A stretch of DNA of 24,680 nucleotides from the IMG/VR virus record IMGVR_UViG_3300046804_004241, positions 1-24,680 of that record; one strand, written 5' to 3'. Shown here piece by piece: positions 1 to 24,680 of this stretch. This DNA is from a virus. A program made the translations under genes and the position numbers. The notes under the pieces are model-generated. The model did no database searches. It saw only the letters and a list, made by a program, of their open reading frames with translations, and was not told the DNA's origin. How positions within the stretch are numbered: the stretch's first letter is position 1; each line of letters begins with the position of its first letter.

Positions 1-207
1 GTTATAGCAATATTAGTAGGAACAGCAATCATTACTGCAATTGTTGGTGATTACGTAACAGCAGCACTTGAGACACAAAAAACTGGGGAACCAGTAGAGG
101 TGTCTGCAGAAGTAATGACATTAGTACAAACAGCCCTAGGTGGTTTGATAGGAATTATTGGTGGATACTTTGGTGCCAAAGGATCCAAGAAAGGAGATGA
201 CGAATGA
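1..207 (+). CDS. Small membrane protein, 5' truncated by window edge
   Basis: An open frame runs from base 1 to the TGA at 205-207 (68 residues visible); the true start lies upstream of the window. It shows two hydrophobic stretches, about residues 1-15 and 40-58, the second rich in Gly/Ile, and ends in a charged KKGDDE tail. This two-segment, short, charged-tail form resembles phage holins, but no family was recognised. The stop overlaps the ATG of the next gene (ATGA), so the two are probably translationally coupled. The adjacent gene also encodes a small hydrophobic protein, so the pair could form a lysis or virion-membrane unit; this is inference only. Confidence 0.6.
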   Translation, partial: VIAILVGTAIITAIVGDYVTAALETQKTGEPVEVSAEVMTLVQTALGGLIGIIGGYFGAKGSKKGDDE

Positions 208-506
208 ACGGTGTAAAAAATATTTGGAATATTCTTATGCGTATCGTTGCAGTATTTGCTGCTAACGGACTAGCAGTTATTGGTGCTGGTGCAATTGCAG
301 GCATTTCAACAATCAAGGCTATCACTGTAGCAGGCTTGACAGCAGTTGCAGCAGTAGTAGAAAAATTGGCTCGTGCATTTATGGATGACGGAAGACTTAC
401 AGCAGATGAGATTAATTCAGCATTCTCAACAACAGACAAAAATGCAGTAACCGTAGAAGATATGGTAGTAGAAGAGCGTAGATCACGCTCAAAAAAGACA
501 GCCTAG
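204..506 (+). CDS. Small Ala/Ile-rich membrane-associated protein
   Basis: This is a 100-residue protein. Residues ~10-55 are hydrophobic and Ala/Gly/Ile/Val-rich, enough for one or two membrane segments. The acidic C-terminal half contains MDDGRLTADEINSAF, which resembles a single EF-hand-like DxDxxLTxxE segment, and the protein ends in basic RRSRSKKTA. It starts in an ATGA overlap with the preceding gene, after GGAG at about 193-196. Codon use is GC-richer than in the accessory operon downstream, as expected for a structural or lysis gene. A holin-like role is possible but unproven. Confidence 0.65.
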   Translation: MNGVKNIWNILMRIVAVFAANGLAVIGAGAIAGISTIKAITVAGLTAVAAVVEKLARAFMDDGRLTADEINSAFSTTDKNAVTVEDMVVEERRSRSKKTA

Positions 507-512
507 CCTGAC

Positions 513-542
513 TTGACAGCCCCTCCTGGGTACTGGTATACT
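513..542 (+). promoter_or_regulatory. Sigma-70-type promoter for the Ntn hydrolase gene
   Basis: TTGACA (513-518), an 18-base spacer, then TATACT (537-542). The expected transcription start near 549 gives a leader of about 25 nt that carries only the Shine-Dalgarno of the gene starting at 574. Confidence 0.75.
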
Positions 543-566
543 TAAAGGGTATCTATCTAGGAGGGG
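520..566 (+). promoter_or_regulatory. Inverted repeat masking a Shine-Dalgarno in read-through RNA
   Basis: CCCCTCCT (520-527) is the exact reverse complement of AGGAGGGG (559-566), and a short T-run follows. The right arm contains the AGGAGG ribosome binding site of the gene at 574 (8-9 nt spacing). The left arm lies upstream of the expected start of the promoter at 513-542. Only RNA reading through from the upstream genes would fold the hairpin, so it could act as a terminator or translation block for those transcripts. Confidence 0.5.
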
Positions 567-573
567 TTTCTGC

Positions 574-1104
574 ATGACTTGTATTGCAGTAGTTCGTGAT
601 GAAGTAAATAATAAAATCTACATGGCTGGTGATCGTGGTGCATCTGACGATGGTACTATTCTAGCATTAACTGCACCCAAGGTATGGAAGTTAGGTCCAT
701 ATCTAATTGGCTATGCTGGCTCAATGGACGGTGAGCGTCTTCGTTATAACTTTAATCCATATGTGCCAGATATTAAAGATACAGATAAGTTTATGCAAAC
801 TAAGTTTATTAAACAACTTAAGCAATTCTACACTGATTGGTGGGTAGATACTGGCAAAGATGCTGATTTTGGCTTAATCATCGCAGTCCGTGGAGAAATT
901 TATGAGCATAGTGCTGGAGATATGTCTTTATCTAAATATACCGTTCCATTTTTGTCAATGGGTTCTGGATCTGAATATGCAATGGGTTATTTAGAGGCAA
1001 CTCAAAAAACCAAAGATGCAAGAAAGCGTGTTGTAGGTGCAGTAAATGCTGCAATTAAATTTAGCCCATCTTGCATGGGGCCAGTTGACGTAGTGAGCAT
1101 TTAA
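574..1104 (+). CDS. Proteasome/HslV-like Ntn hydrolase
   Basis: This 176-residue protein has the N-terminal signature of proteasome beta and HslV peptidases. Met1 is followed directly by Thr2. Next come a short hydrophobic strand and AGDRGASD, with Asp20-Arg21 at the position of proteasomal Asp17/Arg19, and then Lys36 in PKVWKLG at the position of Lys33. The GYAGSMDGERL segment fits the next strand-helix of this fold. Known for the family: the Thr exposed after Met removal is the nucleophile that cuts peptides. Inference: the protein matures simply by methionine removal and acts as a protease or amidase in phage assembly or host takeover. A strong AGGAGG site and its own promoter suggest high expression. 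Confidence 0.72.
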   Translation: MTCIAVVRDEVNNKIYMAGDRGASDDGTILALTAPKVWKLGPYLIGYAGSMDGERLRYNFNPYVPDIKDTDKFMQTKFIKQLKQFYTDWWVDTGKDADFGLIIAVRGEIYEHSAGDMSLSKYTVPFLSMGSGSEYAMGYLEATQKTKDARKRVVGAVNAAIKFSPSCMGPVDVVSI

Positions 1105-1113
1105 GGGTATACT
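1085..1113 (+). promoter_or_regulatory. Promoter giving a leaderless mRNA
   Basis: TTGACG (1085-1090), a 17-base spacer, and TATACT (1108-1113) lie mostly inside the 3' end of the preceding gene. Only 6 nt separate the -10 box from the ATG at 1120, so the transcript should begin at or next to the start codon. No Shine-Dalgarno precedes that ATG. Confidence 0.7.
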
Positions 1114-1119
1114 TTATAT

Positions 1120-1323
1120 ATGAATCATTCACATGACGACTTGTCTCCAGAAGAGCAAGAATTTAGTATTTGGCTATCAAACGGTATTGATAGAGGTTGG
1201 GTAACACCACCTTATTGCAATACCCACGATGGTGGATATGAATATATGGGTGAGGAAGAGTTAGACGAATGGGACCAAGGTGGAGACCCATGTTGCCATG
1301 TCATCAGATTGATGATATCGTAA
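1120..1323 (+). CDS. Small acidic protein with Cys/His residues, unknown function
   Basis: A 67-residue acidic protein with WxxxGIDRGWVTPPYCNTHDG in the middle and GGDPCCHVIRL near the C terminus. The Cys33-x-x-His and CCH residues could bind a metal, but no known domain is recognised. The W[IV]xxGIDxGWVTPPYCxTHDG style of motif is one I associate with short conserved actinobacterial and actinophage proteins. It is probably translated from a leaderless mRNA (promoter 1085-1113). Confidence 0.6.
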   Translation: MNHSHDDLSPEEQEFSIWLSNGIDRGWVTPPYCNTHDGGYEYMGEEELDEWDQGGDPCCHVIRLMIS

Positions 1324-1341
1324 AAGATGCAAAGGAATAAA

Positions 1342-2151
1342 ATGAAGAAGATCGTAGCACTAGCAGCAGTATTATTTTCGGTTGTAGTACCAGTACAGTC
1401 ACAGGCAGCAGTAGGTGAACGTATTGTTATTATTGATAGTTATTTTGATAAGTCAAAGGTTACAGGACCAGTTGAGTTTGTATGTTTGGCAAAAGATAAG
1501 TGTGTAAATCCAGCAGCACCAAAACCAGGACTTGGAACTGATCCAGCAAATCATGGAACAGTCATGGCAAACATTGCCCGTCAACAAAATCCATTAGCAA
1601 CATTAGTTCTTGTTCAGACTGAAGAAGTATCTGTTAAAGGAACTATTACCACTTTAGATGGATCAGATTTTCTTAACGCACTTGTTTGGATTTCTTCAAA
1701 CAACTCTGGAGTAACTGCTGTATCTTTTTCATATAATTTAACTGGAAATGTAACAAGTACAAATCCTTGTGCACTTTCTACTTCTGGAGCAATTAATGTA
1801 AAGATGGTAGATGCATCCATTAGATCAAATGTTGCATCTCTCAAGTCTTCAGGTATTCCAGTTTTATCTGCAGCAGGTAATTCAAAGTCAAAGGCTTTAC
1901 AATATCCAGCATGCATTAATGATGTAGTTTCAGTTGGGTCATATATTTATGGCACACAGCCATATCTTTATGGAGGAACTCCAGACATTACAGCAACTTT
2001 AATTACACCAGATAAAACTAGCATGATGAAGAATGTATCTCCATGGCTTGGATCTGTAGAATTTACAACATCAGCAGCAACAGTTGCGGTGGCATCTAAC
2101 TGGAAATCTATTCCAGCGGGAAGTGTAAATATAAATATTCTCTCTAAGTAA
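1342..2151 (+). CDS. Secreted subtilisin-like serine protease (S8 family)
   Basis: A 269-residue protein. A signal peptide spans residues 1-22 (KK, a hydrophobic core, then VQSQA). The catalytic triad regions are IVIIDS (Asp32), NHGTVMANIA (His71) and FTTSAATVAV (Ser244, in the place of the usual GTSxAAP), with the oxyanion Asn180 in SAAGNS. Four of the five Cys residues (48, 54, 143, 191) sit where disulphides of a secreted enzyme could form. The ATG at 1342 is preferred to one 15 bases upstream because AAAGGA (1331-1336) lies 5 nt before it and the signal peptide starts there. The protein is short for a subtilase and has no propeptide. Role inferred: digestion of host surface proteins or self-processing of virion proteins. 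Confidence 0.82.
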   Translation: MKKIVALAAVLFSVVVPVQSQAAVGERIVIIDSYFDKSKVTGPVEFVCLAKDKCVNPAAPKPGLGTDPANHGTVMANIARQQNPLATLVLVQTEEVSVKGTITTLDGSDFLNALVWISSNNSGVTAVSFSYNLTGNVTSTNPCALSTSGAINVKMVDASIRSNVASLKSSGIPVLSAAGNSKSKALQYPACINDVVSVGSYIYGTQPYLYGGTPDITATLITPDKTSMMKNVSPWLGSVEFTTSAATVAVASNWKSIPAGSVNINILSK

Positions 2152-2156
2152 GAGAG
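2140..2156 (+). other. Small hairpin at the subtilase stop codon
   Basis: CTCTCT (2140-2145), a 5-base loop, then AGAGAG (2151-2156) spans the TAA stop. There is no T-run, so this is not a classical terminator. It lies 3 bases before the tRNA-Asn and may help separate mRNA from tRNA during processing. Confidence 0.35.
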
Positions 2157-2159
2157 TGA

Positions 2160-2232
2160 TGGGCTGTAGTTCAGTTGGTAGAACACTCGACTGTTAATCG
2201 AGATGTCGCAGGATCGAGACCTGCCAGCCCAG
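2160..2232 (+). tRNA. tRNA-Asn(GTT)
   Basis: The acceptor stem TGGGCTG/CAGCCCA is perfect. The anticodon stem CTCGA/TCGAG encloses loop CTGTTAA (anticodon GTT), and the T stem GCAGG/CCTGC is intact. The discriminator is G, as expected for Asn, and no 3' CCA is encoded. The T loop is ATCGAGA, so the normally invariant T54 is A. This tRNA is alone on the + strand, far from the main array. Confidence 0.92.
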
Positions 2233-2236
2233 CAAG

Positions 2237-2245
2237 TGATATAAT
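2237..2245 (+). promoter_or_regulatory. Extended -10 promoter (TGA-TATAAT), leaderless
   Basis: TG at 2237-2238 and TATAAT at 2240-2245, followed after 6 nt by the ATG at 2252. It abuts the 3' end of tRNA-Asn, and no -35 match is visible in the tRNA sequence. This is probably the lead promoter of the accessory operon 2252-11133. Confidence 0.65.
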
Positions 2246-2251
2246 GTAAGT

Positions 2252-2332
2252 ATGTTTAAATTTATTAAAAAGATGTACTTGCGTAGAAAAATAAAGAAGT
2301 ACTTAAAAAAAGAAAAAAGGTTTATTTATTAA
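2252..2332 (+). CDS. 26-residue highly basic leader peptide
   Basis: A short ORF opens 6 nt after a TGATATAAT promoter and ends in a TAATG overlap with the first SGNH gene. About half its residues are Lys or Arg, with interspersed Tyr, Phe and Ile (it begins MFKFIKKMYLRRK). No Shine-Dalgarno precedes it. It may be a leaderless ORF whose main job is to couple translation to the gene at 2332, or a nucleic-acid- or membrane-binding peptide. Coding status rests on position and overlap only. Confidence 0.45.
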   Translation: MFKFIKKMYLRRKIKKYLKKEKRFIY

Positions 2333-3132
2333 TGATAAAGGATATCCATTCTCTACCAGTCAAAGGTCTTGATGGGAAAAGTCTTGCATATACCAGCCAT
2401 AAATGGCAATGTGGTGATGAGTTATTTGAATATGCTAGAAATAGTGATGGGTATAGATCAGAAGATTTTCAAAAAAATCCAAAATTTATTTTTGCAGGAT
2501 GCTCTGAAACTTTTGGAGAATCTGCTGAGTACGAAACAACTTGGGCATATAAGTTATTTAATAAAATAAAATCAGAAGACGATGTGTACTGTAATATTGG
2601 ATTGCCAGGATTGGACATTAGTTTAGTTATTTATCACGTATTTCTTTTCATTGAAAAGTACGGAAAGCCTGAAACAATATTTATGCTTGCTCCACAATTT
2701 AATAGGCTAATAGAGACTCATAAAGATAAAACGACAACTTTAATGCTAAGTGTAGATCCAGAAGATGGTTCACATAAAATGGACAACATAGAGTATGTAG
2801 ATGAAAGAGTCATTGATGCTGTCAGATCTGTTAATCTTCTTCAAATAAAGTCGTTTGAAGAATTTTGTAGATTATCTAATATTAATTTAATTTGGGGAAC
2901 TTGGTGTCCAGAAAGTAATAAAAAAGTACAAAAAGAGCAGATTTTTAATAATTATATTAATATCCTTGTAACTAAAGACATTGCTGATCTTGCGATAGAG
3001 TTAGGCTATGATGTTAAAAATATTAAGGTGAGTAGGTCTGATGGAAATCATCATGGTGAAGTTTTCCATGACCATTGGGCAAAACTTTTTAATAGTGAGT
3101 ATTTAAAACGAAAAGAATTAGTAAATGACTAA
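2332..3132 (+). CDS. SGNH-hydrolase-like protein, paralogue 1
   Basis: A 266-residue protein. FAGCSETFG (Ser58) matches the block I nucleophile strand of SGNH/GDSL enzymes, and DGNHHGEVFHDHW (Asp237 and the following His residues) matches the C-terminal Asp-His block. Between them lie CNIGLPG (possible block II Gly) and an EKYGKPETIFMLAP strand. The family removes acyl groups from, or transfers them between, sugars and lipids. It is one of three paralogues at this locus sharing GCSxxxG, a strand KYGKPDxIxxLxP, an SxTW segment and DxxHxGxx[FY]HxxW. They surround a carbamoyltransferase, which suggests modification of one shared glycan. The substrate is unknown. Confidence 0.7.
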   Translation: MIKDIHSLPVKGLDGKSLAYTSHKWQCGDELFEYARNSDGYRSEDFQKNPKFIFAGCSETFGESAEYETTWAYKLFNKIKSEDDVYCNIGLPGLDISLVIYHVFLFIEKYGKPETIFMLAPQFNRLIETHKDKTTTLMLSVDPEDGSHKMDNIEYVDERVIDAVRSVNLLQIKSFEEFCRLSNINLIWGTWCPESNKKVQKEQIFNNYINILVTKDIADLAIELGYDVKNIKVSRSDGNHHGEVFHDHWAKLFNSEYLKRKELVND

Positions 3133-3919
3133 TGTTAATAAGAAAAAATTATTACGCATAACTCTGTCTAAAGATCTAGAGGAATTATCTCCTTTTTCAG
3201 ATACCCCAACTATACCTGTTATTGGTAAACACTTGTTATTTGCTGGATGCTCTTTTACATCTGGAGACTCACTAGAGAAAGAACAGACCTGGGCCTGGAA
3301 ACTGTATGATCAGTTAACGAGTTCTCAAAAAAACAAGGATACATTTTTTAATGTCGCAGGCTCTGGTATGAGTATTACCGAATCTATAAATCAAGTTTTT
3401 AAATATTGCCATAATTTTGGAAACCCAGATGCTATTTTCCTTTTATTACCTAGTCCAGGCAGAGACGGCAAGCATTGTGGCAATAGTGATCAGGGATATG
3501 AATCATTGCAAATCTTAATCTATACATCTTATTTCTATCTTGAAAGTTTTTGCAAAACAAATAATATACAACTTATAGCCTCTACCTGGTATAAAAATAT
3601 TAAAGACATTGGAGATGAGTTTCTTCCATCTAAAGAAGTAAAATATTATCCAGGAACTAAAACAGAGAGACCTGACTGGAGTGTACAGTTAAATGAACAT
3701 GATGATAATCTGCTAGAAAATATTTTAAAAGATTTTGATACATTTAAAACATATACAGAAAAAGAATTGATTTCAAAAGTTTCAGAGTATCATATTTTAA
3801 AAGATAAGCAGGATAGGGAATATTCTCTAGTAGCCAAAGATGATATTCATCCAGGCACATCTTTCCATGATTTTTGGAAAGATTTTTTCTATAGTTTTTA
3901 TGTGGAGGATCAATGTTAA
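3125..3919 (+). CDS. SGNH-hydrolase-like protein, paralogue 2
   Basis: A 264-residue protein overlapping the previous gene by 8 bases. LLFAGCSFTSGDS places the nucleophile at Ser43. NVAGSGMS fits block II, NPDAIFLLLPSPGRDG fits block III, and DDIHPGTSFHDFW gives the catalytic Asp and His. Of the three paralogues this is the closest to canonical SGNH block V (DxxHPG). It is followed, with a 7-base overlap, by the carbamoyltransferase gene, whose GGAGG site lies inside this gene. The substrate cannot be read from the sequence. Confidence 0.7.
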   Translation: MTNVNKKKLLRITLSKDLEELSPFSDTPTIPVIGKHLLFAGCSFTSGDSLEKEQTWAWKLYDQLTSSQKNKDTFFNVAGSGMSITESINQVFKYCHNFGNPDAIFLLLPSPGRDGKHCGNSDQGYESLQILIYTSYFYLESFCKTNNIQLIASTWYKNIKDIGDEFLPSKEVKYYPGTKTERPDWSVQLNEHDDNLLENILKDFDTFKTYTEKELISKVSEYHILKDKQDREYSLVAKDDIHPGTSFHDFWKDFFYSFYVEDQC

Positions 3920-5346
3920 TTCTTGGAATCAATGAAACATCTCATGACGCATCTGTATCTTTAATTGAAGATGGCAAAATTTTATTTGCAGGACATGCTG
4001 AAAGATATAGTAAACAAAAAAATGACTGGTATGTAAATAATGAGTTAGTAAAAGACGCATTACAATATGGAACACCAGATGCAATAGCATATTATGAAAA
4101 GCCATTACTCAAAGCCTCTAGGCTATTTTTAAAAGGTGGTGCAGGTGAGTGGAAACCAAAATTTGATATAGAAGATATTCCTAGAAAATCTTTTAAACAT
4201 CATGAATCTCATGCAGCAGCAGGATATTATACTAGCAAATTCAACGATGCCGTCATTGTTATTCTTGATGCTATCGGAGAATACAATACTTCAACAATTT
4301 GGACTGGACAAGATAGTAAATTAAAACTGGTTAAAAAGTTCAATTATCCTTTTAGTTTTGGTTTATTTTATTCTGCTTTTACAAAATTAATTGGGCTTAT
4401 GCCTAACCAAGAAGAGTACATTATGATGGGTATGGCTGCATACGGTGATTGGAAAAAATATTATCAAAAGGTTGAGGAATATTTTCCAATAAGAGACTAT
4501 CAGAAATATAATTTTCATAAGGGTATTATTGACTGGGACGAACCAATTACAGAACAAGATAAGTTTGACATCGCAGCAGCAGTTCAAAAAGTTTATGAAC
4601 TTAGACTGTATGATTTTATGAATTTTGCAAGGGCTAAGACACAAAAGAATAACCTAGTGTTTATGGGTGGGTGTGCATTAAATAGTAAAGCCAATACAAT
4701 GCTTTGGGACATTTTTGATGATGTTTGGATAATGCCAAATCCAGGAGATGCTGGAAGTTCTTTAGGTGCAGCAGCAGCAATGTATGGCAAACATATTGAA
4801 TGGAAGACACCATATCTCGGCTATGACCTTGGGGGAGAGTATCCTGTTCAGGAAATTGTGGACGGTATATTAAAAGATGGCATAGTAGCAGTAGCAACAG
4901 GAAGAGCAGAATATGGTCCAAGAGCATTAGGAAATAGAAGTATTCTGGCTGACCCAAGAGATCCAAACATTAAAGATAAGGTAAATAATATTAAGCAAAG
5001 AGAGTTATTTAGACCATTTGCTCCAGTAGTACTTGAGGAACATGCATCTAAATGGTTTGATATGGACTTTACAAGCCCTTATATGCAATATACAGTTAAA
5101 TGTTTACAGCCAGATAAGATACCCTCAGTAGTTCATTTTGATGGAACATCTAGAGTTCAGACTGTAAATAGAGAGCAGCATAGAGGTTTGTGGATGGCTA
5201 TTAATAAGTTTTACTTACAAACTGGAGTTCCAATTCTATTAAATACAAGCCTTAATATTAAAGGGCAGCCATTATTAAATGATGAGAATGACATTAATGC
5301 TTGGGAAAAAGAATACAATTCTAAAATTATTGGGGGGATCAGATGA
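3913..5346 (+). CDS. NodU/CmcH/TobZ-type O-carbamoyltransferase
   Basis: A 477-residue protein. The Kae1-like N-terminal domain begins MLILGINETSHDAS and carries the metal-binding motif HHESHAAAGYY (residues 96-106). MGGCALNS and PNPGDAGSSLGAA fit its later nucleotide-binding strands. The C-terminal domain has RAEYGPRALGNRSILADPR (331-349), which binds carbamoyl phosphate, and LLNTSLNIKGQP. Family chemistry: carbamoyl phosphate plus ATP yields carbamoyl-adenylate, and the carbamoyl group passes to a hydroxyl. Members near 480 residues are on the short side. SGNH genes on both sides, and no visible base-modification genes, argue for a sugar acceptor here, although phage homologues that carbamoylate modified DNA bases are known. 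Confidence 0.9.
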   Translation: MLILGINETSHDASVSLIEDGKILFAGHAERYSKQKNDWYVNNELVKDALQYGTPDAIAYYEKPLLKASRLFLKGGAGEWKPKFDIEDIPRKSFKHHESHAAAGYYTSKFNDAVIVILDAIGEYNTSTIWTGQDSKLKLVKKFNYPFSFGLFYSAFTKLIGLMPNQEEYIMMGMAAYGDWKKYYQKVEEYFPIRDYQKYNFHKGIIDWDEPITEQDKFDIAAAVQKVYELRLYDFMNFARAKTQKNNLVFMGGCALNSKANTMLWDIFDDVWIMPNPGDAGSSLGAAAAMYGKHIEWKTPYLGYDLGGEYPVQEIVDGILKDGIVAVATGRAEYGPRALGNRSILADPRDPNIKDKVNNIKQRELFRPFAPVVLEEHASKWFDMDFTSPYMQYTVKCLQPDKIPSVVHFDGTSRVQTVNREQHRGLWMAINKFYLQTGVPILLNTSLNIKGQPLLNDENDINAWEKEYNSKIIGGIR

Positions 5347-6179
5347 CAGTCAATACTAAACTAATAGTTAATAAAGTAAAAGAATTGATCAATAACAACT
5401 ATTTATTTGATAAATTAGAATATTTTGTTGAACCAAATAGTTTCTTTACCATGCATCCAAAAGAAATTCCTATGTTTGAAATGATGAAGAAAGACCCAAT
5501 AGATGATTTATCTATTGAATATAAATATAACAATAATGGTTTTAGGTCTGATGATTTTAAAACAGAGCACAATAAAAGGCATTTACTTTTTTCTGGTTGT
5601 TCTGAAGGAGAGGGGATTGCTGCTGATATAGATACTGTCTGGAACAAAATTATTTATAATAGTTTAAATATCAATAATGAATATAGTGGATTTTTTAATG
5701 TGTCTATAGATAATTTTGGATTTCATAAAATTATTTTTAATGTAATTAACTACATATCTAAATATGGCAAACCAGATGAACTTATTATTTTATTTCCAGA
5801 AGTTGCTAGAGTTAATGAATGGAATATAAATAATGATTCGTATATGCAAAACTGGGCTAACTCATCCAAATTAGATTCTGAACATGATCAAAAAATATTC
5901 ATGGATGCTTTAATTAATTTTATACCTTTTATGAAATTATTTGAATCTTATTGTGATACTAATAATATTAAATTGACATGGAGTACATGGAGTATGACAG
6001 AAGGTCAAGTATATTCTATGCTTAATACATTTAAACATTTTTTTGAAATAGACTACACTCTAACAGATGGATTAGATCAGTCTAAACAAGTCAGGCGTGA
6101 CGGGCATCAGGGAGAGTTCTATCACAGATTATGGGCTCAAAATTTTATTAATAGGATAAAGTATGAAAAACACAATTAA
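5343..6179 (+). CDS. SGNH-hydrolase-like protein, paralogue 3
   Basis: A 278-residue protein starting in an ATGA overlap with the carbamoyltransferase. LLFSGCSEGEG puts the candidate nucleophile at Ser87. KYGKPDELIILFPE is the block III-like strand, and RRDGHQGEFYHRLW is the Asp-His block with one residue fewer between Asp and His than in paralogue 1. About 45 extra N-terminal residues distinguish it. It is the most AT-rich of the three. It overlaps the next gene by 17 bases. Confidence 0.66.
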   Translation: MTVNTKLIVNKVKELINNNYLFDKLEYFVEPNSFFTMHPKEIPMFEMMKKDPIDDLSIEYKYNNNGFRSDDFKTEHNKRHLLFSGCSEGEGIAADIDTVWNKIIYNSLNINNEYSGFFNVSIDNFGFHKIIFNVINYISKYGKPDELIILFPEVARVNEWNINNDSYMQNWANSSKLDSEHDQKIFMDALINFIPFMKLFESYCDTNNIKLTWSTWSMTEGQVYSMLNTFKHFFEIDYTLTDGLDQSKQVRRDGHQGEFYHRLWAQNFINRIKYEKHN

Positions 6180-6816
6180 TGGAATAAAGGGGTCTGACTT
6201 TTGGATTAATTCTGCCGATTTGGACTGGATATCTTTACAAAATGCATCTAATTTAATGATACATTGGAGAGTGTATGGATATATTAAACATTTGTGTTAT
6301 AATTTTGGAATTTTTCCAGTTAACAAATATGTCCTTGATCTATATCCAAAACCAGAATTAATGTCTATTGTAGATAATAGGGTTACATTTAGGCAAAGAA
6401 CTCATGCTGAGATCTGGGTTCAGCCAGAAGAAGACGGATTATATGCATTAGATAAATGTTGGCAGAGACAGTTCTATCCTTCGCCAAATAAAATGGATAA
6501 TGATAAATGTTTTGATGCAACCTATAGGTTTTATATTCCATGGGTACCTATATCATTAGGAAGTTTTAGCATTAAAACAGTTAATGATGAAGAGACTCCG
6601 TTTTTAGTTAATCAGAAAGAATATTCACTGATGCCACCATCAGAATTAACTGATTTTTATCAAACAGATTTTGTAGATTTCATGATAAAAAAAGATGGTA
6701 GCCACATGCATGATGCAAGATATGGTATTATAGAGATTGGTACTCCAATGTATGATATTTCAGTAGAGATGAACGAGGGGCAAATTGAAAAAGTTATTCA
6801 ACAATACGGAAGATAA
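6163..6816 (+). CDS. Phage conserved protein of unknown function
   Basis: A 217-residue protein with many Trp, Tyr and Phe residues and alternating strand-like segments (for example RTHAEIWVQPEEDGLY and CFDATYRFYIPWVPISLG), compatible with a beta-rich jelly-roll or cupin-like fold. No catalytic motif is evident. It overlaps the SGNH gene before it (17 bases) and the gene after it (32 bases), so it is part of the same operon. Its position next to a second beta-rich protein suggests the two act together, but no function can be assigned. Confidence 0.6.
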   Translation: MKNTINGIKGSDFWINSADLDWISLQNASNLMIHWRVYGYIKHLCYNFGIFPVNKYVLDLYPKPELMSIVDNRVTFRQRTHAEIWVQPEEDGLYALDKCWQRQFYPSPNKMDNDKCFDATYRFYIPWVPISLGSFSIKTVNDEETPFLVNQKEYSLMPPSELTDFYQTDFVDFMIKKDGSHMHDARYGIIEIGTPMYDISVEMNEGQIEKVIQQYGR

Positions 6817-7525
6817 AGAACTAATATTTGTTCCTAGTGTTCCAGATGAAAGATTATTGCCACCAGAACCAGCATATCGTAAATTACCTCAGTGGTATAA
6901 AGATTTAACTACATATGGAACAAGCAATGATCTAGCCAATCTAGAACCAATTAATGATAGAGGTGCGGATGGATCCAATGTTTCAACCAAACTATGTCTT
7001 CCATTCCAGGATGCCATGACTCTTGGGTATATGTATTGCCTAGAAGATGATGTAAAGGTGGAACTGGGTAGAGATGGAAAGCCAAAAGTATCTTGGAGTA
7101 AAGATATTCTAATTTTAGATAAAAGACCTAAAGTAGATTTAGCAATTCCTAGAGATGTCCACCCGTTGCATTTTGGTGTAAAGATGAACTGGTTTTATGA
7201 AACTCCGAAAGACTATTCTTTGTTGCTGACGATGCCTATAAATAGGCCAGATCTTCCATTCTGGACACCATCTGGAATTGTGGATGCAGATATTTGGGGT
7301 CTTCCAGCATTTCTTCCATTTTTTATTAAGCGGGGATTTGAAGGAATTATTCCTATGGGAACGCCAGTAGTACAAATGATTCCAATTAAAAGGGAACCTT
7401 GGACATTAGTAACCGATTATAGTGAAGAAGCATTAGAGCGTCATAATCTTATGTCAGAAAATAGACGCTCCCATATTACGGGGCATTATAGAAAATTTGC
7501 TTGGCGTAAAAAATCTTACAAGTAG
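6785..7525 (+). CDS. Phage conserved beta-rich protein (DUF6065-like)
   Basis: A 246-residue protein read from a TTG start at 6785, which has GAGGGG (6775-6780) four bases upstream; the next in-frame ATG is far inside the protein. It carries PPEPAYRKLPQWYKDL near the N terminus. In the C-terminal half are INRPDLPFWTPSGIVDAD and GTPVVQMIPIKREPW, a pattern I associate from memory with DUF6065-type proteins widespread in aquatic phages. Their biochemical function is not known to me. The neighbourhood of oxygenases and glycan genes is the only clue. Confidence 0.6.
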   Translation: MKKLFNNTEDKELIFVPSVPDERLLPPEPAYRKLPQWYKDLTTYGTSNDLANLEPINDRGADGSNVSTKLCLPFQDAMTLGYMYCLEDDVKVELGRDGKPKVSWSKDILILDKRPKVDLAIPRDVHPLHFGVKMNWFYETPKDYSLLLTMPINRPDLPFWTPSGIVDADIWGLPAFLPFFIKRGFEGIIPMGTPVVQMIPIKREPWTLVTDYSEEALERHNLMSENRRSHITGHYRKFAWRKKSYK

Positions 7526-7533
7526 TAATAGGG

Positions 7534-7539
7534 TATAAT
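7534..7539 (+). promoter_or_regulatory. -10-like TATAAT before a 2OG oxygenase gene
   Basis: TATAAT lies in the gap after the stop at 7525. No TG extension and no -35 box are visible. A start near 7546 would give a leader carrying AGAAAGG (7551-7557) before the ATG at 7564. Confidence 0.4.
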
Positions 7540-7563
7540 AGAATGAATAGAGAAAGGTACAGC

Positions 7564-8208
7564 ATGGAAATGCAACAACATAAACCTCATAAATTTTTTG
7601 AGCGTTTTTTAAATAATGATTTGAACGAGTTATCAGAGTTTCTGCAAAATCAATATAAGTTAATTGAAGAGGCTAAACTTCGTGGAGTAGATGAATTAAA
7701 CGAAAAAGATAAGGCATGGCTTTCATCTGGAAGCATTTCTACAGTAAAATGGACAGAATATAATGTCTTTCAGTTCTATCATCCATCGCTGCATAAGTTA
7801 TACAAGAGTATTTCTGATATGGTTAGAGATGCTTGTGAATATTATGGCGTTAATTTTGCAGAACAAAATTATTATATCCAAGGATGGTTTAATGTTAATC
7901 ATGCTAAAGTTGGCAAATTAGATTGGCATGATCATGGAAAACCATATGCACCACAATTTCATGGATATTATTGTGTAAGTGCAGAGCCATCTGTAACTCA
8001 TTACAGATTATTCAATTCTGATGAAGGAATTATTGATAATCACAATATTAATAATAGGGCTATTGTTTCAGAAATGGGACATCCGCATGCAATGGGAGAC
8101 TGGGATTGGGAAGGTCCAAGAATTACAATTGCTTATGATATTATTCCTGGAGAAATGCTACAATACAATGAGCATGCACCACAACAGCATTGGATCCCTT
8201 TAAATTAA
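7564..8208 (+). CDS. 2OG-Fe(II) oxygenase, HxH type
   Basis: A 214-residue protein. The double-stranded beta-helix core runs from YYIQGWFNVNHAKVG to PRITIAYDI. Candidate iron ligands are His122 and His124 (WHDHG) and His173 or His175 (GHPHAMG); Arg186 is the 2-oxoglutarate-binding candidate. HGYYCVSAEP corresponds to the YYV-P strand of the 2OG-FeII_Oxy_5 type (PF13759). The ATG at 7564 is preferred to the one at 7543, because AGAAAGG sits 6 nt before 7564 and the upstream ATG lies only 3 nt after a TATAAT box. It directly precedes a glycosyltransferase. Confidence 0.78.
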   Translation: MEMQQHKPHKFFERFLNNDLNELSEFLQNQYKLIEEAKLRGVDELNEKDKAWLSSGSISTVKWTEYNVFQFYHPSLHKLYKSISDMVRDACEYYGVNFAEQNYYIQGWFNVNHAKVGKLDWHDHGKPYAPQFHGYYCVSAEPSVTHYRLFNSDEGIIDNHNINNRAIVSEMGHPHAMGDWDWEGPRITIAYDIIPGEMLQYNEHAPQQHWIPLN

Positions 8209-9051
8209 ATGAAAAAGATAGTTGTATTTCTTCATGCTTACAAGAGTAAAGCATTAAGAGAATCAGTAGACTCATTATTACAAAATCATAGTGGGTCTAC
8301 TGTGCTATCTGTTCATGTTTACGATAGAAATAACTTAAAGAGACAAGAATCTTTTTCCGATGTTTCGTATGAACATATAATGTGGGATTCTACTCAAACA
8401 AGGTTTGATTGTCAGAATAATATATTGCAACAGGAAAATGGAGATTATTTTCTTTCAATTGATGGGGCAAAACTATTTGCTAAAAATTGGGATACAGAAT
8501 TAATTAACTTGTTAGGGAAAGATGAAATTTTATCTGGCGACAGCATGATTGAGTTTAGCAAGAAAGATCCTAAATTTTTTATTGAAAAAACGAAAACACT
8601 TACTGATAAAAAAATATCTACAGACTGGATAGATAGAAAGTTTGTTTTTTCCTATTTTGATGTATTTAACAAATTGCCAAGCGTTCATAGACTTAAGTAT
8701 TACGGAGAAGAAGAAGTATTATCTCTTTTTTGTTTTAATCGTGGAATTAAAATTTATGCAATATCAAATAGTATAATAAAAGATATTGAAAAAGATTTAT
8801 TAAGTTACGACTACATTCCATTTTCTATTACACACAATTATAATTTAGTTATAGATATGATTAAAAATAAAGAGAATATCTTTTTTGGTGATCCAATAGA
8901 TATTGCAGCCATTGAGTCAAAATTTGATTATAAGTTTTCAGAACTTTCCTATCATCCATTTCAAGAGAATGATATTGAGTACAACCCCAATACTTCATTG
9001 GATGATATGGAGGGGGAGAGATTCTTCGGCGGTATTAAGAGTATTTACTAA
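8209..9051 (+). CDS. GT-A glycosyltransferase, GlcNAc-transferase (PF11397)-like
   Basis: A 280-residue protein starting immediately after the stop of the oxygenase gene, with no clear ribosome site, so probably coupled. The N terminus VVFLHAYKSKALRESVDSLL and the segment TRFDCQNN...GDYFLSIDG...NWDTELINLL (residues 64-102) follow the order of the Skp1-hydroxyproline GlcNAc-transferase family: an R-aq run, GE-YFLqiD, then WD-LI-L. Asp85 occupies the nucleotide-sugar/metal site, with Gly replacing the usual Ser-His after it. Inference: it sugars a hydroxylated residue made by the neighbouring oxygenases. A generic GT2-like enzyme is the alternative. Confidence 0.62.
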   Translation: MKKIVVFLHAYKSKALRESVDSLLQNHSGSTVLSVHVYDRNNLKRQESFSDVSYEHIMWDSTQTRFDCQNNILQQENGDYFLSIDGAKLFAKNWDTELINLLGKDEILSGDSMIEFSKKDPKFFIEKTKTLTDKKISTDWIDRKFVFSYFDVFNKLPSVHRLKYYGEEEVLSLFCFNRGIKIYAISNSIIKDIEKDLLSYDYIPFSITHNYNLVIDMIKNKENIFFGDPIDIAAIESKFDYKFSELSYHPFQENDIEYNPNTSLDDMEGERFFGGIKSIY

Positions 9052-9053
9052 TA

Positions 9054-9062
9054 TGATATAAT
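9054..9062 (+). promoter_or_regulatory. Extended -10 promoter (TGA-TATAAT)
   Basis: TG at 9054-9055 and TATAAT at 9057-9062. Sixteen bases separate the -10 box from the ATG at 9079, leaving a short leader with AGGGGA (9070-9075). Confidence 0.6.
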
Positions 9063-9078
9063 AGAAAATAGGGGAACT

Positions 9079-9633
9079 ATGTTACAGAAACCGATCATTA
9101 TCGAAAACTTTATCACTCCAGAAGATGCACAATTTCTTATGGACGAGATGCTTAATCCTACTGAAACCAATCCATATCCAGAATATTATAAGAAACGTTT
9201 TGGTGGAACTGGATTACCATATAGTGAAAAAGTAAATAAAGTAGTAAAAAAGTATGCTCTAAAGGCAAACAAGGTTTTACAAGAAGCAAATCCAGAAGAA
9301 GTAGAAGAGATTAAAACATTCAAGGCTTTTGGGTGTGTTTGGAATCCTGGAGGTTTTGGTGGGGTACACATGGATGACCAGGATCCAGAAATGTTTATTG
9401 ACTATAGTTCTGTAGTTTATCTTAATGATGATTTTACTGGTGGACAGATCTTTTTTCCAGTATTAGGGTTTGAATATACTCCTAAAAAATATTCTGCAGT
9501 ATTTTTTATTAGTGATGGAGACAGATGGAAGCACGGCATCACTCCAGTAGAAACTGGTAAAAGAGGTACACTGCTACTAATGCATACAATTAGCCCTGAA
9601 GAGGTTGATCCAGATTTAGATGGAGAAGAATAA
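9079..9633 (+). CDS. 2OG-Fe(II) oxygenase, prolyl-4-hydroxylase-like
   Basis: A 184-residue single-domain protein. It has GGVHMDD (His97, Asp99), SSVVYLNDDFTGGQIFFP (the strand typical of the P4Hc family), WKHGITPV (His152) and GKRGTLLL (Arg162 for 2-oxoglutarate). All expected iron and co-substrate ligands are present. These enzymes couple decarboxylation of 2-oxoglutarate to hydroxylation, most often of proline in proteins. The acidic tail DPDLDGEE ends in a TAATG overlap with the next oxygenase gene. It has its own TGATATAAT promoter. Confidence 0.88.
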   Translation: MLQKPIIIENFITPEDAQFLMDEMLNPTETNPYPEYYKKRFGGTGLPYSEKVNKVVKKYALKANKVLQEANPEEVEEIKTFKAFGCVWNPGGFGGVHMDDQDPEMFIDYSSVVYLNDDFTGGQIFFPVLGFEYTPKKYSAVFFISDGDRWKHGITPVETGKRGTLLLMHTISPEEVDPDLDGEE

Positions 9634-10457
9634 TGAAACATCCAGAGGTAGTATTTCAAGATAGCAAGTTTTGCATGTATAAAAATCATCCAGATAAAGA
9701 AAATATTGTCTGGAAATACATGGATAAAGAAGAGTATTTGAAATGGGAAGATGAATTTTTTGCAGAAGCAGTTCTCTTCGAGCCTTTTATTATTGATGAA
9801 TTTTATAGTGAAGAAGATTTTGAGGAATTAAGAGATTACCTACAGTCTAAAAGATTAGAGGACATTGCCTATACAAAGCAAATGAATAAATGGGAAGACC
9901 ATGTTGCATTGCCACAAAAATTTATAGATATAGCAATTGACAATGTTAGAAAAGCAATTGGTACAGATGATGTAGAGTTGGGATATTATCTATTTGCTCA
10001 TCATCAAATAACAAAAGAGGGACGAAAGCCATTTTTACAAGTACATTTAGATTGGTCGCCAGGAACATATATGGTTGACTTACATTTAGGTGGAAATAAA
10101 GATTGGTCTATAATTTGCCATGATAAAGAATTTAGAACAAAACCTAATCAGGCGGTTATTGTTCAACCAGAAATAGACCTTCATTACCGTGAACCATGGG
10201 GTGGAGATGATCTAAATGAGTATCATGATTTGGTATTTTTTCATCTAATTAGAAAAAGACATTGGAAAAATAAACATGGTGTTGAATTTATTAATAATGA
10301 AGGCTTCTTAAATTTTCAAAAACAAAGATTAGAGATGTTTGAACCACATTATTTTAATTTAATAGATTCAAATCCAAATCTTCCAATTACAACTATTGGC
10401 GATGATAGAGGGTTAACAGAAGATGATAAGCGATTGTTAGGCGTGGAAAAGGCGTAA
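9633..10457 (+). CDS. Divergent 2OG-Fe(II) oxygenase-like protein
   Basis: A 274-residue protein. The core is LQVHLDWSPG (His138, Asp140), VDLHLGGNKDWSIICHDKEF, then IDLHYREPWGGDD (His184, Arg186) and LVFFHLIRK. This retains the HxD...H pattern, but the 2-oxoglutarate Arg is less certain than in its neighbours (Arg186 or Arg207). About 120 N-terminal residues, including FEPFIIDEFYSEEDFEELRDYL, resemble the usual helical lead-in of this superfamily. The first gene-specific segment (FQDSKFCMYKN) is unlike the other copies. It starts in a TAATG overlap and is probably co-translated with the preceding oxygenase. Confidence 0.7.
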   Translation: MKHPEVVFQDSKFCMYKNHPDKENIVWKYMDKEEYLKWEDEFFAEAVLFEPFIIDEFYSEEDFEELRDYLQSKRLEDIAYTKQMNKWEDHVALPQKFIDIAIDNVRKAIGTDDVELGYYLFAHHQITKEGRKPFLQVHLDWSPGTYMVDLHLGGNKDWSIICHDKEFRTKPNQAVIVQPEIDLHYREPWGGDDLNEYHDLVFFHLIRKRHWKNKHGVEFINNEGFLNFQKQRLEMFEPHYFNLIDSNPNLPITTIGDDRGLTEDDKRLLGVEKA

Positions 10458-10458
10458 A

Positions 10459-11133
10459 ATGTTTACATATGAAAAATTAGCAGACGGAATAGTTTATTAT
10501 AGGAATATATATAACAATCCACAAAAGATTATAGATGATATTGAAAAAATGGAATCTGCCATTAAACCAAGTATAGATGATGGTTCCTATGATCATACAA
10601 GATCTTATTGGGAAGATTGGGACTATGAAACTAATGATGGGGAGAGACTAGTTTTTTGTAAAAAAGCATGGATTCCTAGCCCAGAAAATATTGAGAGCAA
10701 TGATAAATTTTATAAAGAAAAAATGCAAGTGTCTGTAGAGTTATTTTCTGGATTAGGAAAAGCATTTGAGCATTATTCTACAATAATGTATCCATATGCT
10801 GGAAGAAATATTAAGGGTAAAGTTGACCAAGTTAGTATTTTAAAATACGAAAAATCTGGATACCTTCCTGAACACATTGATCAAGGAATTAGTAGCAGAG
10901 TTTTGTCAGTAGTAGCATATCTTAATGATGACTATGAGGGTGGAGAAATTACTTTTACTAGTGTTGGTAATGGCGGAATAACAATTAAACCAGAGGCTGG
11001 AAGTGCTGTATTTTTTCCATCAAACTATGTAGGATCTCATAAGATAAATGAAATTAAAAGTGGAATTAGATATGCAGTTCCAAACTGGTATCATAACAGA
11101 ATAGATAAAGTAGAATCGGATGGTAGCGAATGA
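10459..11133 (+). CDS. 2OG-Fe(II) oxygenase, prolyl-4-hydroxylase-like
   Basis: A 224-residue protein with the full set of ligands: YLPEHIDQG (His139, Asp141), GSHKI (His194) and SGIRYAVPNWYH (Arg204). SRVLSVVAYLNDDYEGGEITF and PEAGSAVFFPSN are the characteristic P4Hc strands. Of the six copies it is closest to the textbook phage/cyanophage P4Hc. It begins one base after the stop of the preceding oxygenase gene. The next gene starts in an ATGA overlap, so transcription continues toward the endolysin. Confidence 0.9.
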   Translation: MFTYEKLADGIVYYRNIYNNPQKIIDDIEKMESAIKPSIDDGSYDHTRSYWEDWDYETNDGERLVFCKKAWIPSPENIESNDKFYKEKMQVSVELFSGLGKAFEHYSTIMYPYAGRNIKGKVDQVSILKYEKSGYLPEHIDQGISSRVLSVVAYLNDDYEGGEITFTSVGNGGITIKPEAGSAVFFPSNYVGSHKINEIKSGIRYAVPNWYHNRIDKVESDGSE

Positions 11134-11360
11134 GTTCTAGAGGATACAATCCACAATATACTCCAGGAAAAGAATTGGAAGAAATGGAAGCAGAGTTACG
11201 AATGATGTATGGTAAATATGAACAACTCTGTAAAGCATATAAAAAACTTGCCCAGCAACAAGGAATTGCCCCTGCTGGTGATATAGAGAATACAACCAAA
11301 AATTTTGGTGATTGGCAACAAGAAAAAACAACAAACCAAGGAGAAAGATATGGCGGATAA
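11130..11360 (+). CDS. Small coiled-coil protein, unknown
   Basis: A 76-residue protein. Residues ~12-45 (GKELEEMEAELRMMYGKYEQ and on) form a likely amphipathic helix or coiled coil, followed by a Gln/Thr/Gly-rich flexible tail. It starts in an ATGA overlap with the oxygenase and overlaps the endolysin start by 11 bases, with the endolysin AAGGAG site inside it. It may serve mainly to couple endolysin translation; no family is recognised. Confidence 0.55.
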   Translation: MSSRGYNPQYTPGKELEEMEAELRMMYGKYEQLCKAYKKLAQQQGIAPAGDIENTTKNFGDWQQEKTTNQGERYGG

Positions 11361-12138
11361 GGGTACATTAGCATTATTGCTAGAAACTGTTAGAAAAGAA
11401 ATTGGATACGTAGAAGGTCCTAAAGACAATGAAACCAAATATGGGGCATTTACAAAGGCAAATTTCTTGCCATGGTGTGGCTCATTTGTTATGTGGTGTT
11501 TTAACCAAGCGGGAATTAAGATTCCAAGTGTTGTTTATACTCCAGCAGGTGTAGCAGCATTTAAGAAGAGCGGTCAATATGTTAAGGCTGGAAAGGGTGC
11601 TCGTCCACTTCCTGGATCACCAGTATTCTTTAACTTCCCAGGCGGATCTGACATTGACCATGTTGGCGTTATCCTTGAAGATAATGGTGATGGTACCTGT
11701 TGGACAGGTGAAGGAAACACTACTGCAGACAAGAAGAAGGGTTCTCAGTCAAATGGTGGAGAAGCATGTCTAAAACTTCGTGCTTATGGACCAAATAAGA
11801 AGGGGCTTCCAGTATTTATTGATGGCTGGGCAGTTATTCCTTTCCCAGACGCAGGTTCTGCACCAGTAAAAAGTCTTGAGGAAAAGAAAGTTGCTCTTGC
11901 TGAGGTAGCAAAGAAGCAGGGCGTAGAGGTTCCTCCAGTAAAAACATGGACACCTATTAAGAAAGGTATGAAAACTGCAAAGGTTAAAGAAATTCAAACA
12001 CTACTTGGTATTAAGGCTGATGGTGATTTTGGTCCAGGAACTGAAACAGCAGTTAAGAATTTTCAAAAGAAGGATAAACTAAAGGTGACTGGTATTGTTG
12101 ATGAAGAAACATATCGTCATCTTAAGGGTGTAAAATAA
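11350..12138 (+). CDS. Endolysin: CHAP amidase/peptidase plus PG-binding domain
   Basis: A 262-residue protein. The N-terminal CHAP-like domain (about 1-165) has Cys43 in FLPWCGSFV, His104 in DIDHVGV and GEGNTT (Glu121/Asn123), the expected catalytic set for cutting peptidoglycan peptides. A linker follows, then a PG_binding_1 domain (about 195-262) with repeated helix motif KVKEIQTLLGIKADGDFGPGT. The ATG at 11350 is chosen because AAGGAG (11338-11343) lies 6 nt upstream; a longer frame would add 15 residues unlike a CHAP start. It has no signal peptide, so it needs a holin to reach the wall. Membrane proteins follow directly. It acts at host lysis. Confidence 0.92.
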   Translation: MADKGTLALLLETVRKEIGYVEGPKDNETKYGAFTKANFLPWCGSFVMWCFNQAGIKIPSVVYTPAGVAAFKKSGQYVKAGKGARPLPGSPVFFNFPGGSDIDHVGVILEDNGDGTCWTGEGNTTADKKKGSQSNGGEACLKLRAYGPNKKGLPVFIDGWAVIPFPDAGSAPVKSLEEKKVALAEVAKKQGVEVPPVKTWTPIKKGMKTAKVKEIQTLLGIKADGDFGPGTETAVKNFQKKDKLKVTGIVDEETYRHLKGVK

Positions 12139-12338
12139 TGGAATCAACTAGAAAGTCGTCAATTAAAACTATTAGTTGGGAGACATTTCATTTAATTGTT
12201 CTTGCTGGAATTATTTATTTATTCACTGGAGAATGGGAATATGCAGGACTTGGTGCACTTTTATATATTGCCCTTGAGTCTTTAGGATATTTTATTCATG
12301 AAAGATTATGGGCAAAATTTGGAAAGGGGATCAAATAA
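12138..12338 (+). CDS. DUF2061-like two-helix membrane protein (holin candidate)
   Basis: A 66-residue protein. It contains SSIKTISWETFHLIVLAGII, a second hydrophobic stretch (AGLGALLYIALESLGYF) and YFIHERLWAKFGKG. The KTISW/R start and Y-HERLW end are marks of the DUF2061 membrane family. The stop of the endolysin gene overlaps its ATG. Two transmembrane helices directly after the endolysin make it a plausible holin, although DUF2061 proteins have no proven function. Confidence 0.7.
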   Translation: MESTRKSSIKTISWETFHLIVLAGIIYLFTGEWEYAGLGALLYIALESLGYFIHERLWAKFGKGIK

Positions 12339-12442
12339 TGCGTATTAAGATAATTAAGTTTGTCGTAAAAGCACTAGGTTACGAATGGGGCGGAGATAAT
12401 ATTTCTGCTGCTATTTGGACTGTAAAAGCAAAGAAGAAGTAA
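12338..12442 (+). CDS. 34-residue basic small protein
   Basis: A short ORF in TAATG overlap on both sides (start with the DUF2061 gene, stop with the FmdB-like gene). It begins MRIKIIKFVVKALGYEWGG and ends in VKAKKK, with a GGAAAGGGG stretch about 9 nt upstream. The tight overlaps on both sides support translation. No function can be assigned. Confidence 0.55.
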   Translation: MRIKIIKFVVKALGYEWGGDNISAAIWTVKAKKK

Positions 12443-12627
12443 TGCCATCGTACGAATATGATTGTGTATCTTGTGATAAAAGATATATAAAAGTACGATC
12501 GATGTCTGAAAAAGACCCAGGGTATGAATGTGAGACTTGCAATAAGCCTCTAACTCGTGTATACTCTAATGCAGGAGTTATTTTTAATGGCTCTGGGTTT
12601 TATAAAACAGACAATCGAAAGGTATAA
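12442..12627 (+). CDS. FmdB-like zinc-ribbon protein
   Basis: A 61-residue protein. MPSYEYDCVSCDKRY gives the first Cys pair, YECETCNKPL the second, and VIFNGSGFYKTD is the C-terminal signature of the FmdB/Zn-ribbon_8 family. The ATG at 12442 matches the family N terminus (MP-YEY-C) and overlaps the preceding stop; a longer reading from 12415 would add nine unrelated residues. Family members bind zinc and are considered regulatory, without proven biochemistry. Confidence 0.85.
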   Translation: MPSYEYDCVSCDKRYIKVRSMSEKDPGYECETCNKPLTRVYSNAGVIFNGSGFYKTDNRKV

Positions 12628-12628
12628 T

Positions 12629-12865
12629 ATGTTTATGATCGATGAAGACACACCTGTAAAGCAGGAATGGGTATTAACTGCTAACGACAGGTGTGATTCA
12701 TGCAGTGCACAAGCCTATGTAAATGTTAAAGGTGTTTCTGGGGAACTATTATTTTGTGCACATCATTACAATAAAATTATGGATAATCCAATTGGATACG
12801 AAAAAATGATGAAATTCATGTATCAGATTGTCGATGAACGAGAACGCCTAGGGGGAACTAAGTAA
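12629..12865 (+). CDS. DUF7455-like small zinc-binding protein
   Basis: A 78-residue protein with LTANDRCDSCSAQAYVNV and GELLFCAHHYNKI. The Cys pair plus CxHH pattern matches the small actinobacterial DUF7455 family (LT..DRCD.CGAQAYV...ELLFCAHH), so it supports an actinobacterial host. The start is placed at 12629, just after the previous stop; an upstream frame start lies inside the FmdB gene. A TATAAT at 12623-12628 touches the ATG, but without spacing for transcription initiation it is probably chance. Confidence 0.8.
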   Translation: MFMIDEDTPVKQEWVLTANDRCDSCSAQAYVNVKGVSGELLFCAHHYNKIMDNPIGYEKMMKFMYQIVDERERLGGTK

Positions 12866-13506
12866 TGCGTAAATCACTACTAGTACTGTTAACTGCAGTA
12901 CTATTAACACCAAATATTTCAAATGCTGCAAGTCAGGTATCTTTTAAGGATGCTAAAACAGCATTAGCAACATTAAAGGTTGCAGATGAAGTTCGTACTG
13001 GGTACAAGCGTACACTATTTAAGCACTGGACTAGTGCAGGGAATGGATGCGATTCTCGTAAAGCCGTTATTATTTCAGAAGCAATTGTAAAGCCAAAAGT
13101 AGAATCTGGCTGCAAACTTATTGGTGGAGAATGGCTCAGTATTTATGACAATGTAAAGGTTACAGATACTGGAAAACTAGATGTTGATCATATGGTTCCT
13201 TTGGCAGAGGCTTGGGACTCTGGTGCATCTGCATGGGATGCAGCAAAGAAAGAAATGTATGCTAACGATCAAACAGATCCACGACATCTTATTGCAGTAA
13301 CTGGTGCATCAAATAGATCTAAGTCAGATCAAGATCCAGCAGAGTGGATGCCAACAAACAAAACATACACCTGTGAATATTTGAATAACTGGATTTCTAT
13401 TAAGGTTAGATGGTCACTATCTGTAGATAAGGCTGAAAAGGCTTTTCTAGAGTCTGCCATTAAACCTTGTAAGCCTACTAAGATTGTGGTTGTTCCAGTA
13501 AAATGA
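12865..13506 (+). CDS. Secreted HNH-family endonuclease
   Basis: A 213-residue protein. A signal peptide spans residues 1-21 (RKSLLVLLTAVLL...NISNA). The nuclease core is KLDVDHMVPLAEAWDSG (Asp108-His109), then DPRHLIAVTGASNRSKSDQDPAEWMP, in which Asn150 and Lys153 fit the HNH metal finger. GYKRTLFKHW and GCDSRKAVI precede the core, as in the many actinobacterial secreted HNH proteins. Four Cys (62, 83, 170, 207) may form disulphides. It starts in a TAATG overlap. Inference: degradation of extracellular DNA or of host DNA in or beyond the envelope. Confidence 0.88.
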   Translation: MRKSLLVLLTAVLLTPNISNAASQVSFKDAKTALATLKVADEVRTGYKRTLFKHWTSAGNGCDSRKAVIISEAIVKPKVESGCKLIGGEWLSIYDNVKVTDTGKLDVDHMVPLAEAWDSGASAWDAAKKEMYANDQTDPRHLIAVTGASNRSKSDQDPAEWMPTNKTYTCEYLNNWISIKVRWSLSVDKAEKAFLESAIKPCKPTKIVVVPVK

Positions 13507-13751
13507 AACACATCCTTTATTTTACCGCTGACTGGTGCAATCCATGTCAGAGAACAAAACCATTTGCAGAAGAATTAATTAATGAAGGTATGGACATTAG
13601 ATTTATCGATGCTGATAGTAATATTGAATTAATAAAGAAATTTGATATTAAAAGCATTCCAACCTTTATTCTTATTCAAGATGATCAGGAAATTGCTAGA
13701 ACCAATGGTGCAAAAACCAAACAACAACTTGCTGATTTTATGAATGGCTAA
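13503..13751 (+). CDS. Thioredoxin-like protein (WCNPC active site)
   Basis: An 82-residue, short single-domain thioredoxin fold. YFTADWCNPCQRTKP has the redox Cys12/Cys15 and SIPTF supplies the cis-Pro53. The motif is CNPC rather than the usual CGPC, which would shift the redox potential. It overlaps the nuclease gene by 4 bases (ATGA). The preceding gene is a Cys-containing secreted protein. The role is reduction or isomerisation of disulphides, and the partner is unknown. Confidence 0.88.
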   Translation: MKHILYFTADWCNPCQRTKPFAEELINEGMDIRFIDADSNIELIKKFDIKSIPTFILIQDDQEIARTNGAKTKQQLADFMNG

Positions 13752-13754
13752 CAG

Positions 13755-13976
13755 ATGGATTTGAAAAAAGATGCTATGGTAGAGCACCTTATTATGCAAG
13801 GTGCTATTCAATTTGCAGGAATAGATAATGAAACTGGCGAAATGACATATTCTATTACTGATAAATTAGAAGAAGTTAACCCATATCTATATGAGCAATT
13901 ACGAGATCAGTACGAGGATCATATGTTTGAGATGATTCGTCGTGGTCCACAAACTATGACATGGAGACTTAAGTGA
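13755..13976 (+). CDS. Phage protein, tandem paralogue A, unknown
   Basis: A 73-residue acidic protein. It shares with the next gene the module HLIMQGAIQFAGID-ETGE--Y-ITDKLEEVNPYL. The similarity over ~45 residues shows a tandem duplication. A helical protein with an acidic surface is likely. No function is recognised. Confidence 0.65.
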   Translation: MDLKKDAMVEHLIMQGAIQFAGIDNETGEMTYSITDKLEEVNPYLYEQLRDQYEDHMFEMIRRGPQTMTWRLK

Positions 13977-14308
13977 AAGATGATGAAGGAATTCTGGAAC
14001 AGTTAATCTTAGAAGGTGCTGTTGAAGTTGCGGGTATTGATTTAGAAACCAATGAACCTCTTTATAATATAACTGCAAAAATGAAAGATGTTAATCCAGC
14101 ACTACATGATGAATTTATAAACTATTTTTCACAAGAGACTATGGCTTTATGGGAGTTTGGATTTTTGTCAATGGATATTACAGATAAGAATCCAATGATA
14201 AGATTAACTCCAAAGGCTTTGGATAAAGATGCTGTGTCTCAGTTAAATAAAGAGCATCAATATACTCTAAAAGAGATAATCAGAATTTTAAAACCAAAGA
14301 AAGGTTAA
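13973..14308 (+). CDS. Phage protein, tandem paralogue B, unknown
   Basis: A 111-residue protein starting at GTG (13973) in a GTGA overlap with paralogue A. The N-terminal half (QLILEGAVEVAGIDLETNE to DVNPALHDE) matches paralogue A. The C-terminal half is extra and ends KEIIRILKPKKG. No Shine-Dalgarno is needed if translation is coupled. Confidence 0.65.
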   Translation: MKDDEGILEQLILEGAVEVAGIDLETNEPLYNITAKMKDVNPALHDEFINYFSQETMALWEFGFLSMDITDKNPMIRLTPKALDKDAVSQLNKEHQYTLKEIIRILKPKKG

Positions 14309-14309
14309 A

Positions 14310-14732
14310 ATGGAGTACTTTATTGGCTCAATGTCAACGATGGTGCTTTTATATTTTGTTTCTAAATATAGAGCCAATCTTTCTGAAAAAAATAAAAGTA
14401 ATGTAAATATAAAATTTAGTCAAAGCCATATGCACGAAATTGTAAAACCATTACTACCACCATCACTTTTTGAAAAAAAGAAAAAGGATAGTCAGTCTTC
14501 AAACCATGAAAGAAAGACCAATGTGAAAGTTATTATTATCGAAGGCATTGCTTATTGGGTAAAAGATAATATTTTTTATATGGCAGATATGGATGGAAAT
14601 TTAATTGACAAAGAAACTACCAGGGTAGTTGACACAATGGGTATGAGTAAGGTAGAATTAGATAAGATGTTGTTTATTATGGATAGACTAATGGAAGGAG
14701 ATGGAGATGATCGTAGCGGTACAGGGAACTAA
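14310..14732 (+). CDS. Single-pass membrane protein, unknown
   Basis: A 140-residue protein. An N-terminal hydrophobic segment (MEYFIGSMSTMVLLYFVS) is followed by a polar, Lys-rich linker (KKKKDSQSSNHERK) and a small C-terminal domain with VIIIEGIAYWVKDNIFYMAD and a terminal acidic helix. The layout suggests a membrane-tethered soluble domain. The last 26 bases overlap the next gene. Confidence 0.6.
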   Translation: MEYFIGSMSTMVLLYFVSKYRANLSEKNKSNVNIKFSQSHMHEIVKPLLPPSLFEKKKKDSQSSNHERKTNVKVIIIEGIAYWVKDNIFYMADMDGNLIDKETTRVVDTMGMSKVELDKMLFIMDRLMEGDGDDRSGTGN

Positions 14733-15057
14733 TACCTTTAATAATTACCAGGTATTTCTTCGTGCTATGGCAGTTGCACTTTCTTCTTTGCCAAAGGACG
14801 ATCCATTCTTTTATATATACACCGCAGGACCAAAAAATATTAACGATATGGTTTTAGAATTTACAAACTTATCAGAAAAAGGTTTTAAGTCTCGTGGCAA
14901 AAGAATTAAGTTTTACAAAGTTGCACCAGAGTGGATTGAAGAGAATATGGATAGTGTAAACTATTTTGCCTTTGTTTCTAATCCAGGAGAACAACTTTCT
15001 AAACTTGCAAGTAGTGCCCAACTCAAAAATATTGAAGTTGGTATTTACCAGTACTAA
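14707..15057 (+). CDS. Rossmann-like (possible SLOG) small protein
   Basis: A 116-residue protein. The ATG at 14707 is chosen because AAGGAG (14695-14700) lies 6 nt upstream, whereas the ATG at 14701 touches that site. MIVAVQGTNTFNNYQVFLRAM at the N terminus, FFYIYTAGPKNINDMVLEF and VNYFAFVSNPGEQLSKLA give an alternating strand-helix order. GT--F and AGP at strand ends recall nucleotide-binding SLOG/DUF2493 proteins, but the match is weak. Confidence 0.6.
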   Translation: MIVAVQGTNTFNNYQVFLRAMAVALSSLPKDDPFFYIYTAGPKNINDMVLEFTNLSEKGFKSRGKRIKFYKVAPEWIEENMDSVNYFAFVSNPGEQLSKLASSAQLKNIEVGIYQY

Positions 15058-15065
15058 GGGGAAAA

Positions 15066-15275
15066 ATGATAGTAAAGTCTTTAAAGCAAATGGAATCAAT
15101 CGTAGCAAGCAACAAAGTGTTGTCTTGGGATGGATGGTCTGTTGTTGAAATGTATCCGTCAGAAAAAGGTCGCACAGCAACTAATGGTGCATATAGTAAT
15201 GGCAAGTGGTACATGAAGAAAGTATTTACTCCTACACGAACTGGATGGGATATTCCGAATAAATATGTGAGGTAG
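15066..15275 (+). CDS. Small phage protein, unknown
   Basis: A 69-residue basic protein preceded by AAGGGG about 5 nt before the ATG. It contains WDGWSVVEMYPSEKGRTATNG and a C-terminal GWDIPNKYVR. The Trp-rich beta-type pattern is distinctive but matches no domain I know. It ends one base before the whiB start. Confidence 0.6.
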   Translation: MIVKSLKQMESIVASNKVLSWDGWSVVEMYPSEKGRTATNGAYSNGKWYMKKVFTPTRTGWDIPNKYVR

Positions 15276-15276
15276 T

Positions 15277-15558
15277 ATGAATAAGCATGAATGGAAAGAT
15301 AACGGTGCATGTTTTGATTATGACACCGATTTATTCTTTGACAAGTATGAAGAAGATCAACTTCTTCGTCCAGCAATAGATAAATTGTGTTCAACTTGTC
15401 CAGAAAGAAAGCAATGTTTTGCTGTTGGAGTTTCTCAAAAAGAATGGGGAGTTTGGGGCGGAATTTATTTAGAAGGTGGTCAAATTTCTAAGGAGTTTAG
15501 TGATCATAAAACAAAGCAGGCATGGGCAGAAACATGGCAACACTTAACATTGGATTAA
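15277..15558 (+). CDS. whiB: WhiB-family Fe-S transcriptional regulator
   Basis: A 93-residue protein with the four cluster ligands Cys12 (NGACFDYD), Cys38, Cys41 and Cys47 (LCSTCPERKQC), followed by the G[VI]WGG turn (GVWGG, 58-62). DTDLFF after the first Cys is also typical. WhiB proteins occur in Actinobacteria and their phages and bind a 4Fe-4S cluster and the primary sigma factor. The C terminus after GVWGG lacks the basic DNA-binding tail of most host WhiB proteins. A sigma-binding decoy that alters host transcription, as described for mycobacteriophage WhiB, is therefore possible. Confidence 0.93.
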   Translation: MNKHEWKDNGACFDYDTDLFFDKYEEDQLLRPAIDKLCSTCPERKQCFAVGVSQKEWGVWGGIYLEGGQISKEFSDHKTKQAWAETWQHLTLD

Positions 15559-15559
15559 T

Positions 15560-15802
15560 ATGTATACAGAATCTATGATGAGAGCATTTCGCTCAGTAGC
15601 ACATTTTTGTCCTAAAGGTTTTACCCTAGATGTAATTGATAATGATCATTTCATTACGCTTAGAGCAACTGAGGGTGAATTTATGAGGTTGACTGGAGAA
15701 GATAAACTTCGAGCAGTTGATTATATGGTTAGGGCTAAAAAGGCCCTAGAGGACACAGGAGCCATTGTTTTAATTGTGCGTGAAGGAGGGAAAGAAGAAT
15801 GA
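15560..15802 (+). CDS. Small phage protein, unknown
   Basis: An 80-residue protein containing FCPKGFTLDVIDNDHFITLRATEGEFMRL, then a helix rich in Arg/Lys/Glu and a strand AIVLIVREGGKEE. It starts one base after the whiB stop. AAGGAGGG near its 3' end is the ribosome site for the tiny ORF that follows. No known domain. Confidence 0.6.
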   Translation: MYTESMMRAFRSVAHFCPKGFTLDVIDNDHFITLRATEGEFMRLTGEDKLRAVDYMVRAKKALEDTGAIVLIVREGGKEE

Positions 15803-15885
15803 TAAATTATATTAATTCTGAGTTATGGTTTGATTCCGAATTTCCCCAAGATGGTATACTAGTATTGACAGAAGAGGAAAAATGA
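15799..15885 (+). CDS. 28-residue acidic small protein
   Basis: The ORF starts in an ATGA overlap, has AAGGAGGG at 15783-15790, and ends in an ATGA overlap with the next oxygenase gene. It begins MINYINSELWFDSEFPQDG and ends LTEEEK. The good ribosome site and overlaps on both sides make translation likely. The promoter for the oxygenase gene lies inside it. Confidence 0.55.
   Translation: MINYINSELWFDSEFPQDGILVLTEEEK
15852..15860 (+). promoter_or_regulatory. Extended -10 promoter (TGG-TATACT)
   Basis: TG at 15852-15853 and TATACT at 15855-15860 lie within the 28-residue ORF. A start near 15867 leaves a short leader with AGAGGA before the ATG at 15882. Confidence 0.45.
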
Positions 15886-16469
15886 TTAAAGATATTTTTA
15901 TTTATGATGATAATTTTTTAGATGCTGCAACAATTCAGCAAATTGAAAATGATGTTCTATATGGAAAGCCTTTTTGGTATTCTAGAATTGGTGGAGCACT
16001 GACAGATGGCATCCATGGGATTGCTGGGGATCAATTTGTCGACTATCCACTTTTTGTAAACAGTGATATGGATGATAATAATCCAACAAGTGTTTTCCCA
16101 ATTGCTAAATTTGTATTAGAAAAATTTGCAGAAAAGCATAACCTACAAATAAAAGAAATCACTAGATCAAGATCTAATGTTAGCCATCCTGCTTTAGATA
16201 GACGACACACACCACCACATGTAGATAATCGTGATGAACATTATGTATTTATCTATTATGTAAATGATAGTGATGGAGATACTAATATCTATAATGAAAA
16301 GTATGATGGTTCAACCAGAACACAAGATGATTTGTCACTCTTTAAAACTATCACACCAAAGGGTGGACTTGGGGTTATGTTTAGTGGAAAAGTTTTTCAT
16401 ACATGGCAGCCACCATTAAATACAAAGGCAAGATGTATCATTAACATGAATGTTTTACTAGGAGAATAG
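15882..16469 (+). CDS. 2OG-Fe(II) oxygenase
   Basis: A 195-residue protein. TPPHVDNRDEHYVFIYYVND gives His113 and Asp115. GGLGVMFSGKVFHTWQPP gives His173, and TKARCIINMNV gives Arg184. All ligands are present. It lies outside the main oxygenase operon, next to whiB. The strand order and HxD spacing are those of the P4Hc-like group, but the N-terminal 60 residues (FWYSRIGGALTDGIHGIAGD) differ from the other copies, which suggests a different target. Confidence 0.87.
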   Translation: MIKDIFIYDDNFLDAATIQQIENDVLYGKPFWYSRIGGALTDGIHGIAGDQFVDYPLFVNSDMDDNNPTSVFPIAKFVLEKFAEKHNLQIKEITRSRSNVSHPALDRRHTPPHVDNRDEHYVFIYYVNDSDGDTNIYNEKYDGSTRTQDDLSLFKTITPKGGLGVMFSGKVFHTWQPPLNTKARCIINMNVLLGE

Positions 16470-16471
16470 TT

Positions 16472-16897
16472 TTGTTTAATACAATTGTTTTTATTTTATT
16501 CTTATTGTTTTTTTCTTCTCTATCTATTAGTCTTGTAAGAATTAAAATTAAAAATTATAAATTATTAGAACAGATTTTATCTGCAAATATTGAGAAAGCC
16601 CTACTTGCCGAAAGACTAGAAAAAGAATTGCTCAAGACTTCAGGCAATATTGATCAAGAAGGTTTTGTTAACTTTTTATCTCAGTCTAGAGATTGGGCTT
16701 TTGAATATATTGAAACTGTACAAAAAGAATTAACTTCATTTAGAAATGTGGTTGATGGTATTTTTAAAAACTTTAATGATGGTAAAGTTACTGATTTGAA
16801 TCTTGCAATCAATACTATATTTGACAGTTATCAGCAATTAATGCAGAATTTACCTACAGATGATGATAGGACTACTGATACAAGGGAGATAATATAA
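16472..16897 (+). CDS. Membrane-anchored helical phage protein
   Basis: A 141-residue protein read from TTG at 16472, with AGGAG about 8 nt upstream. An N-terminal hydrophobic helix (TIVFILFLLFFSSLSISLV) is followed by a long predicted coiled coil (NYKLLEQILSANIEKALLAE...). The SQSRDWAFEYIETVQKEL segment is one I have seen in other aquatic phage proteins of unknown role. It could be a spanin-like or structural anchor, but nothing in the sequence proves it. Confidence 0.65.
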   Translation: MFNTIVFILFLLFFSSLSISLVRIKIKNYKLLEQILSANIEKALLAERLEKELLKTSGNIDQEGFVNFLSQSRDWAFEYIETVQKELTSFRNVVDGIFKNFNDGKVTDLNLAINTIFDSYQQLMQNLPTDDDRTTDTREII

Positions 16898-16898
16898 T

Positions 16899-17057
16899 AT
16901 GAAAGACATTATTCTTTCTACTTTAACAGGTTTTGGATGTGGCGTTGTGTTTGCTGCATTCAAATTGCCAGTTCCAGCACCACCAGTTTTTGCGGGAGTC
17001 GCAGGAATTATTGGTCTGTGGATTGGTTTTACACTATTAACACAATTCATATCCTAG
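16899..17057 (+). CDS. XapX-domain (DUF1427-like) membrane protein
   Basis: A 52-residue protein, preceded by AAGGGAG (16882-16888). LSTLTGFGCGVVFAAFKLPVPAPPVFAGVAGIIGLWIGF matches the XapX pattern: a first helix, the signature K-PVPAPP turn, then a second Gly-rich helix. Two transmembrane helices joined by a proline turn are expected. The family has no proven function. In a phage, a holin-like or membrane accessory role can be imagined. Confidence 0.8.
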   Translation: MKDIILSTLTGFGCGVVFAAFKLPVPAPPVFAGVAGIIGLWIGFTLLTQFIS

Positions 17058-17067
17058 GAGGAATAAA

Positions 17068-17355
17068 ATGAATACAGAACAAATGAAGGCAATGCTTGCA
17101 TCATACGGTCGATCAGCCCTTGCAGCAGGTATCGCAATGTATGCATCTGGAATTACAGATCCAGCAACTCTTGCATACTCACTTCTTGGTGCAGTTGTAC
17201 CAGTTGTATTGAGAGCAATCAATCCTAATGACAAGGCTTTTGGTCGTCTTCCAGATGTAGCAGAAGTAGATGCAGCACTTAAGACTGCAAAGGTCGTTAA
17301 GAAGGCTCCTGCTAAGAAGGCAGTTGCTAAGAAGGCAGCAACAACAAAGAAGTAA
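17068..17355 (+). CDS. Ala-rich phage protein with histone-like Lys/Ala tail
   Basis: A 95-residue protein with a strong AGGAGG site. Residues ~10-55 are hydrophobic (SALAAGIAMYASGITDPATL, then AYSLLGAVVPVVLRA), ending in NPNDKAFGR. The C terminus is a KKAPAKKAVAKKAATTKK tail resembling those of histone H1 and actinobacterial HU. Codon choice is GC-richer than in the neighbours, as in highly expressed virion genes. It is followed by a strong terminator. Candidate roles are a virion or DNA-binding protein tethered to the membrane, or a holin; neither is established. Confidence 0.7.
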   Translation: MNTEQMKAMLASYGRSALAAGIAMYASGITDPATLAYSLLGAVVPVVLRAINPNDKAFGRLPDVAEVDAALKTAKVVKKAPAKKAVAKKAATTKK

Positions 17356-17364
17356 AAAATAATA

Positions 17365-17402
17365 GACAAGCAGGCTAGGGTTATTGACTAGTCTGCTTTG
17401 TC
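17365..17402. terminator. Bidirectional terminator between convergent genes
   Basis: GACAAGCAGGCTAG (17365-17378), a 9-base loop, then CTAGTCTGCTTTGTC (17388-17402): a ~14-pair stem with one mismatch and one bulge. An A-run (17355-17360) precedes it on + and so provides a T-run on the - strand. The right arm overlaps the stop codon of the - strand gene. Confidence 0.7.
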
Positions 17403-17849
17403 ATATCTAAAGGGGTAATCAGTGCAAATTGCATATGGATTATTATTAATTAAACTATTAGACTCTTGCTCACTTAATATTTCTGGTAAAACAAGTATTG
17501 ATTTTTCAGTTATTTGTTTGCCAGGGTAGGTCCAAAAGTACCCTTTAGAAGTCACTGTAGCGTCATCAGACTGATGCCAGAAGTAATTTGAATTAGGGTA
17601 TAGGGTAGATACTAAATAGAGGGAATCTATATCTTTGCAATGGATCCATAGATTACTATTAAATTTATCTATAAGCCAATCAGGTAATATTTCTTGTGGT
17701 TCATCATGACCCAAATAAAGGATTCCATCTACTGTTCTAACATCTATCTCTACATCAAATCCTTCAGATAAAGCACCTAATATTTGATCAATAGAATTTT
17801 CATCTTCACAAGGTCCATTAGTATTTCCTCTATGAGCAATAATATACAT
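17388..17849 (-). CDS. Short GDPD-like phosphodiesterase domain
   Basis: A 153-residue protein. IIAHRGNTNG (His6-Arg7), EDENS, GFDVEIDVR (Glu34, Asp36) and LYLGHDEP (His48) match the metal and catalytic residues of glycerophosphodiester phosphodiesterases. It is much shorter than ordinary GDPD enzymes (~240 residues), and the second half (LWIHCKDI, YFWHQSDDATVTSKGYFWTYPGK) looks like a reduced barrel. It is the last gene of a four-gene glycan cassette, starting in a TAATG overlap with the cupin gene. Inference: it hydrolyses or trims a phosphodiester-linked glycan or precursor. Confidence 0.72.
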   Translation of the reverse strand: MYIIAHRGNTNGPCEDENSIDQILGALSEGFDVEIDVRTVDGILYLGHDEPQEILPDWLIDKFNSNLWIHCKDIDSLYLVSTLYPNSNYFWHQSDDATVTSKGYFWTYPGKQITEKSILVLPEILSEQESNSLINNNPYAICTDYPFRYDKAD

Positions 17850-18181
17850 TATCTGTCTCTCTTAACAACTATCTTGTCATTAGTAAAATTAGGAACTTTA
17901 ATACATACCACTGTGCAATCTTCAATAAATATAGGATCCGCAATTTCCATTGGTTCTAGAATAAATATATCTCCAGAATTTAATTCTCTCCCCTGAATAA
18001 TCATCTTTCCACTAACTAGTAAATTAATTTCATCCAGATGCTCGTGATAATGCCAATCCCAAATTTCACCTTTTTTATGTATCTTTAAAGAGGCTTCAAG
18101 GCCTTTAGTATGATATGCAGCATTAGGGAAATTGCCAATATACCATCCGCCAATGGAATCTTCTAATCTAGAAACTATCAT
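17849..18181 (-). CDS. Cupin-domain protein
   Basis: A 110-residue single cupin. The metal motif WHYHEHLDEINLLVSGKM supplies three His (in HYHEH) plus Glu, and LNSGDIFILEP forms the second cupin motif. It lies between the nucleotidyltransferase-HAD gene (ATGA overlap) and the GDPD-like gene (TAATG overlap). Small cupins in sugar-nucleotide clusters can be isomerases, epimerases or sensors; the substrate is not visible. Confidence 0.75.
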   Translation of the reverse strand: MIVSRLEDSIGGWYIGNFPNAAYHTKGLEASLKIHKKGEIWDWHYHEHLDEINLLVSGKMIIQGRELNSGDIFILEPMEIADPIFIEDCTVVCIKVPNFTNDKIVVKRDR

Positions 18182-19269
18182 ATTTTATCAAACTCCTCAT
18201 TGATAAATCCAGAATTTGTTATAACATTGACTGCAATTGCCCTATCATAATCAGAGTCTAACAACTTGTCATTAATTAAAACTCTTTGACCGCTGGTAAC
18301 TCCCATCAATAAATGATCCCAAGCAATTCCAACAGAAGATAACTGCTTTTCAGTTAATCTTCTTGCAGATTCTTTTCTAGCAGTTGTCAAAATAATCGTG
18401 TACCCCTTAGAATCCCACTCATCAAATTTTTCTTTTACTTTGGTCAACAATTCTGCATTATTTTTTCCAACCTCGCTGAATCTGTGAACATGCTTTATGA
18501 TTGTTCCATCAATGTCACAAAAAATTGTTTTTGGTTTTTCTGTATAAAATTCTTTAATCTTTCCAATATACTCCTCAACATGTTCTGGAGTTCCTAAACA
18601 AATATATTCATTATTAGGAATTGTATATGGAGAAATTATCTTTCCTTCTTTAATTAAATAGTTATATGTTTCAGAAATATATGCTTCTTTCCCGTCCCAA
18701 GAATGATTCATTAGTGATTGTTTTGCAGAAACAACAAAATCTTTTCCGTGTTTCCAATAATGAACTCCAATTAAAGCATCCTCACTAATTGGATTTTTTT
18801 CTACAATTTCATAAATTTTGTTATTACTAATTCGTGCATAACTATCTTTTGAACTATTTGATTTATATAAAACAACAGCACCATCACAGTTATTTTTATT
18901 AATAATATCAATAAATTTTTGACTATCCCATTGTAAAATTTGATCACAATTAGTTATAATTAATTGATCATCATTATCAATATAAGTTTCTGCATAAAGG
19001 GCTGCATCTGCTGCACCATTTTGATTATGATTTAATCTTATTTCTACATAGTCTATATCTAAATTATTAAAAATATCAACTAATTGATTATTATATTTAA
19101 TATCATCGTCTTCTCTTGTAATAAAGTAATATGTCCCATCAATTCCAAGAGATGTTATTGTATGTTCTATAAGAGTGATACCACCAACCTCAATTAATGG
19201 TTTTGGTGTTTTAACGCCAACATTAGCAAATCTAGATCCTAAACCAGCCATAGGTATAACTATATTCAT
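18178..19269 (-). CDS. Nucleotidyltransferase fused to HAD phosphatase domain
   Basis: A 363-residue protein. The N-terminal domain (1-~240) is RmlA/GT-A-like: MAGLGSRF, TPKPLIEVGG (Lys23 for the sugar phosphate), ITNCDQI (Asp109 for metal), EKNP and a C-terminal YICLGTPEHVEEY. The second domain (~245-363) is HAD-like: IFCDIDGTI (Asp252, Asp254), ILTTARKES (Thr) and a later INDKLLDSDYDRA. Such fusions activate a sugar or polyol phosphate with CTP, GTP or dTTP and remove a phosphate from the same or a linked intermediate. With the GT61-like gene upstream it forms a minimal activated-sugar and transfer pathway. The exact sugar cannot be told. Confidence 0.85.
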   Translation of the reverse strand: MNIVIPMAGLGSRFANVGVKTPKPLIEVGGITLIEHTITSLGIDGTYYFITREDDDIKYNNQLVDIFNNLDIDYVEIRLNHNQNGAADAALYAETYIDNDDQLIITNCDQILQWDSQKFIDIINKNNCDGAVVLYKSNSSKDSYARISNNKIYEIVEKNPISEDALIGVHYWKHGKDFVVSAKQSLMNHSWDGKEAYISETYNYLIKEGKIISPYTIPNNEYICLGTPEHVEEYIGKIKEFYTEKPKTIFCDIDGTIIKHVHRFSEVGKNNAELLTKVKEKFDEWDSKGYTIILTTARKESARRLTEKQLSSVGIAWDHLLMGVTSGQRVLINDKLLDSDYDRAIAVNVITNSGFINEEFDKI

Positions 19270-19274
19270 GTTGA

Positions 19275-20336
19275 TCAGACTATACCTTTGTAATGTGTAT
19301 AAAGGATTCCAATAATATTATATGTATTAAACAATTCTTCTGGCATAATTGTTTTTAATTTTAGATCAAATGGTATCTCGTATACATTTTTGGAGTTTAT
19401 CTCACAAATTTGTTTATATTCAAATTCATAATATTTGGAATTATCTAAGATAAAAATATTTGTACCAGGGTCACAGAATAAAGTATTCATTAACCCACTG
19501 CCACGAATTGATGCAACATGTGTAGCATTATAGTAATAATTAATTTGATCATAAAATGATATTTTTTCTGGATCAATTACTGTATAGCCATTACTGATAA
19601 AAAATTGTTCTAATTTTTCTTCATTTACCTTTGGAACTAATCGTTCCCTTAGTAGTTGTTTTATATACTTTGTGCCACCCCAATTGTTTTCTTCTTGTAT
19701 CAATGCTTGTGGTTTTTGTATATCATATACATCTGATTCATAAAACATATCGTGTATATTTCTTACATTATCGTCTTTTTCCATCCTTGTAATAAATATT
19801 TTTTTAGGAGAATTTTCATCTTTAACCAGGTAGGGCTTATATAATTCTATTAAAGATTCAAAACCACCAAGATATTGATCGTACATGCCATGTAGTTCTT
19901 TTCCTTGAGGAACATCCATTTGTTCTAGCAAATAATTAATTCTAGTTGTGTAATAATAAATATTTTCAAAAATAGGAGTCTCTTCTGCTAAAAATATAAT
20001 GTCGTCATGCTGTAATCCATAAGGTTTTATTAAATCTAAACATATATCCATGACTTCTTTTTTATTATCAAAAGTTCTGTCTATAGCCACCACAGATATC
20101 TTTAGATCTGGAATAATCTTCTTGAGTACTTCGTACTGACCGATACCTTCGTGCAGCGTATGAAAATATAGGAATGAATTTAGATAAAATATAAAGTAGT
20201 TTCCACTATAAGTTTTTTCAACAATGGAACCACTACGATCAAAATCAAAGAAATCGTTTATATCAAATTTAACATCCTCTACACAGTAAATATCAGAAAT
20301 AAACTTATCACTGATTGTTTTGAATTTTAGGCTCAT
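19275..20336 (-). CDS. GT61-like glycosyltransferase
   Basis: A 353-residue protein. The C-terminal part (SFYDQINYYYNATHVASIRGSGLMNTLFCDPGTNIFIL) carries the GT61/DUF563 signature: a helix, a strand with xxGxHGAGLxN (here SIRGSGLMN) and PGT-IFIL. KKIFITRMEKDDNVRN fits the preceding (F/I)(I/V)SR segment. GT61 enzymes add xylose, GlcNAc or related sugars to glycans or proteins. The ATG at 20336 is chosen because GAAAGG lies 7 nt before it, overlapping a possible TTG at 20351. It is the first gene of the - strand cassette. Confidence 0.78.
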   Translation of the reverse strand: MSLKFKTISDKFISDIYCVEDVKFDINDFFDFDRSGSIVEKTYSGNYFIFYLNSFLYFHTLHEGIGQYEVLKKIIPDLKISVVAIDRTFDNKKEVMDICLDLIKPYGLQHDDIIFLAEETPIFENIYYYTTRINYLLEQMDVPQGKELHGMYDQYLGGFESLIELYKPYLVKDENSPKKIFITRMEKDDNVRNIHDMFYESDVYDIQKPQALIQEENNWGGTKYIKQLLRERLVPKVNEEKLEQFFISNGYTVIDPEKISFYDQINYYYNATHVASIRGSGLMNTLFCDPGTNIFILDNSKYYEFEYKQICEINSKNVYEIPFDLKLKTIMPEELFNTYNIIGILYTHYKGIV

Positions 20337-20383
20337 TTTGGTACCTTTCAAGCGTATATTACCATTTTACCACACAATAATTA

Positions 20384-20392
20384 TGCTATAAT
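20384..20392 (+). promoter_or_regulatory. Extended -10 promoter (TGC-TATAAT), leaderless dps
   Basis: TG at 20384-20385 and TATAAT at 20387-20392, with the ATG 7 nt later at 20400. The sequence between here and the - strand gene start (20337-20383) also carries TGGTAAAAT and TGGTAATAT on the - strand, which could be the divergent promoter of the glycan cassette. Confidence 0.65.
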
Positions 20393-20399
20393 GATTAGT

Positions 20400-20849
20400 A
20401 TGGAAGAACTCATTAATCTATTAAAGGTGCTACTTGCAGACAATATCACTCTCAAGTTAAAGGCTCATGGCTATCACTGGAATGTAGAAGGAGATGACTT
20501 TCCTCAGTTTCACGATTTTTTCGGGGACATCTATGCAGACTATGAATCAGCAACAGACACATATGCTGAATGGATTCGTAAATTAGATTCATATGCACCT
20601 TTTAAACTTTCTCGCTTTATCCAATTAAATGAGGTTGGAGAACCAGACGTATCATCTGATCCAATGATGATGTCAGCAGATTTATTAATGTGCAATGATA
20701 TGGTTCTTGCAAAACTTATGGATGCAGTTGAACTTGCTACTACAAATAGACAACATGCACTTGCAAATTTCTTTGCAGAAAGAATGGACCAACATCAAAG
20801 ATGGCATTGGATGCTATCTGCATCTCTTAAAGAAGTTGAGCAAGACTAA
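20400..20849 (+). CDS. dps: Dps-like ferritin
   Basis: A 149-residue protein. AHGYHWNVEGDDFPQFHDFF gives His26 and His38, and DTYAE gives Asp53 and Glu57. The spacing (12, 15 and 4 residues) equals that of the E. coli Dps ferroxidase site (His51, His63, Asp78, Glu82). The ATG at 20400 is chosen because the upstream ATG (20391) lies inside the TATAAT box. Dps proteins oxidise and store iron and protect DNA. There is no Lys-rich tail for DNA binding. It overlaps the next gene by one base (TAATG). Confidence 0.92.
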   Translation: MEELINLLKVLLADNITLKLKAHGYHWNVEGDDFPQFHDFFGDIYADYESATDTYAEWIRKLDSYAPFKLSRFIQLNEVGEPDVSSDPMMMSADLLMCNDMVLAKLMDAVELATTNRQHALANFFAERMDQHQRWHWMLSASLKEVEQD

Positions 20850-21412
20850 TGCCATATCATATTGGTGAAAAAGGTTCTAATGGCTGTTCTGGATATCCAG
20901 TAATAAGTGATAAGGGACATGTTGCAGGATGTCATGCTACCGAAGCAGAAGCGGTAAATCAAATGCAAGCATTATATGCAAATGTATCAGATGCAACTAA
21001 AGGCGAAGCATCTATTGAAACATCAACAACTTTAGAAAATCCGTCACATTCTATTAATCCAGATGCTGGTATGAAAAAGCCACAGTATGGTTATAACCAA
21101 GCAAGGCCAACTGGTTCTGGAATACATAATAAACCAGGAGTAGATGTTTGGCAAGGATCATTTTTTGGTAAAGCAATGGAGAATGAAATGTTACCAACAC
21201 CAACAGAACAAGATTGTCAATGTGAAACTTGCAAAGAATATAATGTAAGTTGTAATAAATGTCCAGAATGTGGTTTTGAGATGATGGATTCTAATCCAGT
21301 TCACTCTGAACTTGGAGTAAAAGTAAATGATGAATCTTTAGGTAGATCACTGTTTAATGCGGCAAAAGACTATTCTAGAGATACACGAGTAGATACACTA
21401 TTTAGGGAGTAA
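20849..21412 (+). CDS. Cys-rich phage protein, possible structural or zinc protein
   Basis: A 187-residue protein. The N terminus PYHIGEKGSNGCSGYPVIS...GCHATEAEAVNQMQALYAN resembles short modules next to phage head or protease genes (PY-I---G-C-GY-V, GCHxTxxEAxxQxxALYA). Residues 123-141 hold six Cys (CQCETCKEYNVSCNKCPEC), a likely zinc ribbon. The C terminus (SLGRSLFNAAKDYSRDTR) is polar. It starts in an overlap with dps. The function is unknown. Confidence 0.65.
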   Translation: MPYHIGEKGSNGCSGYPVISDKGHVAGCHATEAEAVNQMQALYANVSDATKGEASIETSTTLENPSHSINPDAGMKKPQYGYNQARPTGSGIHNKPGVDVWQGSFFGKAMENEMLPTPTEQDCQCETCKEYNVSCNKCPECGFEMMDSNPVHSELGVKVNDESLGRSLFNAAKDYSRDTRVDTLFRE

Positions 21413-21413
21413 T

Positions 21414-21563
21414 ATGCCAAAGAAAAAAAGAGATGCATTTAATGACACTCAAATTAAAGATGGTTGGATTGTAAAAGTTAGAAAAGACGGAACCATCAAG
21501 GCTAAAATAGAAAGATATTTTGTTAATCATAAGCAACAACTAAAACCAAAATCAGAAAGATAG
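21414..21563 (+). CDS. 49-residue basic protein
   Basis: The ORF starts 2 nt after the preceding stop with AGGGAG in reach (about 21404-21409). It begins MPKKKRDAFNDTQIKDGWIV and continues with a KVRKDGTIKAKI strand and a basic tail. About a third of its residues are Lys or Arg, so nucleic-acid binding is plausible. No family is recognised. Confidence 0.6.
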   Translation: MPKKKRDAFNDTQIKDGWIVKVRKDGTIKAKIERYFVNHKQQLKPKSER

Positions 21564-21568
21564 TTTTT

Positions 21569-22186
21569 GTGCAACTATTTAAAGATAGTAATAGTACTGA
21601 TTATCAAGAATCGTTTGTTCTTAGTGTTTTAAAAGAAAAACGCAATGGTTTCTATTTAGAACTTGGTTCTGCTTGGCCCAAAAAAGAAAACAATACATAT
21701 TTGCTTGAAACTGTGTATGATTGGCAAGGTATTGGATTTGAAATTGATAAAGACTTAGTAGATGAATATAGATCTGTACGCAAGAATCCAGTAATACATA
21801 CAGATGCTATAACTTTTGATTATAGAAAATATTTTAAAGAAAATGATGTTCCTAAACAAATAGATTATTTACAAATGGATCTTCATCCAGCCTATAGTAC
21901 TTTACAGGCATTAAGAAATCTACCATTAGACGAATATAGATTTTCTGTAATAACTTATGAACATAATAGATGGTGGGATGAAGATTTGCATAAACGCATT
22001 CAAGAAGAATCTCAACGCATCTTTAAGTCATACGGGTATACGCTAGTTGTTGAAAATTTATTAGATAGAGTTAACCCTTTGGAAGATTGGTGGGTAGATC
22101 CTAATGCAGTTCCATATGAAAATTATTCTAAGATGATATCTAAAAATAAGTACTATCGCCATCTTTTAGATAAATACTTAGATTAA
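21569..22186 (+). CDS. FkbM-like SAM-dependent methyltransferase
   Basis: A 205-residue protein read from GTG at 21569. GFYLELGSA (27-35) is the SAM-binding strand and turn, YDWQGIGFEID (50-60) ends in the acidic residue that binds the ribose, and IDYLQMD (98-104) fits the FkbM D-[IL]K-[IM]D strand. FkbM enzymes methylate sugar or polyketide hydroxyls, so a glycan target would suit this neighbourhood. It converges with, and overlaps by 4 bases, the - strand oxygenase gene. Confidence 0.75.
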   Translation: MQLFKDSNSTDYQESFVLSVLKEKRNGFYLELGSAWPKKENNTYLLETVYDWQGIGFEIDKDLVDEYRSVRKNPVIHTDAITFDYRKYFKENDVPKQIDYLQMDLHPAYSTLQALRNLPLDEYRFSVITYEHNRWWDEDLHKRIQEESQRIFKSYGYTLVVENLLDRVNPLEDWWVDPNAVPYENYSKMISKNKYYRHLLDKYLD

Positions 22187-22815
22187 AATAACACTATAGA
22201 TATATCACCTTCATAGACTGTCTGGTCTATAACAGCATCATCCCCTACATCAAAAGTAAAAAACATTGGTAAGGTATGTCTAATACCGCTTACATGTGGT
22301 TTAATAGCATGGGTATATCTACTAGGAAACATGACAAGTGTACCAGCCTTGATCTGAGGCTGATAGTTTTCAAAATCTGGGAAAAATATTTCACCACCAA
22401 CATACTGATCTGTTAAATAAAAGATAGTCGTAATATTGTATCTATAAAAACCACCAATAATTGCTGGCTCCCTTAATCTTGTTTCAGAATCACTATGTGG
22501 AGCCATTCCACCACCAGGTAGCCAATTAACTAAGTGTGCTGGAACAACTGGAGATGATTTTACTGGTACATTAAACTGATCAGAATAATGCTTCTTTACT
22601 TCTGTAAAAGAAATCTGTTCGTATTTAGTTAATAATTCATTAATTGTGGAATCTTTAATTTTCCATCTTTCAATTGGCCCATGAGCATCTTGCTGATTAA
22701 TAAAATTACTTAATGTCGGTATATCATTTAGATCAACTAAATTATTAACAATAAAAATTTTATCTTTTGAGTAACCAATTTTATTATATTCATCCATATA
22801 CTTTGTATAATCCAT
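22183..22815 (-). CDS. 2OG-Fe(II) oxygenase, prolyl-4-hydroxylase-like
   Basis: A 210-residue protein. GGGMAPHSDSE gives His107 and Asp109, ITTIFYLTDQYVGGEIFFPD is the P4Hc strand, PSRYTHAIKP gives His169 and VSGIRHTLPMF gives Arg179. All ligands are present. The gene is transcribed from a TGATATACT box that ends 6 nt before the ATG, so the mRNA should be leaderless. It lies downstream of the tRNA array on the same strand. It is the sixth 2OG oxygenase of the window. Confidence 0.9.
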   Translation of the reverse strand: MDYTKYMDEYNKIGYSKDKIFIVNNLVDLNDIPTLSNFINQQDAHGPIERWKIKDSTINELLTKYEQISFTEVKKHYSDQFNVPVKSSPVVPAHLVNWLPGGGMAPHSDSETRLREPAIIGGFYRYNITTIFYLTDQYVGGEIFFPDFENYQPQIKAGTLVMFPSRYTHAIKPHVSGIRHTLPMFFTFDVGDDAVIDQTVYEGDISIVLF

Positions 22816-22821
22816 ATAATA

Positions 22822-22830
22822 AGTATATCA
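22822..22830 (-). promoter_or_regulatory. Extended -10 promoter (TGA-TATACT), leaderless
   Basis: On the - strand TG is at 22830-22829 and TATACT at 22827-22822, with the ATG at 22815 after 6 nt. It begins 4 bases beyond the 3' end of tRNA-Arg, as the promoter at 2237 does after tRNA-Asn. Confidence 0.65.
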
Positions 22831-22833
22831 TTG

Positions 22834-22906
22834 CGTCCCTGGCAGGATTCGAACCTGCAACCTAACGGGTAGAAACCGTTTGCGCTATCCGTTGCGCCAC
22901 AGAGAC
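22834..22906 (-). tRNA. tRNA-Arg(TCT)
   Basis: Acceptor GTCTCTG/CAGGGAC (one T-G pair), anticodon stem AACGG/CCGTT around loop TTTCTAC (anticodon TCT), T arm GCAGG-TTCGAAT-CCTGC, discriminator G. It reads AGA, a frequent codon here. Last gene of the array. Confidence 0.95.
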
Positions 22907-22910
22907 TTGG

Positions 22911-22981
22911 CTCCCTGACCTGGATTCGAACCAAGATACCCGCCTCCAAAGGGCGGTGTCCTACCGTTAGACGATCTGGGA
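22911..22981 (-). tRNA. tRNA-Gln(TTG)
   Basis: Anticodon stem CCGCC/GGCGG around loop CTTTGGA (anticodon TTG), T arm CTTGG-TTCGAAT-CCAGG, discriminator G. The acceptor TCCCAGA/TCAGGGA has an A-A mismatch at pair 5:68. It reads CAA. Confidence 0.92.
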
Positions 22982-22982
22982 G

Positions 22983-23055
22983 TGCCCCTCAATGGATTCG
23001 AACCATTGCTGTATGGAGTTTAAGTCCATTGCCTCTACCGCTGGGCTAGAGGGGC
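22983..23055 (-). tRNA. tRNA with anticodon TAA (Leu), class I body
   Basis: Acceptor GCCCCTC/GAGGGGC, anticodon stem ATGGA/TCCAT around loop CTTAAAC (anticodon TAA), variable loop of only 5 nt (ACAGC), T arm AATGG-TTCGAAT-CCATT, discriminator A. Bacterial tRNA-Leu normally has a long variable arm; this one does not. A73 and A37 fit leucine. One base separates it from tRNA-Gln. Confidence 0.88.
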
Positions 23056-23060
23056 TTTTG

Positions 23061-23134
23061 TGCTTCATGTAAGACTCGAACTTACAACCTCATGATCCTA
23101 AGTCATGTGCCTCTACCAATTGGGCCAATGAAGC
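23061..23134 (-). tRNA. tRNA with anticodon TAG (Leu), class I body
   Basis: Acceptor GCTTCAT/ATGAAGC perfect, anticodon stem CATGA/TCATG around loop CTTAGGA (anticodon TAG, G37 as in tRNA-Leu), short variable loop, T arm GTAAG-TTCGAGT-CTTAC, discriminator A. Like its neighbour it lacks the long variable arm of class II leucine tRNAs. It reads CUA. Confidence 0.88.
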
Positions 23135-23135
23135 G

Positions 23136-23215
23136 TACCACACCTTGGAATCGAACCAAGCATGTCTAAGACGACGGATTTACAGTCCGCTGCTCCTCCT
23201 TGGAGCATGTGTGGT
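23136..23215 (-). tRNA. tRNA-Tyr(GTA)
   Basis: Acceptor ACCACAC/GTGTGGT, anticodon stem GCGGA/TCCGT around loop CTGTAAA (anticodon GTA), a 13-nt variable arm (CGTCTTAGACATG) and T arm CTTGG-TTCGATT-CCAAG, discriminator A. It keeps the class II shape, in contrast to the two leucine-type tRNAs beside it. Confidence 0.94.
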
Positions 23216-23216
23216 A

Positions 23217-23329
23217 AGTGTCTAACTTTATCGTTGCGTCCTAGTTAGACTTAGGCACAGAGGCAGTGCACTGCATGTGAGGATGTATGATCTACACTTT
23301 CGTGTTACAGGGACATAATCTACGCTCTG
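23217..23329 (-). ncRNA. Structured non-tRNA segment 1 within the tRNA array
   Basis: 113 bases between tRNA-Gly and tRNA-Tyr with no ORF. On the - strand it holds ACAC-GAAA-GTGT (a GNRA-type hairpin), the perfect palindrome GCAGTGCACTGC (23263-23274), and a long hairpin GTCTAAC...GTTAGAC that ends just before ACTT and the 5' end of tRNA-Tyr. No tRNA T-arm signature is present. It could be an independent small RNA or a processing spacer. Confidence 0.4.
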
Positions 23330-23400
23330 AGCGAATAGTCAGAATCGAACTGACGCCTCCAACTTGGAAGGATGGGGCACTGCCACTATGCAATATTCGC
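23330..23400 (-). tRNA. tRNA-Gly(TCC)
   Basis: Acceptor GCGAATA/TATTCGC, loop CTTCCAA (anticodon TCC) in stem CCATC/GTTGG with a T-T mismatch at 30:40, T arm GTCAG-TTCGATT-CTGAC, discriminator T. It reads GGA. Confidence 0.9.
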
Positions 23401-23570
23401 AAGTGCCAACCACGACTTTGATTCTTAATCTAAACCATCTGTTGGCTGTCGTACCTAGTTCTCGCTTCATCATCTAATCCATGAGCCTGAACGCTTTCAC
23501 TAAACGGCTGGAACACTGTAAGTTTCAGTACAACTATCTCCACATAGATTGTTCAGATCTATGTTTTGAG
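23401..23570 (-). ncRNA. Structured non-tRNA segment 2 within the tRNA array
   Basis: 170 bases between tRNA-Glu and tRNA-Gly without an ORF or T-arm. On the - strand, in order: ACATAGAT-CTGAACA-ATCTATGT (8-bp stem, 7-nt loop), CGTTT-AGTGA-AAGCG, a GTTC...GAAC arm, and GCCAAC...GTTGGC (23441-23446 with 23405-23410) enclosing GATT-AAG-AATC. The last arm ends at ACTT before tRNA-Gly, as segment 1 does before tRNA-Tyr. Confidence 0.42.
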
Positions 23571-23642
23571 TATCTCCAACGGGAGTCGAACCCGTCTTGC
23601 CAGATTGAAAATCTGGAGTCCTAACCAATAGACGATGGAGAC
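23571..23642 (-). tRNA. tRNA-Glu(TTC)
   Basis: Acceptor GTCTCCA/TGGAGAT with a G1-T72 wobble, anticodon stem CCAGA/TCTGG around loop TTTTCAA (anticodon TTC), T arm ACGGG-TTCGACT-CCCGT, discriminator A. It reads GAA. Confidence 0.93.
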
Positions 23643-23668
23643 AAACTTTACACTATTTAATTATTTAG

Positions 23669-23742
23669 TACACCAGGTAGGACTTGAACCTACGATCTTC
23701 AGTATATAAGACTGATGCCTTAACCAACTTGGCGACTGGTGC
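23669..23742 (-). tRNA. tRNA-Ile(TAT)
   Basis: Acceptor GCACCAG/CTGGTGT with a G1-T72 wobble, anticodon stem TCAGT/ACTGA around loop CTTATAT (anticodon TAT), T arm GTAGG-TTCAAGT-CCTAC, discriminator A. It reads AUA directly; most bacteria use a lysidine-modified CAT tRNA instead. First tRNA of the array. Confidence 0.92.
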
Positions 23743-23748
23743 AAGTGG

Positions 23749-23895
23749 TTATATGTTTGATATGACTTTTAATCGCTTACCACAATTAATACAGTTAGTA
23801 TATGTTTTCATTGTGAAAGGACATTCAGAGTCTACTGATTCAACATGCTTACATCTTTTTTGAATAATATAAGTTTTGAGATTATTGATCATCAT
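23749..23895 (-). CDS. 48-residue zinc-ribbon-like small protein
   Basis: The protein begins MMINNLKTYIIQKRCKH and has KRCKH, DSECP and NCINCGKRLK, so Cys/His pairs suited to one zinc ion. Its start overlaps the 3' end of the preceding small membrane ORF, and it stops 6 bases before tRNA-Ile. Translation coupling and co-transcription with the tRNAs are likely. No family is assigned. Confidence 0.6.
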   Translation of the reverse strand: MMINNLKTYIIQKRCKHVESVDSECPFTMKTYTNCINCGKRLKVISNI

Positions 23896-23980
23896 TTTGC
23901 TCTACTCCATAAGTCATCTGAATATAGCAAACGATCCACCCCATAAAAAATGCGGGTAACAAGAACAATGCATGAACCAT
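23882..23980 (-). CDS. 32-residue single-helix membrane protein
   Basis: AAAGGAG lies about 6-7 nt before the ATG, and a consensus promoter (24003-24031) stands just upstream. The product begins MVHALFLLPAFFMGWIVCYI, one transmembrane helix, and ends in an acidic tail (VEQNDDQ). It overlaps the zinc-ribbon ORF by 14 bases. The good promoter and ribosome site make it very likely real; the role is unknown. Confidence 0.68.
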   Translation of the reverse strand: MVHALFLLPAFFMGWIVCYIQMTYGVEQNDDQ

Positions 23981-24002
23981 AATATCTCCTTTGTTTATAA
24001 TA

Positions 24003-24031
24003 AGTATACAGCATACTACCTAAAAAGTCAA
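24003..24031 (-). promoter_or_regulatory. Sigma-70-type promoter for small ORFs and tRNA array
   Basis: On the - strand, TTGACT (24031-24026), a 17-base spacer, TATACT (24008-24003), then a short leader with AAAGGAG before the ATG at 23980. No other promoter or terminator is evident before the tRNAs, so it may drive the whole array. Confidence 0.78.
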
Positions 24032-24058
24032 GGTGAGCAGTTTATAGACGACTGCTCA
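24021..24058 (-). terminator. Hairpin terminator of the candidate ncRNA
   Basis: TGAGCAGT (24058-24051), a 9-base loop, ACTGCTCA (24041-24034): a perfect 8-bp stem. A run of five T follows after seven bases, overlapping the next promoter. The gap before the T-run is longer than ideal. Confidence 0.5.
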
Positions 24059-24151
24059 GGTCTATTAGCCACGAAGGTTCGGCTCCTGCTAACTCTCCCA
24101 TCAGGGGAGCATCCGTTTCAATAAATCCCTATGGGTTTATGTTGCGGAATA
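24034..24151 (-). ncRNA. Candidate structured small RNA with own promoter
   Basis: About 120 bases between hsp20 and the small ORFs, without a convincing ORF. It follows a consensus promoter (24157-24186). On the - strand: TCCG...CGGA closes a long hairpin ATAAACCC-ATA-GGGATTTAT; CTCCC-CTGAT-GGGAG follows; TTAGC...GCTAA encloses an 18-base loop; the terminator-like stem comes last. GCTCC (24110-24106) can also pair with GGAGC (24086-24082), competing with the second hairpin. I do not recognise the class. Confidence 0.6.
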
Positions 24152-24156
24152 TATCT

Positions 24157-24186
24157 ATTATATCAAATTTTTCTATTTGATGTCAA
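24157..24186 (-). promoter_or_regulatory. Near-perfect promoter for the candidate ncRNA
   Basis: On the - strand, TTGACA (24186-24181), an 18-base spacer ending in TGA, then TATAAT (24162-24157). The -35 box lies inside the last codons of hsp20. Initiation is expected near 24150. Confidence 0.8.
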
Positions 24187-24577
24187 TAGTTTTTGGTAGT
24201 TTATCTTCTGGGATATGTTTTTCAAGCACGATAGTCAGGATACCATCCTTGAACTCAGCCCCCATAACTTCAACAAACTCAGGAAGGGTAAAGATATCAG
24301 TGAACTTGCGTGTAGCAATTCCACGATGTAGATACTCTGAACCCTCTGGAAATTCCATCCCCTTGCTTTCGCCCTTAACTGTAAGTTTACGACCATCAAG
24401 CGAAATGGAAACATCATCCTTAGTGAAACCTGCAAGAGCAAACTGAAGGAATTGTTCCTTTTCGTTTATCTTAACAATGTTATAAGGTGGATAGTTTGTT
24501 GTATTTTGTACCTTTGCAATTGTGCTAAAGGTGTTGAAGAATGGATCATTAAAAAGATCCAATGCTGATTTAACCAT
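24173..24577 (-). CDS. Hsp20/IbpA-like small heat shock protein
   Basis: A 134-residue protein. The alpha-crystallin domain spans about 30-118: PPYNIVKINEKEQFLQFALAG, DVSISLDGRKLTVKGE, the IbpA-like YLHRGIATRKFTDIFTLP, and the late GILTIVLEK strand. The C-terminal IDI (131-133) is the I-x-I anchor for oligomer assembly. AAGGAGG lies 5 nt before the ATG. These ATP-independent chaperones hold unfolding proteins; phage copies are often linked to virion assembly under stress. The mRNA leader of ~48 nt is GC-poor apart from a CCCAAAATTGGG palindrome. Confidence 0.95.
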   Translation of the reverse strand: MVKSALDLFNDPFFNTFSTIAKVQNTTNYPPYNIVKINEKEQFLQFALAGFTKDDVSISLDGRKLTVKGESKGMEFPEGSEYLHRGIATRKFTDIFTLPEFVEVMGAEFKDGILTIVLEKHIPEDKLPKTIDIK

Positions 24578-24631
24578 ATTTGCCTCCTTTTAAGCGAGTT
24601 AAATACCCCCCAATTTTGGGCAGGTAATATA

Positions 24632-24659
24632 ATTATAACACATTGTACTTTAAAGTCAA
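24632..24659 (-). promoter_or_regulatory. Promoter for hsp20
   Basis: On the - strand, TTGACT (24659-24654), a 16-base spacer ending in TGT, then TATAAT (24637-24632). It combines a -35 box with an extended -10. Confidence 0.78.
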
Positions 24660-24663
24660 GTTC

Positions 24664-24672
24664 TGATATAAT
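24664..24672 (+). promoter_or_regulatory. Extended -10 promoter (TGA-TATAAT) at the window end
   Basis: TG at 24664-24665 and TATAAT at 24667-24672. The last two bases of the window (AT, 24679-24680) stand exactly 6 nt after the box, where the leaderless start codons of this genome begin. An ATG completed by G at 24681 is predicted. It diverges from the hsp20 promoter. Confidence 0.55.
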
Positions 24673-24680
24673 GAATATAT

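Follow-up and report, generated by a model that had tools for sequence, protein, structure and literature searches.

We describe an operon-like gene cassette, spanning positions 6163-11133 of the window (the whole stretch of 24,680 nucleotides analysed, from IMG/VR record IMGVR_UViG_3300046804_004241), in which a protein with a predicted GT-A glycosyltransferase (GT) fold is encoded beside two 2OG-Fe(II) oxygenases that retain their ligands. This arrangement is conserved among divergent phages, and the GT is under purifying selection. The pairing suggests protein hydroxylation followed by sugar addition. Our preferred reading, offered tentatively and with somewhat less than even confidence, is that the cassette oxidises and then glycosylates one target, most likely a phage structural protein. 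The cassette and the two genes that precede it are as follows:

3913-5346, plus strand: carbamoyltransferase of the NodU/TobZ type (PF16861, E 3.3e-52; PF02543, E 4.8e-38), a frequent cassette partner
5343-6179, plus strand: SGNH-hydrolase-like protein of the carbamoyltransferase neighbourhood (cluster c4; SGNH label by sequence reading)
6163-6816, plus strand: cassette protein c3, a remote relative of the DUF6065-like protein by profile comparison
6785-7525, plus strand: DUF6065-like protein (phrog_7084, E 1.8e-31)
7543-8208, plus strand: c7 protein, putative 2OG oxygenase with an HDH...H...R motif
8209-9051, plus strand: GT-A glycosyltransferase-like protein, judged a remote relative of PF11397/GT60 and GT27 (AlphaFold model, fold search, family alignment)
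9079-9633, plus strand: 2OG-Fe(II) oxygenase, prolyl-hydroxylase type by profile
9633-10457, plus strand: divergent 2OG oxygenase-like protein (c13)
10459-11133, plus strand: 2OG-Fe(II) oxygenase, prolyl-hydroxylase type by profile

The last five open reading frames follow one another almost without gaps and lie where an earlier, sequence-only reading had placed them; the start of its region, 7564, falls a few codons inside 7543-8208. The conserved unit begins further upstream, at 6163. Two additional 2OG genes are found in the window beyond this unit, at 15882-16469 and 22183-22815.

The 8209-9051 product (280 amino acids) forms one domain, and the C-terminal ricin-type lectin domain of GT27 is absent from it. 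When its AlphaFold model (pLDDT 84.5, pTM 0.84) was used in a fold search, the top PDB match was to polypeptide GalNAc-transferases (Z 18.2 over 236 residues, rmsd 3.4, 11% identity); these enzymes span Z 15.8-18.2, against 15.0 for the best other folds, and the best distinct viral models are labelled phage 'Glycosyltransferase, GlcNAc'. The GT-A fold proposed from the sequence is thereby borne out, with peptide HexNAc transferases ranking top. The further proposal, a resemblance to PF11397, holds as a remote relation of the family but not as membership of the window protein: its residues 76-102 align to PF11397 positions 124-150 with 14.4 bits (the gathering score is 21), and the DxH motif is absent. 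Ten of the 12 GT family members scanned match PF11397 (best E 5.8e-5), some of them above the cut-off (23.2, 21.6 and 31.0 bits), and the family profile aligns with canonical phage PF11397 proteins at a probability of 97.6% (E 4.5e-12). This profile evidence makes PF11397/GT60 a remote relation of the GT family. No useful PDB match came from sequence searches with the GT or the canonical PF11397 profile.

The DxH (DxD) metal motif is degenerate in the window protein (Asp85-Gly-Ala87). Its third position holds an acidic or His ligand in 8 of 32 sequences (the relative in L030, for instance, has DGD) and lacks one in 24, the window protein included; most relatives carry DGA, TPG, NPG, SDN, SDG or SSS instead, with several changes on the tree. 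Bearing in mind this degeneracy, the GT may be metal-independent, or may be no transferase at all. If the latter, it could be an adaptor that binds nucleotide sugar or peptide and presents substrate to the oxygenases, so that the cassette only hydroxylates; such an adaptor would fit with the invariance of Trp94, Glu168, His209 and the gene neighbours while the metal motif is replaced, and with the purifying selection on the GT (dN/dS 0.07-0.22 across seven pairs of relatives). We nevertheless consider this role improbable: eight relatives retain an acidic or His third ligand, residues Asp39, Gly166, Glu168-Glu169 and His209 are conserved at sites that this fold is expected to place near donor and acceptor, and GT-A enzymes that work without metal exist.

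Four 2OG oxygenases, all with iron ligands, had been read from the sequence around the GT, and the evidence for them is uneven. In 9079-9633 and 10459-11133, the HxD...H iron triad and the basic 2OG ligand are intact; His97, Asp99, His152 and Arg162 (9079-9633 numbering) are invariant in a 31-sequence alignment that includes both. With PF13640 (2OG-FeII_Oxy_3; gathering score 27 bits), 10459-11133 scores 54.3 bits and 9079-9633 scores 26.7 bits (E 1.1e-5), just under the cut-off. The best PDB matches to the family profile are prolyl 3-hydroxylase 1 (P3H1; 8e-13), PKHD-type hydroxylases, bacterial P4H and PHD2, from which we class both proteins as prolyl-hydroxylase-type 2OG oxygenases. The 9633-10457 product is divergent; it aligns to the 2OG family with an hhalign probability of 75% (E 2.4e-5), and His138, Asp140 and His184 are invariant in nine sequences. 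As for c7 (7543-8208), 13 of 17 sequences retain 'HDH' together with a distal His and an Arg; since HMM searches found no profile that identifies it as an oxygenase, its putative assignment is by motif, and a PDB sequence search with the c7 profile gave no useful match. A role in defence systems was considered and rejected; the only model to match there was a generic Cas-associated 2OG one. NCBIfam returned nothing over the cut-off.

Small molecules and nucleic acids also serve as substrates of prolyl-hydroxylase-type 2OG enzymes. Could the cassette instead hypermodify DNA, by TET/JBP-like oxidation of a base that the GT then glycosylates? There is a Tet_JBP match in 9079-9633, the 2OG profile reaches Tet-like structures (E 1e-4), and GTs acting on DNA are known from phages (Pyle et al. 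2024, as cited in PMC12619734). On the other hand, that match is weak (15.3 bits, far under the cut-off of 34.9), the scores of prolyl- and PKHD-type hydroxylases are better by several orders of magnitude, and the GT is of peptide type; of all the readings we consider, DNA hypermodification is the least probable.

For the comparison of gene order, we counted GT relatives as 31 groups, with under 90% identity between groups. A 2OG gene lies directly downstream of the GT in 27 of these and within three genes in all 31; two 2OG genes occur within three genes of the GT in 20 groups, and one clade (L001, L012, L020 and others) has a single 2OG gene after the GT. Immediately upstream is a DUF6065-like or c7 gene (30/30 groups). 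Furthermore, nine GT loci that were located independently, via WhiB, all show the order c0/c7 - GT - 2OG - 2OG. The GT-2OG pairing on which the sequence-only reading was built is therefore upheld, and neither of the two outcomes that it had named in advance as refuting, a model outside the GT-A fold and GT homologues never found next to 2OG oxygenases, was observed. Canonical PF11397-like genes of the same virus set (L174-L184) have none of the cassette neighbours in flanks of about 1 kb, which indicates that the link is specific to the cassette GT subfamily. Cassette make-up is constant whether the setting is a lysis-gene region, a carbamoyltransferase island or a site between tail-fibre genes.

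Every carrier that we found is a phage, often of a freshwater type with WhiB, and the hosts of many are probably aquatic actinobacteria. Neighbouring genes tend toward joint inheritance, and the arrangement might reflect mere shared ancestry of a gene block with no common pathway. We regard this as very unlikely, given that the GT relatives are just 23-40% identical to the window GT, that the core is retained though the flanks vary between clades, and that other PF11397-like genes of similar viruses are unlinked. Nothing turned up in annotated phage records when they were queried with c3, the first 2OG protein, the window GT or two distant relatives, and a pattern-based scan of one genome per bacterial or archaeal species, which does not prove absence, found no GT relative.

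Upstream, the DUF6065-like gene lies within three genes of the GT in all 30 judgeable groups, and a c3 of the same family lies upstream of the GT in 27 of 31. The two families are remotely related to each other (hhalign 94%). A DUF6065-like relative scores E 2.4e-4 with PF19541, under the cut-off; a PDB sequence search with the DUF6065-like profile gave no useful match, and our literature search no mention of DUF6065. A dUTPase-like core in the DUF6065-like protein is a speculation of ours, for which the phage records yielded no dUTPase as a comparison.

Many sugar genes surround the cassette. The carbamoyltransferase family is present in 19 of 31 groups and cluster c4 in 10; one clade has GT4-like and other GT genes (c10, c11; labels by sequence reading), and the window holds a nucleotidyltransferase and a GT61. 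No Pfam match over the cut-off was obtained for 5343-6179, which has SGNH-like paralogues at 2332-3132 and 3125-3919. With such general sugar enzymes nearby, a non-protein target would fit: the oxygenases, GT, carbamoyltransferase and SGNH-like enzymes might together tailor a nucleotide sugar or a glycan of cell-surface or teichoic type, thereby, for instance, changing the receptor or blocking superinfection. This is the foremost of the alternatives, with a chance of roughly one in four, and three observations count against it: the GT is closer to peptide than to polysaccharide transferases, the oxygenases resemble protein hydroxylases, and 12 of 31 groups, some of them represented by short loci, keep the GT-2OG-DUF6065 core with no visible carbamoyltransferase.

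We return to a protein target, for which tail fibres with Pro-rich or collagen-like repeats had been suggested. One clade carries the cassette a short way downstream of a predicted tail protein and ahead of an S74-plus-collagen tail fibre near the oxygenases, which lends the suggestion weak support. Across long records (38 kb or more), collagen-like proteins occur in 15 of 23 that bear the GT versus 3 of 6 that lack it, and the tested proteins of the window itself have no collagen match. Collagen-repeat triplets carry proline at position Y at similar rates with the GT (31/225 triplets) and without it (3/28). A collagen link specific to cassette carriers was not upheld, such proteins being about as frequent in the GT-lacking controls.

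We hypothesize that two or more prolyl/lysyl-hydroxylase-type 2OG-Fe(II) oxygenases hydroxylate a side chain, and that the GT-A enzyme, whose build resembles that of peptide alpha-HexNAc transferases, would then add a sugar to the target, probably at that hydroxyl. The DUF6065-like protein and c3 would be constant partners, perhaps for substrate recognition, and further decoration of the sugar may fall to the carbamoyltransferase and SGNH-like genes linked to the cassette. That the enzymes act in sequence is somewhat more likely than not; that they act on a protein is about evenly balanced. A virion protein, e.g. a tail or tail-fibre protein, is the most likely target, at a little below even chances, and we doubt that the modified residue is proline. 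A Skp1-like reading is possible; hydroxyproline plus GlcNAc is unproven because CAZy family GT60 holds both the Skp1 enzyme and the pp-alpha-GlcNAcTs of mucin-type O-glycosylation (Dictyostelium, Trypanosoma cruzi) (PMC8724618).

With these GT60 enzymes the cassette GT shares a remote sequence relation and a single, lectin-less GT-A domain, and just as the Skp1 pathway couples prolyl hydroxylation with GlcNAc transfer (PMC8724618), this GT is genetically paired with prolyl-hydroxylase-type 2OG oxygenases. The window protein differs from GT60 in being phage-encoded, 280 amino acids long, below the PF11397 cut-off and devoid of DxH; from GT27, its closest fold, it differs in its low identity and in having neither the lectin domain nor DxH. 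The cassette oxygenases have the HxD...H plus Arg of P3H1, bacterial P4H, PHD2 and PKHD-type enzymes, and are distinguished from other 2OG-FeII_Oxy_3 prolyl hydroxylases by the presence of two or more copies beside a GT. Virion glycosylation is known in actinobacteriophages (mycobacteriophages), with glycans borne by the capsid and the tail tube (Freeman et al. 2023, as cited in PMC12619734); the passage citing it mentions no hydroxylases, unlike the cassette. Mimivirus likewise encodes a hydroxylase and a GT, the collagen lysyl hydroxylase L230 and the collagen glucosyltransferase R699 (PMC9546862). R699 is among the fold matches of the 8209-9051 model, but the Mimivirus pair differs in its GT family, its eukaryotic-virus setting and its collagen substrate.

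To our knowledge, eukaryotes and giant viruses are the settings in which hydroxylation-dependent protein glycosylation has been established, and bacteriophages are not among them. Our literature search turned up no previous account of the cassette, and phage, prolyl hydroxylase, glycosyltransferase and hydroxyproline searched together yielded only a proteostasis review. The fullest version of our reading, a widespread phage counterpart of the Skp1 pathway with hydroxylation-dependent protein glycosylation, a GT that dispenses with the metal motif, and DUF6065-like proteins as new obligatory partners, is unlikely. The cassette is nonetheless conserved across many phage lineages, and its prediction is directly readable by mass spectrometry. 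It gives a shared context to the DUF6065-like, c3 and c7 genes, and could help explain the abundance of 2OG oxygenases in phages.

Like most of its relatives, this 24.7 kb viral fragment, which carries a WhiB gene, is probably derived from a phage infecting aquatic actinobacteria (host inferred). The five ORFs claimed in a sequence-only reading all exist, tightly packed on one strand; the start given there, 7564, gives way to 6163, where related sequences place the beginning of the conserved unit. Gene maps give its order as c3 (a remote DUF6065-like relative), a DUF6065-like gene, a second such gene or c7 (the 7543–8208 family), the putative GT-A glycosyltransferase (GT; 8209–9051), a 2OG-Fe(II) oxygenase (2OG) gene and, optionally, another. 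The GT family is large among viral contigs: a direct search found 20 loci and a search with an alignment 71, and clustering GT loci at <90% identity left 31 groups, the window counted among them. The proposed pairing of GT with oxygenases held: rather than never adjoining GT homologues, a 2OG gene directly follows in 27 of the 31 groups and lies within three genes in all of them. A DUF6065-like or c7 gene lies directly upstream in 30/30 assessable groups. Nine additional full-length GT loci, from a second sample picked by WhiB and hence independent of GT, have identical cassette neighbours (9/9), and the cassette's make-up is constant across several differing genomic surroundings. Canonical PF11397-like genes from the same search have none of these neighbours in their ~1 kb flanks. 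Because the neighbours stay constant in the groups, in the WhiB sample and in varied surroundings, there is strong evidence that the cassette is a functional unit.

Four oxygenases with iron ligands had been proposed. Two, 9079–9633 and 10459–11133, are prolyl-hydroxylase-type 2OG enzymes: a profile of their family picks out prolyl 3-hydroxylase 1, PKHD-type hydroxylases, bacterial P4H and PHD2, with the ligands H97, D99, H152 and R162 invariant in its alignment. The 9633–10457 product is a divergent relative, whose own family conserves H138, D140 and H184. The fourth, 7543–8208, has no profile match to 2OG oxygenases, so only its motif (HDH...H...R in 13/17 sequences) marks it as a probable oxygenase. 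Two further genes lie outside the cassette, the second beside eight clustered tRNA genes:

2OG oxygenases outside the cassette
15882–16469, minus strand, 2OG oxygenase (phrog_274, E 1.2e-24)
22183–22815, minus strand, 2OG oxygenase (PF13640, 27.9 bits)

An ORF at 21569–22186 resembles FkbM-type methyltransferases by eye; Pfam gave no match at E 0.01.

The suggested kinship of GT with PF11397 stands, whereas membership does not. An AlphaFold model adopts a GT-A fold; GalNAc-transferases top the PDB fold search (Z 15.8–18.2; heparosan synthase 2, 15.0), and phage 'Glycosyltransferase, GlcNAc' models head the viral-model search behind one close relative. Ten of 12 family members scanned match PF11397, some passing the cut-off, and comparing the family profile with that of canonical PF11397 proteins from phages (themselves scoring 49–89 bits) gave 97.6% probability over 239 columns. 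Since the 8209–9051 product scores only 14.4 bits against PF11397 in Pfam, and the third position of the IDxH metal motif is lost (I-D85-G-A87), it is best called a putative PF11397/GT60-like protein rather than a member. Asp/His is missing there in 24/32 GT sequences, through at least two changes on the tree (~4 by parsimony). This loss bears on one main rival, that the protein is a non-catalytic adaptor; W94, D95, G166, E168, E169 and H209 are invariant across the alignment, and dN/dS of 0.07–0.22 in seven close pairs shows that the GT-like protein is maintained. Some relatives carry canonical PF11397 genes with intact DxH near the cassette (loci L071, 7760–8722; L015, 11130–12122; L004, 10462–11439), perhaps for a second sugar step.

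Alongside the cassette, 19/31 groups have a NodU-type carbamoyltransferase and 10/31 have SGNH-like genes; the other main rival is glycan tailoring instead of protein modification, and DNA modification is much less likely. The window also holds a minus-strand sugar block (17388–20351) of GDPD-like and cupin-like genes, labelled by sequence reading only, an NTP-transferase fused to HAD, and GT61. The DUF6065-like protein (phrog_7084) recurs in ~48 haloarchaeal tailed-virus records; in the sole one inspected, HJTV-2, it is gp36 (8923–9759), near adhesin and tail-fibre genes, and no gene within 9 kb is annotated as an oxygenase or a GT.

The idea of a collagen-like fibre as target fared unevenly. 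In one clade (L016, L017, L062–L064, L067) the gene after the 2OG pair, or the next but one, encodes a tail fibre that combines collagen repeats with an S74 chaperone domain, and a predicted tail protein lies upstream; here a collagen target is possible. Collagen repeats occur in 10/14 long (≥38 kb) cassette records of the first set and 5/9 of the second, but also in 3/6 long records lacking GT, and the proline share at the collagen Y position does not separate GT-bearing from GT-less records; we therefore do not regard collagen as a general explanation. In the record of locus L069, three frames (274, 521 and 877 aa) between 47 and 55 kb together contain sixteen collagen-like stretches.

GT60 enzymes act on Skp1 hydroxyproline and also in mucin-type O-glycosylation (PMC8724618), so that the GT type alone does not imply hydroxyproline. 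Mimivirus has a hydroxylase and a glucosyltransferase that both modify collagen (PMC9546862), and actinobacteriophages are described as glycosylating their virions (Freeman et al. 2023, as cited in PMC12619734). The individual parts of the cassette are already known; no prior account of the cassette itself, its constant DUF6065-like partner or the metal-motif loss turned up in the open-access papers that were searched. We propose that the cassette would act on one target, first oxidised by the 2OG enzymes and then glycosylated by GT, and that this target is most likely a virion protein.

Follow-up and report, generated by a model that had tools for sequence, protein, structure and literature searches.

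In textbooks and reviews, bacterial tRNA-Leu is a class II tRNA. It is listed as such in a review of non-canonical tRNAs, in which phages are unmentioned (PMC7609411), and a survey of viral tRNA genes leaves variable arms aside (PMC6409571). Elements that count for the E. coli LeuRS include A73, the A15-U48 Levitt pair, G18G19 and A20a; the sequence and folding of the variable arm are uncorrelated with leucylation, and E. coli tRNA-Leu variants devoid of the anticodon arm and the variable arm are still active (PMC9976931). A15-U48 was essential in an E. coli selection.

The window, i.e. the whole stretch of DNA analysed here, is a virus record of 24,680 bases with 34% GC, and contains two tRNA-Leu genes with class I architecture. 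A short-loop gene is on record from Mycobacterium mucogenicum and M. phocaicum, in a tRNA cluster in which tRNA-Leu(TAG) has a short loop and the other isoacceptor copy has the normal large loop (PMC6582537). The M. mucogenicum gene resembles the window tRNA-Leu(UAG) in anticodon, short variable loop and location in a dense tRNA cluster, but the short loop is given one sentence in that paper, with no analysis of identity, spread or charging. This sentence was the only earlier description of class I tRNA-Leu found in the accessible literature, which leaves most subscription journals outside, and an earlier account may exist. Class I tRNA-Leu of phages and bacteria appears almost undescribed, and the window pair are new members of it.

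Phage relatives are present in public records, where they are annotated plainly as tRNA-Leu. The tRNA-Leu genes of Felixounavirus, Bixzunavirus (mycobacteriophage cluster C), Certrevirus CR9 and Streptomyces phage Alone3 are likewise class I, with a D arm of the type GCCCAA..GGYAGAGGC in most, and differ from the window genes in their hosts and, in some, in an encoded CCA. Metazoan mitochondrial tRNA-Leu also misses the long variable arm and is specified mainly by A73 and A14 (PMC9976931), but it is organellar, is served by a mitochondrial LeuRS and is unrelated to the short form of bacteria and phages.

Structure and leucine identity of the two genes

Eight tRNA genes form a tightly packed cluster on the minus strand of the window, in the order Ile-Glu-Gly-Tyr-Leu-Leu-Gln-Arg, and a ninth lies away from it:

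23668-23742, minus strand: tRNA-Ile(UAU), in the cluster (ARAGORN; Rfam)
23570-23642, minus strand: tRNA-Glu(UUC), in the cluster (ARAGORN; Rfam)
23329-23400, minus strand: tRNA-Gly(UCC), in the cluster (ARAGORN; Rfam)
23135-23215, minus strand: tRNA-Tyr(GUA), class II with a long variable arm, adjoining tRNA-Leu(UAG) (ARAGORN; fold)
23061-23134, minus strand: tRNA-Leu(UAG), class I, 74 nt, A73 at 23061 (ARAGORN; Rfam, 64.1 bits)
22983-23055, minus strand: tRNA-Leu(UAA), class I, 73 nt, A73 at 22983 (ARAGORN; Rfam, 62.2 bits)
22908-22981, minus strand: tRNA-Gln(UUG), in the cluster, directly downstream of the Leu pair (ARAGORN; Rfam)
22833-22906, minus strand: tRNA-Arg(UCU), in the cluster (ARAGORN; Rfam)
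2160-2233, plus strand: tRNA-Asn(GUU), away from the cluster (ARAGORN; Rfam)

ARAGORN placed the Leu genes at 22982-23055 (taa) and 23060-23134 (tag) on the minus strand, and the Rfam tRNA model, whose gathering score is 29 bits, matched both over their full length at the scores listed. Each has a leucine anticodon, a complete cloverleaf, a purine at position 37 and an acceptor stem composed of Watson-Crick pairs throughout, with no G3-U70; an encoded CCA is absent from both. The isolated UAG transcript has a minimum-free-energy fold other than the cloverleaf, though its stems are complete.

The anticodon stem and the T stem are separated by exactly 5 nt in both genes, read from the sequence as ACAGC in tRNA-Leu(UAA) (23012-23008) and AGGUU in tRNA-Leu(UAG) (23090-23086). 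A hidden class II arm or an intron was ruled out by this spacing. With 5 nt each, the genes fall outside class II, defined by a variable region of at least 10 nt, and inside the class I tRNA-Leu group, defined by a loop of 4-7 nt together with the leucine identity core and a C12-G23/C13.A22 D arm (CC/AG type). A reading made from the sequence only had noted the anticodons TAA and TAG, variable loops of about 5 nt, A73 and the purine 37, and the long arm retained by the adjacent tRNA-Tyr, all of which agree with the present data; the Rfam covariance-model matches leave 5-nt loops, with which no class II arm is possible.

Class II bacterial tRNA-Leu of the E. coli type shares with these genes the anticodons, A73, A14, G18G19, A20a, a 3-bp D stem with unpaired 13.22 and a Levitt pair 15-48 (identity elements: PMC9976931), and differs in having a variable region of at least 10 nt in place of the 5-nt loop. 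A73, A14, G18G19, A20a and unpaired 13.22 are present in both window genes. The D arm of tRNA-Leu(UAG), GCCCAAUUGGUAGAGGC, has a 3-bp stem with C13.A22, A20a and A15-U48, and the identity set of this gene is complete. That of tRNA-Leu(UAA), GCCCAGCGGUAGAGGC, likewise has a 3-bp stem with C13.A22 and A20a, and its set is complete except that G15-C48 replaces A15-U48, a double change common to 8 of 29 class I UAA genes. When identity features were scored in all tRNAs predicted within the fetched loci, 120 of 143 class I and 152 of 168 class II tRNA-Leu genes had the full leucine set, including unpaired 13.22, as did 4 of the 1735 remaining class I tRNAs. As A20a and unpaired 13.22 are specific to leucine, a change of anticodon in some other class I tRNA was rejected as the origin of the main group.

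The sequence-only reading had further raised a possible reassignment of UUA and CUA, which together account for 318 of the 543 leucine codons of the window (UUA 232, CUA 86; 59%). The window proteins were compared with 1139 distinct homologous segments (at most 90% identity) from viral loci, many of them from related phages, and homologue codons that were themselves UUA or CUA were ignored. The mean frequency of leucine among these viral homologues was 0.39 at UUA and 0.41 at CUA codons of the window, as compared with 0.43 at CUU and 0.41 at UUG; at isoleucine codons it was 0.05-0.07 in the same masked test. In this comparison, which that reading had itself proposed, UUA and CUA matched leucine of the viral homologues as often as CUU and UUG did, and both codons mean leucine in the window genes, with no sign of reassignment. 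It is extremely improbable that both tRNAs are charged with another amino acid and reassign UUA and CUA during infection. The missing class II arm is the one point in favour of such charging; against it, leucine alignment at UUA and CUA equals that at other leucine codons, A73, A14, A20a and unpaired 13.22 are leucine features that class I tRNAs of other kinds almost never have, the acceptor stems show neither G3-U70 nor any other foreign signature, and a change in the meaning of 318 codons would leave leucine at 3% of residues.

Occurrence in phages and on bacterial chromosomes

An IMG/VR scan with a pattern admitting both classes and the UAG anticodon gave at least 119 stretches. Together with two cultured-phage loci, this Leu-selected sample contained 89 class I and 96 class II tRNA-Leu genes, the class I genes having the anticodons UAG, UAA, CAA, GAG and CAG. 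Since the first sample was chosen on Leu, a second sample of viral contigs was seeded on tRNA-Tyr. Its 101 tRNA-Leu genes comprised 29 of class I, 71 of class II and one intermediate, and no short form was found among 88 tRNA-Ser and 111 tRNA-Tyr genes of these contigs. A stem check left 26 class I and 69 class II tRNA-Leu, with short Ser at 0/77 and short Tyr at 0/105. The short form is therefore specific to Leu.

A match to the gene of Cronobacter phage CR9 is present in at least 228 cultured-phage records, most of them from mycobacteriophages and phages of Escherichia, Salmonella and Shigella. Class I tRNA-Leu was checked gene by gene in Streptomyces phage Alone3, CR9, Escherichia phage ESCO50 (grown on E. 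coli DH5alpha) and Rhodococcus phage Francesca, and Mycobacterium phage Tyke has three adjacent class I Leu genes. The short loop had been taken for an oddity peculiar to this phage; with such frequencies it is a common phage architecture. No plasmid relatives of the UAG gene were found. The tRNA content is labile among close relatives of the window phage: L320, whose Hsp20 is 97% identical, has only Arg and Ile tRNAs in the available stretch.

A strict-pattern scan of 84,980 species genomes gave 28 stretches, most of them in dense tRNA arrays of 10-32 genes and some solitary, in actinomycetes and Flavobacterium. In the order that includes Streptosporangium, class I tRNA-Leu(UAG) is frequent: a looser scan, with rows read by eye, gave a class I match in 22 of 61 genomes and a class II match in 3, the others having no pattern match. 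About 7 genomes in the order to which the lake actinobacterium G004 belongs have class I and most have class II, and class II predominates in the phylum at large among the matches listed. A phage-only trait was ruled out by the actinomycete chromosomes and some Flavobacterium.

The complement of Streptosporangium sandarakinum was determined using the Rfam tRNA model and ARAGORN. Five Leu genes were found, of which GAG and CAG are class II and UAG, UAA and CAA class I, with no second copies found. A smaller pattern check showed UAG alone to be class I in G004, G266 and G213, UAG and CAA in G014, G234 and G277, and UAG, CAA and UAA in G094, G113 and G002. This series suggests a stepwise spread of class I across the isoacceptors. 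The UUG and CUA codons of these actinomycetes need class I tRNAs; hence, judging from gene content, the class I form is evidently charged by a bacterial LeuRS. The premise of a class II bacterial tRNA-Leu does not hold universally, since class I is in use on several actinomycete chromosomes, and the suggestion that the window tRNAs may be charged by the host LeuRS through other identity elements is strongly supported by the retained identity set, the dispensability of the arm (PMC9976931) and the sole-copy use in S. sandarakinum.

Class I tRNA-Leu is thus a frequent form in phages, and in some actinobacteria one to three isoacceptors normally take this form on the chromosome; its identity core is intact, and the long arm is optional for bacterial-type tRNA-Leu. 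Arm length is unsafe for assigning the isotype of a tRNA or for inferring codon reassignment.

Some further variants were observed. In Streptosporangium and relatives (L148/L228, G002, G094, G113), class I is also the form of the tRNA-Leu that reads UUA, which corresponds to the developmental regulator bldA of Streptomyces. In Flavobacterium and related Flavobacteriia (L130, L137, L140, L145, L157), tRNA-Leu(UAG) has a 5-nt loop and a D arm of the class II type, GCGAAAUGGUAGACGC, and the short loop there is probably a separate arm loss; in this group, G008 has retained a class II copy as well.

D-arm type, selection and function

Most class I Leu genes (104/143) have C12-G23 with C13.A22, whereas class II Leu genes have G12-C23 with G13.A22 or A13.A22, and not one of 168 class II genes is of the C12C13/A22G23 type. 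Tabulated against class, G23 gave 116/27 and 3/165 for class I and class II, respectively, counts that ignore descent. A core tree was built excluding the D arm and the variable region. It requires many class changes, and a single origin of the short form is not supported. The supported branches hold nine pairs of rows with one member in each class, and with only nine independent pairs the number of events is uncertain; among them G23 went in the same direction in ~6.6 and in the opposite direction in 0.1 (median sign-test p 0.016). The D stem would have been rebuilt to pack against the short loop. This change is not obligatory, since the short Flavobacterium genes retain the class II type of D arm.

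The 143 class I tRNA-Leu genes have base pairs in 98-99% of their stem cells, and a single position may show as many as six pair types, which shows that the stems are held by selection and excludes chance. Decay of the arm in degenerate, non-functional tRNA-Leu remnants, with which the labile tRNA content of close relatives such as L320 would agree, is therefore very unlikely; the short loop is also kept by close homologues of both genes in other phages, and in actinomycete chromosomes the short form is the sole copy of its kind.

The window genes are best read as genuine leucine tRNAs with a class I architecture common to phages and some actinobacteria, charged by the host LeuRS without a variable arm and reading UUA and CUA (probability about 0.9). 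This reading draws on the architecture, the retained identity set, the leucine meaning of UUA and CUA, the spread and the sole chromosomal isoacceptor use, as obtained in this analysis, and on the dispensability of the arm for E. coli LeuRS, as taken from the literature. Both transcripts would be expressed, processed and charged. The cluster transcript would be cut by the host RNase P and 3' nucleases, and CCA would be added by the host CCA enzyme. The host LeuRS would then leucylate the tRNAs via A73 and the D-arm/D-loop core (A14, G18G19, A20a, the Levitt pair 15-48 and unpaired 13.22), leaving the variable arm unused, and the charged tRNAs would decode UUA and CUA, which end in A and account for 59% of the leucine codons in this 34% GC phage. 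A short loop is compatible with leucylation because bacterial LeuRS, unlike SerRS, ignores the variable arm. Given that the Ser tRNAs of the same phages are never short in the unbiased sample, the class I genes provide natural support for the in vitro view that the variable arm is needed by SerRS and not by LeuRS.

The simplest view of the short form in phages is neutral freedom, the arm being unread by LeuRS; compactness may also be the reason, as may avoidance of enzymes that recognise class II tRNAs. Selection of the class I form to evade tRNA-directed defence or toxin enzymes of the host that recognise class II tRNAs or the variable arm, so that leucine decoding continues when host tRNA-Leu is cut or blocked, is unlikely. 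Phages often carry tRNAs against tRNA-directed defence (cited for tRNA arrays in PMC12803027), class I makes up more than a quarter of phage tRNA-Leu and is common in phage-like tRNA arrays of bacterial contigs, and the Mycobacterium tuberculosis toxin MenT3 has a preference for tRNAs of serine, which belong to class II (PMC11541572). However, free-living actinobacteria carry the class I form chromosomally, so that evasion is unneeded as an explanation, the long arm is retained in the Ser and Tyr tRNAs of these phages, and no toxin targeting tRNA-Leu via the variable arm was identified in this analysis. It is also rather unlikely that the arm loss and the switch to C12-G23/C13.A22 together form a recurrent adaptive remodelling that hides phage tRNA-Leu from host enzymes by which class II tRNAs are recognised, be they nucleases, toxins or modification enzymes, and that some actinobacteria adopted, or retained, as their normal form. 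Phages that carry the class I form include some that infect E. coli DH5alpha and M. smegmatis.

Other features of the window

Two spacers of the cluster, 23216-23328 (113 nt) and 23401-23569 (169 nt), gave no Rfam match and contain no listed ORF of 70 aa. The tRNA-Ile(UAU) at 23668-23742 (minus strand) would decode AUA directly, without a lysidine-modified CAU tRNA; the window has 131 AUA codons, and tRNA-Ile(UAU) also occurs in several related phages (e.g. L320).

Close to the cluster, a match to the ROSE_2 RNA thermometer at 24571-24637 (minus strand) falls exactly within the 5' leader of the phage Hsp20 gene (24173-24577). The match is weak (18.9 bits against a gathering score of 65, E 0.82) and its folding energy is not unusual, so that only its placement is suggestive.

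A WhiB-like protein, recognised by eye at 15277-15558, hints at an actinobacterial host. A row of genes of small-molecule or glycan type lies at 2332-11133 and 22183-22815. It includes a carbamoyltransferase (phrog_1601) at 3913-5346, which has at least 575 relatives among viral contigs, and a 2OG-Fe(II) oxygenase-like protein at 22183-22815; other ORFs resemble oxygenases by eye.
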